From: Longimicrobiales bacterium
GTDB taxonomy: Bacteria; Gemmatimonadota; Gemmatimonadetes; Longimicrobiales; Gaopeijiaceae
Direction of reading: 5' to 3'
Assembly (NCBI GenBank): GCA_951828585.1
Contig: OX639991.1
Coordinates: 4,384,001 to 4,448,000, forward strand
DNA length: 64,000 nucleotides
Position 1 is the first letter of the stretch; the number at the start of each line of letters is the position of its first letter. The notes under the pieces are model-generated. The model had not been told where the DNA came from, searched no databases, and was given only the letters and a program-made list of their open reading frames with translations. The position numbers and the translations under genes were made by a program. This document shows, piece by piece, positions 1-64,000 of this stretch.

Positions 1-1135
1 AATCCACGGTCGCGACCGGCAGCGTGCTGCGGCTGTCCCCGCCCTGGCCTCCCTGAAGTTGTGCACCGGCGTCGATTACGCGAACCGGGGTTTCCTCGCC
101 CACGACGATCCGCGCCATCCGGTTGTCCATGACGCGGACCGAGGGCTGCGCCTCCACGTCCGCAAGCTGCACAGATTCCAGCGCATCGATGAACGCGACC
201 AGGGTGCTGCGTCCCAATACCAGCGACGTCAGGAGAGAGAGGGTTGGGTTCACCACCCGGTTGGTGGCGTTGCCCAGCGCGGCGATGGAGTTGCCCCCGA
301 GGGAAACGACGTTGGTCCCGCGCGGCACCTGCTCGTCGGGCAGGGTGATGGAGCCGTCTCCATCTAGATCGACGACGCCCGGAGTGAGCAGGTTGAGCTG
401 ATTCCCACCCGTGTCCTTGAGATCGTAGGTGATCCCGAATCCCTTCAGCCGGGAGCGGTTGACGAAGATGATCTTCGCCAGGATGTCCACCTGGGGGACC
501 TGTACGTCCAGCTCCGCGACCAGGTCCTCCACCGCGTCCTGCACCCTTGGGATGTCGGTCACCACCAGCGTGTTCGTCCCGATCCCCGCCGACACTCGTC
601 CGCGCTCGCTGAGGAGGGCCGCAATCAGTTCGGTGAGTTCCGCCGCGTCGACGTAGTTGACGCGATAGGCGCGGGCAACCAGCGGCTGGACCGACTCCCG
701 GTCGAAGAGGCTGTGCACATCGTCGACGCGGATGATGCCGTCCTCCTGTTCGTGGGCCACGAGGCCGTACGCGGTGAGCACGGCCCGCAGCGCCACGTCC
801 CAGGGCTGTTCGCGGATCTCGGCCGAGACGAGGACGTCCACACTGGTCCCCGCAACGATGGAGCGCCCCGCGAAGTCCGCGAAGGCGAAGAGGACGTCCC
901 GAATGGGAGTGTCGCTGAAGGAGACGGTGATGGGGCGGCCGATCTCTTGCTCGGGGACAGGAGGGGGAGTTTCCTGGGCAACCACCTGGCCCGGCGACAT
1001 CGCGATGAGGATCGAGATCAGGATCGGAGCGATCCATAGCAGTCCGTGGCCACCGAATGTATACTGTGGTTGACAAAGTGTAATGTTGTCTTTACATCGT
1101 GAACCGGTGAAGCGAAGCGCCCAGCCCAGATGCAT
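1..1135 (-). CDS. pilQ: PilQ-type secretin, N-terminal part (runs off window)
   Basis: Outer-membrane secretin through which the type IV pilus passes. The frame opens with a hydrophobic signal-like segment (GLLWIAPILISILIAM) ending in VVAQE. A secretin/TonB short N-terminal (STN, N0) domain follows (ITVSFSDTPIRDVLFAFADF), then an N1-like domain (YRVNYVDAAELTELIAALL), and then the start of the secretin core (VDILAKIIFVNRSRLKGFGI). No AMIN domains precede STN, so this is a short secretin. It is the last visible gene of the pilM-N-O-P-Q series. The start is uncertain: the first in-frame ATG is at 1135, but that adds an odd polar leader of about 28 residues and overlaps the element at 1059-1097. 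A non-ATG start near 1050 is possible. The 3' end lies beyond position 1. Confidence 0.88.
   Translation of the reverse strand, partial: MHLGWALRFTGSRCKDNITLCQPQYTFGGHGLLWIAPILISILIAMSPGQVVAQETPPPVPEQEIGRPITVSFSDTPIRDVLFAFADFAGRSIVAGTSVDVLVSAEIREQPWDVALRAVLTAYGLVAHEQEDGIIRVDDVHSLFDRESVQPLVARAYRVNYVDAAELTELIAALLSERGRVSAGIGTNTLVVTDIPRVQDAVEDLVAELDVQVPQVDILAKIIFVNRSRLKGFGITYDLKDTGGNQLNLLTPGVVDLDGDGSITLPDEQVPRGTNVVSLGGNSIAALGNATNRVVNPTLSLLTSLVLGRSTLVAFIDALESVQLADVEAQPSVRVMDNRMARIVVGEETPVRVIDAGAQLQGGQGGDSRSTLPVATVD
1059..1097 (-). promoter_or_regulatory. Shared AT-rich element upstream of pilQ core (copy 1)
   Basis: On the plus strand it reads GTATAC, 14 bases, then TGTAATGTTGTCTTTACAT. The same two blocks with the same 14-base gap occur at 13242-13280, again just before or across the start of a minus-strand gene. 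The block contains a TGTAA/TTACA dyad. On the minus strand TATACA resembles a -10 hexamer. Its role as promoter or operator is inferred. Confidence 0.4.
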
Positions 1136-1142
1136 CGCCGAT

Positions 1143-1177
1143 CGAATGCCGGGGGCATTTTTTCCACGGGCTGCTAG
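1143..1177. repeat. Small 3'-end repeat element, copy 1
   Basis: A block of about 34 bases running from CGAATGCCGGGGG through a T-tract to CCACGGGCTGCTA. It recurs with few changes at 29794-29826. Both copies lie at or just after the stop codon of a minus-strand gene, here pilP. This copy also has a short AATGCC/GGCATT hairpin. It may be a REP-like or transcript-end element. Its function is unknown. Confidence 0.45.
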
Positions 1178-1200
1178 CCTTGTCAGGTTGGCGCGGAACA

Positions 1201-1725
1201 TCATGAACCCCTCCCCTTCTCCGCCCGTGGCATGGCAAGCACCCTCGTCGCCGTTCCCCCGGGTTCCTCCAGCTCAACGACGACATGGTCCACCTCAATG
1301 GCCACGATCCGCATGCCGGCAAGCAGTTCGCCGGTCCGGAGTCGCGAAGCCGGAACCGCAATCGGTCCTGCGCCGGCACCCGCCGTCCCGTCCACTCCGC
1401 CAGGGACACGGATGACCGCCACACGGAACATGGGGTCCGGGTGATGGATGATTCCCAGAAGCACGACCTCTTCGACGCCCGGAGCGTGCGGGGACCGGAC
1501 ATCCGAGGGAAGAAACGGGTTTCTTCGCCCGCGTGTCGGATAGGCGTACGCTTCCCGCTCGAGGATCAGCGCTCCTTCGACCAATCGGGTCGGCCCCTCC
1601 TGCAATTCCACTGTTGGCGGGTCCGTTCCGTCATCGGGTCGGCCCTGGCCCGAGCCGGCCACGGAACCGCCGAGAGTGAGAATCGTGGCGAGGGCTGCCT
1701 GCATTGTCCTTCTTCTTGTCTTCAT
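1201..1725 (-). CDS. pilP: PilP-like pilus lipoprotein/assembly protein
   Basis: A 174-residue protein with an N-terminal signal segment (residues about 1-25). A proline-rich stretch follows, then the PilP-type region NPFLPSDVR and a beta-rich domain (VVLLGIIHHPDPMFRVAVIR). In known systems PilP links the inner-membrane PilN/PilO dimer to the PilQ secretin in the periplasm. Its ATG overlaps the stop of pilO in an ATGA, so the two are translationally coupled. No clear lipobox cysteine is visible, unlike many PilP proteins. Sequence similarity by eye is modest. The assignment rests mainly on size, signal sequence, the PF-motif and its place between pilO and pilQ. Confidence 0.75.
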   Translation of the reverse strand: MKTRRRTMQAALATILTLGGSVAGSGQGRPDDGTDPPTVELQEGPTRLVEGALILEREAYAYPTRGRRNPFLPSDVRSPHAPGVEEVVLLGIIHHPDPMFRVAVIRVPGGVDGTAGAGAGPIAVPASRLRTGELLAGMRIVAIEVDHVVVELEEPGGTATRVLAMPRAEKGRGS

Positions 1726-2348
1726 GACTGCGGATCTCCAGTCTCTGCGGATGATTCGGCTGGTTCGGCCGGCGCGGGCGTAGTGGCGACGTAGGTACGG
1801 ATCCGGAAGCTGGCCAGGATCGAACCGGCCTCCACGGGGCCGTCCCCGGTTGGGGGATCGACAGGGGTCATGACCAGATCGCCGGGGGAGACAATCCGTT
1901 CCAGCGACGCGATGGCCGCCAGGAATGACCCGACCGCGTGATATCCGCCCTGAACCGTTACCTGATAGCTCAGGCGGTCGTAGTAGTCGCCGGGTTCGAC
2001 CGGTTGGGGTCGCATCATGGTCATCTCGACGCCCGCCCGGCGCTCCTCGTCCGAAATGGCATCCAGGAGAGCCGCGACCTCGTCGTTCGCGGGGATGAGC
2101 GCCTCCAGGCGCGCGATGTGTTCCCGGTACAGAGCGAGGCGTTCCTCCAATTCACCGTCGCCCAGTGCAGCGGCCCTGCTTGCCTCCCGGTTGCCCTCTT
2201 CCAGTCTCTCGATTCGGAGGCGCATGGACTCCGCGCGCTCGGCCCTCGGCGCGAAGAGGTAGGTGTGGCCGAAGTAGAGCCCCGAGGCGGCCAGGAACGC
2301 GCACAGGATCGCGACTCTTCTCACGGGATCGGTGGGCAGCAGGCTCAT
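1722..2348 (-). CDS. pilO: Type IV pilus inner-membrane protein PilO
   Basis: A 208-residue bitopic protein. It has a short cytoplasmic N-terminus, one membrane helix at about residues 12-30 (VAILCAFLAASGLYFGHTYL), a charged coiled-coil (about 35-85), and a ferredoxin-like domain with the typical VEPGDYYDRLSYQVTVQGGYHAVGSFLAAI segment. PilO pairs with PilN to form the alignment platform between PilM and PilP/PilQ. Start and stop overlap pilN and pilP by ATGA, so it is part of one transcript. The proline/alanine-rich tail after residue 185 looks disordered. Confidence 0.85.
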   Translation of the reverse strand: MSLLPTDPVRRVAILCAFLAASGLYFGHTYLFAPRAERAESMRLRIERLEEGNREASRAAALGDGELEERLALYREHIARLEALIPANDEVAALLDAISDEERRAGVEMTMMRPQPVEPGDYYDRLSYQVTVQGGYHAVGSFLAAIASLERIVSPGDLVMTPVDPPTGDGPVEAGSILASFRIRTYVATTPAPAEPAESSAETGDPQS

Positions 2349-3016
2349 CGCGCGGCCACCGGTCGGACGGGCACGAAGTCCAGCACATCGGGGGAAGGAT
2401 CCTCTGGTTCGGCTTGCAACACGAAGGAGTAGAGATCACCACCTGCTCCGCCAGACATCCCCCCCGGGACGTTCTCGGTACTGATCAACCGGACGTTCCG
2501 GATAAAGGGGGAAGACTCCATGCCGTTCCAGAACCGGGTCAGCGAGAAGTTGTCCCGCGCCATTCCCTCCACCTCGAAGCGGGCCGGGGCTTCCTGCGAC
2601 GTCACCTGAGCGAACCGGGTAAGCCACGCCTCCTCCGGCAGCACCCCCGCCACCTCGTCCATGATGCGGGGCCACCGGTAGCGGCGGGCGTCGATCTCCT
2701 GAATGATCGCAACCCTCGCCGCGATGGAGTCGCGACGGGCCTCCAGCGTTCGCATCTTCTCGCTGAGCGCGGCGCTGCGAACCGAGTCGGCCAAGGCCGC
2801 CTGCAACGCTGCCTCGAGGCCGGCCGCGCGCGTGCGCACCGACAGCGCGAAGTAAGCGGCAAGGCCCAGCGACATGAGGATCACCAAGGCGGATCCGATG
2901 ATCCAGCCATCCCGCGAGAGCCTCCAGGCACATACGCGCGAAACCGGTTTCCGGGACCGTCCATCCTGTCCCCAATCACCCCCTTGCAGCAGATCGATCT
3001 CAAGCACGCTTCGCAT
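2345..3016 (-). CDS. pilN: Type IV pilus inner-membrane protein PilN
   Basis: A 223-residue protein opening with MRSVLEIDLLQGG, a degenerate form of the INLLP motif by which PilN tails bind PilM. One membrane helix lies at about residues 38-60 (WIIGSALVILMSLGLAAYFAL). It is followed by a coiled-coil (62-105) and a PilN ferredoxin-like domain that includes an FEVEGMARDNFSLTRFWNGME segment. It lies 12 bases after pilM and overlaps pilO (ATGA). The long, basic cytoplasmic stretch between the motif and the helix (residues about 14-35) is longer than in short PilN proteins. Confidence 0.82.
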   Translation of the reverse strand: MRSVLEIDLLQGGDWGQDGRSRKPVSRVCAWRLSRDGWIIGSALVILMSLGLAAYFALSVRTRAAGLEAALQAALADSVRSAALSEKMRTLEARRDSIAARVAIIQEIDARRYRWPRIMDEVAGVLPEEAWLTRFAQVTSQEAPARFEVEGMARDNFSLTRFWNGMESSPFIRNVRLISTENVPGGMSGGAGGDLYSFVLQAEPEDPSPDVLDFVPVRPVAAR

Positions 3017-3028
3017 CTCCGCGCATGG

Positions 3029-4057
3029 TCAGGCAGCCCTCAGAGCGAGACCTACCGGCAGGAACATCATGGGCGCGGCACTTGCGAGGAGCCGCCGGCC
3101 CCGCGCCTCTTCGCGCAGCGGCACCCGCTCGAACGGATTGACGAGCCGGGTCTCCACCTGCACCCGCTCGGCAAGAGCCTCGACCATCCCCGGCATGCAG
3201 GCACCCCCTCCGCTCAGGAAGATTCTGCCCACCCCGTCACCCGACTTCCGACCCCCGAGATAGGCGGCCGCCCGCCTGATTCCCAAGGCGACGCCCTCGG
3301 CCACCACGCGCTGCACACCCTCCAGGGGCTGGTGCCCGTGGAGAACCTGCTCGGCCTGTTCTTCCGTCAGACGGAAATCCCGCTGCAGCGATTCCGCCAC
3401 CTTGCGCGACCCGAGGGGAAGATCCTTGGCCATTACCGGTACACCCTCCTCGATCACATTGAGGTTGGTGACATCGCGGCCGACGTTGACCAGTGCAACC
3501 ACCCCATCCGCAGTGCCCGGATAGTTGTGGACAAATGCGTTGTGGAGGGCGAAAGCCTCGATGTCCATGGCGGCTGCGCGAATCCCCGCCTCGGCCAGGA
3601 GTGACACCCTGTCGTCCACGCGTTCCCGTTTCGCGGCCACCAGCAGTACCTCGATGTGGGACGTGCTTTGGCGCGGGGGCAGGATCTGGAAGTCGAGTCT
3701 CACTTCTTCCAGGTCGAAGGGAATATGGCGCTCGGCCTCCTGACGGATCGCCCTTCCAGCCTCCTTTTCCTTCATGCGCGGCAGTCTGACCCTCTTGATG
3801 AACACGTCGTGTCCGCCAAGCGCCGCCACGGTATTGCGCGACCTGATGCCGGACTCTTCCATCAACTCCCTGACCGCGCCGGCCACGCGACCCGGCTCAA
3901 TCACTTCACCGTCTACGACCGCCCCCCTGGGGGTCGGCCGGATCGCCAGACCGCACACCTCAGGTCGGTCTCCGCCGTGATCCACCAGCGCGAGCTTGAC
4001 GTAGCCGCTGCCGATATCGAGGCCCGCCACGGTTCTTCCCCGGCCGAAGAGCGCCAT
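3029..4057 (-). CDS. pilM: Type IV pilus assembly ATPase-like protein PilM
   Basis: A 342-residue cytoplasmic protein of the actin/FtsA fold. The phosphate-1 loop AGLDIGSGYVKLALV is at residues about 11-26. The PilM core follows (GHDVFIKRVRLPRMKEKEAGRAIRQEAERHIPFDLEEV), with a second phosphate region (VALVNVGRDVTNLNV) and the adenosine motif IFLSGGGACMPGM near the C-terminus. PilM recruits the PilN tail to the inner-membrane platform. I chose the ATG at 4057 (MALFGRGRTVAGLD) over an upstream ATG at 4090, since PilM homologues start just before the nucleotide loop. It follows the PilX-like gene by 4 bases. Confidence 0.9.
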   Translation of the reverse strand: MALFGRGRTVAGLDIGSGYVKLALVDHGGDRPEVCGLAIRPTPRGAVVDGEVIEPGRVAGAVRELMEESGIRSRNTVAALGGHDVFIKRVRLPRMKEKEAGRAIRQEAERHIPFDLEEVRLDFQILPPRQSTSHIEVLLVAAKRERVDDRVSLLAEAGIRAAAMDIEAFALHNAFVHNYPGTADGVVALVNVGRDVTNLNVIEEGVPVMAKDLPLGSRKVAESLQRDFRLTEEQAEQVLHGHQPLEGVQRVVAEGVALGIRRAAAYLGGRKSGDGVGRIFLSGGGACMPGMVEALAERVQVETRLVNPFERVPLREEARGRRLLASAAPMMFLPVGLALRAA

Positions 4058-4061
4058 CCCG

Positions 4062-5096
4062 CTACTCCGCTCCCGGGGGTATGGGTCCAATCCAGGAGCG
4101 CCCCGGCAACGGGATCGGGCGCAAAAGGGCAGCCGCCGTCTTCAGAGCCTCCAGCGCGGCGCACGCCGAGCCATCCACGGTCGCGTTCTCGGCGAGGGTT
4201 GCCGTGCCGCCCGCCCGCACCAGCCCCAACAGACCGCCTCCCGCCTCGATGGTCACGTCACCGGAAACAAGCACCAGTCCGGTCCACACAACACCGCTCC
4301 CGAAGACGAGGTCCCCGTCGATCGCGAGCACACCCGCGCCCGGTCCCTCGACCCGTACCTGCTCCGAGCCGAAAACCAGCCCCGACCAGCAATCGGGGCA
4401 TCCCGGCGTGAGCGTCCCGCCACCCGACAAATCGCGGTCGGCAAGTGCGGCCAGTGTCGAGCGGTCGAACCAGCCCAGACGCATCTCCTGGAAGGAGGGA
4501 CCATCTTCCCCCGCACCCCACTCAGGTGGTCCGGAAAGCCCTCCTGTCGTCGGCACCAGGCCCCAACCCATGGTGTCGGCGAGAATCTGGTCGCATGCGG
4601 CGAACCCCCGGCGACCGGTCATCAGTGAGTCAGCCAGCACTTGTGCGCCGACGGCTGCCACGACCGATGCACTCTCCACGACCGCCCGGTGCCCCGCCAC
4701 GCGCGACTCGGGTTCCATCCACCAGGCAACCCGAGCGACACGAATCGGAACGCCACCCACCGGTTGCGCCTCCCCGATGAGAAGGTGGAACTCGCGCTCA
4801 ACCCGCAGATCATGGACCCGCCACAGACCGTGCCCGCCGAAGCTGTCCGCCGCCATCTCCAATGCTTCCCCCCCGATCTCGGCCCGCGGCAACCCACGTG
4901 TCTCGGCCAGAACCCGTTCCACCCCTCCGAGCGCCGCTGCACGGCCGGAAATCACCCTGCCCGCCATGGCGGCCGCTCGGAGCTGGCCGACCGCGGCAAC
5001 CGCCGCCGCAGTGGCAATACCGGCAAGAACCAACAGGGCCAGCAGTGTGAGTACGAGGGCAAAACCCTCCTCACGGCGATGATTCGTCAGTGTCAT
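4062..5096 (-). CDS. PilX/GspK-like minor prepilin
   Basis: A 344-residue protein with a type III (prepilin) signal: MTLTNHRREEG followed by FALVLTLLALLVLAG. The G/F junction is a prepilin peptidase site. Position 5 of the predicted mature protein is Leu instead of the usual Glu, as seen in GspK-type tip pseudopilins. The large C-terminal part is Gly/Ala/Val-rich with repeated beta-like strands (VLAIDGDLVFGSGVVWTGLV) and a paired-cysteine CPDC. It lies between the PilW-like gene and pilM. The ATG at 5096 is fixed by the signal; the frame is open further upstream but that part is not protein-like. Confidence 0.75.
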   Translation of the reverse strand: MTLTNHRREEGFALVLTLLALLVLAGIATAAAVAAVGQLRAAAMAGRVISGRAAALGGVERVLAETRGLPRAEIGGEALEMAADSFGGHGLWRVHDLRVEREFHLLIGEAQPVGGVPIRVARVAWWMEPESRVAGHRAVVESASVVAAVGAQVLADSLMTGRRGFAACDQILADTMGWGLVPTTGGLSGPPEWGAGEDGPSFQEMRLGWFDRSTLAALADRDLSGGGTLTPGCPDCWSGLVFGSEQVRVEGPGAGVLAIDGDLVFGSGVVWTGLVLVSGDVTIEAGGGLLGLVRAGGTATLAENATVDGSACAALEALKTAAALLRPIPLPGRSWIGPIPPGAE

Positions 5097-5115
5097 TTGC
5101 GCGCACACACTCTCC

Positions 5116-5829
5116 TCATCTGCGTGTCCAGATCTTCCAACTGAAGGACGGGTGCATGGGGCTGGGGTCTTCCCAGACCATGCGTGCTTCGAGGCCCCGC
5201 TGACCGGTGGCCAGAAAGACGGAAGAGTCCGCCGCAATCCCTGTCCCGGTGAGAGGTTGCCACCCACCCAGTCCCCTTCGGTAGCGAAGAGCGTCGCTTG
5301 CCAGGCGGTAGGCCCCCCTTTCGAAGTAGAGGGCCGCGACGGGGCGGGATGGCGGCGGATCGAGGATCCACACTTCCGTCGAGAAGCCAGCAATCTGTTG
5401 ACAGTCGAGCCCGGCTCCGCGGCTCCGCCGCACCAGGGCGGAAGGCCGCCAGCCTCCGTCGGCGGAGAGCACGAGTACGGAGTCCTTGTCGCTGTCCGCA
5501 AGCCGATATCCGGTCACGGCCACCCCCCACCCGTCCGCGGGTTGGGTCCTGCAGGTGTAGCCGATTCCGCGAAAGGCACGCAGGCTCAGGTCACCACCCT
5601 CGACCGCCCAGTCTCTGCCGGCCTCGGCGTGCCGAATCTCCGTCGATAGCACCTGGTGGACGAGTCGCGTCTCGTCGAGCATTCGCGCACCCGCCACGAC
5701 CCGGGTGGCAACAAGGCTCTGGGCCGCAGTCGCCCACCAGGCCACCTGCACGACCAGCAACAGCAGCGTACCGGCCAGGATCGCCTCAGCCAGCACGAAA
5801 CCGTGGCGCCTCCGCGCGAATCGGCTCAT
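5116..5829 (-). CDS. PilW-like minor prepilin
   Basis: A 237-residue prepilin-like protein. MSRFARRRHG precedes FVLAEAILAGTLLLLVVQ, with Glu at position 5 of the predicted mature chain. This is the cleavage and assembly signal of type IV pilins. The rest is a beta-rich globular domain with two cysteines (about residues 97 and 145) that could pair. Size and position among FimT, PilV and PilX-like genes suit PilW/PilJ, which forms part of the pilus tip or priming complex. The start at 5829 is set by the leader peptide. Confidence 0.7.
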   Translation of the reverse strand: MSRFARRRHGFVLAEAILAGTLLLLVVQVAWWATAAQSLVATRVVAGARMLDETRLVHQVLSTEIRHAEAGRDWAVEGGDLSLRAFRGIGYTCRTQPADGWGVAVTGYRLADSDKDSVLVLSADGGWRPSALVRRSRGAGLDCQQIAGFSTEVWILDPPPSRPVAALYFERGAYRLASDALRYRRGLGGWQPLTGTGIAADSSVFLATGQRGLEARMVWEDPSPMHPSFSWKIWTRR

Positions 5830-5842
5830 CGAACGGATCCCG

Positions 5843-6187
5843 TCATGGCGTGCCCACCAAGGCCGGCACGACAAAGTCGATCTGTATCGGAGACGACAGC
5901 ACGGCGTGATCGAAGCGGGCCCATGCTTTGGCGCCCGGCGATCCCGGGACACTCCACGTCAGCACCCCGGTTGGATGGGTCCGGCTCCCCGACTCCACAC
6001 CACCGCCCGTCGACGCCGCGGCCGAGTCCACGAAGCTCTGCAGCAACGTGTAGCTCTCGTCCAGTGCCCGGACCTGCACGAGTATTCGGGCTGACGCGGC
6101 GGTCAACGATGCCACCCCGGCAATCCCGACGCCGACGATGACAACGGCGACGATCACCTCCACAAGAGATGTCCCCGCCCGATTCAT
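5843..6187 (-). CDS. PilV-like minor prepilin
   Basis: A 114-residue prepilin. MNRAG precedes TSLVEVIVAVVIVGVGIAGV, again with Glu at mature position 5. The short globular part has no cysteine. It is in line with PilV/PilI-type minor pilins that join FimT, PilW and PilX in a tip complex. The ATG at 6187 gives a 5-residue leader; an upstream ATG at 6250 would add a cysteine-containing stretch without a pilin leader pattern. It ends 13 bases before the PilW-like gene. Confidence 0.7.
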   Translation of the reverse strand: MNRAGTSLVEVIVAVVIVGVGIAGVASLTAASARILVQVRALDESYTLLQSFVDSAAASTGGGVESGSRTHPTGVLTWSVPGSPGAKAWARFDHAVLSSPIQIDFVVPALVGTP

Positions 6188-6246
6188 CGGGGGCCTGCCG
6201 CATCCGGGACAGGACGCAACCGACCTCTTCGCTGCACCACCCGCTC

Positions 6247-6678
6247 TCATCTGCGCGACACCCGGCCCATTGAGGAAATCACCAGTTGGCGTTCCTCCCC
6301 ACCCAGTTCAAAGGTGAGCGTCTGGCTCGAGACCAGGCCCAGCCCCAGCGGGCCGAAGCGGACCCGGCTGTTGGCGCGGCCACGAGAAAGGCGAAGCGAC
6401 ACGCCACCTTCTCCCAGTTCGGTCAACCTCGTCGTGTCGCCGGCGGCGGTCACCACGGCACCCCACGGCGGGTCGGCGTTGAGGATCACGATCGCCCCAC
6501 CCTCCCCGACCGCCGCCCATCGCGCCTCCGCGAAGAGTTGCGCAGCTTCCTCTCGTGCCCGGCTCAGGAGAAACGACCTGCGCAGTTTCGCGGCGGAACC
6601 GATGAGCGGCGGCGCCAGTGCGACGAGAATCACCAGGACCATCGCGATCTCGATGATCGAATACCCGGACCGATCCAT
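6247..6678 (-). CDS. fimT: FimT/GspH-like minor prepilin
   Basis: A 143-residue prepilin. The leader MDRSG precedes YSIIEIAMVLVILVALAPP (Glu5 present). Next come a helical RREEAAQLFAEARWAAV-type stretch and a beta-sheet domain ending in GGEERQLVISSMGRVSRR. This fits FimT/GspH minor pilins; FimT members bind DNA during natural transformation in some bacteria, and the basic tail here is compatible with that. Its ATG shares one base with the pilA stop (TGATG), so translation is coupled. The DNA-binding role is an inference. Confidence 0.75.
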   Translation of the reverse strand: MDRSGYSIIEIAMVLVILVALAPPLIGSAAKLRRSFLLSRAREEAAQLFAEARWAAVGEGGAIVILNADPPWGAVVTAAGDTTRLTELGEGGVSLRLSRGRANSRVRFGPLGLGLVSSQTLTFELGGEERQLVISSMGRVSRR

Positions 6679-7073
6679 CACTGCGTGCACACGACCTGGC
6701 CTTCGGCCTCCGGCGACACCGACCCGATCGTGGGTGCCGTTGCCGTTCCGTAGTAGATCGCGCATCCCTCGGCGGTTCCCAGCGCGTCGTGGGTGGCCGT
6801 CGCGGACCAGCCTGAAGCCGATGCCGCCGGCGTCACGTTCACCGACTCCGAAGCGACGAACCCGAGCTCGGTGAGCGAGCTCGTGTACCTGTATTCGCTG
6901 GCGTAGTAGAGTTCCTGTTGCGCGGCCAGGTTCCTCATGTCCGCCTTCATGGCCGCGAAGTAGGCCTTCTCCCGCGCCTTCGAGAACTGCGGCACGGCAA
7001 TCGCCGCCAGGATACCGATGATAACGAGAACAATGAGTAGCTCGATGAGCGTAAAGCCCTTATTGTCAGTCAT
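6678..7073 (-). CDS. pilA: Major type IV pilin PilA
   Basis: A 131-residue prepilin. The leader MTDNKG is cut before FTLIELLIVLVIIGILAAIA, with Glu5 present. The N-terminal helix continues through KAREKAYFAAMKADMRNLAAQQELYY. The small globular head has two cysteines near the C-terminus (GCAIYY and VVCTQ), a likely D-region disulfide. It is the first complete gene of the pilus operon. The sequence AAAGGA lies 9 bases before the ATG. The upstream gap to the broken gene at 7088 is only 14 bases, so its promoter lies inside or upstream of that remnant. Confidence 0.93.
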   Translation of the reverse strand: MTDNKGFTLIELLIVLVIIGILAAIAVPQFSKAREKAYFAAMKADMRNLAAQQELYYASEYRYTSSLTELGFVASESVNVTPAASASGWSATATHDALGTAEGCAIYYGTATAPTIGSVSPEAEGQVVCTQ

Positions 7074-7087
7074 TTACTACATTCCTT

Positions 7088-7423
7088 TCAACGATTCTGT
7101 GAACTATGTTGGCCAACCGCTACTCTTCTGGACGGATGCTCTCCCGCCTGATCGAGACCCGCTGCCACTGTAAGGCCATGGACCCACGTTGTGACCGGAC
7201 GCCACAACCCCGGTTCCCGGCCATGAGCGTTGGGCCAGTACGGCTTCGCGAAGGTGCCGGGCAGAGACTCGAGGCTCTGGATGCCCTCGTTGCCCGCAAT
7301 GATGAGCCGGTCGTCGTACGCAAAGTCGTTGCCGACGCTGTTGGCGAATGCCAGCGCCGCCGCCAGCGCCGCCAGCAATGACGCGGAGCGCAGGCTCATC
7401 GTACCCGATGTCCACAGCTTCAT
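7088..7423 (-). pseudogene. Truncated TMTC-like/TPR membrane protein fragment
   Basis: The 111-codon frame starts like large multi-membrane proteins with C-terminal TPRs (TMTC-like). It has a membrane helix (ASLLAALAAALAFANSV), then NDFAYDDRLIIAGNEGIQSL and EPGLWRPVTT. Family members usually run several hundred residues. Here the similarity stops right after WRPVTT, and the last 30 or so codons look non-coding before a stop at 7088. It is probably the 5' remnant of a deleted gene, left where the pilA operon now begins. The alternative, a short real protein, seems less likely. Confidence 0.5.
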
Positions 7424-7557
7424 TTCTCACGGCTCGATCCCTGGTGATTGCCGGGGGCCGCGAGGACTTCGTGGCAACGCTCGACCCCGGCAGATGCTGA
7501 ACGAGACCGCAAGATGGGCCCGCCCGCGGGGCGCCGGGATAGAAAAACGGGACCGAG

Positions 7558-8286
7558 TTATCGGACGGGCGTATCCCCACCCTTCCACGTCCGCGGCCGC
7601 GGACCCGCCAGATTGCACCGCAGGATGAACCAGATGGCCGAAACCCCGTCCTTCCACCCGATCTTCTTCCCCTCCGCGTAGGAGCGACCGTCGTAGCTGA
7701 TCGGCAGTTCGTAGATCCGGGCGCCGGCCTGGGCGAGCCGCGCCGTAATCTCCGGCTCGATTCCAAAGCGGTTCACAGTGAGCGGAAGAGACCGAAGCAG
7801 GTCGGTGCGAATCATCTTCTGACACGTCTCCATGTCCGTCAGATTGAGATTCGTCAACGCGTTGCTCAGAAGGGTGAGGAACCGGTTGCCGAGCGTGTGC
7901 CAGAAGAAAAGGACGCGGCGGGGCCCGCCTATGAAGCGCGACCCATAGACGGCATCGGCCCGGCCGTCCAGAATGGGGCCGAGAAGTGTCGGGATCGCAC
8001 CCGGGTCGTATTCCAGATCCGCGTCCTGTACGACGACCACGTCTCCGGTGGCGTGTGCGAAGCCGGTGCGCAGGGCGGCCCCCTTGCCGCGGTTGCGTTC
8101 GTGGAGGAGCAGCCGGTCGATCAGCCCCCGTTCCTCGAGTGCCCCCAGCAACTCCCGCGTCCCGTCGGTGGAACCGTCGTCAACGACGATGACTTCCTTG
8201 TCCACGGGAACCGGGGCAACGCGCAGAAGCAGCCTCTCGATCGTGGCCGCTTCGTTGTACGCCGGGATCACCACCGAGACCGTCAT
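7558..8286 (-). CDS. Family 2 glycosyltransferase (polyprenyl-phosphate sugar transferase type)
   Basis: A 242-residue GT-A fold enzyme. MTVSVVIPAYNEAATIERLL opens the nucleotide-sugar domain. EVIVVDDGSTDGT carries the UDP/GDP-binding aspartates, and VVQDADLEYDPGA holds the metal-binding DxD. GSRFIGGPRR and a YAEGKKIGWKDG motif near the C-terminus match dolichol-/undecaprenyl-phosphate mannosyl- or glucosyltransferases without membrane domains. It likely loads a lipid-phosphate carrier with a sugar for cell-envelope or protein glycosylation. The ATG at 8286 starts directly at the domain; longer upstream reading is not protein-like. It lies 38 bases after the M15/LysM gene in the same direction. 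Confidence 0.85.
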   Translation of the reverse strand: MTVSVVIPAYNEAATIERLLLRVAPVPVDKEVIVVDDGSTDGTRELLGALEERGLIDRLLLHERNRGKGAALRTGFAHATGDVVVVQDADLEYDPGAIPTLLGPILDGRADAVYGSRFIGGPRRVLFFWHTLGNRFLTLLSNALTNLNLTDMETCQKMIRTDLLRSLPLTVNRFGIEPEITARLAQAGARIYELPISYDGRSYAEGKKIGWKDGVSAIWFILRCNLAGPRPRTWKGGDTPVR

Positions 8287-8324
8287 GTATTGGGGGTGGC
8301 CTCCCGGGCGCCCGGCCCGGTTCG

Positions 8325-9173
8325 TTACCGGGAGCTGACCGGGACGTCCAGCCGCTGCCCCGCGTAGATGCGGCTGCTGGTGAGTTTGTTGGCCAACTTG
8401 AGCTGGGCCACCGTGATCCCGTGGGCGCGCGCAATGCTCCACAGCGAGTCGCCGGAGCGCACCCGGTACCGCACCAACGACCCCGAGGACGAACCTGTGG
8501 ACTTGTCGGTCACCGCTGCCGCCTGGGTCGCGACCATCGGCTCGGGCTCGGCCACGGCCGGCTCATCGGCCTCGAGCCGGGCCACGTAGCGGGCGTAGTC
8601 CTTGGTGTAGACCGCAATGTGGTAGTGGGGCGGACGCCGCTCGTGGGTGGCCTGCAGGGTACCGGATCCCTCCAGCTGCAGGAGAACTCGCTCGATCCAT
8701 CTGCGGCACGCGGGCGTGTTGCTCCGCCGCAGGTCCACCGCCATACCCGTCGGGTGGACGGACCACCTCTTTGAGGAATTCCCGGGCTGTCGGTTGTTGG
8801 GACGGGTCAGGCTGGTGACGACGAGCATTTCGCCGCACGCGTCCCGGTACTGGCGGCTCAGACGCTCGATGAAGGTGCGCACCTCGGGGCGCGCGTACGG
8901 AAACGAGACCTCGTCGTCGAGCTGGTAGTCTCTGTTTCCCTCCAGGGGTACCAGGAGATTGTTCCGGACGAATTGCCGGACGTGAGCAGGATCCCTGAGG
9001 AAGGTGTAGTCGTATTCGAGGGCCCGGCCATACTGTTCCTGCATCGAGGCCAGGCCCCCCTTCAGGCTCTGAGCCTCCACGTTCCCGAACCCCAACACCA
9101 CCAACAGGATAGGGACCCACGCGCAGATCCCCGCCGACCGCACCAAACCCTTTCGTGTCCGTGTCGCCTTCAT
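8325..9173 (-). CDS. DUF5715/M15-like peptidase with C-terminal LysM
   Basis: A 282-residue exported protein. A signal peptide (residues about 1-33, ending VEAQ) is followed by an M15/DUF5715-type domain. That domain has the zinc motif SVHPTGMAVD (S-x-H-x2-G-x-A-x-D) and a later HYHIAVY supplying a second histidine. A linker then leads to a LysM repeat (YRVRSGDSLWSIARAHGITVAQLKLANKL) that binds peptidoglycan. It most likely trims or hydrolyses peptidoglycan peptides. The ATG at 9173 gives a clean Lys/Arg-rich signal start; an ATG at 9197 is also possible. The 142-base gap upstream is AT-rich for this genome and probably holds its promoter. Confidence 0.8.
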   Translation of the reverse strand: MKATRTRKGLVRSAGICAWVPILLVVLGFGNVEAQSLKGGLASMQEQYGRALEYDYTFLRDPAHVRQFVRNNLLVPLEGNRDYQLDDEVSFPYARPEVRTFIERLSRQYRDACGEMLVVTSLTRPNNRQPGNSSKRWSVHPTGMAVDLRRSNTPACRRWIERVLLQLEGSGTLQATHERRPPHYHIAVYTKDYARYVARLEADEPAVAEPEPMVATQAAAVTDKSTGSSSGSLVRYRVRSGDSLWSIARAHGITVAQLKLANKLTSSRIYAGQRLDVPVSSR

Positions 9174-9315
9174 GCGCCGATACCTTGGCCGACCCACCAG
9201 TTACGCCCCCTGTTTCTGCCCGCTCTGGTCGTGAAATCCTCGCTTCGTCCTCATATAAACATATGACCGATCAAGGGTTCCGTCCACTCTCTCCCCTGTA
9301 TACAATCCCCAAGCG

Positions 9316-9960
9316 TCACACCCCCAGCCCCCACGACGCAATCACGATCCCGATCCCGTTGATGAGAAACTGCACCCCCACGACCATCACCAGAAGTCCC
9401 ATGATCCGCGTCACGACGTTGAGTCCCGTCCTCCCCAGCGCCCCCAGCAAGGTCGGCGCAAGCATCAGGCACGGCAGCGTCACCGCTCCCACCAGCAGGG
9501 ACGCCAGGTACACCGAAGACAGCTGCGCGGGACCGTCGGCCAGCCCCGCCAGCGCGATCACGGTCACGATCGTGCCGGGCCCGGACAGGGTGGGCAATCC
9601 CAGCGGAATCACCGCCAGGCCGTCGCGGCCCGCCGCCTCGTCCTGCTCCCTGCGGGTCGTCTTCACGCGCGATCTCCTCGCCGCCAGCATGTCCGAGCCG
9701 ATCCCGAAGAAGATCACCCCCGCCGCAATCTGGAACGCTTCCGTGGTGATGGCGAAGAAGTCCAGAATGGCGTGTCCCGCAAAGGTGAAAACGACCATCA
9801 CGATGACCGAGGTCAGCACCCCCACGAGCGCGGTCCTCAGCCGCTCCCGGCGAGAATCCTCGGCGGTGAGCGTGGCGAACATCGGCATCGCGGCGAGCGG
9901 ATTGTACACCACCAGCAGCTGCGTGAAAGCCACGATGGCGAAGGTCAGGTTGTCGCGCAT
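9316..9960 (-). CDS. MarC family integral membrane protein
   Basis: A 214-residue protein with about six membrane helices. MarC hallmarks are present: LLVVYNPLAAMPMFATLTA in the first helix pair, and LPTLSGPGTIVTVIALAG in the middle. The C-terminal helix GLLVMVVGVQFLINGI also fits. The family is common but its transport substrate is unsettled, and the old link to antibiotic resistance is not well supported. It begins 5 bases after the superoxide dismutase stop, so the two may share a transcript, but I see no functional tie. The start at 9960 (MRDNLTFAIVAF) matches family N-termini. Confidence 0.9.
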   Translation of the reverse strand: MRDNLTFAIVAFTQLLVVYNPLAAMPMFATLTAEDSRRERLRTALVGVLTSVIVMVVFTFAGHAILDFFAITTEAFQIAAGVIFFGIGSDMLAARRSRVKTTRREQDEAAGRDGLAVIPLGLPTLSGPGTIVTVIALAGLADGPAQLSSVYLASLLVGAVTLPCLMLAPTLLGALGRTGLNVVTRIMGLLVMVVGVQFLINGIGIVIASWGLGV

Positions 9961-9965
9961 CAGGC

Positions 9966-10580
9966 TCAGAGGGCCGCGTACCGCTCCCCCACGACCGTCC
10001 AGTTGACCACGTTCCAGAAGGCGGCCACGTAGTCCGGACGACGGTTCTGGTAGTTCAGGTAGTAGGCGTGCTCCCAGACGTCGCAACCCAGGAGCGGGGT
10101 ATTGCCGTCCATCACGGGCGTGTCCTGGTTCGCGGTGGATACGACTTCCAGGGCGCCCCCGCCGTCCGCCACGAGCCACGCCCAGCCCGAGCCGAAGCGC
10201 GTGATCGCCGCCGTGGCGAAGCGGGCCTTGAAGTCGTCGAAGCTCCCGAAGGCGTCGTCGATCGCCGCGGCCAATGCCCCTCCAGGCGTGTCCGCGCCGC
10301 CCGGGGCCATGAGCTGCCAGAAGAGGTTGTGGTTGACGTAGCCGCCGCCGTTGTTGCGCACAGCCATGCGGATTCCGTCCGGCAGCGCCGCCAGGTCCGC
10401 CACGAGCTCGTTGGCCGACTTCCCGTGCAGATCCGGGTGTCCCTTCAGGGCGGCGTTCAGGTTGGCCGTGTACGCCGCGTGGTGCCTTCCGTGGTGGATC
10501 TCCATGGTGCGGGCGTCGATGTGCGGTTCCAGGGCGTCGTGGGGATATCCCAGGTCGGGAAGTTCGAAGGGGTAGGCCAT
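9966..10580 (-). CDS. sodA: Superoxide dismutase (Mn/Fe family)
   Basis: A 204-residue enzyme converting superoxide to oxygen and peroxide. Metal ligands are visible: the His in [12 protein letters not shown], the His in [10 protein letters not shown], and the Asp and His of [13 protein letters not shown]. The C-terminal-domain glutamine in STANQDTPV and the overall spacing favour a manganese or cambialistic enzyme. No signal peptide is present, so it acts in the cytoplasm. The ATG at 10580 starts right at the [17 protein letters not shown] consensus. It is divergent from dinB across about 110 bases that should contain both promoters. Confidence 0.95.
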
Positions 10581-10692
10581 CGTCGGCGTCTCCTCGGTGG
10601 GGTTATGATGGTGGCGGTCGGTGGGTGACAGGTCCACGCTGTGCGCCGGCGGCTGCGCGGAGCCTCCGCGGCCGTGCGCGGGAAGGTAGAAC

Positions 10693-11919
10693 GTGTCCAG
10701 AAACAGGACGGCCCCGCAAGGTCCCAGGAGGATCCTCCTTGTGGACTGCGACAGCTTCTTCGTGCAGGTGGCGCGCCTGGAGGACCCGGAGGGCGCGGGG
10801 AAGGAACCGCTGCTGTTGGTGGGCGGGCGCAGCGACCGGGGGGTGATCACCTCGGCGTCGTACGCCGCGCGGGAGTACGGGGTCCGTTCCGGGATGCCCA
10901 CGCGGCGTGCGCGGCAGCTGTGTCCGGAGGCGGTGGTGGCGCCGGTGCCGCGGGGAGCGTGCGTGGAGCGGAGCCGGACGGTGTGGGCGGTCCTCGAAGA
11001 GATGTCGCCGGTGGTGCAGGCGGCCTCCATCGACGAGTTCTACCTGGATCTTACCGGGACTGAGCGCATGCTGAAGGGTGAGGAGCTGGCCGCGACGGCG
11101 GACCGGATCCGCAGGGTGGTGAAGGCGCGGACGGAGGTGGCGGTGTCGCTGGGCGGGGGGACGCAACGGGTGGTGGCCAAGGTGGCGACCCGCCTGGCCA
11201 AGCCGGACGGGGTGCATGTGGTACGGCCGGGCGGGGAGGCGTCCTTCATGGCGCAGTTTCGGCTGGAGCAGCTCCCGGGGATCGGTCCCGCGTTTCTGGA
11301 ACAGCTGAAGAAGAAGGGACTGACGACTTGCGCCGAGGCGGCGGCGGTGGAACGGGAGTGGCTGGCGCGGTGGTTCGGCCCGGGACGCGGCGCGTGGCTA
11401 TGGGAGCGGGTTCGGGGAATCGACGCCAGCGAGGTCGACGCCCGCGAACGCCGCAAATCCATCAGCTCGGAGCGGACTTTCTTCGCCGACATCGACGACG
11501 ACGACGAGCTGGAGCGGCGGCTGCTGGAACTGAGCTGCTCGGTGGGGGGGCAGTTGCGGGCGAAGGAGCTGCGGGCGCGCACCGTCACCGTCAAGCTCCG
11601 GGACTTCGACTACAAGACGCGGCAGGCGGGGAGCACACAGCCCGAGGGGGTGGAGACGGACCGGGCGATTTTCGCGGTGGCAGCTTCCCTGCTGCACGGT
11701 TTGCGCCACCGCCGGAGGACTCCGGCAAGGCTCCTCGGGGTGGGCGTCTCCAACCTGGTCCGCCAGGCACCGGCGGAGCAGCTGGAGTTTTTTGGAGGGG
11801 AGGCGAAGCTGGAGACGGAACGTGACCGGACCATCGCGCGGGCCGTGGACCGGATACGCGACCGTTACGGGAGGGAGGCGGTGCGGCCGGCACGGGTGCT
11901 GGACGGGCCGGAGAAATGA
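10693..11919 (+). CDS. dinB: DNA polymerase IV / Y-family translesion polymerase
   Basis: A 408-residue Y-family polymerase. The first catalytic Asp lies in [17 protein letters not shown], with the aromatic steric gate (FF) just after it. The second site is [12 protein letters not shown] with the catalytic Asp-Glu pair. A helix-hairpin-helix thumb ([19 protein letters not shown]) and a little-finger domain (residues about 250-370) follow. It copies past damaged bases. It starts with GTG at 10693. No LexA-like box is obvious in the upstream gap shared with sodA. No clear C-terminal clamp-binding peptide is seen. Confidence 0.93.
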
Positions 11920-11964
11920 CGGTTCGTGGCAGCGACGGGCGGCCGGGAGAGTCCTGGCCAACCG

Positions 11965-13254
11965 TCAGGGAGCGGCCCCGCCCTTCTCGATGCGGTGGAC
12001 TCGCACCGTCGCCACATCCAACTCGTCCCGGTGCACCCCGTAGACGCTGCCGTTCGCCACTTGCTCCAGCGATAGCCCGTCCGGCATCTGAACGGTGCCG
12101 AGCCACTCCCCCGACGACGCGAGCACGGTCCAGCGCTCCGGCCCGCGCGGCTCGCCGCGATGGTTGGAGTCGATCGCCCCGAGGGAGGCCGAATCAACGG
12201 CACGGGCCCAGATGCTTCCGTTGGGATCGAGGACCAGCTTGTCGAAGAAGAACTTGTGAGGCGGAAGCCAGGTGAAGTCTTCCAGCGTGCGGCAAAGCCC
12301 TTCCACCTGAGGCCCTTCCCGGTACCGGGCCTCGCAGGCGGCCACCTCGTCCTCGAATCGCCTCCGGTCCTCTGCGGTGATCGGCTCCGGCTCGGCATGC
12401 CACCGCGCGATCCGCTTTAGGCGTCCGTCCGGGCCGAAGGATCGAAGCTCGGACCGGCGCCCGTAGCCCACAATCAGGTTCTCGTGGGCGACGGGCGCCG
12501 TCATCATCGTCGTCCAGGGCACCGGCATGTAGCTGGTGTAGCCCCCCGGATTCGACATCGGATGGGACTGGCCAACGACCACGTGCGTCACGGTGTCCCT
12601 CACCGCAAAGGATTCGTCCGACCACGCGAGGTGGACCTGGCGGAGGCCTTCGTCTCCCACCGGATCCGGCACCGGATCGTGCATCAGGAACCTGAGGCAG
12701 TCCCGGGACACGACAGGCAAGGCCCTGAATCCGTCGCCGGAACCCCCGAAACTCACCGAGCGAACGAAGTTGCCCTCGGAATCGAAGAAGTTGAACCTGA
12801 ATGACCCGACGGTGATGAGGGTGTCGCCTGCACACTGCACCAGACGCCTAAGATTGTCGACTTCCCCCGGCCCCTCCCCCTCTCCTCCAAACTGGTGGCT
12901 GGAACGCCCCGAAGCGTCGAACACGAACACCTGGTCGACGGTGCGATCACCCACCGCGATCCGCCCATCGGACAACACCTGCACACCCCGGATCGATCCG
13001 AACGCCGGATTGTCGGGATCCTCGCCCCCGGTCGCCCCGGCGCCGATGGACAATTCGGGCTCCGCGACCACCCGCCAGCCTCCGCCGTCGCCCCACGCGG
13101 GCCGAAAGCTCTCCGCAATGACCACCCCGGCGCTGTCGGTCACGAGGAAAGACTCGTCGCGTTGCCCGTCGGGCACATCGGCACAGGCGGCGGAGACCAG
13201 GGCGAGGAGCAACACTGAGCGAAGCTTCGCCGAGGACCACAGTATACTATACAT
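11965..13254 (-). CDS. 6-bladed beta-propeller lipoprotein
   Basis: A 429-residue exported protein. The N-terminus has a lipobox-like signal (LLLALVSAACADVPDG). The propeller repeats include FGSIRGVQVLSDGRIAVGDRTVDQVFVFDASGR, WHAEPEPITAEDRR and NGSIWARAVD, typical of NHL-like or DUF4934 six-bladed propellers with a GxGEGPGE loop (FGGEGEGPGEVDNL). Such proteins are numerous in this bacterial group and bind unknown ligands at the cell surface. The ATG at 13254 lies inside the AT-rich palindromic element, so the true start may be further in. It converges with dinB, leaving 45 bases between the stops. Confidence 0.75.
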   Translation of the reverse strand: MYSILWSSAKLRSVLLLALVSAACADVPDGQRDESFLVTDSAGVVIAESFRPAWGDGGGWRVVAEPELSIGAGATGGEDPDNPAFGSIRGVQVLSDGRIAVGDRTVDQVFVFDASGRSSHQFGGEGEGPGEVDNLRRLVQCAGDTLITVGSFRFNFFDSEGNFVRSVSFGGSGDGFRALPVVSRDCLRFLMHDPVPDPVGDEGLRQVHLAWSDESFAVRDTVTHVVVGQSHPMSNPGGYTSYMPVPWTTMMTAPVAHENLIVGYGRRSELRSFGPDGRLKRIARWHAEPEPITAEDRRRFEDEVAACEARYREGPQVEGLCRTLEDFTWLPPHKFFFDKLVLDPNGSIWARAVDSASLGAIDSNHRGEPRGPERWTVLASSGEWLGTVQMPDGLSLEQVANGSVYGVHRDELDVATVRVHRIEKGGAAP

Positions 13255-13283
13255 TACATAATGTAATGTTATCTTTACATTAT
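13242..13283 (-). promoter_or_regulatory. Shared AT-rich element with nested palindromes (copy 2)
   Basis: It contains GTATAC, 14 bases, then TGTAATGTTATCTTTACAT, matching 1059-1097 in both blocks and spacing. In addition ACATTACATAATGTAATGT (13251-13269) is a 19-base palindrome with 9-base arms. ATAATGTAA and TTACATTAT (13258-13266 and 13275-13283) form a second perfect inverted repeat around 8 bases. It sits at the start of the propeller lipoprotein gene. It is most likely an operator for a dimeric regulator plus a promoter. The regulator is unknown. Confidence 0.55.
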
Positions 13284-13357
13284 CCACAGCTTTCACCGAG
13301 CCTTCCAGTGCCGATGTAACGCCGCTCGACCGCACTTGTGGCCGCCCGGCCCGCCCC

Positions 13358-15052
13358 CTACTTATCCCGCCACGGCTTCCTCTCGAAGTAATCCCGCGTC
13401 ATCGCCACCACCTGCGGCGCCAGGATCCCCAGCGCGATCAGGTTCGGCCAGATGACGATCGAGAGGAAGACGTCGCCGATGTCCCAGATCACGCTCAGCG
13501 GGAGCACCGCCCCGACGAAGTGCAGCATCACGAAGATGACCTTGTAGGGGATCACCGCCTTCGCGCCGAAGAGATAATTGGCGCAGCGGTCCCCGTAGTA
13601 GCTCCATGCGATCGCCGTCGAGATGGCGAAGAGCAGCACCGACAGCACCACGATGTAGTGCCCCCAGTCGCCCAGCGGCGACAGCCCGCGGCGGAAGGCG
13701 GACATGGTGAGCGGCGCCCCGCTCTCGACCGCCATGCCGTGGAGCGAAGTGTAGGTTTGCCCGTCCTCGCCGGTCGCGGTCCCCGAAGCCGGATCGATCA
13801 CGCCGCTGAACGGCTGCGTCTGCGCCTCGTCCACGTAGAGCGTCAGCACGGGGACTTCATGCCACGAGACCTGCGGGTCGTCGGGTCCGGTGGCGACGTG
13901 CGCCCCGCCATCGATCCGGATCGGCGCGTCGGGCGACATGTCCTCGTAGCCTCCGTCCACCTGCACGGCCCGGTAGGAGAGGTCGCCGCCGCTCAGCGTG
14001 ATCTCGGTCTCGAAGCGGTCGTTCCACACGCCTGTCATGATCACCAGCAGTCCCGTCATGGTGCAGATGATGATCGTGTCAATGAACGGCTCCAGCAGCG
14101 CCACGACGCCTTCCGACACCGGCTCGTCCGTCTTGGCGGCCGAGTGCGCGATCGGTGCCGATCCCTGCCCCGCCTCGTTGGAGAAGAGCCCGCGCCGGAC
14201 CCCCCACATCAGCGTGACGAGGAAGGCTCCAACCCCCGTCCCCGCAACCCCCGCCGTCGGGTTGAACGCTTCGCGGAAGATCAGCGCGAAGGTCGGCCCC
14301 ACGTCGCCGACGTTCATGACGATCACGATCAGCGCGCCCAGTACGTAGACGATCGCCATCACCGGCGCCAGCACCGAGGTCACCTTCCCGATTCGGGAGA
14401 TGCCGCCCAGGATCACCGCCGCGACCACCCCCGAAGTCACCAGCCCGCTGACCCAGGTGGGAATGCTGAACTGGGTCTCCAGGTTGTCGGCGACGGTGTT
14501 GGCCTGAATCCCGTTGCCGGTCAGGAAGGCCGTGATGCCGAGGAGGAAGGCGAAGGCAATCGCCATCCACTTCCAGTTCGGCCCCAGTCCCCGTTCGATG
14601 TAGTACATGGGGCCGCCCGAGACGGTGCCCGCCCATTCGCCCTCGTGCTCGCGCACCCGGTACTTCTGCGCCAGGGTGACTTCGGAGTACTTGGTGGCCA
14701 TCCCCACCGCCGCCGTGACCCACATCCAGAAGAGTGCGCCGGGGCCGCCCCAGTGGATCGCGAGCGCCACCCCGGCGATGTTCCCGATTCCGACGGTCGC
14801 CGACAGCGCGGTCGTGAGCGCCTGGAAGTGGGTGACGTCCCCTTCGTCGTCCGGATCGTCGTACTTCCCCGACGCGACCGCGGCCCCGTGCCGCAGGCGG
14901 GTGACCTGGATGAAGCCCAGCCGCAGTGTGAGGTACACCCCGATCCCCAGCAGAAGAATGACCATGAAGGGGATGTTCTCGCCGCCGACCGAAATGCCCG
15001 CCGTGACGAAGATTCGGGTCAGGAAGTCGGTGATTGACTGGATGAACTCCAT
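13358..15052 (-). CDS. AGCS family sodium:alanine/glycine symporter
   Basis: A 564-residue inner-membrane carrier. Family signatures are clear: FQALTTALSATVGIGNIAGVALAIHWGGPGALFWMWV near residue 100, GGPMYYIERGLG, and GLFSNEAGQGSAPIAHSAA near residue 290. It imports small neutral amino acids with sodium. It is longer than usual members (about 450-500). The extra length is a soluble segment of about 100 residues between late helices (from WNDRFETEITLSGG to about AFRRGLSPLGDWG), which should face outward. About 170 bases without a gene lie upstream. Confidence 0.93.
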   Translation of the reverse strand: MEFIQSITDFLTRIFVTAGISVGGENIPFMVILLLGIGVYLTLRLGFIQVTRLRHGAAVASGKYDDPDDEGDVTHFQALTTALSATVGIGNIAGVALAIHWGGPGALFWMWVTAAVGMATKYSEVTLAQKYRVREHEGEWAGTVSGGPMYYIERGLGPNWKWMAIAFAFLLGITAFLTGNGIQANTVADNLETQFSIPTWVSGLVTSGVVAAVILGGISRIGKVTSVLAPVMAIVYVLGALIVIVMNVGDVGPTFALIFREAFNPTAGVAGTGVGAFLVTLMWGVRRGLFSNEAGQGSAPIAHSAAKTDEPVSEGVVALLEPFIDTIIICTMTGLLVIMTGVWNDRFETEITLSGGDLSYRAVQVDGGYEDMSPDAPIRIDGGAHVATGPDDPQVSWHEVPVLTLYVDEAQTQPFSGVIDPASGTATGEDGQTYTSLHGMAVESGAPLTMSAFRRGLSPLGDWGHYIVVLSVLLFAISTAIAWSYYGDRCANYLFGAKAVIPYKVIFVMLHFVGAVLPLSVIWDIGDVFLSIVIWPNLIALGILAPQVVAMTRDYFERKPWRDK

Positions 15053-15221
15053 GAGGCGCGGACTCCTTGGGGTGGCGTGGCACCGGTCCAGTCATGGACA
15101 CGGCAATGGCGCCGGGCAAACTAGCGACCCGCCGTTGAATCCGCACGAGCGACGAGGCGCCGGGCCGGCACGGCCCTTTCCCGCGGCCCCACGCGCCAAG
15201 GGACACCTTGCGCCCCACCCC

Positions 15222-16265
15222 TCACCCCACCGCCGTGATCATCTCGAAGATCGGCAGGTACATCGCCACGATCATCCCCCCCACCACCACCCCCAGCACC
15301 ACGATCATGACCGGCTCCACCATTGCGATCACGGCCTCCAGCGCGATGTCCACCTCCTGCTCGTAGAAGTCCGCGACCCTCGCGAGCATCTCGTCGAGGG
15401 CCCCGGTCTGTTCTCCCACCTCCACCATGCGCACGACCATCGGAGTGAAGGCCCCCGACTCATCGAGCGGACGCGCGATCGTCTCGCCTCTCTCGATGGC
15501 GTCCCGGGACCTCATCACGGCGTCGTGGATCACCCGGTTCCCCGCCGTCTTCGCCGTGACCTCCAGCCCCTGCAGGATCGACACTCCGGACGCCACCAGA
15601 GTCCCCAGCGTGCGCGTGAAGCGCGAAACGGCCGCCTTGCGCAGAAGGCTGCCCACGAGCGGAACGGCCAGCAGCAGCCGGTCCATCAGGAGGCGGCCGC
15701 GGCTCGTGCCGTGCGCATGCCGCACCAGCAGCGCCAGCACCGGCACGGCCCCAGCCAGGGCCCACCAGTACCGCTGGACGACGCCGGACGCCGCGATGAC
15801 CATTCGGGTAGGCAGCGGCATGGGCACGTCCGCGGACGCGAACATGCTCTCGAAGGTGGGGATGACGAAGATAAGCAGGATCGCCACCGCCGGGATGGTC
15901 ACGGCGAAGATCATGGCCGGGTAGATCAGCGCGGCCCTCACCTTGCGCCCCAGCGCGCCGTGCTTCTCCAGGAAGTCGGCCAGCCGGCCCAGGATCGTGT
16001 CCAGGGCGCCGGCCGCCTCCCCCGCGGCCACCATATTCACGCTGAGCTCGGAGAAGACCTTTCCATGCCGGCCCATCGCGCCGGAAAGCGTGTCCCCCGA
16101 CTCCACATCCCTGACCATGCGCCGAATCACCTCGCGGAAGTTCCCGTTCTCCGTCTGGCGCACCAGAATGTTGAGGGATTGCACGAGCGGCAGCCCCGCG
16201 CCGACCATGGTCGCGAAGAGCCGGGTGAAGATCACCACGTCGCGGGCCGGCACCCGCCCGGTCAC
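15222..16265 (-). CDS. pilC: Type IV pilus platform protein PilC (GspF family)
   Basis: A 347-residue inner-membrane protein with two GspF domains. The first is FTRLFATMVGAGLPLVQSLNIL (residues about 12-33). The second is FTRTLGTLVASGVSILQGLEVTAKT. Each is followed by membrane helices such as MIFAVTIPAVAILLIFVIPTF and MIVVLGVVVGGMIVAMYLPIF. It forms the rotor-like platform under the pilus that works with PilB/PilT. The GTG at 16265 overlaps the pilT stop (GTGA), which fixes the start and shows coupling. The motor PilB is not in this window. Confidence 0.92.
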   Translation of the reverse strand: MTGRVPARDVVIFTRLFATMVGAGLPLVQSLNILVRQTENGNFREVIRRMVRDVESGDTLSGAMGRHGKVFSELSVNMVAAGEAAGALDTILGRLADFLEKHGALGRKVRAALIYPAMIFAVTIPAVAILLIFVIPTFESMFASADVPMPLPTRMVIAASGVVQRYWWALAGAVPVLALLVRHAHGTSRGRLLMDRLLLAVPLVGSLLRKAAVSRFTRTLGTLVASGVSILQGLEVTAKTAGNRVIHDAVMRSRDAIERGETIARPLDESGAFTPMVVRMVEVGEQTGALDEMLARVADFYEQEVDIALEAVIAMVEPVMIVVLGVVVGGMIVAMYLPIFEMITAVG

Positions 16266-17392
16266 CGCCACCCCTCCCCGCCCCCACCATTGCCCTCCGG
16301 CGCCGGCTCGCCCACCGCCCGCAGAAGATCGCGCGCCTCCGGACTCCGCTGCAGCGCCCCCTCCAGGGTGATGTCCCCATTCAGGTAGAGGCGCGCGAGC
16401 GCGTCGTTCAGAGTCCGCATTCCATGTTTCCGCCCCGCCTGCATCAGCGACCCCAGCTGGTGCACCTTCTCGTCCCGGATCACCGCCCGCACGGCCGCCG
16501 TGACGACCAGCACCTCGACCGCCGCCACCCTGCCCCGCCCGGATGCCCTCGGCACCAGAATCTGGGTCACCACGCCTTCCAGCACCGACGCCAGCTGGCT
16601 GCGCACCTGCCGCTGCCTTTCCGCCGCAAACGCGTCGATGATGCGGTTGACGGAGTCGGCGGCGGAGTTGGTGTGCAGGGTGGAGAGAACCAGGTGGCCC
16701 GTTTCGGCGATGGTGAGGGCCGAGCCGATCGTCTCTTGATCCCGCATTTCGCCGATGAGGATGACGTCGGGGTCCTGGCGCAGCGCGTACTTGAGGGCCG
16801 AGGCAAAGCTGCGGGTGTCGGTGCCCACTTCGCGCTGGTTGACGATGCAGCGGCGGGACCGGTGGACGAACTCGACGGGATCTTCGACGGTGAGGATGTG
16901 GCCCCTGCGCCGCCGGTTGATGCCGTCGACCATGGCCGCCAGCGTCGTGGACTTGCCCGAGCCGGTGGGACCGGTCACCAGGACCAGCCCGCGCGGCCGC
17001 CGGGCGAAATGGTTCAGGATGGACGGCAGGCCCAGCTCCTCCAGCGGCGCCACCTCCCGCGGAATGTGACGCACCGACAGCGCCAGACACCCACGCTGCC
17101 GGAAGCAGTTACCCCGGAAGCGAGCCAGCCCCGGAACCTCGAAGGCGAAATCCACTTCGCCGTCGTCCTCGAAGCGGCGCCGCAGGGTCGCGGTGAGCAG
17201 GGAACGGACCAGCCGCCGGGTGTCTTCGCCCTCGAGTGGATCCCGGTCCTCCAGCGCGGCCAGCGACCCGTCAATCCGCACCCGGGGCGGCTGCCCGGCC
17301 GTCAAGTGGAGATCGGAGGCGCACAGCTGGACCATCTCGCGAAGCAGGAGTTCCACTTCCGGCGACATTTCAGCAGATGCCGCGCCCGTCAT
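16262..17392 (-). CDS. pilT: Type IV pilus retraction ATPase PilT
   Basis: A 376-residue hexameric ATPase that powers pilus retraction. It has an N-terminal PAS-like domain (ASDLHLTAGQPPRVRIDGSL). Walker A is GPTGSGKST (about residue 142) and the Asp box follows. Walker B is DVILIGEMRD, and the His box is AETGHLVLSTLHT. The typical PilT C-terminus LYLNGDITLEGAL is followed by a Gly-rich tail. The AIRNLIRE motif is replaced by a related helix. It is coupled by ATGA to the ComEA-like gene upstream and by GTGA to pilC downstream. Confidence 0.95.
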   Translation of the reverse strand: MTGAASAEMSPEVELLLREMVQLCASDLHLTAGQPPRVRIDGSLAALEDRDPLEGEDTRRLVRSLLTATLRRRFEDDGEVDFAFEVPGLARFRGNCFRQRGCLALSVRHIPREVAPLEELGLPSILNHFARRPRGLVLVTGPTGSGKSTTLAAMVDGINRRRRGHILTVEDPVEFVHRSRRCIVNQREVGTDTRSFASALKYALRQDPDVILIGEMRDQETIGSALTIAETGHLVLSTLHTNSAADSVNRIIDAFAAERQRQVRSQLASVLEGVVTQILVPRASGRGRVAAVEVLVVTAAVRAVIRDEKVHQLGSLMQAGRKHGMRTLNDALARLYLNGDITLEGALQRSPEARDLLRAVGEPAPEGNGGGGEGWR

Positions 17393-18096
17393 CGGACCTT
17401 CATCAGCGGCTTGAGGCGGGCGAACGTCCTGTCACCCACGCCCTTCACCTCCATGAGCTCCTCCAGCTCCCTGAATCCCCCCCGTTCCTTCCTGAACGCG
17501 ACAATCCGCTCGGCCATGACCGGTCCGATCCCGGGCAGCGCCTGCAATTCCTCCGCCGTGGCCCGGTTCAGGTCCACGAGCGCCCCCGGAGCCATCGCCG
17601 CGGCCTTCCGCCCCTCCCCTGCCTTCCGCCCCTCCCCCACCCCCGGTCGCACTCGCGCCGCGACCGCTCCTCGCCGCCCGGCCGAGCCGCCCCCGCCACC
17701 CCCCGCCACCCGCAGGTAAGGCTTCAGCCGCTCCACCGATTTGGGCCCCAGCCCGCTAACCCGGGCCAGGTCCTCCACGCTGGCAAAGGGACCGTTCTCC
17801 TCACGTTCCCGCACGATCCGCAGCGCCTTGGACGCTCCCACCCCCGGAAGCCGGTCCAGCTCCTCGGCGCCCGCCACATTCGGATCCAGGGTCTCGCCTT
17901 CCGCCAGGGGGCGGCTCCGGCGCTCCTGTTCCTCCGCCACCGAGTCCCCCGCAGCCAGGAGACTGTCGGCGATCGACGGACGGTCTCCAAGGACCGGCTC
18001 GGCGGGCGCCGGTGCAATCACCACGAAGCGGATCACGGCCGCACCACCCAGAATCAGCGCGGCGCGCAGCATGCTCTTGCGTTCACGGTCGGTCAA
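17389..18096 (-). CDS. comEA: ComEA-like DNA-binding protein with two helix-hairpin-helix domains
   Basis: A 235-residue protein with one N-terminal membrane anchor (AALILGGAAVIRFVVIA). It has two ComEA-type HhH domains: about 70-128 (GAEELDRLPGVGASKALRIV, then VSGLGPKSVERL) and about 172-233 (TAEELQALPGIGPVMAERIV, then VKGVGDRTFARL). Usual ComEA has one such domain. A Gly- and Lys-rich linker of about 40 residues joins them. ComEA binds incoming DNA in the periplasm during natural transformation. Being first gene of an operon with pilT and pilC supports pilus-driven DNA uptake. Confidence 0.85.
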   Translation of the reverse strand: MTDRERKSMLRAALILGGAAVIRFVVIAPAPAEPVLGDRPSIADSLLAAGDSVAEEQERRSRPLAEGETLDPNVAGAEELDRLPGVGASKALRIVREREENGPFASVEDLARVSGLGPKSVERLKPYLRVAGGGGGGSAGRRGAVAARVRPGVGEGRKAGEGRKAAAMAPGALVDLNRATAEELQALPGIGPVMAERIVAFRKERGGFRELEELMEVKGVGDRTFARLKPLMKVR

Positions 18097-18311
18097 CGTC
18101 CCCTCCTCCGTTCAACTGCAACCGCCCCGGACGCACCGGATGGCGCCCACGGGCAGTTGCCGTGCGACAAGGAGTATCAACCCGGTTCGCGGGCGCTTCC
18201 ATGACGGAATGGGACTATCTTCCGGACGCCTCGCGGGCACCGTCGCCACCGACCCGGATCACGCTGTGGGATGACCGCCATCCCCTGGAGCATGAAAACG
18301 TATCAACTTAC

Positions 18312-18337
18312 ATACCTCTGACATGCCCGGTAGGTAT
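18312..18337. other. Short inverted repeat at the sprA stop
   Basis: ATACCT (18312-18317) and AGGTAT (18332-18337) form a 6-base inverted repeat with a 14-base loop ending on the sprA stop codon. There is no T-run, so an intrinsic terminator is doubtful. The rest of the 240-base gap up to the comEA start shows nothing I can name. Confidence 0.25.
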
Positions 18338-21300
18338 CATCGTATCCCACCAAGCAGATCCGGGGTCAGCAGAAATTGACCGAAGATGTCCAGCTGGAAG
18401 CGGGTCAGTCCCGCGCGCTGGCCCACGAAGGACCGCCGGTCGACGTAGCGGAGGCTGGCCCCCAACTGATAGTCGCGCACGGTTGAGTCCAGAGACACGG
18501 ACGCGCCCCTCTCCAGCTGGTCGATGAAGGCTACGCACGGGCTGCCCGGACCCGGTTGGCGGCAGCTCACCTCGTCCGAGTAGCTCAGGAGGAGCGTGAT
18601 CCGCATCCGCGCGCCCCGGCGCCTGAAAGCGGACACCGGCGACCGGAGCATCGCCTCGGCGCGCATCGCATGGGAATTCCTCGTGGTTCGGGTTTCACCG
18701 GTGGGGTCGCTGCTCTCACCGCGGTCGCGCTGGCCCTCGTACGTGACCGAGACTCCCCGGGGAAAGACCAGGGTCAGCGAGGCGGGCACCTCGCGGTCGT
18801 TGCCGAAACGACTCTGCCTTGCGCCCGCGCCGAACTCCTGGGCGTGCGTCTGGCGGCGGTACCCGGCGCTCGCCGACAGCCGCTCCAACACCGGCGACAG
18901 GAACTCCGGAAGCGCTACGTTCCTCACCGACACGTTCACATCCGGCCACACCGTCCGCAGGTCTTCGCGGTCGGAACGTGTGTCCAGCGTCTCGAAGTCG
19001 GTACGCTCATACCCGATCTTGAGGGACCCGGAGCCGAGAAACTTCAGTCCCCCGTTCACCGCGATGCTCTCCCGGTCGCTCAACGTCGACGCGGAGTCGC
19101 GGCCGATGACGAGGAAGTCGTCCCGCCCGCCCCATCCCAGCTCGTAGATCGTGCCGGGGTTCACCGGCTCCCGGTTGAAGCGGGAGGTCAGCCCGTTCGT
19201 GTAGGAAAGGAACAGGGGTTCCAGCACTTGGGACCACCGGCGCGCGAAGGTGCCCTCTCCCGGCTCCGTCGCCAGTCCGGCCGGATCCAGCGACAGGGAC
19301 GCGGTCAGGTTTCTTTGGCCGTCGACGTTGCGCAGCAGCACCAGTGCCGTGTCGACCGGGGTGTGGCGTGTCTCGATCAGGTCGGAATTCCGTTCGGCGA
19401 AATAAATGGTGTTCACCTGGATCCAGGTTCTCGCCCAGTCGGTAAGCCGGGGCTGGTACAACAGGCTGGTCCGAACGTGGCGGTCCACCTCCCAGCCCAG
19501 ATCGACGCCTCCCAGGCGCCGCCGCTCGCCCGCGAGCAATTCGCGAGTACCCTGGTCGCCGGAGAGCTCCTCCACCGTCAGCAGGTCCCGGCCGCTCAGG
19601 AATTCCGCTCCGGCGGTGAGCGACGGGAAGGGACGCAGAACCACGCTCGCCGATCCCGACACCTTTCGCCGCGGAGCCTCCGTGACCTGGGCAAGCGAAT
19701 CCTCCTCGGCCTCAATGATGTGGTCGAAGCGGATCGTGCTCAGATCCCGGTCCAGCATCTCGCTCTGGAAGGAAAACTCCGCGGGTGTCCAGCGCAGGCG
19801 CGCGCCCGCGATCCGTTCTTCGAGAAAGGAGGGGAGAAGGCCGCGCAGTGCCTCGCCGACCCAGCCCGGGAAGAGCGGGAAGTCGCGGTGGGCCGGCGTG
19901 GCCGCGTACCCCACGAAGGCGTCCACCCCGTCGCTATCACTCTCGGTGGTGACCGTTCGCAGCGACGAGCGTACCACCCCGGCGCGCGCATCGAAGCCAC
20001 CCAGCACGGCGTCCCAGAAGCCGGTCTCCTCCGCGGTGCTCCGACGGAGCGACAGGTCGATGCGGGTGCGGTTGAACCCGGGTTGTCTGGCCCCCGCCAG
20101 GTCGGCGCGCACGTCGCTGCGCCCCAGGAAGATCGGGGACTGGTCCTCCCGTTCGTAGGTCATGGACAGCGGCGCCTCGATCCCCCACTCCGACGGCGCG
20201 AACCGGCCCAGCTGCAGGGTCGTGTGCATGTCGAGGGTCCGGTCGTCGTGGTAGCTCGGAGTGGCCCGCAGCTGGCGGAAGTAGCCTCCGCGGCTCCGGA
20301 ACGACGCGCGGGAGTGCAGAAAGTCCCCGCCCCTCACCTCGGCGTCGACTGCCGACACCAGGCCCGCGTCCCGGATCCCCCGCGAAAGCCGCAGCTCGTC
20401 CACCCACACCTCGCCCGAAAGCGGGACGCCGGTCTCGTTCATCACGCCCAGGCTCATCTCGCGCACCGAGGCCAGGTTGGGAGCGCGGCCCCGGTCCTGC
20501 ATGACGATGGCGTACGTGGAATCGGCCGACCACAAGGTCAGTGGAGGGTCCCCCGCCATCCTCGGTTCGAAGACGAAGCTGATCTCCGCTTCCCGCCGGA
20601 GCTCCAGCCATTCCTCGAAGCGGATGACGACTTCGGGGAGCCATTCCTCCTCGCGCACCGTACCAGGCGTGGCAACCGGATCGAGGCGCGTGCGGAAGAG
20701 GTAGAAGTTGCGGTCGTCGGTACCGATCTTGACGAAGAAGTACGCGGGAACCCCGGCTCCGAAGTCCCCGCGGGCAGCGACGGCCCACAGCCGCGCCTCC
20801 CGGTAGGAGAGGAAGTCGCGCGGTTGCTGGGGAAACCGGTTGTAGACCTCGACGCGGTCTCCCGGCAGGACGTTTTCGAAGGCGACGGATAGGGAGCGCT
20901 CGTTGAACTCGATGCCCTGGCCGCCGAAGGCCGCGGTCGGATCGTCGAGCTGTTCGATCACGCCGGGCGGAGAAGTATAGGCGTCGCCCACGGTGACCCT
21001 GGAGACCGGCCCCACTTCGACCCGTCCGTGGACCGACGCCGTATCCCCGCCCACGCCGGTGAGCACCCCCGTCTCCGAGCGCTTGATCCAGGTCGATCCC
21101 ACAATCGACAGGCGGGCCAGCACAAAGGAGTCGCGGCGATTGCCCGCCACGGTCATCCGCAGGTGCCGCACGGCGCGCAGTTCGGCATCGGTGATCGCGC
21201 CGCCCAAGTCGATCCCGGACGGATCCCGGATCGGAACCCGGTACAGGCGGAACGAGGTGCCCGTCTCGTCGCGGTCACGGACCATGAACGGCGACGAGCC

Positions 21301-24300
21301 GTCCAGCCGGATCACGAACCGGCGATACCGTTCCAGGGTGTCGAGGTTGCCGTCCTCGTCCAGGTCCTCGAAGTCCTTGCGACCGTTGCCCCGGGTACAG
21401 TTGGCGTTGGCATCCCCGAGTCGGTACACGCGGAACGCCTCGGCGAGGCACGACTCCGCCCAGACCCCCCTTTCGTCGGCGGCGGTCGCCCACACCTCGC
21501 CGCGCCGGGGATCGGCCTCCTGGTCCAGAACGTTCAGACCCCACGGCACTCCCGTACCCGGCTTCACGCCGTTCACGCGCCCGGCGGCGTCCACGAAGAA
21601 GGCGTCCTCGCTGACGATCCCCAGATCGAGGACCAGCGTCAGGAAGTCCCCGTCGCGCACATAGAACTCGATGAAATCGCTCTTGGTGAGGTCGCGGCCG
21701 GTCCGGTTCAGGACGGTGGTGATCGACGCCCATTCGCTCGACCCCTCCACGTCGCCGCTGGCGTGTTCGAAGCGCCCATGCAGCCCCCATTCGCGTACCG
21801 CGCTGCCGGTGACTCGGATCTGCTGGTCGATGTCCGCGGCGGGATTGAAACCCGCGAAGACCCCCAGGCTGTCGCCGCCCACATCCTCTTCGATCCAGGT
21901 GTGCTGCCACGTCATCGCGGCCCTGTTGTCGGGCGACAGTTCCGGCGGCAACACCTCCCTGGCGCCGTCCATGAAGGCGGGACGGCTCCCCAGGCGCCAC
22001 TCATGGCTCTCGACCGACAGCGCCAGCGCGTTGACCCCGTCGTAGTCGTCCAGGTACACGGCGCCCTGGGTGTTGGGGTTCGGCAACGAGACCGCCGCTT
22101 CGCCCGAGAGGTGCACCGACGAGCGATCTCCGGCTCTCAGGCCCGGGATCGCGTTGAGCGCGCGGGTCAGCAGGTGGGCGTCCAGGTTCAGGTTGCCGCT
22201 GACGCCCCCCAGCCCCACCGCGCTCGACTCCAGGCCCAGGCGCGGCCTGCGCACCTGCTGGTCCTCGGTCTGGTACAGGCCGATCAGGTTGAACTCGCCG
22301 TAGTCTCCAAGGTCGTAGCGGGCGTTCAGGCCGAAGACCGACGACGGCGCCACCTGAAAGGAACTTCGCTGTTCCCACGTCACCTCCAGGGTGCGCCCCG
22401 GCGTGGTGGCCAGGAGCCCTTTGAGATCCAGCAGCCTCAACTCCGCCAACTCGTACTCGATCTGGTAGTCTACGTCCCGGACCAGCAGGCGGTCGTCCAG
22501 CGTCACACGTTCGGTACCCTCGCGAATGCCCACCGTCCCCAGCGAGAACGACGACACCGGACCGTCTCCGGCAACTTCGTACGTGAGGTTCAATCGGAAG
22601 ACCCCCCCGTATTCGCGCTCGAAGGGGTCCGCGGCGCGGTAGATGCGCTCGTTGCGGTTCTCCCCCAGCAACCTCCCCACTTCGGTCGAGTCGAGGACCA
22701 CGCTGCGAAGCGGCGGCGGATTCGCGAACGGTTCGAGCGTCGGGAAGACGATGAAGGTCCCCGACACCCGCGACTGGTCCTCGAACGAGTCCAGCGCGGG
22801 CCGGTAGATGTGCGATTCGTCCAACCGGTCCCGGGGCGACTCCTCGTCCAGCCCGAAGAGGCGCAGGTAGGTCACGTCGTCGCCGTTGTCGCGACGGACG
22901 AAGGTGCGCCCCAGGCTCTCCTCGCCGAGGGACACGCTGAGTTCCACCGAAGCGGGCTCCACGTCGCCGAAGAGGGAAACGCGGTAGACCTGGTGCATCT
23001 CCGTCGCCCATGTCGGGCGGCCGGGCCGGTGCTGCGCCGCCGACGCCTTCAGCAGCTTGAGCCTGGGTCTGCCTCCACTCTGGTAGAGGCGCTCCGGATT
23101 GTAGGTGCCGACGGTGTCTCCCGCCTCGGTCACATAGGTGACGGCAAGCATCGCGTCGGGTTCCAGGGGCGAATGGAGCGCCACCCAGAGTCCGCTGGGA
23201 TGCACCATGTAGTCGCGTCCCGGCTGCAGGTACTGGAACCATGCCGCCTCGGCGACGGTGTCCGCCCCCTCCCCGGCCACGGCGTCGGCCTGGATGTACC
23301 CCTCCACCTGCTGGAGCGCGAAGGGACCGACCGTGGAGCGGTACAGCTGGATCGGTTCGGCCCCGGGCACTACCGAGGACGGCGCCGCGTTGGGGGCGAG
23401 CGCCAGCGCGTCGATATGGGGATGGTCGAAGAAGTGCTCGGGATCGAAGAGGAAGAAGAACTGGCCTTCGATGTAGTCGGCGTCGTCGAGGACAAGCGTG
23501 TCCGCTCGCGAAAAGGTCCTCCCCGAACCCTCCAGCCGGAACGTTCGCGAGGTCACTTCGCCGGCTTCCTGGGCCCACACCGACCGGATCTCCACCGGAC
23601 CGGCCTCGAGCGCGGCCTGGAAGCCGAAACTGCCCTGCGGAACCCCGCCGCGCAGGTAGCGGGAGGGGGGCAGGTCGAAGCGGACGTCACCGACATCCAG
23701 GCGCTGGAAAACCTCGCCGGGAAGCCCCTGGTAGCGGATGTTGATCCGGTTGGCTCCCCCGAACTCGCGGACCTGTTCGTAGTCGACATCCACCACGATT
23801 CGGTCCGTGATGGTGCCGTCGGCCCGGGCGCCGAAGAGGATGTCGGGCGTGATTCGCGGAATGCGCGGGACCGCGCAGGTCTGCTGGACCGCGTCGTCGC
23901 AGGGCCTGTATTGGGTCCAGTCCGCGGTGAAGTTGCCGGATCCGGTCACGCCGAAGCCCAGGTCGGCGAATTCGTTGCGGAACCTGACCGGCGCATCCGC
24001 CCGGCGGCCGGACGGACCCCGGCCCGCCGGCGCCGGGATTTTGCCGTACCCGATGGTGCGCCCCAGCGTTCCCAGTCGGAAGAGCGGATCGCGAAACCAG
24101 TCGCGGGGAGTGGGGGTGATGGGAACGCGACCGTCCGCGACGTCCTCGACAAGGCGCAGATCCGGTCCGAAGCGGGTGACGGGGATGAGGGCCAGTCCCA
24201 GGCGAACGACGGGGACGGGGGGTGGCGGCGGGTCCAGCAATGATCGCCCGGATTCGCGGAGCTGGGGAATGACCCAGAGGACGGTGTCGGGGGGGCGAAC

Positions 24301-24384
24301 GGTCCTTTCCTGCGCGCCGACGGCTCTACCCCCGCTCGCCACGAGCAGGATTGCCGTCCCCGCGAGCAACCGTCGGGTCCTCAC
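18337..24384 (-). CDS. sprA: SprA-like giant outer-membrane translocon protein
   Basis: A 2015-residue exported protein (signal peptide about 1-24, ending VGAQE). SprA/SovA hallmarks are seen in order: an early barrel strand region (FGVTGSGNFTADWTQYRPC); GGVPQGSFGFQAALEAGPVEI; the plug-like VYLDDYDGVNALALSV near residue 780; long Ser/Asp-rich strands; GQGIEFNERSLSVAFENV; and YREARLWAVAARGDFGAGVPAYFFVKIG. In Bacteroidetes SprA forms the very large barrel of the type IX secretion system (T9SS). This one is shorter than typical SprA (about 2400). It is divergent from lptF across 78 bases. No other T9SS component is visible here. Confidence 0.82.
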   Translation of the reverse strand: MRTRRLLAGTAILLVASGGRAVGAQERTVRPPDTVLWVIPQLRESGRSLLDPPPPPVPVVRLGLALIPVTRFGPDLRLVEDVADGRVPITPTPRDWFRDPLFRLGTLGRTIGYGKIPAPAGRGPSGRRADAPVRFRNEFADLGFGVTGSGNFTADWTQYRPCDDAVQQTCAVPRIPRITPDILFGARADGTITDRIVVDVDYEQVREFGGANRINIRYQGLPGEVFQRLDVGDVRFDLPPSRYLRGGVPQGSFGFQAALEAGPVEIRSVWAQEAGEVTSRTFRLEGSGRTFSRADTLVLDDADYIEGQFFFLFDPEHFFDHPHIDALALAPNAAPSSVVPGAEPIQLYRSTVGPFALQQVEGYIQADAVAGEGADTVAEAAWFQYLQPGRDYMVHPSGLWVALHSPLEPDAMLAVTYVTEAGDTVGTYNPERLYQSGGRPRLKLLKASAAQHRPGRPTWATEMHQVYRVSLFGDVEPASVELSVSLGEESLGRTFVRRDNGDDVTYLRLFGLDEESPRDRLDESHIYRPALDSFEDQSRVSGTFIVFPTLEPFANPPPLRSVVLDSTEVGRLLGENRNERIYRAADPFEREYGGVFRLNLTYEVAGDGPVSSFSLGTVGIREGTERVTLDDRLLVRDVDYQIEYELAELRLLDLKGLLATTPGRTLEVTWEQRSSFQVAPSSVFGLNARYDLGDYGEFNLIGLYQTEDQQVRRPRLGLESSAVGLGGVSGNLNLDAHLLTRALNAIPGLRAGDRSSVHLSGEAAVSLPNPNTQGAVYLDDYDGVNALALSVESHEWRLGSRPAFMDGAREVLPPELSPDNRAAMTWQHTWIEEDVGGDSLGVFAGFNPAADIDQQIRVTGSAVREWGLHGRFEHASGDVEGSSEWASITTVLNRTGRDLTKSDFIEFYVRDGDFLTLVLDLGIVSEDAFFVDAAGRVNGVKPGTGVPWGLNVLDQEADPRRGEVWATAADERGVWAESCLAEAFRVYRLGDANANCTRGNGRKDFEDLDEDGNLDTLERYRRFVIRLDGSSPFMVRDRDETGTSFRLYRVPIRDPSGIDLGGAITDAELRAVRHLRMTVAGNRRDSFVLARLSIVGSTWIKRSETGVLTGVGGDTASVHGRVEVGPVSRVTVGDAYTSPPGVIEQLDDPTAAFGGQGIEFNERSLSVAFENVLPGDRVEVYNRFPQQPRDFLSYREARLWAVAARGDFGAGVPAYFFVKIGTDDRNFYLFRTRLDPVATPGTVREEEWLPEVVIRFEEWLELRREAEISFVFEPRMAGDPPLTLWSADSTYAIVMQDRGRAPNLASVREMSLGVMNETGVPLSGEVWVDELRLSRGIRDAGLVSAVDAEVRGGDFLHSRASFRSRGGYFRQLRATPSYHDDRTLDMHTTLQLGRFAPSEWGIEAPLSMTYEREDQSPIFLGRSDVRADLAGARQPGFNRTRIDLSLRRSTAEETGFWDAVLGGFDARAGVVRSSLRTVTTESDSDGVDAFVGYAATPAHRDFPLFPGWVGEALRGLLPSFLEERIAGARLRWTPAEFSFQSEMLDRDLSTIRFDHIIEAEEDSLAQVTEAPRRKVSGSASVVLRPFPSLTAGAEFLSGRDLLTVEELSGDQGTRELLAGERRRLGGVDLGWEVDRHVRTSLLYQPRLTDWARTWIQVNTIYFAERNSDLIETRHTPVDTALVLLRNVDGQRNLTASLSLDPAGLATEPGEGTFARRWSQVLEPLFLSYTNGLTSRFNREPVNPGTIYELGWGGRDDFLVIGRDSASTLSDRESIAVNGGLKFLGSGSLKIGYERTDFETLDTRSDREDLRTVWPDVNVSVRNVALPEFLSPVLERLSASAGYRRQTHAQEFGAGARQSRFGNDREVPASLTLVFPRGVSVTYEGQRDRGESSDPTGETRTTRNSHAMRAEAMLRSPVSAFRRRGARMRITLLLSYSDEVSCRQPGPGSPCVAFIDQLERGASVSLDSTVRDYQLGASLRYVDRRSFVGQRAGLTRFQLDIFGQFLLTPDLLGGIR

Positions 24385-24462
24385 GCGGCGTCCCTTCTAC
24401 AGACGCCCTCGACAGCGATACACCCACGCCTGAAGACACGCCGGGATCGGTTACATTTCACC

Positions 24463-25890
24463 ATGACCATCCTTACCCGATACCTGATCCGCTCGCATGT
24501 GGGTCCCTTCCTGTTCACCTTCAGTCTGCTGACCGGACTGATGTTCGTGAACGCCATCGCGCAACGGCTCGATGATCTGGCGGGCAAGGGACTTCCCAGG
24601 GATGTCATTCTGGAGGCCCTCCTCCTGTCGTTGCCCCACACCGTTGCTCTCACCCTTCCCATGGCCGTCCTCCCGGCGGTTCTCTACACCTTCAGCGAGC
24701 TGGCGGCCAACAGCGAGATCATCGCCATGTCCGGAGGCGGCGTGCGCCCCCGGCGGCTCTTCATGCCCGCCATGTTCATTGGCGTCTTTCTGGCGGCGGT
24801 CACCTTCTTCTTCAACGACCGGATTCTCCCCGAAGCCAACCACCGGCTCAAGAATCTCCAGGTTTCGATCCACAGGAAGAGTCCCACCTTTCAACTCCGT
24901 GAGCGAGTGGTCAACGTCATCGAGGGGGAAAACGGCCTTGGTCCCTTTTACCTCCGGGCCGCGTTCATCGATCCCGTGTCGAGCGAACTGACCGGTGTCA
25001 GCATCTATGATATGAGCCGGCAGGGGAAACGGCGCACTACCTACGCCGCCCGGGGCGAAATGAAACTGAACGCCTCCTTTACCGATCTCCAGCTCCGTCT
25101 GTACGACGGGGTGGCCTACGAGGTGGGGTCGGCCGACCAGCGTTCCTTCCAGCGGACCGCCTTCGAACAGCAACTCTACGTGCTCCGAGGGGTGGGCGAC
25201 ATCTTCGAGGACACCGAAGCCAACTACCGGGGCGACCGGGAGATGTCGGTTGCCCAGCTTCACGACTCGGCGAATGCCAAGATGTTGCAGCTGGACAGCT
25301 TGCGCGAGGAGTCGCGCGTGGCCGCGGTCCGGGCGGTCGAGCGGGCTCTGGGACGGTCCGCCGACGACGGCGACCTCATGCGTTTCTCCAAGTCTCCCCC
25401 GGGTCTCGCGGACGCGCAACTGCCCGCCGACGACATGATCCGGATGGTGGCCATCGACGCGAAGACGCAGGGAACCCGGGTCAGGTCTCTCAGCAAGCGG
25501 GCCAGCCAGTACCGGGTCGAAGTCCACAAGAAGCTGGTGATCGCCAGCGCGTGCATGATCTTCGTGCTCATTGGGATGCCCGTGGGCGTGCGCTTTTCGC
25601 GGGGGGGCATCAGCATGGTGATCGTGGTGTCGGCCATGGTGATCGGCGTCTACCAGTACGGCATGTCCACGGGCGAGGACTGGGCCGACCGGGGTCTGGC
25701 CACGCCCTTCTGGTCGATGTGGGCGGCCAGCCTGTTGTTCCTGGCCGTCGGCACGCTGCTCGCGTCGCGGCTGGGCCGCTGGACGGCCTCGTCCCGCGAG
25801 AGCGGCTGGCAGGAGCTGTGGCTGGAAGCGCGCGCGGGGGCGCGGAGAGTGTTCTCGTGGAGTCCGCGTACCGGGAGGAGGGTCCGGTGA
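24463..25890 (+). CDS. lptF: LPS export permease, LptF-type
   Basis: A 475-residue inner-membrane permease of the YjgP/YjgQ family. It has three N-terminal helices (MTILTRYLIRSHVGPFLFTFSL start; LPHTVALTLPMAVLPAVLYTF), a periplasmic beta-jellyroll domain (about 110-260), and three C-terminal helices (IASACMIFVLIGMPVGVRF). With LptG and the ATPase LptB it extracts lipopolysaccharide and passes it to LptC/A/D. A charged region of about 100 residues (270-350) between the jellyroll and helix 4 is longer than in E. coli LptF. It overlaps lptG by GTGA. Confidence 0.88.
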   Translation: MTILTRYLIRSHVGPFLFTFSLLTGLMFVNAIAQRLDDLAGKGLPRDVILEALLLSLPHTVALTLPMAVLPAVLYTFSELAANSEIIAMSGGGVRPRRLFMPAMFIGVFLAAVTFFFNDRILPEANHRLKNLQVSIHRKSPTFQLRERVVNVIEGENGLGPFYLRAAFIDPVSSELTGVSIYDMSRQGKRRTTYAARGEMKLNASFTDLQLRLYDGVAYEVGSADQRSFQRTAFEQQLYVLRGVGDIFEDTEANYRGDREMSVAQLHDSANAKMLQLDSLREESRVAAVRAVERALGRSADDGDLMRFSKSPPGLADAQLPADDMIRMVAIDAKTQGTRVRSLSKRASQYRVEVHKKLVIASACMIFVLIGMPVGVRFSRGGISMVIVVSAMVIGVYQYGMSTGEDWADRGLATPFWSMWAASLLFLAVGTLLASRLGRWTASSRESGWQELWLEARAGARRVFSWSPRTGRRVR

Positions 25891-26954
25891 TCCGCACGCT
25901 GGACCGCATGGTGGCGGCGACCTTCGTCCGCCTCTTCGCGATCTTCGTCCTGAGCGTCCCCGTCATGTTCATCCTGTCGGACCTTTCCGCCAAACGGGGC
26001 GTCTACATCGACCGGGAACTCACCAACCTGGAGATCGGTCTGGGCTATCTGTTCCAGTATCCCATGTTCGTCCTCTGGTCGTTCCCCGTCGCCGCGCTCG
26101 TGGCCACCGTCTTCACCATTCACTCCATGACTGTCCACCGCGAAATCCAGGCGGCGAAGGCGGGGGGCATCTCCTTCCACCGTCTCTTCGTGCCGCTGTG
26201 GCCCATTGGCGCCGTTCTCACGGTGGCCGCGTTCATGCTGGGCACCATCGTTCCCACCACCAACCGCAGGTCGGCCGAGGTGTTCAAGGAACGGGAGGTT
26301 CGCCGGGACTGGCGCAACAACTTCGTCTTCCAGACCGAGGCGGGAGAGACTCTCAGCATCCAGCAGCTTACCGTCTCCAACAGCCGTGTCGACTGGGTGC
26401 TGCTGGAGAGCGAGGACGAGGACGGATCGCGCAAGCATGTCTGGGCCCGGAACGCGGAGTACACCGAGGAGGACGGCTGGACCCTGAACAACGGGTACAT
26501 GCGCGTCGTGCGGCCGGACGGCGGCGAGTACTCCTTCCAGTTCAAAGAGTACCGTCGTCCGGGGTTGGCCCCGACCCCCGCGGAACTCCTGCAGGATCCT
26601 CGCGAAGAGGAGGAGATGGGCTACGAAGAGCTGGGAAGGCAGGCGGCGGCCGTGTACCGCTCCGGCGGCGACCCGAACGAACTGCTGGTGGCACGTGAAC
26701 AGAAGCTTGCGATTCCCGCCGCCACCCTTGTGATCATGCTCTTCGGGGCGCCCCTCGCCACCACGGCGAAGAAGGGGGGCGCGGCCTTCGGCGTGGGGGT
26801 GGCCCTGGGGTCCACCCTGATCTATATCCTGCTGCTCAGGCTGTTCGGCGCCATAGGAATCGCGGGCGGACTGTCCCCCGTGTGGGCCGCATGGACTCCG
26901 AACATCCTCTTCTTCGTGGCCGGTGCGGTGCTGCTTATCAGGGCGCGCACCTGA
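25887..26954 (+). CDS. lptG: LPS export permease, LptG-type
   Basis: A 355-residue YjgP/YjgQ permease, partner of the preceding gene. Helices lie at about 10-33 (FVRLFAIFVLSVPVMFIL), 55-80 and 95-120. The jellyroll domain is rich in WTLNNGYMRVVRPDGGEY-type strands, and three C-terminal helices follow (AATLVIMLFGAPLATTA). The GTG start at 25887 overlaps the lptF stop, so both are made together, as expected for a heterodimer. It converges with dapF leaving 6 bases, so no terminator fits between. Confidence 0.88.
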   Translation: MIRTLDRMVAATFVRLFAIFVLSVPVMFILSDLSAKRGVYIDRELTNLEIGLGYLFQYPMFVLWSFPVAALVATVFTIHSMTVHREIQAAKAGGISFHRLFVPLWPIGAVLTVAAFMLGTIVPTTNRRSAEVFKEREVRRDWRNNFVFQTEAGETLSIQQLTVSNSRVDWVLLESEDEDGSRKHVWARNAEYTEEDGWTLNNGYMRVVRPDGGEYSFQFKEYRRPGLAPTPAELLQDPREEEEMGYEELGRQAAAVYRSGGDPNELLVAREQKLAIPAATLVIMLFGAPLATTAKKGGAAFGVGVALGSTLIYILLLRLFGAIGIAGGLSPVWAAWTPNILFFVAGAVLLIRART

Positions 26955-26960
26955 AGACGG

Positions 26961-27860
26961 TCAGGAAACGCCTTCCACCAGACCCGGGGCCAGCTCCCCC
27001 CCGCACACCTCCTCCACCGGCCCGCGCAGCCGGACCGTCCAGTCGGCGGCCACCTCCACCTCCATCGCTCCCCCCTGCATGACCACCGTCGCCGCCCCGG
27101 GCGCCAGGTACCCGCACTTCACCGCCGCCGCCACCGCCGCGCACGCCGACGTCCCCGACGCGGTGGTCGGCCCCACCCCCCGCTCCCAGATCCGGATGGC
27201 CACTTCGCGCCCCGCCGGCATCCGGGCGAACTGAACGTTCGTCCCCCGCGGGAAGGCTTCGTGCGTGCCGATCAGCGGCCCGTAGTGCGCCACCTCGTCC
27301 CGCGTCCACGCCTCCCGAAACGCCACCGCGTGCGGATTTCCCACCGAGACAGCCACCACCTCGACCCGTGAACCGCCTCCATCCGGCAATGGCAGCGCCA
27401 GCCCCACCCGTCCCCCCTCCCCCACCCGCCCCACCGCCACAAACGGCGGCCCGACCGGAAATTCCACCTTCCCCATGTCGGCCACCACATCCCACGCACC
27501 CCCCTCACCCGGCCCCACCACCCGCAGCCACACTCGATCACCGCCGACCACCATCGAAAACGGCTCGTCCCCCACGCGCCCCAGCCGCCTCAGGTACACC
27601 CCCGCGATCCGGAGCCCGTTGCCGCTGCGCTCGAACTCGCCCCCGTCGGGGTTGAACATGCGCAGGCGCGGCTCCCCCGCCCGCCACCCGGCCTCCACCA
27701 CCACGATCCCGTCCGCGCCCGGTCCCCGGTGCCGGTCGCAGATACGCCGCGCCAGCGCCGCCGTCAGCTCGGGGCCGTCGCCCTCCTCGAAGACCAGGTA
27801 GTCGTTGCCGTGACCGTGGGCCTTTAAGAATGCGCGACCGATCCGCAGGGGGGACGGCAC
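26961..27860 (-). CDS. dapF: DapF-family epimerase with both active-site Cys replaced by Ser
   Basis: A 299-residue two-domain protein of the diaminopimelate epimerase fold. The start [21 protein letters not shown] and the residues NPHAVAF and [10 protein letters not shown] are classic. In E. coli DapF the acid/base pair is Cys73 (CGNGAR) and Cys217 (ACGSGA). Here the equivalent motifs read ERSGNGLR and TTASGTSAC, with Ser at both places. The protein may therefore be a weak epimerase, act on another substrate, or work by a different mechanism. The canonical role would be LL- to meso-DAP conversion in lysine and wall synthesis. It follows the SLC13-type gene by 19 bases. Confidence 0.8.
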
Positions 27861-27879
27861 CGATCCGGTTCCTCCGCCG

Positions 27880-29643
27880 CTACCCCGCGACCGTCACCAG
27901 CAACAGCCCCACCAGCACCACCACCGTGAGCGGCGTCCCCAGCCGCGCGTAGTCTCCGAAGTGATACCCGCCGGGGCCGTAGACCATCAGGTTGGTCTGA
28001 TACGCGATCGGAGTCATGAAGGACGCCGAAGCCGAGAGCGCCACCGCCACGGCCGCGGCCCTAGGCTCCACCCCGAAGTCGGCAGCGGTCGTGAGCGCGA
28101 TGGGGAGCACAAGGGCGGCGGCCGCGTTGTTGGTGATGATCGAACTGAGCGCGATCGTGCTGACGATGATCCCGGCCATGGCTCCGTGCGCCCCGAAGCC
28201 GCCGACGACCGAGGCGACCAGGTCGGCCGCCGACCCCCCCAGTCCGGAACTGTCCACCGCCGCCGCCAGACCGAAGGCCGCCCCGATCACGACGATCACA
28301 TCGAAGTCGATGGAGTCCTTGGCATCGTTGGGCGTGAGGATGCCGAAGACCACCAGTGCGAGGGCCCCGAGGAGCGAGAGGTGCAGAATCGGCAGGACTT
28401 CGAGCCCCGCGCCCACCACGACCGCGGCGGCGACCCCCAGCACGACCACCGCTTTCCGCGAGAGCGGCGGCGCGGGCGCGCCCAGGCGCGACACCAGCAG
28501 GAAGTCGTTGCGCCCCCGCCAGCGGTCCCCGAACCCCCGGTCCGCGATCACCATGAGGGTGTCGCCCGGCTTGAGCGGCGCCTTGGCGAGATGGCCGTGC
28601 ACCGGTTCGCCGGCCCGGTGAATCGCCACCACGGTGGCCTGGTAGCGGGCCAGGAAGCGGATGTCGACCAGCGACTGCCCCACCAGCCGCGACTCGGGCG
28701 CGATGACGGCCTCGAAGTAGGCGTGGCGCGAACTCCTGAACTCGAAGGGCAGGTGCGGCTGCTGGGACGACGCCAGCCCCGAGACGTCGTGCAGCTTCAG
28801 GACGATGTCCGTGTCGCCGAGAAGCGTCAGAAAGTCTCCGCCCGCGAGGACGGTATCCGGGCGGGGCTGCCCCGCCCCCTCCCCGTCGCGCTCGAAGTAG
28901 ACCATCGTGGCGCCCTTCGGCAGCGCCGACCAGGCCTCGTCCATGCGCAACCCGTCGAGCGGGCCGCCGGGCTCCACGATCATCCGGACCGAGAAGCTCC
29001 GCCCGCCCGTGCGCGCCTCCTGACGGGGGGGAAGCCGGTCCGGCAGCAGCCTGGGCGACGCCAGGATGGTGATCACCAGCCCCACGAGGGCTACCGGCAA
29101 CGCGATCTTCGTCAACTCGAACATGGTGAAGGGTTCGTACCCCTCCGTCTCGAGCAGTCCCGACACGACGATGTTCGTGGAGGTGCCGATCAGCGTGGTC
29201 ATGCCCCCGAGGATCGCCGCAAAAGACAGTGGCATCAGGTAGCGCGAAGCGGAATCCCCCCGCCGGTCCGCCCACTCGCCGATCTGGGGAGACAGCATCG
29301 CGATGATGGGCGTGTTATTGAGGAAGGCCGAGGCCGCCGCGACCGGTACCGTCATGCGCGCCAGGGCACCGCGGACGCTCTTCGCCGTACCCAGCGTCGC
29401 CCGAACGATCGGTTGTAGCGCCCCGCTCTTCTCGACCGCGCGGGCCAGCACGTAGAGCGCGGCCACCGTGATCGGCGCGGGGTTCGAGAATCCCAGGAAG
29501 GCCTCCGCCGGAGTCACCACGCCGGCAACGAGCAGTACCACCACCGCCGCCATGAACGCCACCGCCGGTGAAATCAGATCCCGGGTGAGCACCAGGACGG
29601 CCAGGGTGATGACCACGAGGGTAAGCCAGGCTTCCCAGATCAT
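27880..29643 (-). CDS. SLC13-type anion permease with RCK C-terminal domains
   Basis: A 587-residue membrane carrier. The two inverted halves each carry a conserved motif: [15 protein letters not shown] with [10 protein letters not shown] in the first, and [17 protein letters not shown] in the second. Between them (residues about 210-390) lie two TrkA-C/RCK_C domains ([21 protein letters not shown] and [19 protein letters not shown]) that usually bind a regulatory ligand. The architecture matches the sulfate/dicarboxylate (SAC1-like) permeases. The substrate cannot be told from sequence. Confidence 0.88.
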
Positions 29644-29708
29644 CTCGCGGCTGCACCTCCGTACCAGGGTCGACGGGAACCCCGGAGAGGGATCTCCTGC
29701 CTACAAGA

Positions 29709-29826
29709 CTAACAGCCCGTCGGACCGTCGGGTGTCCGGCGAGAAAACTGGTAGTCCGTGGACAAAGCCGCCCGAGAACCGAGAGCGGCCGCTCGAATGC
29801 CGGGGGGGTTTTTCCGCGGGCTGCTA
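29709..29826. repeat. 118-bp inverted-repeat element (copy 2 of the small repeat at its right end)
   Basis: The left end CTAACAGCCCG (29709-29719) and the right end CGGGCTGCTA (29817-29826) are inverted repeats. The right 33 bases (29794-29826) match the block at 1143-1177. The stop codon of the holin-like gene lies in the right end (TAG, 29826-29824). It carries no gene. The form is that of a miniature mobile element or REP-type unit. No target-site duplication was seen. Confidence 0.45.
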
Positions 29827-30165
29827 AAAGATCCTGAACAGGACTCCCAGCAGGAGGTTCATGATCCCCAGCACCACCGCACCCATCAGCGCCGCCGGGA
29901 AACTCCGGACCTTGAGCCCGCGCACCATGGCTCCGGTGATCATGAGCGCCACCGCGTTCACCACCAGGGCGAAGAACCACAGCGTCATGATCAGCAACAT
30001 GGGGCCGAGACCGCCCAGCGCGGCCCAGATGAGCCAGTTCGAGAACCCGAACACCAGGGTGCCGATCACCGCCGCCTTCAGGTCACGGACCTCGATTCCC
30101 TTGACCATCCGCCCGACCACCATCAGAAGCACCGCGCTCAAGAGTGTATGGATGATGAGTTGCAC
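29824..30165 (-). CDS. Small phage-holin-4/YvlD-type membrane protein
   Basis: A 113-residue protein that is almost entirely membrane helices: about 4-22 (IIHTLLSAVLLMVVGRMVKG), 31-50, 55-82 and 88-110. The turns GIEVRDLKAAVIGTLVFG and GLKVRSFPAALMGAVVLGI are a typical internal repeat of the YvlD/phage_holin_4 family. Despite the name, chromosomal members are not known lysis proteins; their function is unsettled. Its stop codon is inside the repeat element. A promoter probably lies in the AT-richer stretch at 30170-30210. Confidence 0.8.
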   Translation of the reverse strand: MQLIIHTLLSAVLLMVVGRMVKGIEVRDLKAAVIGTLVFGFSNWLIWAALGGLGPMLLIMTLWFFALVVNAVALMITGAMVRGLKVRSFPAALMGAVVLGIMNLLLGVLFRIF

Positions 30166-30292
30166 GTTTCCTGTCCTCCCGGTTGTGGATTCCTGAATAT
30201 ATTTGAATTCAACGAGACCCGGCGTGGCAAGGTTTCGTTCCGTCTCGTCCGCAACAGCGCATCGGGGACTCGGTTCCCATACGACAGCCGGG

Positions 30293-30973
30293 CTAATGCC
30301 CTTCGATCCACCTCACCAGCGCGTCCTGGGACACGCGCAACACGTGCCCCTGGCCCTGCAGCACCTCGTGCGTCACCTCGACCCCCGCCTCCTCCAGCTG
30401 CTCCGCCGTAGCCTCGGACCGCGAGACCCAGTTCGAGTCGCCCTCGCCCACCATCATCCACACGGACGCATCGGCCAGCACGGCCAGCGATGCGTCGCCC
30501 GAGTACCGCCCCGGCATGGCAATGATCCCATCGACCCGGCCGGGCACCGCCAGCGCCGCGTGGAAGACGCCGACCCCACCCGCGGACGCGCCCGTCATGA
30601 AAACCTCGTCGGCCGCCCCCCCGAGGTTCTCGTCGATCCAACCCATGACCGCGGCCATCACGGCGCCCCCACTGCCCTCCAGCCCCGGGCCGAAGGTCAC
30701 CACGCCGACCACCGCGTACCCTGCGTCCGGCGCGGCCTCGTCCCAGTAGGAATCGATCAGCCCCAGCAGCAGGCCCTCGTCTCCGGCGCCCCAGGGAAAC
30801 GCGACCACCACCCCCTTGGGCGTGGACTCGGGTCGCAGGACGGCAATGTCCAGCGTTCCGCCCGACTCCAGTGCAAGCTGGACCCACTCCACCTCGCGAG
30901 GTTCGGGTGCGGTGGCGCCGCAACCGAGCACCGACGCGGCCAACACGGCCCCGGCAAACGGGATTCTCTTCAT
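30293..30973 (-). CDS. Lipoprotein alpha/beta hydrolase
   Basis: A 226-residue exported hydrolase. MKRIPFAGAVLAASVLGC is a lipoprotein signal with the lipid-attachment cysteine at 18. The fold shows a strand-turn (GVVVAFPWGAGDEG) that could form the oxyanion hole, the nucleophile elbow GASAGG (Ser near residue 130) and a C-terminal His in LQGQGHVLRVS. The acid is probably an Asp near VWMMVGEGDSNW. It resembles small dienelactone-hydrolase/esterase proteins. The substrate is unknown. It is 10 bases downstream of the choice-of-anchor-B gene in the same direction, so it is probably co-transcribed. Confidence 0.7.
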   Translation of the reverse strand: MKRIPFAGAVLAASVLGCGATAPEPREVEWVQLALESGGTLDIAVLRPESTPKGVVVAFPWGAGDEGLLLGLIDSYWDEAAPDAGYAVVGVVTFGPGLEGSGGAVMAAVMGWIDENLGGAADEVFMTGASAGGVGVFHAALAVPGRVDGIIAMPGRYSGDASLAVLADASVWMMVGEGDSNWVSRSEATAEQLEEAGVEVTHEVLQGQGHVLRVSQDALVRWIEGH

Positions 30974-30983
30974 GGCCCTCGTG

Positions 30984-33371
30984 CTACGGAATCAGGTTCC
31001 GCCTCGCGGTATTGCGCAGGATGAACAGTCCGTCACCCGTCCCCGTCGCCACAACCACACCGCTCTTGAAGTACGGGTAGTTGCTCCACGAAGCGCCCCC
31101 GTACGGCGAGTTGTCGAAGAAGGCGATCTCGACCGGGTTGACGGGATCGGTGATGTCGAGGATCCTCAGCCCCGCGCCGTAGTTCGACTGGTACATCAGG
31201 TTGCCCTTGATGTAGAGGTTGTGGTCGGTGTCCATGGTTTCGGCGATGTACTCCCTGACGAGCTGCGGGTCGTCCAGGTCCTCGACGTCCCAGATCAGCG
31301 TGCGGGTGCCCTCGACCAGGCCCTGCGGCTCGTCGCCCTCGTCGTTCATGTAGAAAAAGCGGTGGTCCTCGGTTAGCCATCCCTGGTGGGCGTAGGCGAC
31401 GTTGGGGTAGTCCGCCATGGAAAGCGCGACCGGGTTGTCCTTGTCGCTCACATCCGCGATCGAGAGCGCGTTCTCGTTGGAACCCAGGCAGATCTCCTTG
31501 CCGCGGTGCTCCTCGTCGGGGCCGTGATAGATCACGCACTGTGCGTCGTGGGAGTAGCCGGTGCCGCGGCGCCCGGTCTCGGCGTGGGCGAAGCACCCGG
31601 CGAAGGCGGGACGCTTCGGATCGGCCAGATCGAGCATGTGCAGGCCGCCGCCGCAGGTCTCCCCGCCGCCGCTGCTCCCCACCACGTACGCGAACGGGGT
31701 CAGTTCGTTGATGACGATGTTGTGGGCGCTGGCGATGCCGTCGTAGGTGAAGTCGGGCTCGAAGGTGACCGCCGCGCCGCTCACGTCGCGCAGCCGTGCG
31801 AGGTCGAAGACCTGGACGCCGTGCTGGCCGGCCCCGTCGGCCACGATGTAGACGTGCTCGCCGTACACCTTCATGTCGCGCCAGATCGCGCTGCGCGAGC
31901 CGGGCGTCTTGGGGAGGTTGCCGAGCAGGACGGGGTTGTACGGGTCGGTCAGGTCGACGAAGGAGGTGCCGTCGGTGCGGCCCACGATGGCGATCTCGTG
32001 GCCCGTTTCCGGGTCCGTCCACCCCCACAGGTCGTTCACGCGCGCCCCACGCCCGCCGGCGAGCTGGTTGATCGGGAGGAAGGAGATGATGTTGACGTTG
32101 TCGCACTCGAAGCCGGCCGCGTCGTTCTCCGCGCACTCCACCTCTTCGTCGCGGCCCACGATTGCGGGCAGCCCGCGGTGGTCGCCGATCAGGAGGTTGC
32201 CGTCGCTCCACGCGCCTCCGGCACCCCGATCCGCGATGACCACGCCACCCGCGCGGCCGTCGACGCCACCGGCGCCCACCACGGCGACATCGCCCGCCAG
32301 TGCCAGCCCGCTGCCGAAGGAGGCACGCTCGCCAAGACCGTCCCTGCCGACCTTGGTCGCGCCGGTCCACCCCGTCCCGCCGTCGCTCGTGAAGCGATAG
32401 ATGCCTCCACTGCGATCGTTCGCCGAGGGCGCCCCGACCCACAGATCGTCTCCGTCGAAGGCGAGCGCCGAGCCGAACCCGGACGGCTGCTCCGCGTCGA
32501 AGGGCCGGAGCGTGCCCGACCGGGTCAGGGCCCCCGTCTCTTCGTCGCGCTCGAACATCGCCACGGCGCCGGTTCCGTTCGCGCCCGGTGCGCCGACCAG
32601 CGCAAGCGAGCCCTTCACCAGCAGGCTTCCACCGAAACGGTTACTCTCGCCCAGATCCTCCCCGGGCTCGAGCTGGCCCAGGTGCTCCAGGCTGCCCGTC
32701 GCGCGGTCCAGCCGGTAGGCGTGCACCTCCGCGGGGGCATCGCGGGTGGGGGCGGTACTCACCAGCACCGACGTGCCCCCCACCGCAACCCGGCTTCCGA
32801 ACCCGGAGCCGGCCTCGGCGGGCTGGAACCGCGTGCCGCCGGACCAGCCGTCGCCAGTGCGGGTGAAGACGTAGAGCGCCCCCGCCCCGTCGCCCTCCCC
32901 GGGCGCGGAAACAACCGCCACGTCCCCGTCCACACCCAGCGCCGTCCCGAAACCCGCGCTCTCCGCGAGCTCCGGCGGCGCCAGGCGGCCGACCTCTCCC
33001 CACCCGGCCCGCGCATCATACCGGTACAGCAGCACGGCGCCTCTCCCGTCGTCCCACCCGGGCGCGCCCACAAACACCAGTCCGCCACCGCCGGCCAGAG
33101 CGCGGCCGAAGCCGTCGGGCGGATCGCCCACCGAAGTCAGGGCCAGCCGGGCGCTCTCGGTCCATCCGTCCGCCGCCGGCCCATAGACGTAGACGACGCC
33201 GGGCAGAGGACCGCCCCCCGGCTCACCCACCAGCACCTGGCCATCGCTCACCACGAGGCTGCCCCCGTACCCCTGGGCTGCGAGATCGGTGGGCGGGGCC
33301 AGGGTTGCGGCAAGCGCGACGGCGATGGCGGCAACAGACGGCCAGCGGAAACTCACTCTGTGACTGCTCAT
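30984..33371 (-). CDS. Choice-of-anchor B (FG-GAP + LVIVD propeller) surface protein, paralogue 1
   Basis: A 795-residue exported protein: signal peptide (to about 30, ending DLAAQ), then FG-GAP-like repeats (residues about 32-400; units such as GGSLVVSDGQVLVGEP and FGRALAGGGGLVFVGAP). A C-terminal LVIVD-type propeller follows (about 430-790), with SSGGGETCGGGLHMLDL, YSHDAQCVIYHGPD and SNYGAGLRILDITDP. Families like this are outer-surface proteins of unknown function. The ATG at 33371 is preceded by AGGA at 4 bases; the ATG at 33383 has no room for a ribosome site. The next gene upstream is a paralogue, so this is a tandem duplication. Confidence 0.82.
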   Translation of the reverse strand: MSSHRVSFRWPSVAAIAVALAATLAPPTDLAAQGYGGSLVVSDGQVLVGEPGGGPLPGVVYVYGPAADGWTESARLALTSVGDPPDGFGRALAGGGGLVFVGAPGWDDGRGAVLLYRYDARAGWGEVGRLAPPELAESAGFGTALGVDGDVAVVSAPGEGDGAGALYVFTRTGDGWSGGTRFQPAEAGSGFGSRVAVGGTSVLVSTAPTRDAPAEVHAYRLDRATGSLEHLGQLEPGEDLGESNRFGGSLLVKGSLALVGAPGANGTGAVAMFERDEETGALTRSGTLRPFDAEQPSGFGSALAFDGDDLWVGAPSANDRSGGIYRFTSDGGTGWTGATKVGRDGLGERASFGSGLALAGDVAVVGAGGVDGRAGGVVIADRGAGGAWSDGNLLIGDHRGLPAIVGRDEEVECAENDAAGFECDNVNIISFLPINQLAGGRGARVNDLWGWTDPETGHEIAIVGRTDGTSFVDLTDPYNPVLLGNLPKTPGSRSAIWRDMKVYGEHVYIVADGAGQHGVQVFDLARLRDVSGAAVTFEPDFTYDGIASAHNIVINELTPFAYVVGSSGGGETCGGGLHMLDLADPKRPAFAGCFAHAETGRRGTGYSHDAQCVIYHGPDEEHRGKEICLGSNENALSIADVSDKDNPVALSMADYPNVAYAHQGWLTEDHRFFYMNDEGDEPQGLVEGTRTLIWDVEDLDDPQLVREYIAETMDTDHNLYIKGNLMYQSNYGAGLRILDITDPVNPVEIAFFDNSPYGGASWSNYPYFKSGVVVATGTGDGLFILRNTARRNLIP

Positions 33372-33449
33372 GATGTCCTGCATCCTTTCATTGGGTCCTT
33401 GTCTTGTCCGAGGGCGCCGGGCGACCGGCACCCGTCACTGGCCTGGAAA

Positions 33450-35835
33450 TCAGGGTATCAGGTTCCTCCGCCCCTTGTTCCTCACGATGAAGATGCCGTC
33501 GCTCATGCTCGTCACCACCACCACCCCGCTCTCGAAGTAGGGGTAGTTGCTCCACGAGGAGCCGGTGGGCGAGATGCTGAAGGAGGCGATCTCGACGGGG
33601 TCGGTACGGTTCGTAATGTCCAGGATCCTGAGCCCCGCGCCGTAGTTCGACTGGTACATCAGGTTGCCGCGAATGTAGAGGTTGTGGTCGGTGTCCTCGG
33701 TCTCGGCGATGTACTGGGCGGCCAGGATCGGGTCGTCCAGTTCGGCGAGGTCCCAGATCAGCGTGCGCGTACCCTCGACGGTGCCGCTGCCCTCGTCGCC
33801 CTCGTCGTTCATGTAGAAGAAGCGGTGATCGTCGGTGAGCCAGCCCTGGTGTGCGTAGGCCGCGTCGGGGTACGACGACATGGCGATCGCGACCGGGTTG
33901 TCCTTGTCGGTCACGTCGGCGATCGACAGGGAGTTCTCGTTCGAGCCCAGGCAGATCTGGCGCCCCCGGTAATCCTCGTCCGGACCGTGGTAGGTGACGC
34001 ACTGGGCGTCGTGCGAGTACCCGGTGCCGCTGCGGCCCGTTTCCGCATCGGCGAAGCATCCCGCGAACACCGGGTTCTTCGGCTCGCTCAGATCGAGCAT
34101 GTGCAGGCCGCCGCCGCAGGTCTCGCCGCCCCCGCTGCTCCCCACCACGTACGCGAACCCCTCGTCCTCGTTGATGACGATGTTGTGCGCGCTGGCGATC
34201 CCCTCGTAGAGGAAGTCGGGTTCGAAGGTGACGGACTCGCCGTCCACGTCGCGCAGGCGCGTGAGGTCGAAGACCTGGACGCCGTGCTGTTCGGCGCCGT
34301 CGGCCACGATGTAGACGTGGTCGTCGTGCACCTTCATGTCGCGCCAGGCGGCGCTTCGGGAGCCGGGCGTCTTGGGAAGGTCGCCGAGCATGACGGGGTT
34401 GTGAGGGTCGGTCAGGTCCACGAAGGCGGTGCCGTCGCTCCGTCCCACGATGGCGATCTCGTGCCCGGTCTCGGGGTCCGTCCAGCCCCAGATGTCGTTG
34501 ATCATGGCGCCGCGGCCTCCCGACAGGTCCTTGATGGGGAGGAAGGAGATCACGTCGACGTTGTCGCATTCGAACCCCGCGGACTGTCCCTCGGTGCACG
34601 GCGCGTCCTCGTCCATGCCGAGGATAGCGGGGGGCCCGCGGTGGTCCCCGATCACCAGTTCGCCCTCGGACCATGTCCCGTCCGCCAGCCGCTCCCTGAG
34701 GACTGCGCCGCCCGCGCGGCTGTCGATCCCGATGGCTCCCACCACCGAGACGTCGCCCGACATTGCGAGCGAGCCGCCGAAGGAGGGGAAGTCGCCCAGG
34801 CCTTCCCGGACGGACTTGACCACCCGGCCCCAACCGCCGCTTCCGTCGCTCACGAAGTGGTAGAGGCTGCCCTGCCCCCGGCTGGCGCCAGGCGCCCCGA
34901 CCCAGACATCGTCCCCTTCGAGGGCGATGGTCGACCCGAACTGGGTGAAGCCCTCGGCGTCGAAGGCCGTGAGCGAACCCGTCTGCGTCCATGCTCCGGT
35001 GGACGCGTCGCGCTCGAAGAGGATCACCTTGCCGACACCGTTCGCCATGGGGGCTCCGACGAGCGCCTGCGACCCTCTCACCGCCAAGGTTGAACCGAAT
35101 CCGTGGCGCTCGCCCAGGTCGTCGGGGTCGAGGAGGCCGAGGGATTCCAGGCCGCCGGAGGCGCGGTCCAGGTGGAAGGCGTGGACGTCGATCGTGGGCT
35201 GCTCGCGGGACGGCGCGGTGCTCGCCAGAAGCGTGGCCCCGTCCAGGGCGATCCGTGTGCCCAAACCGTTTCCGTCTTCCTTGCCGTGGAACCGGCCGCG
35301 CTGCGACCAGGTGTCGCCGCTACGCGTGAAGACGTACACGGCGCCCGCACCGTCGCCCTCCCCGGGCGCCCCCACGACCGCAACGTCCCCGTCCAGCGCC
35401 ACCGCGCGTCCGAAGGCCGCGTCTTCGCCCGCGCCCTCCGGCGTCAGGCGGCCCACCTCGCGCCACTCGCCCCCGGCGTCGCGACGGTAGAGGAGCGCCG
35501 CGCCGGCGCCATCGCCCAGCTCGGGCGCGCCGATGAGGACCAGGTCGCCGTCGGCGGCCATTGCCGCGCCGAAGCCGTCGGCGGGCCCGTGCATGGCCGC
35601 CAACGTGATCCGCGCGGTCTCGCTCCAGCCGTCGGCGGTTCGGCCGTACACGTACACGATGCCGGGGAGCGCCGAGTTCGCGGGCTCGCCGACGAGAACG
35701 TGGCCGTCGCTGACGGCGACGCTGCCGCCGAATCCCTGGGCGGCGAGATCGGACCGGGGGGCGAGGGTGGTGGCCAGCGCGAGGGCGATGGCCGCGAGGG
35801 TGGGGAGGTTGGGGGTGGGGACGGGACTTGGGCAT
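33450..35835 (-). CDS. Choice-of-anchor B surface protein, paralogue 2, with signal-peptide frameshift
   Basis: Same layout as its downstream paralogue: FG-GAP-like repeats, then an LVIVD propeller ending RNKGRRNLIP. The propeller half is nearly the same in both; the N-terminal half is more diverged. The well-placed start is the ATG at 35835 (MPKSRPHP), with AGGAAG 8 bases upstream, but it is out of frame with the rest. Removing one base from the G5 run at 35811-35815 joins MPKSRPHP to NLPTLAAIALALATTLAP, a good signal peptide. As the sequence stands, an in-frame ATG exists only at 35885, in a non-protein-like leader. This is a true frameshift, a phase-variable tract or a sequence error. Confidence 0.78.
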
Positions 35836-35843
35836 GTCGGAGT

Positions 35844-35849
35844 CTTCCT
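35844..35849 (-). promoter_or_regulatory. Ribosome binding site that marks the intended start of paralogue 2
   Basis: AGGAAG ends 8 bases before the ATG at 35835. It is the best Shine-Dalgarno match near this gene. It argues that translation begins in the frame that is then broken at the G5 run. Confidence 0.55.
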
Positions 35850-35950
35850 GTGCTTCAGTTGTTCTGGGGCGGACCGACCGCACAATACGCCGCCGGGCGC
35901 GGGCTCCGCAACAGGCTGCCTGCTACCCGCTACCTGCTACCCGCTGCCTT

Positions 35951-37162
35951 CTACCCGAGCACCCGCCCCAGGTCCACGCACAGATCCTCGGGGTCCTCCA
36001 GTCCCACCGACATCCGGAAGATTCCGTCGCCGGCGTACTCGCGGTAGCTCTCCAGCTGCGCGCCCTCAAGCCGGAAGGAACTCTCCATGAGCGGCTCCGT
36101 GTCCAGCCGGAAGACGAGGCTGCGGTGGTGCCCCAGGGAGACCGCATAGTGGATGACCCGCAGCCCGCGCGCCATGCGTTCGGCCATTTCGGCCCCGTCC
36201 CCGGTCTGGAAGGTGAGCATGCCCGAGAAGTTGTCCATCTGGCGGCGGGCAAGGTCGTGCTGCGGATGGGACGCCAGACCCGGATGGATGACCCGGGTGA
36301 CGCGCGGGTGCGCCTCCAGGAACCGCGCCACCGCCAGCGCGTTCTCCTCGTGGGCCTGCATGCGGAGCGGCAGCGTGGCGGCGCCCCGCATGATGAGCCA
36401 CGCGTTGAAGGGCGACAGCACGCCGCCGTAGTGGATGCCGGCCTCGAGCCGCAGGGCCGCGATGTCGTCGCGGCTGCCGAGCACCGCTCCACCCACCGCG
36501 TCCCCGTGCCCGCCGATGTACTTGGTCAGCGAGTGCATGACGTAGTGTGCGCCCAGCTCCAGGGGACGCGTGGCAACCGGCGTGGCGAAGGTGGAATCGA
36601 CGGCCACGCGCGCCCCGCCGTGCGCCTCCGCGATCGCCGCCACGGCCGCGATGTCGGTCAGGCGCACGATCGGGTTGGCGGGCGTCTCGAGCCAGATCAG
36701 CTTCGTGGCGGGCCGGAGCGCCGCCTCGACGTTGCGCGGATCCGAGGTGTCGGCAAACGAGACATCGATCCCCAGCCGCGGCAGCGTGTCGCGCCCCAGT
36801 TCGGCCACCCCCGCGTAGTTGGTGTCCGACATGACGACGTGGTCGCCGCTCTTCAGCAGCGAGAGCAGGAGGCCCGCCGCCGCGGCCATCCCAGAGCCGA
36901 AACAGAGACACGCCTCGGCGCCCTCCAGCGCGCACAGCTTGGCCTCGAGCTGGGCCACGGTGGGGTTCGACCAGCGCGTGTAGAGGTAGCCGGAGTCTTC
37001 GTCCATGTCGTGGGCGGAGAAACCGGTCGGGTCCCGCGTGACGAAGGTGGACGACATGACCAGGTTGGGGGACGAGGCGCCGGTGGTGGGGTCGGGGCGC
37101 TCGCCCGCGTGGACGGCGGCGGTGCGGAGGCGGGGGGTCATGGGCTCAGCGGCAGGGGACAT
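35951..37162 (-). CDS. Cystathionine gamma-synthase / methionine gamma-lyase family enzyme
   Basis: A 403-residue PLP enzyme of trans-sulfuration. The phosphate loop lies in CFGSGMAAAAG. The aspartate of AVDSTFATPVATRPLELGA contacts the ring nitrogen, and the Schiff-base lysine is in MHSLTKYIGGHGD. YTRWSNPTVAQLEAKL is the subunit-crossing Tyr/Arg motif. Members exchange or cleave C-S bonds of cystathionine, homoserine esters or methionine; sequence alone does not separate synthase from lyase. The start may be the ATG at 37162 or at 37141 (MTPRLRTAAVHAG), which is nearer the family start. No ribosome site distinguishes them. Confidence 0.9.
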   Translation of the reverse strand: MSPAAEPMTPRLRTAAVHAGERPDPTTGASSPNLVMSSTFVTRDPTGFSAHDMDEDSGYLYTRWSNPTVAQLEAKLCALEGAEACLCFGSGMAAAAGLLLSLLKSGDHVVMSDTNYAGVAELGRDTLPRLGIDVSFADTSDPRNVEAALRPATKLIWLETPANPIVRLTDIAAVAAIAEAHGGARVAVDSTFATPVATRPLELGAHYVMHSLTKYIGGHGDAVGGAVLGSRDDIAALRLEAGIHYGGVLSPFNAWLIMRGAATLPLRMQAHEENALAVARFLEAHPRVTRVIHPGLASHPQHDLARRQMDNFSGMLTFQTGDGAEMAERMARGLRVIHYAVSLGHHRSLVFRLDTEPLMESSFRLEGAQLESYREYAGDGIFRMSVGLEDPEDLCVDLGRVLG

Positions 37163-37178
37163 TCGTCGTAGCGGACCA

Positions 37179-37619
37179 TCAACCGGGCCAGAGCGGGCGT
37201 GTCGTCGTCGGTTTCGTCGAAGAGACAGGACGGACCCGAATCACCTCGACATCGTATTGCTGAACCACGCGATCGGCCGTGACGAGGGGCTTCCCTTCGA
37301 TTCGCGACTGAGCCACCAGCAGGCGGTCGAAGGGGTCGCGGTGGTGGGGCGGCAGCGCCGCCGCGGCGAGCGCGTGTGCGTGCGAGACAGGGAGTTCGCG
37401 GGTGCCGGTCCGCCGCATCCCTGCCGGAACGTAGACTGTCGGCGGTTCAGGCAGCGTGAGCCGTCCGGTCGCGTGCTTGATGCCGATCTCCCAGGCGCTG
37501 GCGGCGGAGAGGAAGAGGTCGACCGCGCGATCGGCAAGTTTGTTGAGCAGCCTGTCGGGGAACCGTTCGGGCTCGGTCTGGAGCCAGAGCCAGCAGCGGG
37601 TGTCCAGGAGATAGCCCAC
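37179..37619 (-). CDS. vapC: PIN-domain toxin (VapC family)
   Basis: A 146-residue PIN-fold ribonuclease. The acidic residues of the metal site are present: Asp in YLLDTRCWLW, Glu in SAWEIGIK, Asp in HHRDPFDRLL and Asp in LVTADRVV. VapC-type toxins cut tRNA or rRNA to stop growth until bound by antitoxin. It starts with GTG at 37619, sharing one base with the antitoxin stop (TAGTG), the usual coupling of these modules. The last residues (SSTKPTTTRPLWPG) extend past the family domain. Confidence 0.9.
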   Translation of the reverse strand: MGYLLDTRCWLWLQTEPERFPDRLLNKLADRAVDLFLSAASAWEIGIKHATGRLTLPEPPTVYVPAGMRRTGTRELPVSHAHALAAAALPPHHRDPFDRLLVAQSRIEGKPLVTADRVVQQYDVEVIRVRPVSSTKPTTTRPLWPG

Positions 37620-37852
37620 TACTCGCGACCCTCGAAGTCGCGCAGCAACTCTTCGGCCAGCGGGGCGTCGAAGTCGTCCGGCACGACGAAACGTCTCCGG
37701 TCCTGGCCAAAGCTCCGCCTGCTCTCGTAGACCGGCGCCAGACGGGCCACTGGCAGCCCGGAACGGGTGATGACCACCTCTTCACCCGCTTCGGCACGCC
37801 GAAGCAGCCGCGACAGGTGGGTCTTGGCTTCGTGGACGCTGTACTCTTTCAT
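37619..37852 (-). CDS. Phd/YefM-type antitoxin
   Basis: A 77-residue antitoxin. The N-terminal Phd fold (YSVHEAKTHLSRLLRRAEAGEEVVITRSGLPVARLAPV) binds operator DNA as a dimer. The C-terminal tail (from about residue 45) wraps the toxin. It pairs with the PIN toxin directly downstream. Upstream is a promoter whose -10 ends 8 bases before the ATG, so the transcript may be almost leaderless; no ribosome site is present. Confidence 0.9.
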   Translation of the reverse strand: MKEYSVHEAKTHLSRLLRRAEAGEEVVITRSGLPVARLAPVYESRRSFGQDRRRFVVPDDFDAPLAEELLRDFEGRE

Positions 37853-37859
37853 GGTCCGT

Positions 37860-37889
37860 AAAATAGACTAATCCCTTGACTAAGATCAA
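37860..37889 (-). promoter_or_regulatory. Toxin-antitoxin promoter with direct-repeat operator
   Basis: On the minus strand TTGATC (37889-37884) and TATTTT (37865-37860) are spaced by 18 bases. The spacer is filled by two TTAGTC direct repeats (plus-strand GACTAA at 37866-37871 and 37878-37883), 12 bases apart. This suits cooperative binding of Phd dimers and autorepression. Confidence 0.45.
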
Positions 37890-37963
37890 TGGCATTGCCC
37901 CCCCGCCGCGGCTTCGGATACCCTTGAAGTCCCCAACGCCCATCCCCACCCCCCCGCCCCACC

Positions 37964-40300
37964 ATGCGACACACACAGCGCACACTCCGCGTCCTCGCCT
38001 GCACCATCGCCGCGGCCACCCTCCCCCACCCCGCCCCCCTCCCCGCCCAGCAACCCCCCACCCCCGTCACGGCCCGGGACTACGCACGCGCCGAATCCTT
38101 CCTGGGCACGGCCACCTCTCCCCTCGTCTTCGGCGCATCCGTCCAGCCCAACTGGCTGCCCGGCGGCCGTTTCTGGTACCGCAACACCATACCCGGCGGC
38201 GCGGAGTTCATCCTGGTCGACCCCATCGCCCGCACCCGCGCCCGCGCCTTCGACCACGAGCGCTTGGCCACCGCCCTCGGCGCGGCCACCGACACCACCT
38301 ACGCGCCCCTCGCCCTCCCATTCCGCACCTTCGACCTCACCCTTTCCGGCGACGCCCTCACCGCCCGCGTCCGCGACTCCCGCCTCCGCTGCGACCTCCG
38401 CGCCTACACCTGTTCCCCCGCCGCCCCCACTCCCCCACGCGACCCCAACGCAATCACCTCCCCCGACGCCACGAAGGCCGCCTTCATCCGCGACCACAAC
38501 CTCTGGGTGCGCGACCTGGAGACCGGCGCCGAGACCCCGCTCACCACCGATGGCGTCGAGGACTACGGCTACGCGACCAACAACGCGGGCTGGGTCAAGC
38601 GCGACTCGCCGGTGCTGCTGTGGTCGCCCGGCTCGGACATGATCGCCACCTTCCAGCACGACGGGCGCGGCGTGGGCATGATGTACATGGCCACCACGAA
38701 GGTGGGCCACCCGGAGCTCTCGGCGTGGAGGTATCCGCTGGTGGGGGACAGCCTGATCTTCCGCATCAGCCGGGTGGTGGTCCACCTGGACGGCCCCCGT
38801 GTGGTGCGTCTGCGGATGCCCCCCGACCCGCACCGCTCCTCGACCACGGACCATGTCGCGGGCGGGGGCGGCGTCTTCCTCGACGTGGAGTGGAGCGGCG
38901 ACGGCTCGCAGCTGGCCTTCCTGACGAACTCGCGCGACCACAAGCGCGCCGAGCTCAGGGTGGCCGACCCAGAGACGGGCGCCGTGCGGGATGTCCTGGA
39001 GGAAACCGAGGAGACCTTCTTCGAGTCGGGGGCACGCACCGCGAACTGGCGGGTGCTCGAAGAGTCCAACGAAGTCCTCTGGTTCTCCAAGCGGCACAAC
39101 TGGGGGCACCTCTACCGCTACGACCTATCCACGGGTGAATTGCTGGGCCGGATCACGACGGGCGAATGGAACGTGCTGCAGCTGCTGCGGGTAGACGAGG
39201 AGTCGCGCACCCTCTACTTCACGGGCGCGGGGCGCGAACCCGGCGATCCGTACTTCCAGCACCTCTACCGGATCGGCATGGACGGGACCGGGCTGGAACT
39301 CCTCACCCCCGACAGCGCCAACCATTCAGTCACCCTCTCACCCGACGGCAAGCATTTCGTGGACAGCTACTCCACCCCTGTCACGCCCCCGGTGACGGTC
39401 GTGCGCAACCTGGACGGCCGGGTCGTCATGGAGCTGGAGCGCGCCGACATCTCGCGGCTGGTCGATAGCGGCTGGCGGCCGCCCGAGCCCTTCACCGTCA
39501 AGGCGCGGGACGGCGAGACCGACCTGTACGGGCTGATGTACAAACCCACCCGTTTCGACGCGTCGCGCACGTATCCGGTGGTCAACTACCTGTACCCGGG
39601 ACCGCAATCGGGGAGCGTGGGATCGCGGTCCTTTCGGCCGTCGCGGGGGGACAAGCAGGCGATCGCCGAGCTGGGGTTCATCGTGGTCGAGGTGGATGCG
39701 ATGGGGACGCCGGGGAGGTCGAAGGCGTTCCACGACGCGTACTACGGCAACATGGGCGACAACGGGCTGCCCGATCAGGTGGCGATGATCCGCCAGCTCG
39801 GGGCGCGCCACTCCTGGATGGATCGGGACCGGGTGGGCATCTGGGGGCATTCGGGCGGCGGCTTCGCCAGCACGGCCGGGATTCTGCGCTACCCCGACTT
39901 CTACAAGGTCGCGGTCTCGCAGGCGGGCAATCACGACAACCGCAACTACGAGGACGACTGGGGCGAAAAGTGGCAGGGGCTGCTCGAGACCTACCCCGAC
40001 GGCACCACCAACTACGACAACCAGGCCAACCAGCTGGTCGCGGAAAACCTGAAGGGCAAACTGCTCCTGGCCCACGGGACCATGGACACGAACGTGCCGG
40101 CGTACAACACCCTGCTGGTCGTGGACGCGCTGATCGCCGCCAACAAGGACTTCGACCTTCTCATGCTGCCCAACCGCGGACATGGATTCGGCAACGAGCC
40201 GTATATGATGAGGCGGCGTTGGGACTACTTCGTGCGTCACCTGCTGGGAGTGGAGCCGCCCGAGTATACGATCGGGGCGGGGGGGAGGCCGGTGAGCTGA
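37964..40300 (+). CDS. Secreted dipeptidyl peptidase IV-like serine peptidase (S9B)
   Basis: A 778-residue exported peptidase. It has a signal peptide (about 1-28, ending LPAQQ), an N-terminal eight-bladed propeller typical of DPP-IV (residues about 60-510), and a C-terminal alpha/beta hydrolase domain. The catalytic Ser630 is in GHSGGG, the Asp in LAHGTMDTNVP and the His in LPNRGHGF. It removes dipeptides from peptide N-termini, often after proline, in the periplasm or at the surface. Codons end mostly in C over the first third and more often in G later. Confidence 0.92.
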   Translation: MRHTQRTLRVLACTIAAATLPHPAPLPAQQPPTPVTARDYARAESFLGTATSPLVFGASVQPNWLPGGRFWYRNTIPGGAEFILVDPIARTRARAFDHERLATALGAATDTTYAPLALPFRTFDLTLSGDALTARVRDSRLRCDLRAYTCSPAAPTPPRDPNAITSPDATKAAFIRDHNLWVRDLETGAETPLTTDGVEDYGYATNNAGWVKRDSPVLLWSPGSDMIATFQHDGRGVGMMYMATTKVGHPELSAWRYPLVGDSLIFRISRVVVHLDGPRVVRLRMPPDPHRSSTTDHVAGGGGVFLDVEWSGDGSQLAFLTNSRDHKRAELRVADPETGAVRDVLEETEETFFESGARTANWRVLEESNEVLWFSKRHNWGHLYRYDLSTGELLGRITTGEWNVLQLLRVDEESRTLYFTGAGREPGDPYFQHLYRIGMDGTGLELLTPDSANHSVTLSPDGKHFVDSYSTPVTPPVTVVRNLDGRVVMELERADISRLVDSGWRPPEPFTVKARDGETDLYGLMYKPTRFDASRTYPVVNYLYPGPQSGSVGSRSFRPSRGDKQAIAELGFIVVEVDAMGTPGRSKAFHDAYYGNMGDNGLPDQVAMIRQLGARHSWMDRDRVGIWGHSGGGFASTAGILRYPDFYKVAVSQAGNHDNRNYEDDWGEKWQGLLETYPDGTTNYDNQANQLVAENLKGKLLLAHGTMDTNVPAYNTLLVVDALIAANKDFDLLMLPNRGHGFGNEPYMMRRRWDYFVRHLLGVEPPEYTIGAGGRPVS

Positions 40301-40440
40301 TGACCGCCTCAGCAGCCACCGCGCCCGCCGGCGCGCACTTGCCGCCGAACATCACCATCGGCAGCTTTCGAACTGTGGCAGAACAGCCGGGGACGCGGAC
40401 GGCATCACGGCGCCCAAGTCCCCCCGGAAAGGATTGAAGA

Positions 40441-41211
40441 GTGGCAAAACCCACCACCTCCCCCCGCCTCGCGGGATCTGTGCGCGCAATGCTCGCGGTT
40501 CTGGCCCTGGCCCTCGTGTCCGCTCCCGGCGCATCCGCGCAGGAGGAGCAGGAAGTTCATGGCCGTGCCTGGCAGTTGGCCTTGTGGATGAAGGGTGGCT
40601 ACCAGATCTCCGCCGGCTACCTGGCCAACAACGCGCCAAGCGATGTCCCGGATTTGAGGCTGCTGGAAACCGTGGCCGAAATGGGTACTGCCGCGCGCTT
40701 CGGCGGGGGAATCGAATTGCGTCTTCCGAATCACGATCTCGCCGCGCGGCTTGGCTGGGAGATCTTGCGGGGTGCGGAGGTCTCGGGCCAGATCGCGGCC
40801 TGCCAACTCTTCGAAGGCGACCTGTGCGAGCCGCGGGTGGCCCCGGCCGAAGTCTGGAGCATTTCTTCGGTGTTCCGCATGATCTCGGGCAACCCGGAGA
40901 GCCTGCTCCGTCCGGTGATTCTGGCGGGAGGAGGTCTCAGGGGATTCACCTACACCGTTCCTTCCTGCCCCGATCCCTCAGTCGGCGACGCCTACCGGGT
41001 CTGCTCCGCGATCGTCGATCTATTCGAAGACCCGAAGCCACACTTCTTCCTGCAGGTCGGAGCCGGAGTCCAGGCCACCGCGAGCCGCTTCGTCTTCGAG
41101 TTGGGCGGATACGCTGCGACGGCACGCTACCAGGGCGGATCGGCCCGCACCGATGGCAACTGGTACCACGATCTTCGCCTCGAGTTTTCCACCAGTACGC
41201 GGATCTTCTGA
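40441..41211 (+). CDS. Outer-membrane beta-barrel-like exported protein
   Basis: A 256-residue protein of unrecognised family. A signal peptide (AMLAVLALALVSAPGASAQ) is followed by alternating amphipathic strands ending in DLRLEFSTSTRIF, whose C-terminal Phe is typical of outer-membrane barrels. Three cysteines in the middle (ACQLFEGDLCE) and two later (SCPDPSVGDAYRVCS) may form loop disulfides. It starts with GTG at 40441; a purine-rich GGAAAGG lies about 8 bases upstream. It ends 16 bases before the GWxTD gene, so both may be one transcript. Confidence 0.6.
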   Translation: MAKPTTSPRLAGSVRAMLAVLALALVSAPGASAQEEQEVHGRAWQLALWMKGGYQISAGYLANNAPSDVPDLRLLETVAEMGTAARFGGGIELRLPNHDLAARLGWEILRGAEVSGQIAACQLFEGDLCEPRVAPAEVWSISSVFRMISGNPESLLRPVILAGGGLRGFTYTVPSCPDPSVGDAYRVCSAIVDLFEDPKPHFFLQVGAGVQATASRFVFELGGYAATARYQGGSARTDGNWYHDLRLEFSTSTRIF

Positions 41212-41227
41212 CGCACAGCCCTTCATC

Positions 41228-43105
41228 GTGAAAGCACCTGGCCTCCTCCTGCTCCTCGCCCTGACACCCGTTGCGGGGCAGACCGTCGCCGACACGCGAC
41301 CGGACGGGATCCCCCCACAGACCGCCGCCGACCCGTGGCAGGAGGGACTCGACCTGATCGAGGCCGGCGATGTCGAAGGCGCGCTCCTGCTCTGGCTCGA
41401 CTCGCGTGACGCGTTGACCGCGGCGGGAGCCGAAGACCCGCGCATCGGCACCCGCTTCATCGAGGCGGTGGTGGAGCACGGCCTGGGCAGTCTCACCGAG
41501 AGCGCCACGGAGATGTTCTACTGGGGCCTGTCCCGGCAAGGACCGTACCCCGAGGAGATCCGCGAGGAGATCCTGGCCGAGGGGCGCCGGACCTTCGTGC
41601 TCACCGATACGCTGGTGGCCGCGTACTGGGAGAATGTGGGGCGTGAGAACCCGGAGGCGCTCGCGACCGCAGTCAAGCAGTTCTGGATCGAGCGCGACCC
41701 CACGCCCACCACACCGCTGAACGAGCGCCTGGTGGAGCACTGGCAGCGCGTGGTGCACGCGCGGCGCAACTACGTCTACAACAACAGCTCGCCCTTCCGG
41801 ACCGACGACCGCGGCATCCTGTACGTGAAGTACGGGATCCCGGACCGCGTCACCCGAGGTCACCTGGGGATCAACTCGGCCGACCGTCGCAGCCACGGCA
41901 TCTCCGACGAGGACTGGGCGCGTTTCGACCGCCAGCCCCAGTACGAGATCTGGCGCTATGCGCGGCCGGACGCACGCGACTTCTACTACTACCTCTTTGG
42001 CAACCTCGACGGCACCGGGCCCTTCGAGCAGGTGGACGGCCTGCACAGGATCCTTCCCTCCAACGCGAGGTCGTACAAGCACCGGGATATCCGCTTTCAG
42101 CACTACCTGGAGCTCTTCTACTACGCCGACCTCGCCAGGATGGGCGGCCCCTACGGGCAGCGCCTGGCCGAGCTCGAGAGGCGCTGGTACGGATCGCGGG
42201 TACCCAACGAGGGTTCGCTCGAAGCTGTTTCGCAGCAGTTCATCGAGGACGACCGCTGGATGGCGCGCGAGCCCCGCCCGCCCGCATCCTCGCCGCTGGA
42301 CGACTCGCCCAAGAGCGCGCTCTCGGCCCAGGTGGCGCGCGTCCTCGAAGGCGGCGAGCCGAGGATCCTCGTGCTGGCCGTTTCTTCGCCACTGTGGAGG
42401 CCGCGAATTGAGCGCGGCTCGCTCGGCGACAGCCTGGTGCTGGCCCCGTTCGCGGCCCGCCACACCGTGGTGATGCGCGACCGGCGGCTGGACGAGATCG
42501 CGCGCGGCGGAATGCTCCCCGTGGATGGTCAGGGCGACATCTCGACGATGGTGCTGCGCCACGCCCCTGCGATCCGTCACCTGACGGTTGCCGCGGAGCA
42601 TAGCGTGGAAGGAGAGGAGGAGCCGGACTCGGTGGGGGTCCTGCCCGGGCACCGGCACTTCGCCGTCGCCCCCCCCCTGCGACGGGGCGAATCCGAACTG
42701 GAGGTAAGCGATCTGATCGTCGGACTCGCGCCACGCGCGGAAATCCCCATGGAGGGCATTCCCGTACCGGTCCTGCCCGCTACGCGGTTCTGGCGCCGCG
42801 ACCAGATGCGGGTCTACTTCGAGATCTATCGGCCCGCCTCGGTGCCGGAAGGCGAGACCGGCACCTTCGATGTACGGCTCAGGATTGACCGGCTTGATGG
42901 TCCTCCGGTGCCAGGCCGGGAAATCGCTGGGCGAGCTGTCGTCACGGTTACGATCGATTCCCCCGCTCCCGACGGGCAGCACTTCCTCGACCTCGATCTC
43001 CGCAACGAAGTGCCCGGAGACCTGCGGATCGTCGTCGAGGTCACCGACAAGGAAACGGGGGCCACCCGAACCCGGGTGACCCCCGTGCGCCTCCTCGCGA
43101 ACTGA
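41228..43105 (+). CDS. GWxTD domain exported protein
   Basis: A 625-residue exported protein with a short signal (VKAPGLLLLLALTPVAGQ). The GWxTD-type core lies around residues 165-210: AVKQFWIERDPTP, then SSPFRTDDRGILYVKYGIPDRV. It has Phe-Arg for the usual Gly-Trp-x before Thr-Asp. A TPR-like helical part (about 40-150) precedes it and beta-rich domains follow. The family is found in Bacteroidetes, Acidobacteria and Gemmatimonadetes; its function is unknown. The GTG at 41228 is chosen as it starts the signal peptide. Confidence 0.75.
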   Translation: MKAPGLLLLLALTPVAGQTVADTRPDGIPPQTAADPWQEGLDLIEAGDVEGALLLWLDSRDALTAAGAEDPRIGTRFIEAVVEHGLGSLTESATEMFYWGLSRQGPYPEEIREEILAEGRRTFVLTDTLVAAYWENVGRENPEALATAVKQFWIERDPTPTTPLNERLVEHWQRVVHARRNYVYNNSSPFRTDDRGILYVKYGIPDRVTRGHLGINSADRRSHGISDEDWARFDRQPQYEIWRYARPDARDFYYYLFGNLDGTGPFEQVDGLHRILPSNARSYKHRDIRFQHYLELFYYADLARMGGPYGQRLAELERRWYGSRVPNEGSLEAVSQQFIEDDRWMAREPRPPASSPLDDSPKSALSAQVARVLEGGEPRILVLAVSSPLWRPRIERGSLGDSLVLAPFAARHTVVMRDRRLDEIARGGMLPVDGQGDISTMVLRHAPAIRHLTVAAEHSVEGEEEPDSVGVLPGHRHFAVAPPLRRGESELEVSDLIVGLAPRAEIPMEGIPVPVLPATRFWRRDQMRVYFEIYRPASVPEGETGTFDVRLRIDRLDGPPVPGREIAGRAVVTVTIDSPAPDGQHFLDLDLRNEVPGDLRIVVEVTDKETGATRTRVTPVRLLAN

Positions 43106-43107
43106 AG

Positions 43108-43122
43108 GGCGGCCGATCCGCC
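43108..43122. terminator. Possible shared terminator hairpin
   Basis: GGCGG, a 5-base loop, CCGCC, in the 23-base gap between two convergent genes. There is no T-run on either side, so it is a weak candidate. Confidence 0.25.
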
Positions 43123-43128
43123 TCTGGC

Positions 43129-43656
43129 TTACCGGCGCACGCCCGTTCGCACCTCCAGCATCAGGTCGGAGTAGATCGGGCGGTATTCCTCCACAACCTC
43201 CGGCGGAATCAGATGCGCGTGCCACTCGGGGGTGTTCGCCGTTGTGACGTGATTCTGAAGCTCCCAGTTGAAGCGGAACACTCCGGCCTCCAGTCGCCGT
43301 CCCTGTATCACGATCCGGTTGCGGGCGTTGGTCACACCCTGGGCCTCTTCCACCGCGAGCACGTCCCGGGTTGTCCAGGCCGTCTCGTAGTAGAGGTCGC
43401 GCGCGGCCTCCTCCTGGCGATCGAGCCGGAGTGCGTACTTGCGGACCATCTTGTCGAGTCCGGCCTCCAGGGTGCCCCGGGTGATCCGGCCCATGTCCTC
43501 CCGCCAGAGCGTCTCGCTGTACCCCTGGACTCCGCCGGAAGCGCATCCGCTCGCCAGGAGTCCACCGACCGTGGCCACGGCGAGCCACGCGGCGAGAACG
43601 CGCGCGTGGCTCCCCGAAGCCCGGTACCTGCCCGTGCTAGTGTCTCCTGGGCTCAT
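43129..43656 (-). CDS. Lipoprotein of unknown function downstream of SusD
   Basis: A 175-residue protein with a membrane-like signal and lipobox (VATVGGLLASGCASGG; Cys near residue 38). The mature part is helical and charged (WREDMGRITRGTLEAGLDKMVRKYALRLDRQEEAARDLYYETAW), then has a short beta stretch with no motif I recognise. It has no cysteine besides the anchor. Its start overlaps the last 20 bases of the SusD-like gene in another frame, so it is very likely the third gene of the susC-susD unit and may be an accessory surface lipoprotein. Confidence 0.6.
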   Translation of the reverse strand: MSPGDTSTGRYRASGSHARVLAAWLAVATVGGLLASGCASGGVQGYSETLWREDMGRITRGTLEAGLDKMVRKYALRLDRQEEAARDLYYETAWTTRDVLAVEEAQGVTNARNRIVIQGRRLEAGVFRFNWELQNHVTTANTPEWHAHLIPPEVVEEYRPIYSDLMLEVRTGVRR

Positions 43657-45310
43657 ACTCGATGCTCTCCAGGTTCGCCCTGTCCCACGATTCCAGCGCC
43701 AGGCGCTTGGCCAACAACGTCAGTGGGTCCGTGTTGTCGAGGTAGGCCGACATGTCCCCTGCCGAGCTTTCGCCACCCGGTCCGCCGAAGCTGTAGATCT
43801 CCATCAGCAGTAGCAGGAGTTCGCTTCCCGGGACCGGAACCTGCTCCCAGGTAAAGTTCACCAGGTCGCCCCAGCCGCGGTCGTCGAAGTACTCGGTACC
43901 GAAGCCGTAGTGGAACACTTCGATCCGCTTCTCGTACTTGAGCGCGTCCCAGAGCGTACCGCACGACCCGTCGGGCATCTGCGGCACGCAGCGATCGCCT
44001 CCAGGGGCTACGCCGTTGGGGTCGGTGAACGGGGGCAGGTGTCCGCGGGCCCGGTACCTGTTGACCGTTTCCATCGCCGCGTCCCTGTTGCCCAGGCGGT
44101 AGTTGGCCTCGGCCGCAATGAACTCCAGCTCCATGTCGGTCATGTCCGGATACTCGCCCACCCAGTCGTTGTCGAACAGGTACCGCCAGCGCCAGTCGAT
44201 GTAGTTCGAGTAGTGGTAGATCCCGCGGTCGGCCGGGAAGGGGCTGTTCCCCATGTACCTGATGTACTCCCCACTCATCTTGGGGTCGCCCGCCGTGATG
44301 CGGCGGTCGTCGGTGTCGATGTCGAAGGGCCGCTTGCCGTCCGGGGGAGAGTTGATCCACTCCTCCCATTTTCCGGAGGCGTCGGCGGGGCCCACCGTCC
44401 GGTAGTCGATCCGGGCCCAGCCGGTGTAGTGCGCGGTATGATGCTTCGCCCGCGCCCAGGCCCAGTTGCCGCCCTCCTCGTAGTAGCCCGCGAAGGTCTG
44501 CGACAGGCCGGGGCTGGCGTCCTGCAGGATCGCCGCCCAATCGAGCGCGTCCCGTTCGCTGGGCGTGCGCGCGACCTGGGTCCGGAAGCGCGCCCGGTAG
44601 GCCCGCGCCAGCTCGGCCATGTACGCTGCCGACCAGTCGCGGTTGAATCCCACCCAGTTGGCGGGAATCGTGAACGAGGCCCCGCTGGCCATCTGGATGA
44701 CCTCGGCGAACTTCTGTTCCGCCGCCGCCCAGACCGCGGTATACGGCTGCATCGCGAAATCGGGCGAGTCGAAGTCGGTGGTCTCGTCCACGATGAAGGC
44801 CTGGTCGAAGATGAGCGCCAGATTCGCCAGCGACATGGCCTGCAGGTACTTGCCGAACACCTGCGCGCGTTCGGTGTTGTCCGGTCCGTCACCTTCCTGG
44901 ATCCTGACGCCTTCATCGATGGTGATGAGTCCGTCCCTCACCGCCGCCAGGGTCCGGTAGGAAAACAGCCACGGACTCTCGGCGAGGTTGTTGTAGCTGT
45001 ACGCGGGATCGTTGTTGTATGACTTGCGGGGCTCCCAGCCCGAATCCCGCATCCCCCAGTTGCCCCAGGAGGATGAATGGGCATCGGCGGCGGTACTCAG
45101 CGCCGCCGCGGGGTAGCTGTGGTGCGATGTCTGCCACCACGCCTGGAAGCCGCCGGAAATCAGCGACTCGACATCCGTGCCGCTCGCAAGCGCACGCTCC
45201 CGGTCGGGGTCGTTCAGATTCGTGACTTCGAGATCGACGCACGCGCCAGCGGCAACGGCCACCGCGGCGCAGACGCCGATCTTCCAGTCGATAAGCCTCT
45301 TGTATCTCAT
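43637..45310 (-). CDS. SusD/RagB-type substrate-binding lipoprotein
   Basis: A 557-residue surface lipoprotein: signal IDWKIGVCAAVAVAAGAC with the lipid cysteine at about 24. The SusD start DLEVTNLNDPDRERAL follows, then TPR helices (for example AAEANYRLGNRDAAMETVNRYRARG) and the typical C-terminal block LKYEKRIEVFHYGFGTEYFDDRGWGDL. It forms the lid over the SusC-type channel and captures substrate. In the RagAB system the substrate is peptide, in SusCD glycans; the surrounding peptidases make peptide more likely here. It is downstream of susC by 34 bases. Confidence 0.9.
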   Translation of the reverse strand: MRYKRLIDWKIGVCAAVAVAAGACVDLEVTNLNDPDRERALASGTDVESLISGGFQAWWQTSHHSYPAAALSTAADAHSSSWGNWGMRDSGWEPRKSYNNDPAYSYNNLAESPWLFSYRTLAAVRDGLITIDEGVRIQEGDGPDNTERAQVFGKYLQAMSLANLALIFDQAFIVDETTDFDSPDFAMQPYTAVWAAAEQKFAEVIQMASGASFTIPANWVGFNRDWSAAYMAELARAYRARFRTQVARTPSERDALDWAAILQDASPGLSQTFAGYYEEGGNWAWARAKHHTAHYTGWARIDYRTVGPADASGKWEEWINSPPDGKRPFDIDTDDRRITAGDPKMSGEYIRYMGNSPFPADRGIYHYSNYIDWRWRYLFDNDWVGEYPDMTDMELEFIAAEANYRLGNRDAAMETVNRYRARGHLPPFTDPNGVAPGGDRCVPQMPDGSCGTLWDALKYEKRIEVFHYGFGTEYFDDRGWGDLVNFTWEQVPVPGSELLLLLMEIYSFGGPGGESSAGDMSAYLDNTDPLTLLAKRLALESWDRANLESIEYEPRRH

Positions 45311-45344
45311 TGGCTTGGTGTTCCTTTCTCTCTTCGAGATTCGC

Positions 45345-48300
45345 CTAGAAGATCAGCTGCAGGCTGGCGCTGATCGTACGGAAGTTCGGGTACTGGTAGT
45401 CGTCGACGCGTCCAATCGCATCGGAGCCGACGCCCCCGCTGGCACCCACTTCGGGGTCATAGCCGGTGTAGTCGGTGAAGGTGATCAGGTTCCGGCCGAT
45501 CAGGTTGATGTCGGCCCCCGTCACCCGGCCGCGGAAGATCGCGTCCAGCCATTCCGGGTTGAGCGAATAGCGCAGCGAGAACTCGCGCAGCTTGACGAAG
45601 TCGCCATTCTCCACGAACCAGCCGTTCATGGCGTTGGTGTTGTAAAGCCGCTGGTAGTAGGCCACCGGCTTCTTGAGCCCGTCATCCTTGCCGGCCTGGT
45701 CCTGGTCTCCGGAGCGGTTCTCGCGGTAGGCCCACTGGCGCGTCTGATTGTAGATGAAGGTGCCCATCTCGCCGTCGAAGAGCGCGTACAGCGACAGGTT
45801 CTTCCAGCGGAAGCTGCTGCGGAAGCTAAAGCTCAGGTCCGGGGTCGTGTTCCCCAGATGGAGGAAGTCCGTGCACCCCGCATCACCCTGGCGCCGGGTT
45901 TCGCACTCGCCGAACATCCGGATCGGCATGCCCCACTGGAAGACATCGTCGCCCGTCTGCCCGTCGCTGGTCGTGCCCCAGAGGGACTGGCCGATCCCGG
46001 CGGTGTAGTCGCTGCCGCCCGTCCAGACCATGAGACCGTCGTCGTTGACCGCGAACTGGTTGCACGGAACGCCCGCGGGAATATCCTCGCAGCTCGCCGC
46101 CCACTTCGCGCCGAAGAAGGAACCGAACACTTCGCCGTCGCGCATGTAGAAGAAGCTGCTGCGGAACGGCGGCCGGCCCAGCTCGGTGATTTCGGTATGG
46201 CTGCGGTCGAGGTTCAGGCGAACGTTCCAGGACATGTCCTCCGTGTCGAGGAGCGGAACCTCGGCGTGGTACTCCCACGTGTTCGATTCCAGGGTGCCGG
46301 CGTTCTGCACCTGCGAGGTGAACCCGCCCGCCTTCGGGAGGGGCACCGTGAGAATCTGGTCGGTGTTCTCGGCCTGCGCGTAGGTCAGGGACGTTTCCAC
46401 CCTGTTGAACAGCACCATGTCCACGCCGAACTCGTTCTCGACCGACTTCTGCGGCTTGAGCGCCTTGTTGCCGAGACTCACGGGCCTGATCCCGCTGCTC
46501 GACACCGAGTAGGTCTCGTACTGCGCGGAGAACCCCGGGCGCCTGCCCGCGGTGCCCAGCGACCAGCGCAGCTTGAACTCGTTGAACGACGAGGAGAGCG
46601 GCCACCAGTCTTCCTGCGACAGTCTCCAGGCCACCGCGCTGCGATAGTAGGTGTGCCACCGCTGGTCGGCGCCGAAGAGGCTCGACCCGTCGCGGCGCGC
46701 CAGCCCGTCGAGGATGTACTTGCCCCGGTAGTCCAGCATGGAGATCAGGAAGTATCCTTCCTCCCGTATGTCGTTGATCGAGGAGCCCGCGCTCCACGAA
46801 TCCTCGTTGAGGTTGTTCAGGCGCGGGATGCCGACTGCGACGAAGTCGGACCCGCTCGCGGAAAAGCTCTCGAAGTGTTGGGTCCGCTGCAGATAGCGGA
46901 GCCGGGTGCGCGTCGCCAGGTCGCCGAACGCCTTGTTGATCGAGGCGGTAACCTCGCCGTTGATGGCCTGGCGGTGCGACTGGTACTTGCCCAGCGACCC
47001 CGTGACCGACGACCCCTCGGCCGTGACCCTGCCCGGCGGGGAATAGTTGGTCTCGCGGAAGCTGTTGCGGTCCAGCCCGAAGAGTGCCTCCACGTCCATC
47101 CACGCGAACGGCGTCCACACCGCGCTGGCGGCGGCCTTCACGTCGTGTTGCCAGTCGCGGTTGTCGATGAGTTCGAAGTGGTAGAGCGGGTTGTCCTGGT
47201 TCGAGAGAGGGTCAGGGTTCACGTACAGGCAGCCATTCGCGGGGCAGTGGCGCTGGCCGATCGTGCTGGGATCCCGCCTGAGCAGATCAACGTACGGCCC
47301 CATGAAGGTCAGGTCGTAGAACGGGGCGCTCCCGAGGTCTTCCTGTTCGCTCTGTGTGTAGGCCGTGGTCAGCGAGACGCTCAGGTTGTCGCGGACCTCG
47401 TGGTCAAGGTTGATCCGGAAGCCCCTGCGGTCGAAGCCGTCGTTGTACTGGGGCAGCACGCCGCCTTCCCGCTTCCATTCGAAGGACGTGCGGTAGTTGG
47501 TGTCTCCGTTCCGCCCTTCGATCGCGCCGTAGTTGGAAAAGTAGGTGCCGGGAGAAAAGACCCGCTTGACGTGGTCGAAGGTGGGCAGATTAGTGGGCCA
47601 TTCGCCGTCCTGGAAGGAGGTGAAGACGCTGCCCCCGTTGAGCGCCGGGTTTTCCATGTCGGGATCGGTGATGTCCCCGATCACGTTCCCGTTCACATCG
47701 ACCAGATTGCCGCTGGCGTCGGTCAGCCACGGATGGTTCTGAGAGAGCTGAATGCTCCCCTGAAGGCGGTCCTGGCCCGTTTCCTGGCGCATCACGAGCC
47801 GACTGTAGTCCCGTCCTCCGAAGGCGGAGCCGCGCTTCGTGCGGATCTGGATGACGCCGTTGGCCGCGCGCGATCCGTACAGCGACGCCCCCGCCGCACC
47901 CTTCACGACCTCGATGGACTCGATGTCGAGGGTGGCGAGATCGTCGAAGGAGGTCGTGGTGATGATGCCGTCCACGATGACCAGCGGCGCCTCGCCACCG
48001 GAGATCGAAGTCGCGGCCCGCAACAGAATGTCGCCGCTGCTTCCCGGCTGTCCGCCACCGCGGACCACCTTGATCCCCGGAGCCTTCCCGGTCAGGAAGG
48101 ACTCGGCCGAGATTGCCGGAACTGGAATGTTGGCGACGTCGATCTTCTCGACCGTGAACGGCAGCTTGACCTTCGGCGTCGCCCGTGCCATTCCCGTGAT
48201 GACCAGACCCTGCAACTCAAGGGCGCCGCTGGTGAGCTCGGCGTTGCGCTCGAGCGTCTCCCCGGCCACCACCTCGATCTGGACCGTCATCTCTTCGTAG

Positions 48301-48593
48301 CCCAGGATCCGAAAGTGCAGCTGGTGGGTTCCCGCCGCCACGTTGAGCATGACGTACTTGCCGGCTGTGTTGGTCAGCACGCCGCGGGTCTCGTCGTCGA
48401 GCCGGACGGCCGCCGACTCCAACGGCTGGCCGGTCGCGACGTCGGTCACGACCCCCGTGATCGTACCCGTCTGTTGGCCCGCCGCCCCCTGGGTGGCAAG
48501 CAGGCATCCGAGGGTCGCTACCGGTATCAGCAGCAGTCCCCGGATTGTCCCGGTCGCGAGTCGCCGGGACCTTCGCGGTAGCAATCCATTCAT
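45345..48593 (-). CDS. SusC/RagA-type TonB-dependent transporter
   Basis: A 1082-residue outer-membrane transporter. It has a signal peptide (LLLIPVATLGCLLATQGAAGQ) and a carboxypeptidase-regulatory-like domain (GTITGVVTDVATGQPLESAAV, residues about 37-115). The plug contains IEVVKGAAGASLYGSRAANGVIQIRTKRG, the classic SusC plug motif. A 22-strand barrel follows, ending DYQYPNFRTISASLQLIF with the terminal Phe. It takes up oligomers delivered by its SusD partner using TonB energy. The start at 48593 has AGGAGG 5 bases before it; upstream in-frame codons are non-coding. Confidence 0.93.
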   Translation of the reverse strand: MNGLLPRRSRRLATGTIRGLLLIPVATLGCLLATQGAAGQQTGTITGVVTDVATGQPLESAAVRLDDETRGVLTNTAGKYVMLNVAAGTHQLHFRILGYEEMTVQIEVVAGETLERNAELTSGALELQGLVITGMARATPKVKLPFTVEKIDVANIPVPAISAESFLTGKAPGIKVVRGGGQPGSSGDILLRAATSISGGEAPLVIVDGIITTTSFDDLATLDIESIEVVKGAAGASLYGSRAANGVIQIRTKRGSAFGGRDYSRLVMRQETGQDRLQGSIQLSQNHPWLTDASGNLVDVNGNVIGDITDPDMENPALNGGSVFTSFQDGEWPTNLPTFDHVKRVFSPGTYFSNYGAIEGRNGDTNYRTSFEWKREGGVLPQYNDGFDRRGFRINLDHEVRDNLSVSLTTAYTQSEQEDLGSAPFYDLTFMGPYVDLLRRDPSTIGQRHCPANGCLYVNPDPLSNQDNPLYHFELIDNRDWQHDVKAAASAVWTPFAWMDVEALFGLDRNSFRETNYSPPGRVTAEGSSVTGSLGKYQSHRQAINGEVTASINKAFGDLATRTRLRYLQRTQHFESFSASGSDFVAVGIPRLNNLNEDSWSAGSSINDIREEGYFLISMLDYRGKYILDGLARRDGSSLFGADQRWHTYYRSAVAWRLSQEDWWPLSSSFNEFKLRWSLGTAGRRPGFSAQYETYSVSSSGIRPVSLGNKALKPQKSVENEFGVDMVLFNRVETSLTYAQAENTDQILTVPLPKAGGFTSQVQNAGTLESNTWEYHAEVPLLDTEDMSWNVRLNLDRSHTEITELGRPPFRSSFFYMRDGEVFGSFFGAKWAASCEDIPAGVPCNQFAVNDDGLMVWTGGSDYTAGIGQSLWGTTSDGQTGDDVFQWGMPIRMFGECETRRQGDAGCTDFLHLGNTTPDLSFSFRSSFRWKNLSLYALFDGEMGTFIYNQTRQWAYRENRSGDQDQAGKDDGLKKPVAYYQRLYNTNAMNGWFVENGDFVKLREFSLRYSLNPEWLDAIFRGRVTGADINLIGRNLITFTDYTGYDPEVGASGGVGSDAIGRVDDYQYPNFRTISASLQLIF

Positions 48594-48598
48594 GGTCA

Positions 48599-48604
48599 CC
48601 TCCT
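48599..48604 (-). promoter_or_regulatory. Strong ribosome binding site of susC
   Basis: A perfect AGGAGG five bases before the ATG at 48593. It decides the start against an ATG 72 bases further upstream. Confidence 0.75.
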
Positions 48605-48792
48605 GTGTGATCAGTGCGGAGTCGAGCTGGTCCGGGGAGTCGTGGCCAACGGGTGCACCTGCCACCCCCCGGAACCGAGCGCGGACGGTTGGCCATCCGG
48701 CCGGTCCGACGCGAATCCGCTGTTGTGTTGCCTACCATACTATGCACGGTGCTCGCGGGTAAGGCAAGCATCGTGCTCGTCAACTGTCGTGT

Positions 48793-51700
48793 ATGAGTTG
48801 TACGCCATGCGTTGACCCCGATTACCGTAAACGGCTAGTCTGCCCCGCCATCGCGGGTGACACCCACCCGGGACACGACCGGTTCCGAAGCCGAGGACTC
48901 AGCTTGAACAGCCGCATGCGCCGGGCCGCCGCCATCGCGCGGCACCACTTCGGTGCCGGGGGCGAAGTCCGCCCCCTGCCCGGCGAATCCGACCTCAACT
49001 TCCGCGTTTCGAGTCCCGAGGGGGCCATCGTTCTCAAGCTCGGCCACCTTTCGCGGCTGCCCGTGTTCGACCTCGTCACGTCCAGTCTGTACCATCTCGC
49101 GGCCAGGAAGTTCCCCGGATGCGTTCCACGCCTGGTCGCGCCCGCGGGAGCGGCCGCCACCACCCTCGTCGCGCAGGTCACCTTCGAGGGCGCACCGTAC
49201 GTGGCCTGCGCCGTCACCTGGCTGCACGGGATCCCGCTTGCGGAACTGCGTCCCCGCTCGCTCACCGTGCTGGAGGACCTCGGCGCTTTCCTCGCCGGCC
49301 TCGACGAGGCCCTGGCCGGCTTCGAGCACCCCGCGCTCGACCGTGACTTCGCTTGGCGCATGGAGTCCGCGCCGGCCACGATCCGTGCCCACCTGCACCA
49401 CCTGGAACGCGGCAGGGACCTCGTCGCGGCCACCCTCGACCGCGCCACGGCCCGCCTGGACCCGGTCGTGGACGAGCTTCCCCGCGCGATCATCCACAAC
49501 GACGGCAACGACTTCAACGTGCTCGTGCAGCCATCGCTGGAGGGGGCGCGCCTGACGGGTCTGATCGACTTCGGGGACGTGGTGCGCGGGTGGCGGGCGG
49601 CCGAGGTGGCCATCGCGGCCGCCTACGCCATGATGGAGATGGCCGACCCGCTGGACGCGGCGTGCGCGCTCGCGCGGGGATACGCATCCGTGACCGCGCT
49701 CACGGCCGAGGAGTGCCGCGCTATCCTCCCGATGGTGGCGCTCCGGCTCTGCCAGTCCGTGTCGGTGCAGGCCCGTCAGATGCGCGAACAGCCCGGCAAC
49801 GAGTACCTGGCGGTGAGCCAGGAGGAGGCGTGGCGGCTCATCGAGGTGCTGGCCCGGACCGACTGGCGGATCGCGGAGTTCAGGATCCGGGAGGCGTGCG
49901 GGCTGGCTCCCAATCCCGCCCTGGCCTCGGTGACGTCGTGGATGCGGGATGCCGAGGCCCGCGCGCCGGTCATGCCTCCCGGGGTGCTCTCGCGCCCGCG
50001 CGCGCTGAATATGTCGGTCGAGAGCCCGGACCTTCCCCACCCCGACCACGCCGCCCAACCTGGCGCCGCCGAAGCCTGGATCGAACGCCGGGTCGCCGCC
50101 CCGGCGGCCACCGTCGGCGTCGGGCGCTACGGCGAGGCCCGTCTCCTCTACGACACCCCGGCCTTCCAGTCGCCCGGCGACAACGGCCCCGAGTCCCGCA
50201 CCGTCCACCTCGGCCTGGACTTCTTCGCCCCGTCGGGCACCCCCGTCCACGCCCCCCTCGCCGGCACCGTCCTCACCGTCGCCCACAACGACCGTCCCCT
50301 CGACTACGGCCCGACCGTCATCCTTCGCCACACCGCGCCGGACGGCACCGGCTTCCACACCCTGTACGGCCACCTCGACCGCGCCACCCTCGACCACCTC
50401 TCCCCCGGTGACCGTGTGCGGCCCGGCGACGTCATCGGCTGGCTCGGAGACGCCTCGGTCAACGGGGGCTGGCCCCCACACCTCCACCTCCAGGTCATGG
50501 CCCTGGACCCGCTCTACGAAGACGGCACGCCACCGCATGAGCGCGGGAACTTCCCGGGCGTCGTGCTGCACCGTCTGCGCAACGTCTGGGAGTCTATCCT
50601 CCCCGACCCCACGCCCCTCGCCGGCCTGCCCGCCGGGACGCCCACTTCGGTCGCCCCCGCCGAGGAGCCCGTCTTGCGAAAACGTGTTCTAAACGAAAAA
50701 CGCAAGACGGTTCTCGGTTCGTCCCTCAGTCTGTCTTACGCCGACCCGGTCCACGTGGTGCGGGGCGTTGGCGCGTACCTCTACGACGACACGGGGCGCC
50801 GCTACCTCGACACGGTCAACAACGTGCCGCATGTGGGGCATGCAAACCCCCGCGTCGCCGAGGCGATTGCCCGCCAGAGCCGTGTGCTGAACACGAACAC
50901 GCGGTACCTGCACAGTGAAATCGTTGCGCTGGCCGACGAACTGCTCGCGCACTTCCCCGACCCGCTCGAGGTGGTGTTCCTGGTCTGCTCGGGGAGCGAG
51001 GCCAACGAGCTGGCGCTGCGGATGGCTCGCAGTCATACCGGCAACGACGGCGTGGTGTGTGTGGAGGGCGGCTATCACGGGAATACGGGCGGGCTGGTCG
51101 AGATCAGCCACTACAAGTTTGCGGGGCCGGGGGGGGCGGGACCGGGTGACCGGGTGGTGGCGGCGGCGATGCCGGATGTGTACCGGGGGCGGTTTCGGCG
51201 GGGGGAGGGGGTCGGCGACGAGGAGCTGGGGGTCCGGTATGCGGGGGAGGTGGGGGATGCCGTGCGTGTGCTGGGGGATCGGGGGCACGGCGTGGCGGCC
51301 TTCGTGGCCGAGCCGATTCTGAGCTGCGGGGGCCAGATCGAGCCGCCGCCGGGCTACCTGGAGGCCGCGTACCGGCATGTGCGCGAGGCGGGCGGGGTGT
51401 GCGTGGCGGACGAGGTGCAGGTGGGGTTCGGCCGCGTGGGCGACGCCTTCTGGGCCTTCGAGCTGCAGGGGGTGGTGCCGGACATCGTGACGCTGGGCAA
51501 GCCGATGGGGAACGGGCATCCGGTCGCGGCGGTGGTGACGACGCGCGAGATCGCGGACTCGTTCGCCAACGGGATGGAGTATTTCAGCACCTTCGGGGGG
51601 AACCCGGTGTCGTGCGCGGCGGCGCGGGCGGTGCTGGCGGAGATCGGGGAGCGTGGGTTGGTGGAGCATGCGCGGGCGGTGGGGGCGGGGTTGGTGAGGG

Positions 51701-51984
51701 GGTTGGGGGAGCTGGCCGCGAGGTATCCGCTGGTGGGGGATGTGCGGGGGCGGGGGCTGTTTCTGGGGATCGAGATCGTGCGCGACCGGGTGACGAGGGA
51801 GCCGTGGCCGGAGGCGTGCACGTACATTGTGAACCGGGGCCGCGAGATGGGCGTGCTGCTCAGCGTCGACGGGCCGAATCACAACGTGCTCAAGGTGAAG
51901 CCGCCGCTGGTGTTCAGCGAGGAGGACGGGGTATGGTTGGTGGAGACGCTGGATGCGATACTGGGGGAGAGTGCCTTGAAATGA
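48793..51984 (+). CDS. Triple fusion: APH-type kinase, M23 peptidase, class III aminotransferase
   Basis: A 1063-residue cytoplasmic-looking protein (no signal peptide). Residues about 45-345 are an aminoglycoside-phosphotransferase fold: Brenner motif HNDGNDFN (His235) and GLIDFGD. Residues about 440-590 are an M23 (lysostaphin/LytM) domain with HLGLD (His472), HTLYGHL and HLHLQV (His563, His565), so the zinc site is intact. Residues about 625-1063 are a class III PLP transaminase ([12 protein letters not shown]; Schiff-base Lys903 in [11 protein letters not shown]). The last domain resembles ethanolamine-phosphate lyase/AGXT2-like enzymes. The start is uncertain; the ATG at 48916 ([13 protein letters not shown]) fits the kinase better than 48793. 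Codons end mostly in C over M23 and in G over the transaminase. Confidence 0.88.
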
Positions 51985-52021
51985 CAACTACACTTTACAT
52001 TTTGGAAACTGGAGATTACTG

Positions 52022-54874
52022 ATGATGACCGCGATCAGCGGAATTCCCGTCCTCCGCAGCCTTCCGGCACTGGCCGGATTGACTCTGGCCCTCATCCTCG
52101 GCCTCCCCGGCCCCGTCGCCGCCCAGGAACGCCCCCTGGTCACCCCGGACGACTACGGCCGCTGGGAGAGCCTGGGAGGCTCGACGCTCTCACCCTTCGG
52201 CGACTGGATCGCGTACACGGTGTCGCGCGTCGACGAGACATCGGAGCTGCGGGTTCGTCGTCTGGACGAGGATTCGACGCGGGTCTTCCCGTGGGCCTCC
52301 GGGCCGGGCTTCTCCCCCGACGGGCGCTGGCTGGCGTGGACGACCGGCATGTCGCCGGATGAGGAGGAGGCAGCGCGCGGGCGGGACGAGCCGGTGCGGC
52401 GCACGGCTTCGGTGATGGACCTGCGGACGGGCGACATCCGCGAGTTCGAGGCGGTGGCCGGCTTTTCCTTCAACGCGACGGGACGCTATGCGGCGCTGCG
52501 CGGCTATCCGCCGGACGAACCGCGCGGCAAGGGGGCGGATGTGCGGGTTGTGGATCTGGTCGCCGACGGGACGAACCATATCGCGAATGTGGGCGAGATG
52601 GCGTGGAGTCCGTCCGGGGCGCTGCTGGCTCTGGTGATCGCCACCGGCAGCGACATGGGCAACGGCGTGCAGCTGTACGACGCCGCGATGGGCACCCTGC
52701 GTTCGGCCGACGCGTCGGGTTCCGCCTACCAGAGCCTGCGCTGGCGGGACGATTCGGCCGATCTGGCGGTGATGCGGTCCCGCGAGGACGCGTCGGAGGA
52801 GGGGAGCGCGTACGATGTGCTGGTGTGGCGGGGGGTGGACCGGGGGATGGAGGCGACGGTGTTGGGTGGGGAGGTGGCGGGGTTGCCGGATTCGCTCGAG
52901 GTGGTGAGGCATCGCGCGCCGGTGTGGTCGGATGGGGGGGAGATGGTCGCGGTGGGGGTGCGGGGGGTGGAGGGGGATGGGGATGAAGAGGGTGAGGGCG
53001 AAGAGACGGATGAGGTGGAGGAAGAAGGCGAGGGGGAGGGGGATGAAGGCGAGGCCGCCGAGGAGGCCGCGGCCGAACCCGAGGAGGAGCCCGAGCTTCC
53101 CAACCTGCAGCTCTGGCACACGAAGGACGTCGATCTGTATCCCGCGCAGAAGCTCGCGGAAGGCCGCAACGCCAACCGTACCCTGCTGGCCGTCTGGCAC
53201 CTGGACGACGACCGGCTGGTCGTGCTGGGGTCGGATCTGGATGCATCCGTGAACCTTCTGCCCGGCTGGAAGCTGGCGCTGGAGCAGACCGACAAGCCGT
53301 ACCCCTGGGGTGCGATGTTCGGCCGCCCCTACCGGGACTACTGGACCGTCGATGTGGAAACCGGCGAGCGGCGCCTGCTCTTCGAGCGGGTCCGCTACGC
53401 GTGGCCGAGCATCGCGGGTGAATGGATGGTCACCTGGGACGGCTCGGCGTACCACAGCCTGAACCTGGAGACGGGCGAGCGGCACGATCTCACCTCGGGG
53501 CTGGACGCCGACTTCGCCAACTCCGAGTACGACACGCCCACCGACATGACACCGCCGCGCGGTTTCGGCCCGGCGGGCTGGCTGGAGGACGACGCGGCGG
53601 TTCTGCTGAACGACAAGCACGACATCTGGCAGGTCGGCCTCGACGGATCGGACGCTCGGCGGCTCACTCGCGGCGGCGAGTCGGGAGTCACCCACCGGCT
53701 CGCCCGCGTCCTCCCCGACGACGACGAGCCTGGCCTCGACCCCGACTCCCGACCCTATCTCACCCTTCACGACGACGCGACGGAACAGCGCGGATACGCG
53801 CGCCTGAACCGCGGCTGGGAGTCGGCGGAGACGCTGATCCTCGAGGACGCCAACGTGAACGGACTGCGCCGCGCGGACAGCGCCGATGTCATGGTGTACC
53901 GGTCGCAGGCCTTCGACGACCCGCCCGACCTGTACATCGCGGGTCCCGGTCTGGCGGGCGCGGCCCAGGTCACCGAGATCAATCCCTTCATCTCGGAAGT
54001 GGCCTGGGGACGGGCGGAGTTGGTTGACTTCGTGAGCGAAAGCGGCCGCGACCTGCAGTTCGCGCTTCTCTACCCGGCGAACTACCAGCCGGGGACGGCC
54101 GTGCCGACGATCGTCTACACGTACGAGATCCTCACGACGGGGATGCATTGGTTCCGTGTCCCCACCGAGCGCGACTACTACAATTACACGGCATGGACGC
54201 AGCACGGGTACGCGGTCCTGCTGCCCGACATCGTGTACACGGCGCGGGAGCCGGGAGTGAGCGCGATCGAGTCGGTGCGGGCCGCCGTGGCCAAGGCGGT
54301 CGAGATGGGGGTCACGGATCCGGACGCGGTGGGCCTGATCGGCCACTCGTGGGGCGGCTACCAGGCCACCTACCTGCCCACCCGCACCGACATTTTCGCG
54401 GCGTCGGTGGCGGGTGCGCCGCTGACCGATTTCGTCAGCTTCATGGGACAGATCCACTGGGGCGGCGGCGTGGCCGAGGTGAGTCACTGGGAGACGGGCC
54501 AGGGCCGCATGGAGGTCCCCTTCTGGGAGGACCCCGAGGCGCACAGGCGGAACTCACCCATTCACGAAGTCCACAACATGGAGACCCCGCTCCTCATGGC
54601 CTTCGGCGACGACGACGGGGTGGTCGACTGGGACCAAGGCACCGAGTTTTACAATTTCGCGCGCCGGGCGGGGAAACAGATGGTGCTGCTGGTCTACGAG
54701 GGCGAGGACCACGGATTCCGCGAGGAGGCCAACCAGAAAGACTATAACCGGCGGATCCTGGAGTGGTTCGGGCACTACCTGAAGGGCGAACCCGCGCCGT
54801 CGTGGATTACGGACGGGGTGCCGGTGGAGGAGCTGGAGGAGGAGAAGAAGCGCGTGGCGAAGGGGCGGGAATAG
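52022..54874 (+). CDS. Exported S9 family prolyl-oligopeptidase-like peptidase
   Basis: A 950-residue exported peptidase. It has a signal peptide (about 1-35, ending PVAAQE), a TolB/DPP-like propeller, and an alpha/beta hydrolase domain with Ser776 in GHSWGGYQ. The acid lies in AFGDDDGVVDW and the His in EGEDHGF. A very acidic, Gly/Glu-rich insert (about residues 315-360) interrupts the propeller; it contains almost no hydrophobic residue and should be disordered. The ATG at 52022 has GGAG 8 bases before it. Directly upstream is an AT-rich patch (51985-52015) with ACACTTTACATTTTGG that probably holds its promoter. Confidence 0.88.
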   Translation: MMTAISGIPVLRSLPALAGLTLALILGLPGPVAAQERPLVTPDDYGRWESLGGSTLSPFGDWIAYTVSRVDETSELRVRRLDEDSTRVFPWASGPGFSPDGRWLAWTTGMSPDEEEAARGRDEPVRRTASVMDLRTGDIREFEAVAGFSFNATGRYAALRGYPPDEPRGKGADVRVVDLVADGTNHIANVGEMAWSPSGALLALVIATGSDMGNGVQLYDAAMGTLRSADASGSAYQSLRWRDDSADLAVMRSREDASEEGSAYDVLVWRGVDRGMEATVLGGEVAGLPDSLEVVRHRAPVWSDGGEMVAVGVRGVEGDGDEEGEGEETDEVEEEGEGEGDEGEAAEEAAAEPEEEPELPNLQLWHTKDVDLYPAQKLAEGRNANRTLLAVWHLDDDRLVVLGSDLDASVNLLPGWKLALEQTDKPYPWGAMFGRPYRDYWTVDVETGERRLLFERVRYAWPSIAGEWMVTWDGSAYHSLNLETGERHDLTSGLDADFANSEYDTPTDMTPPRGFGPAGWLEDDAAVLLNDKHDIWQVGLDGSDARRLTRGGESGVTHRLARVLPDDDEPGLDPDSRPYLTLHDDATEQRGYARLNRGWESAETLILEDANVNGLRRADSADVMVYRSQAFDDPPDLYIAGPGLAGAAQVTEINPFISEVAWGRAELVDFVSESGRDLQFALLYPANYQPGTAVPTIVYTYEILTTGMHWFRVPTERDYYNYTAWTQHGYAVLLPDIVYTAREPGVSAIESVRAAVAKAVEMGVTDPDAVGLIGHSWGGYQATYLPTRTDIFAASVAGAPLTDFVSFMGQIHWGGGVAEVSHWETGQGRMEVPFWEDPEAHRRNSPIHEVHNMETPLLMAFGDDDGVVDWDQGTEFYNFARRAGKQMVLLVYEGEDHGFREEANQKDYNRRILEWFGHYLKGEPAPSWITDGVPVEELEEEKKRVAKGRE

Positions 54875-54905
54875 CCCGGACCGCAGGGCAAGCCATCAGT
54901 CCCCG

Positions 54906-55745
54906 TCAGCCCGGCGACTCGCGGACGCCCCCCGGTCCCGGGACCGCCGCCGCCCGGTCCGTGGCGCCCGCCCAATCCCGGATGATCCGGTGCAGCGCGG
55001 CCACCCCGTCGGTCAGCGCGGCGGGACCGGGCTGCAGGATCAGCGACGACTTGACCTCGTGGACCCGGCCGTGCGCGACGGCGGGAATCGCCCCCCAGCC
55101 GTCGCGCCCGGCCACCCGCTCGGGCCGGAACTTGCGGCCGCACCAGGAGCCGATGATCAGGTCGGGGGCGCGGCGCACCACTTCGCCCGGATCCGCGATG
55201 ATGCGGTCCTTCGCGAGTGATCCGGCGCGGAATTCGGGAAAGCAGTCTTCGCCCCCCGCGAGTTCGATCAACTCGGACACCCAGCGGATCCCCGAGATCA
55301 GCGGGTCGTACCACTCCTCGAAGTAGACGCGGGGCCGGCGTGGGAGCCTGGCGGCGCGCTCGCGGATGCTGTCCAGCCCGGCCTCGAGCTCCGCGGCCAG
55401 CCGTTCCCCCTTTCCCGCGCACCCGGCCAGCGCGGCCACCGCCTTGACCGTACGCAAAATCCCGGCCACGGATCGGTGGTTGAAGATGTGGACCTCGACG
55501 CCGTGGCGGATCAGTTTGGCCGCGATGTCGGCCTGGATGTCCGAGAAGCCGAGCGCGAGGTCGGGCTTCAGTTCCAGGATGCGGTCGATCTTCGCGGTCA
55601 GGAAGGCCGAGACCTTCGGCTTCTCCTTGCGGGCCCGCGGTGGCCGCACGGTGAAGCCGGATATGCCGACAATGCGGTCCTCCTCGCCGATGCGGTAGAG
55701 GATCTCGGTCGGCTCCTCGGTCAGGCAGACGATGCGCTCGTACAC
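54906..55745 (-). CDS. BtuF-like cobalamin/metal-chelate binding protein without signal peptide
   Basis: A 279-residue protein of the type III periplasmic binding fold. VYERIVCLTEEPTEILYRIG is the start of lobe 1. PDLALGFSDIQADIAAKL, FNHRSVAGILRTVKAVAAL and VYFEEWYDPLISGIRWVSELIELAGGEDCFPE are typical of cobalamin-binding BtuF-like proteins. No signal peptide or lipobox precedes the domain; the frame starts with GTG at 55745. It could be cytoplasmic, or the true exported start may have been lost. No ABC transporter genes lie nearby. It follows the S10 peptidase by 29 bases. Confidence 0.8.
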   Translation of the reverse strand: MYERIVCLTEEPTEILYRIGEEDRIVGISGFTVRPPRARKEKPKVSAFLTAKIDRILELKPDLALGFSDIQADIAAKLIRHGVEVHIFNHRSVAGILRTVKAVAALAGCAGKGERLAAELEAGLDSIRERAARLPRRPRVYFEEWYDPLISGIRWVSELIELAGGEDCFPEFRAGSLAKDRIIADPGEVVRRAPDLIIGSWCGRKFRPERVAGRDGWGAIPAVAHGRVHEVKSSLILQPGPAALTDGVAALHRIIRDWAGATDRAAAVPGPGGVRESPG

Positions 55746-55774
55746 GGGGGTCCGTGGTTGTCCGGCCAGCCGTC

Positions 55775-57313
55775 CTACTGCGACACCGGCCTCGACCCGC
55801 CCGCCGTCCGCAGGATGAACCGGTCGAGCACCTCCTTCCACTGCGGCAGCAGCGACTGCTCGACGTACATCATGTGTCCGGCGGCGAAGTCGGCGCGTTC
55901 GATGTTGTCGCGCAGTTCGGGGGCCAGTCCCATGCGATCCATCGTCCAGACGGCGGCGAAGTAGGGGGTTGCGAGGTCGTAGATGCCGTTGATGAGGAGG
56001 ACCTCGAGGCTCGGGTTGCGCTTCATGGCGGTGGCCAGGTCGGGGGCGACGTTGGGTGTGCCGCCGCCGCGGACGAAGGAGCCGCCGCCGCCGAGACGGC
56101 CCCAGTTCCAGTCGCGGGTGCCACCGCTTGGGACGTACTCGCGATCGCCGTCGTAGCCGAGTTCGTCGCGGAGGTAGCTGTTGAAGGCGGAGGTGTAGGC
56201 GGAGCTGATCGCGGTGGATTGGGGGTCGTGGGAGGGACGGGCGCCGAGGATGTCGCCCGCGGGGCCGGTGAAGCGGGAGTCGAGGCGGCCGACGATGGTG
56301 CCGTGGTCGCGAAGCAGTTCGGCCTCGAAGGCGGGGGCGGTGACGCGCAGATCGGACTTGTCGATGAAGTCGTGGCTGAGCCCGGTGTAGCGGTGCATTT
56401 GGTCGATGACGCGGGTGCGGGTGTCGGGGTCGAGGGTGCCGCCCGCGAGCAGAGCGGTGGCGTACTCGGTGAGCGACCACTCCTCCACTTCGGCCATGAA
56501 GGCCTCGAGGTCGGGGGGATTCGGGCCCGGCAGTGCGTCGAGGTAGCGGGCGGTGATGGCGTAGGAGGGGAGATTGACGATGTAGGGGAGGTCGTCGCCG
56601 GGCGCGAACTGGATGGTGTTGAACTGGAGCACGGCCGACACCAGGACGATGCCGTTGAGGTCGATGTTGGCGCCCTGGAGGTGGCGGGCGAGGACCGCCG
56701 CGCGGGTCGTTCCGTAGCTCTCGCCGAGGAGGTAGCGCGGGGAGTTCCAGCGGTCGTGTTCGCTCAGGAAGCGGCGGATGAACTGCGTCAGCGAGCGCGC
56801 GTCCTCGTCGATGCCCCAATAGTCGGAGCCGGGGGTGTCGCCGATGGTGTGGCTGAACCCGGTCCCGATGGGGTCCACCATGACGATGTCGGCGATGTCG
56901 AGAATGGTGTGGGCGTTGTCCTCGAGTGGGTACGGAGGGGCGCCCTGCGGGCCCACTTCGGGGGTGACCACCCGGCGCGGGCCCATGATCCCCATGTGCA
57001 GCCAGAAGGATGCCGAACCCGGGCCTCCGTTGAAGGCGAAGACGAGGGGGCGGTCGCGCGACGGGGCGCCGTTGGTGCGGAAGTAGGCGGTGTACCAGAG
57101 TTGGGCGGCAGGGTCGCCGTCGTCGTTGTTGAGGGTGATGCCGGAGACGGTGGCGTTGTAGTGGACCGGCTCGTCGCCGATGGTGATGGAGTGGCTGGTC
57201 TCCCAGCGCGGCGGGACGGAATTCGGGGCGGGGTCCTGGGCCCGGGCGGGAGCAGTCGCGAGCGACGCCGAGGCGAGCGCGATCAGGAAAGCCGGGGAGC
57301 GGCATGTCTTCAC
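55775..57313 (-). CDS. Exported S10 serine carboxypeptidase
   Basis: A 512-residue exported enzyme (signal about 1-25, ending APARAQ). Oxyanion motif NGGPGS (95-100). Catalytic Ser199 in GESYGTT. The acid lies in NGIYDLATPY and the His in AADFAAGHMMYVEQSL. It removes single C-terminal residues from peptides, often at acidic pH. It complements the DPP-IV and S9 enzymes nearby that work from the N-terminus or internally. The start is fixed by a clean signal peptide. Confidence 0.93.
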   Translation of the reverse strand: MKTCRSPAFLIALASASLATAPARAQDPAPNSVPPRWETSHSITIGDEPVHYNATVSGITLNNDDGDPAAQLWYTAYFRTNGAPSRDRPLVFAFNGGPGSASFWLHMGIMGPRRVVTPEVGPQGAPPYPLEDNAHTILDIADIVMVDPIGTGFSHTIGDTPGSDYWGIDEDARSLTQFIRRFLSEHDRWNSPRYLLGESYGTTRAAVLARHLQGANIDLNGIVLVSAVLQFNTIQFAPGDDLPYIVNLPSYAITARYLDALPGPNPPDLEAFMAEVEEWSLTEYATALLAGGTLDPDTRTRVIDQMHRYTGLSHDFIDKSDLRVTAPAFEAELLRDHGTIVGRLDSRFTGPAGDILGARPSHDPQSTAISSAYTSAFNSYLRDELGYDGDREYVPSGGTRDWNWGRLGGGGSFVRGGGTPNVAPDLATAMKRNPSLEVLLINGIYDLATPYFAAVWTMDRMGLAPELRDNIERADFAAGHMMYVEQSLLPQWKEVLDRFILRTAGGSRPVSQ

Positions 57314-57430
57314 TCGGTTACCTCCGGGGGGAATCTGTCGTAGTGGGTCGATTGCAAGGAAAGCGGAATGCGCGCCGCGGGCAAGGCTGGTGCGGCCCCT
57401 GCGGGATCGAGCGGGTGATGGACAAGTCGA

Positions 57431-57832
57431 TCAGCCGTCCCGGTCCGGGCGCGCGCGCCGAATGTCCCGCACATTCAGCACCACCGAGACCACCAATGCG
57501 CCCAGCGCCGCACCGATCACCAGCGCATCGACCACCGCTGCGCTCCAGGCAACACCCGTCATCCGGTCCAGGTAGTACTTCATGCACGATGCCGGCAGGT
57601 GGGTCTCCCCCAGCGCCCGCTTCACCTGCCAGTGCCAGTCGGTCAGGGGGCAGTATCCCCACCCATAGACCACCCCGAGACCGAACCAGGAGAGCAGGGT
57701 GGCCGAAATCGTGATCAGGTGTAGCCGCCGCGTCTTGCGCCACGCCCAGCCGAGCGTGTTGAATCCGACCAGCAGCGTGTGAAAGGCGACGAGAAGCGCG
57801 TCGAGGATGAGGTACAGCGTCTGGCCGGACAC
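57431..57832 (-). CDS. DUF2784 family membrane protein
   Basis: A 133-residue protein with four membrane helices: LYLILDALLVAFHTLLVGFNTL, LHLITISATLLSWFGLGVVYG, a short segment before the tail, and VVDALVIGAALGALVVSVVL. The segment WGYCPLTDWHW is the family signature, probably with Cys facing the periplasm. Function unknown. I chose the GTG at 57832 since it opens the first helix; the upstream in-frame sequence is not protein-like. It is divergent from the amidohydrolase gene across about 230 bases in which I see no further gene. Confidence 0.8.
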   Translation of the reverse strand: MSGQTLYLILDALLVAFHTLLVGFNTLGWAWRKTRRLHLITISATLLSWFGLGVVYGWGYCPLTDWHWQVKRALGETHLPASCMKYYLDRMTGVAWSAAVVDALVIGAALGALVVSVVLNVRDIRRARPDRDG

Positions 57833-58059
57833 GGCGTGGAAAGTCCCACCCGGCCATGCCGCCGGCAAGGAGTCGCTCCGCGCACACAACCCTGACGTTA
57901 CGTGAGGGTTTGTGCGCCGGGCGGATCGACCTTCGCAGGTAGCCGCGCGGCCCCCCGCAGCCGCATATTGCCTCCGTGACGCGCCATCGCCAGACACCTT
58001 TCCAGGCACTTCCCTGGCGGACCGCCAGCCAACCACGGAGCCAAGGAGTTACAACCACG

Positions 58060-61000
58060 ATGCGGACTCTCGTCTTCGCCGCCGCCCTGCTGACGCCCGC
58101 CGGAGCCTTCGCCCAGGATTCGGAAGAGGACCCGAAGTCCCCCCTCCCCCTTTCCCCCGACCGCACCCTCGCGATCGACATGACGGTCGGCTCGTGGATC
58201 TCGCTGGACGTCAGCCCCGACGGCCGGACCATCGTCTTCGACCACCTGGGCAACCTGTTCACCGTCCCCATCGCCGGCGGCGACGCCACCCAGCTCACCT
58301 CCGGCATGGCCTTCGACGCGCAGCCGCGCTTCTCGCCCGACGGCACCCGCATCGTCTTCACCTCGGACAGGAGCGGCGGCCAGAACGTCTGGATCATGTC
58401 GCTCGACGGCACGGACACCGTCCAGGTCACCAAAGGCGCCAGCAACCGTACCGAGTCGCCCGACTGGTCCCCCGACGGCGACTACATCGTCGCTTCCAAG
58501 GGCGGTTTCCGCGGCGGCGGCCTCCCCAAGCTCTCCCTCTACCACGTGGACGGCGGTTCCGGCGTACAACTGATCGGCGAACCCGACAACCTGAAGACCC
58601 TCGGCGCCGCCTTCGACCCCAGCGGCCGCTCCATCTGGTACGCCCGGCGCAACAGCGACTGGACCTACAACGCCCAGTTCCCCCAGTACCAGCTCGCCGT
58701 CTACGACCGCGACACCGGCGAAAACTACACCCGCACCTCGCGTTACGGCTCCGGCGTCCGCCCCACCCTCTCGCCCGATGGACGCTGGCTCGTCTACGGC
58801 ACCCGCCACGATTTCCACACGGGCCTCCGCATCCGCGACCTCGAGTCCGGCGACGAGCGCTGGCTCGCCTACCCCGTCCAGCACGACGACCAGGAGTCGC
58901 GCGCCACCCTCGATGTGCTTCCGGGCATGTCCTTCACCCCCGATTCGCGCCACCTGGTGGCCAGCTACGGCGGGAAGATCTGGAAGCTGGACATCGTCGA
59001 CGGCGGCGCCGAGGAGATCCCCTTCCGGGTGCAGTACGATCTCGAACTCGGCCCCCTGGTCGAATTCGACTACCCCATCGAGGACACCCCGACCTTCACC
59101 GTCCGCCAGATCCGCGACGCGGTCCCCTCGCCCGACGGTTCGCGCATCGCCTTCACCGCGCTCGACCGGCTGTGGGTGGCGAACGCCGACGGCACCGAAC
59201 CGCGCCGCCTGACGGACGCCGAGCACTCCGAGCACTATCCGGCGTGGTCGCCCGGCGGCGACCGGATCGCCTACGCCACCTGGGACGGCGAGGCGGGTCA
59301 TCTCTACAAGGTTCGCGCGGATGGCAGCGGGTCGCCCGTGCGGCTGACCGAGCGCGGCGCGGTCTACATCACCCCGGCGTGGTCCCCGGCGGGTGACAGG
59401 ATCGTCGCGCTCCGCAGCTACGCGCGCGACTTCCAGGAATCGGCCGGCGGGTTCGGCTCGGGCGCGCCCCAACCGGGCGAGATCGTGTGGGTGGCCGACG
59501 GGGACGGTCCCGGCGCGGCCACGCTGATTGCGCCGGTGGCGGGCCGCCGAGGTCCCCATTTCGCGGAGGACGCGGGGGCCAGCGGCCCGATCGCCGACCG
59601 CATCTACATGCAGCGAAGCGACATGCTCGTCTCGATTCGTTGGGACGGCACCGACGAGCGCGAACACGTGCGCATCCGCGGCCGCACCCCACCCGGGAGC
59701 CAGGCCGCGCTCACGCCGTCCGTCCTGCGCATGGCCCCCCGGGGCGACCTGGTCATGGCGCTCATCCAGCAGCAGGTGTACACCGCCACCGTGCCTATGG
59801 TGGGCGGCGAGGCCCCGCTCATCAACGTGGGCAATCCCGGCGGCGCCCAGATGCCGGCGCGGCAGCTCACGGACATGGGCGGCGAGTTCCCCGCGTGGGC
59901 CGCGAACGGGCGCGCCGTGCACTGGTCGCTGGGTCGCGCCTTCTTCACCTACGACCTGGACGCGGCGGAGGCCTTCGAGGAGGCGGCGGAGGCGGAGGCG
60001 GAGGCCGAGGAAGAATCAGAGGAGTCCGACGAAGAAGAGGACGAACCCGAATACCAGCCCGCCGAAGTCCGGATCGACATCCAGGCCACCCGCGACATCC
60101 CGGGCGGAACCGCCCTGCTGCGCGGCGCACGGGTCATAACCATCGCCGACGCCGGGACAATCGACCGCGCGGACATCCTGATCCGCGACAACCGTATCGC
60201 CGCCGTCGGCCCCTCCGGCTCCCTCGATGTCCCCGCCGACGCCCGCGTCTTCGATCTAGCGGGCAAGACCATCGTTCCAGGCTTCGTCGACACCCACGCC
60301 CACATGCGCCCCGCCAACAATCTCCACCGCTCCGACGTGTGGCCCTATCTGGCCAACCTGGCCTACGGCGTTACCACCACCCGCGACCCCCAGACCGGCA
60401 CCACCGACGTCCTCAGCTACGCCGACCGCGTTCGCACCGGTGAACTCGTCGGTCCGCGCGTCTACTCGACCGGCCCCGGCGTCTTCTGGCAGCACATGAT
60501 CGGCTCGGAGGACGAGGCGCGCGACATCCTGTCCAGGTATTCCGAGTACTTCGACACCAAGACGATCAAGATGTACGTCGCGGGGAACCGCCAGCAGCGC
60601 CAGTGGATCATCATCGCGGCGCGCGAGCTTGGCCTGATGCCGACCACCGAGGGATCGCTCAACATCCGCCAGAACCTGAACGAGACGATCGACGGATACC
60701 CCGGTCTGGAGCACTCGATCCCGATCTACCCGGTGTACGACGACTATGTGCAGCTTTTCGTGGCCACGCAACGCGCGTACAGCCCCACCCTGCTGGTCTC
60801 CTACGGGGGACCGTGGGCCGAGAACTACTTCTTCAGCCGCGAGAACCCGCACGACGACGCCAAGCTGCGCCGTTTCGTGCCGCATTCGGTGATCGACGGG
60901 GGGACGCTGCGCCGTGCACAATGGTTCCGCGACGAAGAGCACGTCTTCGCGGACCACGCCCTGTTCGTGAAGGACCTGGTGGAGGCGGGGGGACGGGCGG

Positions 61001-61362
61001 GGGTGGGGAGCCACGGGCAGCTGCAGGGATTGGGGTACCACTGGGAGCTGTGGGCGATGGCGGCCGGTGGAATGGATGAACACGACGCCCTGCGCGTGGC
61101 CACGATCCTGGGCGCCGAGGCGATCGGGCTGGACGAGGACCTGGGCACGATCGAGGCCGGGAAGCTGGCCGACCTGGTGATCCTTGACGCCAACCCGCTG
61201 GACGACATCCGCAACACGAACCGCATTCACATGGTGATGATGAACGGGCGTCTCTACGACGCCGACACGCTGGCCGAGCAGTATCCGGGGGACCGGGAGG
61301 TGGCGTGGCTCTGGTGGTGGGACGACGAGCCGGCGGGGGTGCCGGGGGTGGGGGGAAACTGA
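58060..61362 (+). CDS. Exported TolB-propeller amidohydrolase
   Basis: A 1100-residue exported protein. It has a signal peptide (MRTLVFAAALLTPAGAFAQ), TolB-type WD40-like repeats (about 40-560; DAQPRFSPDGTRIVFTSDR, HYPAWSPGGDRIAYATWDG) and a highly acidic linker (about 630-670). A metal-dependent amidohydrolase domain follows (670-1080): metal His746 and His748 in GFVDTHAHMRP, Lys in TKTIKMYV, His in GVGSHGQLQ, and the C-terminal LGTIEAGKLADLVILDANPL. Such fusions are linked to imidopeptidase or dipeptide hydrolysis in this bacterial group. The next gene begins one base after its stop, so they form an operon. Confidence 0.9.
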   Translation: MRTLVFAAALLTPAGAFAQDSEEDPKSPLPLSPDRTLAIDMTVGSWISLDVSPDGRTIVFDHLGNLFTVPIAGGDATQLTSGMAFDAQPRFSPDGTRIVFTSDRSGGQNVWIMSLDGTDTVQVTKGASNRTESPDWSPDGDYIVASKGGFRGGGLPKLSLYHVDGGSGVQLIGEPDNLKTLGAAFDPSGRSIWYARRNSDWTYNAQFPQYQLAVYDRDTGENYTRTSRYGSGVRPTLSPDGRWLVYGTRHDFHTGLRIRDLESGDERWLAYPVQHDDQESRATLDVLPGMSFTPDSRHLVASYGGKIWKLDIVDGGAEEIPFRVQYDLELGPLVEFDYPIEDTPTFTVRQIRDAVPSPDGSRIAFTALDRLWVANADGTEPRRLTDAEHSEHYPAWSPGGDRIAYATWDGEAGHLYKVRADGSGSPVRLTERGAVYITPAWSPAGDRIVALRSYARDFQESAGGFGSGAPQPGEIVWVADGDGPGAATLIAPVAGRRGPHFAEDAGASGPIADRIYMQRSDMLVSIRWDGTDEREHVRIRGRTPPGSQAALTPSVLRMAPRGDLVMALIQQQVYTATVPMVGGEAPLINVGNPGGAQMPARQLTDMGGEFPAWAANGRAVHWSLGRAFFTYDLDAAEAFEEAAEAEAEAEEESEESDEEEDEPEYQPAEVRIDIQATRDIPGGTALLRGARVITIADAGTIDRADILIRDNRIAAVGPSGSLDVPADARVFDLAGKTIVPGFVDTHAHMRPANNLHRSDVWPYLANLAYGVTTTRDPQTGTTDVLSYADRVRTGELVGPRVYSTGPGVFWQHMIGSEDEARDILSRYSEYFDTKTIKMYVAGNRQQRQWIIIAARELGLMPTTEGSLNIRQNLNETIDGYPGLEHSIPIYPVYDDYVQLFVATQRAYSPTLLVSYGGPWAENYFFSRENPHDDAKLRRFVPHSVIDGGTLRRAQWFRDEEHVFADHALFVKDLVEAGGRAGVGSHGQLQGLGYHWELWAMAAGGMDEHDALRVATILGAEAIGLDEDLGTIEAGKLADLVILDANPLDDIRNTNRIHMVMMNGRLYDADTLAEQYPGDREVAWLWWWDDEPAGVPGVGGN

Positions 61363-61363
61363 C

Positions 61364-62758
61364 ATGTGTTACACACACTTTACACACTGGACCCGGCGCT
61401 CCTTCGTGACGGGCTCTGCCCGGGCCGCCGCCGCGTTCGCGCTCTCCCCCGCCCTGCGCGCCTTCGACCCCACCACCCCCCGTCCCCACCTCCAGATCGC
61501 CCTCGAAGCCTGGAACTGGCTCGATAGCCACCGAATCGAAACACCCTACGGCGCCACCTGGCCCGCCGACCCCACCGCCCCCGAGTCCATCGGATACACA
61601 CTATATACACATTCCCCCGGCGTCCTCCCCTTCGCCCTGGAGCTCTACCACGCCACCGGCGACCAGCAGTACCTGGACGCGGCCGCCGCCGGCGCCGACC
61701 ACCTCGCCGCCACACTGGACGCGGGCCACGCCTCGGGTCTCTACACGGGCCTGGCCGGCATCGCCTACGTGCTGGCCGAGACCTGGCGCGCGACCGGGCG
61801 GGACGAGTACCGCGCGGATGCCGTCCACGCCACCCGGGTCCTGGAGGAGGACGCGAGCACGGTGGGCGGCGGGATTGCCTGGTCGCTGGGATCGGGTGAG
61901 GAAAGCAGGGAGTCCAACGACATCATCAACGGGACCTCCGGGACGGGGCTGGGGTTGCTCTACCTGCACCGGGTGCTCGGCGAGGAGGGCGCTCTGGACG
62001 CGGCCGAGGCGGCGGGCGCGCGCCTCCTTGAAGTCGCGATCGAGGCCGACGCAGGGCTGCGCTGGGACATGTGGCCCGGCTACCCCCGCGAGATGCCCAA
62101 CTTCTCCCACGGCACCGCCGGCATCGCGTACTTCCTGGCCACGCTGCACCGGACCACCGGAGAGGACGACTTCCTCCAGGCCGCGCTGGCCGGCGCCCGC
62201 TACCTGATTTCCCAGGCCACCCTGGACGCCAACGCCACCGCCCCCGGCTACCGCGTCTTCCACTCCCGCCCCGGCGGCGAGAACCTCTACTACCTGTCCT
62301 GGTGCCACGGCCCCGTCGGAACCAACCGCCTCTTCCACCAACTCGCCGAGATCACCGGCGACGACGAATGGCGTGATTGGGTCGCGCGCGGCACCCGCGG
62401 GGTCATGTCCACGGGGATCCCCGAACAGCGCACCCCTGGTTTCTGGGACAACATCAGCCAGTGCTGCGGGACCGCCGGCGCGGCCGAGCACTTCCTGACC
62501 CTCTACCGGACCACCGGCAACGATGACTACCGCGCCTTCGTCGACCGGCTCAACGCGGATCTGGTCGGGCGCGCCACCGCCGAGGGCGACGGCCGCAAGT
62601 GGACCCAGGCCGAGCACCGCGTGCAGCCCGAGCTGCTCGTCGCGCAGACCGGTCACATGCAGGGGGCCGCCGGCGTCGGGAAGTACTTCCTGCACATGGA
62701 CGCCATGGAGGAGCGGGGCGAGGGGCCGCGGGTGGTGCTTCCGGACGATCCGTGGTGA
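61364..62758 (+). CDS. Tat-exported LanC-like protein with CCG zinc motif
   Basis: A 464-residue (alpha/alpha)6 toroid protein. The N-terminus has a twin-arginine signal: WTRRSFVTG, then ARAAAAFALSPAL. LanC repeats follow: LYTGLAGIAYVLAE, NGTSGTGLGLLYLH, and NFSHGTAGIAYFLA (His249 is at the active-site position). Zinc ligands lie in SWCHGPVG (Cys314) and SQCCGTAG (Cys367, Cys368). LanC/LANCL usually have CHG at the second site; CCG is as in the ProcM-like cyclases. LanC enzymes add Cys thiols to dehydroamino acids. No lantibiotic precursor or dehydratase is near, so the substrate is open. The ATG follows the upstream stop by one base. Confidence 0.8.
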   Translation: MCYTHFTHWTRRSFVTGSARAAAAFALSPALRAFDPTTPRPHLQIALEAWNWLDSHRIETPYGATWPADPTAPESIGYTLYTHSPGVLPFALELYHATGDQQYLDAAAAGADHLAATLDAGHASGLYTGLAGIAYVLAETWRATGRDEYRADAVHATRVLEEDASTVGGGIAWSLGSGEESRESNDIINGTSGTGLGLLYLHRVLGEEGALDAAEAAGARLLEVAIEADAGLRWDMWPGYPREMPNFSHGTAGIAYFLATLHRTTGEDDFLQAALAGARYLISQATLDANATAPGYRVFHSRPGGENLYYLSWCHGPVGTNRLFHQLAEITGDDEWRDWVARGTRGVMSTGIPEQRTPGFWDNISQCCGTAGAAEHFLTLYRTTGNDDYRAFVDRLNADLVGRATAEGDGRKWTQAEHRVQPELLVAQTGHMQGAAGVGKYFLHMDAMEERGEGPRVVLPDDPW

Positions 62759-62769
62759 CCCATAGCACC

Positions 62770-64000
62770 ATGCATCCCAACTCAAGCCGGGAACGCTCCC
62801 GCATCCTCGAACTGGAGAAGATGGCGCGGGCGCTCGACCCCGATGCGACCGAGCGCGACCGGCTCATGCGGGCGGCCCACGGCTACGCCCAACGCCTTCT
62901 GACCGAGCTTCCCGAGAGGCCGGCCTACAACCACGACAAGTCCGCGGCGGCGGAACTCCGGCAGCCACAGGCGGACGACGGGCCCCAGCCCATCGGCCAG
63001 CTGATCGAGCGGTTCGACGAGTCCGTCGTCAGGCCCGGCCTGCTTCCCTCCCACGCGGGTCACCTGGCATACATCCCGGGCGGCGGGCTCTACGCCTCGT
63101 CGCTCGCCGACTACCTGGCCGCGGTGACCAACGAGTACGCCGGCGTCCGCTTCGTGGGACCGGGATCCGTCGAGATGGAGGACCTGGTTCTCGACTGGAT
63201 GGCGGGCGTCGTCGGATTCCCCGCGAGCGCCGACGGGAACCTCGCCTCGGGCGGATCCATCGCCAGCCTGACCGCGATCGTCGCGGCACGCGAAGCGGCG
63301 GGGCTGCGGGCCCGCGACTTCGATCGCGCCGTGGTGTACGCCACCCCCCACATCCACCAGTGCCTGCCCAAGGCGATCCGGGTGGCGGGCATGGGCGAAA
63401 CCGCGCGCCGGGACATCGCCGTCGACGAGAACCTCCGCCTGTGCCCACGGTCGCTCTCCGAACTGGTCGCCGCGGATCGGGCCCAGGGGCTGCTGCCCTG
63501 GCTGGTTCTCGGCTCGGCGGGCACCGCGGACACCGGCGCGATCGATCCGCTCGACCGCATCGCCGACATCGCCGAGCGCGAACGGCTCTGGTTCCACGTC
63601 GACGCCGCGTACGGGGGCTTCTTCACGCTGCTCCCCGAATTCCGGCCCGCGCTCGCCGGCATGGAGCGGGCGGATTCCATCGTCCTCGACCCGCACAAGA
63701 GCATGTTCCTGCCGTACGGCACCGGGGCCGTCCTCGTCCGCAACCGCGACGCGCTCCAGGATGCGCACGCCTACTACGCCAGCTACCTGCAGGACACGGT
63801 CGAGTCCGAGGGCGGAGGCCGGTCCCCCGCCGCGGTGTCGCCGGAGTTGACCAAGCACTTCCGCGCGCTGCGGGTCTGGCTGCCGCTGCTCCTGCACGGC
63901 GAGGAGCCGTTTCGCGCGTGCTTGCGCGAGAAGCTCGAACTTGCGCGGTACTTCCACCGCGAGATCGGCAAGCTGGGGTTCGAGGTGGGGCCCGAACCGG
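62770..64000 (+). CDS. PLP-dependent group II amino acid decarboxylase (cut by window end)
   Basis: The visible 410 residues match aromatic-L-amino-acid/glutamate decarboxylase-type enzymes. GHLAYIPGGGLYASSLADYLAAVTN is the substrate-side loop. ASGGSIASLTAI binds phosphate, HVDAAYGGFF carries the ring-binding Asp, and the Schiff-base Lys310 is in VLDPHKSMFLPYG. It should release CO2 from an amino acid to give an amine; specificity is not readable. A GTG at 62755 overlapping the LanC-like stop (GTGA) is an alternative start and would couple the genes. The C-terminal end lies beyond the window. Confidence 0.9.
   Translation, partial: MHPNSSRERSRILELEKMARALDPDATERDRLMRAAHGYAQRLLTELPERPAYNHDKSAAAELRQPQADDGPQPIGQLIERFDESVVRPGLLPSHAGHLAYIPGGGLYASSLADYLAAVTNEYAGVRFVGPGSVEMEDLVLDWMAGVVGFPASADGNLASGGSIASLTAIVAAREAAGLRARDFDRAVVYATPHIHQCLPKAIRVAGMGETARRDIAVDENLRLCPRSLSELVAADRAQGLLPWLVLGSAGTADTGAIDPLDRIADIAERERLWFHVDAAYGGFFTLLPEFRPALAGMERADSIVLDPHKSMFLPYGTGAVLVRNRDALQDAHAYYASYLQDTVESEGGGRSPAAVSPELTKHFRALRVWLPLLLHGEEPFRACLREKLELARYFHREIGKLGFEVGPEP

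Follow-up and report, generated by a model that had tools for sequence, protein, structure and literature searches.

LanC enzymes have been studied in lanthipeptide biosynthesis and, in eukaryotes, in glutathione addition, both of which have been described as intracellular. The locus analysed here encodes a LanC-like protein that begins with an export signal, which raises the question of what a member of this family might do outside the cytoplasm. We hypothesize that it is an extracytoplasmic LanC-family zinc enzyme catalysing the addition of thiols to unsaturated acceptors, or their elimination from them, in the scavenging or detoxification of peptides or amino acids. Our estimate for this reading is just under even odds (a probability of roughly 0.48).

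A LanC-like gene with a Tat-type signal

The window, i.e., the whole 64-kb stretch of DNA that was analysed, carries an open reading frame with an ATG start that encodes 464 amino acids. The preliminary description had recognised in it a complete LanC-like protein with a Tat-type signal, and the Pfam LANC_like match, the fold model and the conservation of the twin arginine confirm this assignment. The gene and its signal region are as follows.

61364..62758, + strand: exported LanC-like protein (464 aa); Pfam LANC_like 1.1e-36; AlphaFold model with pLDDT 89.7 and LanC-family proteins as top matches
61364..61468, + strand: Tat-type signal region, residues 1–35 (MC at the start, RR at 11–12, then a hydrophobic stretch); RR invariant in 13 aligned genus orthologues; assigned by pattern and hydropathy; pLDDT below 50 for residues 1–28

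The protein begins with MCYTHFTHWTRRSFVTGSARAAAAFALSPALRA, a Tat-type signal in which M1, C2, R11 and R12 are invariant across the 13 aligned orthologues from the genus. A chance twin-arginine motif is ruled out by this invariance, and a pattern scan of the 64-kb window returned the LanC frame as its sole convincing RR-signal start. TatC is encoded in the host genome (5.4e-55); together with the conserved twin arginine and the hydrophobic stretch, this marks the protein as a predicted Tat substrate.

The n-region of the signal (61364–61402) opens with Met-Cys in all genus orthologues, often as MCxxC ahead of the twin arginines, and the same feature is seen in L071 and L100. Cysteines before a Tat motif are unusual.

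Comparison with seven orthologues gave dN/dS values of 0.22–0.32, indicating that the gene is maintained under purifying selection. It encodes the only LANC_like domain in the 4.47-Mb single-contig genome.

Fold and predicted active site

The LANC_like (PF05147) match spans residues 77–449 and scores 126.6 bits against a cut-off of 23.2; the same model is matched by all 32 members of the family alignment. Based on that alignment, AlphaFold2 predicts a toroidal folded domain of 14 helices, as in a seven-fold alpha/alpha toroid, with high confidence (mean pLDDT 89.7), preceded by a low-confidence segment of residues 1–28. The best 20 Foldseek matches of the model are all LanC, LanL, LanM, LanKC or LanCL proteins, led by CuvL (E 2e-12), GCR2 and LanCL2. 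VIA Z scores give a similar ranking, with 39.5 for CuvL, 34.6 for NisC and further LanC-family chains down to about 25, glycosidases following from about 24 downward. A family profile searched against the PDB finds CuvL, LanCL2, LanCL1 and NisC, with the HG, WCHG and CHG/CCG motifs aligned. A complete LanC toroid, as originally described, is therefore supported by the Pfam match, the 14-helix model and the first rank of LanC structures.

The motifs of the window protein are NFSHG (H249), WCHG (C314) and QCCG (C367–C368). Of the residues with acid/base side chains, only D186, H249 and H315 never vary in the 32-member alignment, and C314 and C367 are conserved in more than 90% of its members. 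We take Asp186 to be the equivalent of Asp141 in NisC. The corresponding codons are listed below.

61919..61921, + strand: Asp186, invariant acidic residue (32 of 32 alignment members)
62108..62110, + strand: His249, counterpart of LanCL1 His219; invariant in the 32-member alignment and aligned to the LanCL HG motif (role from PMC9934072)
62303..62308, + strand: Cys314-His315, first zinc cysteine and counterpart of LanCL1 His277, from the family and LanCL alignments (role from PMC9934072)
62462..62467, + strand: Cys367-Cys368 (CCG), predicted second and third zinc ligands, from the family alignments and alignment with the QCCG of CuvL

In LanCL1, zinc activates the thiol, His219 protonates the enolate and His277 stabilises it (PMC9934072). 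The three-cysteine CCG motif has been reported for ProcM-like LanM enzymes, where it is tied to a broad substrate range (PMC10783134). The catalytic-type His249 and the three cysteines of the preliminary description, with CCG in place of CHG, are all present at the positions it gave, and the remaining LanC active-site residues, D186 and H315, are there as well. C314, C367 and C368 occupy the conserved zinc-ligand positions when aligned to LanCL and CuvL, from which we infer that the protein binds zinc.

Exported toroids are often glycosidases. As a rival to the LanC assignment we considered that the protein acts on carbohydrates as an exported toroid of GH127, GH76 or epimerase-like type, in which the zinc-cysteine site would be structural or would supply the nucleophile. 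GH127 beta-L-arabinofuranosidases, toroids like those of GH146, use a zinc-bound cysteine as nucleophile; their zinc site consists of three cysteines and a glutamate, the nucleophile C417 lying beside C418 (PMC10728902). The GH127 Pfam model is also matched by 22 of the 32 family members (best 2.7e-13). However, in the window protein this match covers one helical hairpin (residues 91–153) devoid of cysteines and scores 33 bits against 127 for LANC_like, while LanC structures rank first by a clear gap and the model has 14 helices. Moreover, the family has no invariant Glu, nearly all members carry Ser or Gly, and not a Glu ligand, two residues before C314, and the family profile matched no GH127 structure in the PDB. 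There is also no GH127 chain among the 50 VIA rows listed, which is an absence from that list and not an exclusion. Score, coverage, the fold ranking and the lack of the carboxylates led us to dismiss the side matches to the GH127, GH9, GH88 and GH76 Pfam models. The preliminary description had named a glycosidase of the same toroid fold among the outcomes that would overturn it; sequence, fold and active-site residues all argue against one, and we regard it as improbable.

The cysteine ligands have few exceptions. C314 and the C367–C368 pair are missing only in L124, L126 and L127, where D186, H249 and H315 are kept; L125 has CHG. These three zinc-less relatives, a sister group from Woeseia, a gammaproteobacterium and Polyangia (L124:10001–11311, L126:6466–7737 and L127:10001–11410), read WAHG and RFGR at the corresponding motifs and carry apparent export signals. 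They may represent an exported parallel to the zinc-free cyclases of class III, to judge from their predicted signals. Since they look exported yet have no zinc cysteines, export does not require zinc chemistry, and their existence would suit a non-catalytic scaffold or binding protein of LanC fold. Such a role is very unlikely for the window protein, as D186, H249 and H315 are strictly conserved even in these three sequences, and the cysteines in nearly all others. Another homologue, L047, shows no WCHG motif in the family alignment, and its placement is unsure.

Distribution of the family

A search of 59 related genomes found 14 genus loci with the LanC gene. Thirteen of them encode full-length proteins, the window protein itself included, at 73–82% identity to it. 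All genus sequences share the MC start, the RR motif, D186, H249, C314–H315 and C367–C368. Through an in-frame deletion, the orthologue in G001 (L033 7262–8512) lacks some 45 residues that correspond to one helical hairpin; it may be inactive or misassembled. A family-level relative in G032, cut by the contig end, reads QCGG in place of QCCG.

When 395 genomes from the phylum were searched, over 20 additional orthologues (44–51% identity) turned up in other families of the class. Pattern scanning of named genomes added relatives in Gemmatimonadota, Aminicenantes and other Acidobacteriota, Verrucomicrobiota, Planctomycetota and Armatimonadota (35–59% identity outside the genus), as well as distant ones at 26–32% in Pseudomonadota, Myxococcota, Bacteroidota and Bacillota. 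Isolate names suggest that sponge metagenome projects are the source of several of the closest named contigs.

The distribution is patchy, and the gene has been lost also inside the genus. In G012, a remnant comprising the last ~23 codons (EEYLDAVEQRGEGPRVVFPDDPW) stands before the PLP decarboxylase gene, behind an unrelated inserted gene (L027 1485–1570; G012:C81 ~167125–167210).

Predicted export is conserved, the route is not

Export signals were judged by the RR motif, by hydrophobic stretch and hydropathy and by the lipobox, taking each N-terminus from the homologue's own open reading frame. About 51 homologues of the exported branch have a judgeable N-terminus, and all look exported. RR (Tat) signals are found in 35 Gemmatimonadota sequences and one from Acidobacteriota, L047 having a lipobox in addition; in L070 and L076 the RR sits upstream of the automatically chosen start. 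The 15 others have signals of Sec or lipoprotein type (e.g., LVLSVVSC in L105, GIAAGC in L101 and MKQLTAALLLLAALQPVAS in L102), three of these calls (L109, L115 and L117) being short or uncertain in their start codon. Such signals are seen in the other Acidobacteriota/Aminicenantes, Verrucomicrobiota, Planctomycetota and Armatimonadota. No signal is present in distant cousins from Actinomycetota and Bacillota, namely the stand-alone proteins of Streptomyces and Mesobacillus (L144–L146) and a LanC-like protein of Lachnospiraceae. The gene of the latter (L123:10001–12324) lies directly ahead of a cysteine-synthase-like gene.

On the LanC tree, Tat and Sec labels need five changes each (at least three and two of them forced by starred branches) and export is otherwise constant; part of this tree is unresolved, several of its long branches are flagged and it does not place the origin of export. 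The conserved trait thus appears to be export, with a route that was probably switched several times. A changing route with a constant destination is expected if the extracytoplasmic location matters. All complete relatives identified, in five phyla or more, carry an export signal, so the reaction is probably an extracytoplasmic one.

The Tat signal that had drawn attention to the window protein therefore holds for all 14 genus loci and for all Gemmatimonadota homologues examined, but is not a rule of the family, nearly all relatives elsewhere using Sec or lipoprotein signals. Export in a pre-folded state, part of the initial proposal, is accordingly no requirement, since those routes serve outside Gemmatimonadota.

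Operon and genomic neighbourhood

The LanC gene is flanked by two genes on the same strand.

58060..61362, + strand: TolB-propeller/amidohydrolase fusion that opens the operon and has a Sec-type signal (PD40, Amidohydro_1, Amidohydro_3); separated from LanC by 1 bp in 9 of 12 genus loci
62755..64000, continuing past the window end to ~64278, + strand: group II PLP-dependent decarboxylase, in which we saw no export signal (Pyridoxal_deC 3.1e-55; full frame in L032)

The TGA stop codon of the amidohydrolase gene (61360–61362) lies 1 bp ahead of the LanC ATG, and the decarboxylase frame begins with a GTG at 62755, so that it shares 4 bp (GTGA) with the end of the LanC gene. The 1-bp gap is kept in 9 of the 12 genus loci that retain the first gene, and a possible start with the 4-bp overlap is found downstream in nearly all. 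The operon order in the genus is TolB-amidohydrolase, LanC, PLP decarboxylase and an NCS2 permease (Xan_ur_permease).

Of the 14 genomes with LanC, 12 have an orthologue of the TolB-amidohydrolase (at least 84%), as against none of the nine without LanC; these counts come from related genomes and so are not independent, and the enzyme type is numerous (11 matches in the window genome). G013 and G020 have LanC and lack this amidohydrolase, and the decarboxylase is retained in six of the nine genomes without LanC, both of which weaken the trio as a strict functional unit. The suggested operon holds within the genus, where its genes may share a pathway; conservation of the trio is confined to the genus.

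Outside it, gene order around LanC varies, but the neighbours repeatedly include PLP enzymes, M19 dipeptidases and exported amidohydrolases. Three genomes (f4) have an Amidohydro_3 enzyme and a PLP enzyme of threonine-dehydratase type beside LanC. In G179 and G191 the neighbour is a PLP decarboxylase with 33–38% identity to that of the window, too low for it to be accepted as a clear orthologue. An M19 dipeptidase adjoins LanC in G110 and in G149, where it is the only copy. Genomes contain 3–4 decarboxylases and 1–14 M19 enzymes; given these low copy numbers, adjacency of LanC to decarboxylases or M19 genes by chance appears unlikely, roughly one in a thousand by our own estimate, made without a formal test.

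The only M19 membrane dipeptidase of the window genome (G000:C1:4453711–4454862) is located ~7 kb downstream of LanC, after the NCS2 permease and outside the window; its genus orthologues have a lipoprotein-like signal. A serine carboxypeptidase of S10 type with a signal peptide (55775–57313, − strand) is divergent from the operon, and beside it lies a gene (~54906–55750, − strand) whose product, assigned by eye, resembles BtuF-like proteins that bind vitamin B12.

The LanC proteins known so far are cyclases. Many of the unclassified ones may represent new RiPP classes, as has been suspected (PMC7268733). The window protein might accordingly be the cyclase of an unrecognised exported RiPP, closing thioether rings once a dehydrated precursor has been secreted. 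However, the genome has no second LanC domain, hence no LanM, LanKC or LanL of the usual architecture, and the neighbours are catabolic enzymes rather than transporters or proteases of RiPP type. The Ser/Thr/Cys-rich precursor peptide that the preliminary description proposed to look for did not materialise, no Cys-rich, precursor-like small frame being found in the intergenic gaps of 54000–70000. A search for LanB by PF04738 gave no match, its control being likewise silent, so that a LanB may still be encoded. With neither a fused synthetase nor a precursor-like frame, a lanthipeptide cluster at this locus was rejected, and an exported RiPP cyclase is in our view the least probable of the explanations considered.

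The same neighbourhood bears on the direction of the reaction. A zinc thiolate enzyme of LanC type might work mainly in reverse, removing thioethers by retro-Michael elimination, or act on environmental electrophiles, with extracytoplasmic detoxification or scavenging rather than peptide modification as its role. Retro-Michael activity of LanC enzymes has been reported (PMC9934072), the neighbours are catabolic, M19 dipeptidases adjoin LanC in G149 and G110 or lie nearby, as in the window genome, and neither a fused synthetase nor a precursor was found. The association with these neighbours is nevertheless modest and mostly limited to the genus, and we consider a predominantly reverse or detoxifying enzyme possible, if rather unlikely.

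Thiol partner and proposed reaction

A role in forming glutathione adducts had also been suggested. Neither of the glutamate-cysteine ligase families GCS2 and Glu_cys_ligase had a match in the host genome, in searches whose controls worked, whereas BshC (bacillithiol) is present. In addition, the glutathione contacts His274 and His323 of LanCL1 are replaced by Ser312 and Cys368 in the window protein. Taken together, these findings make glutathione an unlikely partner in this host.

Returning to the extracytoplasmic zinc enzyme that we favour, we envisage the following course. The protein would be exported in a folded state by Tat in Gemmatimonadota and by Sec or lipoprotein routes elsewhere. 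A zinc ion, presumably held by C314, C367 and C368, would activate the thiol of a Cys-containing peptide or of a small thiol. Thia-Michael chemistry could then follow, either conjugate addition of the thiol to an alpha,beta-unsaturated acceptor, e.g., a dehydroalanine or dehydrobutyrine residue, or the reverse elimination, with H249 as the probable proton donor/acceptor and H315 steadying the enolate. It may form part of a scavenging or detoxification route for peptides or amino acids, to which exported amidohydrolases or dipeptidases would also contribute, as would a PLP amino-acid enzyme in the cytoplasm.

Relation to known LanC systems and implications

The best match in both structure and sequence is CuvL, the cyclase domain of a class IV LanL enzyme (PDB 8car/8cav), with which the QCCG and HG motifs align. 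That domain is part of a trifunctional synthetase with fused dehydration modules, whereas the window protein stands alone and has a Tat signal. The eukaryotic LanCL1 and LanCL2, which add thiols to dehydroamino acids, are likewise stand-alone toroids, and their His219, His277 and zinc ligands have counterparts here; unlike the window protein, they have CHG, no export signal and the glutathione contacts His274/His323. LanM enzymes of ProcM type (the CCG group) share the three-cysteine zinc motif, but the window protein has an export signal and neither a dehydratase domain nor a precursor peptide. The Streptomyces and Mesobacillus proteins L144–L146, annotated as 'lanthionine synthetase LanC family protein', combine CCG and WCHG-type motifs at 31–38% identity and differ in having no export signal. 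For the zinc-less L124, L126 and L127 the parallel is the zinc-free cyclase domain of class III LanKC; the latter belongs to a multidomain synthetase, while these relatives stand alone with apparent export signals.

Stand-alone LanC proteins outside any lanthipeptide context have been counted earlier, with 3,052 of 12,705 left unclassified (PMC7268733), and orphan LanC genes were listed as early as 2010 (PMC3091789). We found no description of an exported or Tat-dependent LanC protein in the open-access literature searched. We tentatively propose, with somewhat less confidence than for the window gene, that these proteins form a widespread, unrecognised extracytoplasmic branch of LanC enzymes. 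Its members would add or eliminate thiols in a periplasmic route for dehydroamino-acid or thioether peptides, together with exported dipeptidases and amidohydrolases, and in Pseudomonadota and Myxococcota a sister branch, likewise exported but free of zinc, may perform related chemistry. Stand-alone LanC proteins are left unclassified by context-based genome mining (PMC7268733), so such a group may have been overlooked. If the proposal is correct, enzymatic thiol-Michael chemistry would be a general function of the cell envelope, with a new class of substrates to be found.
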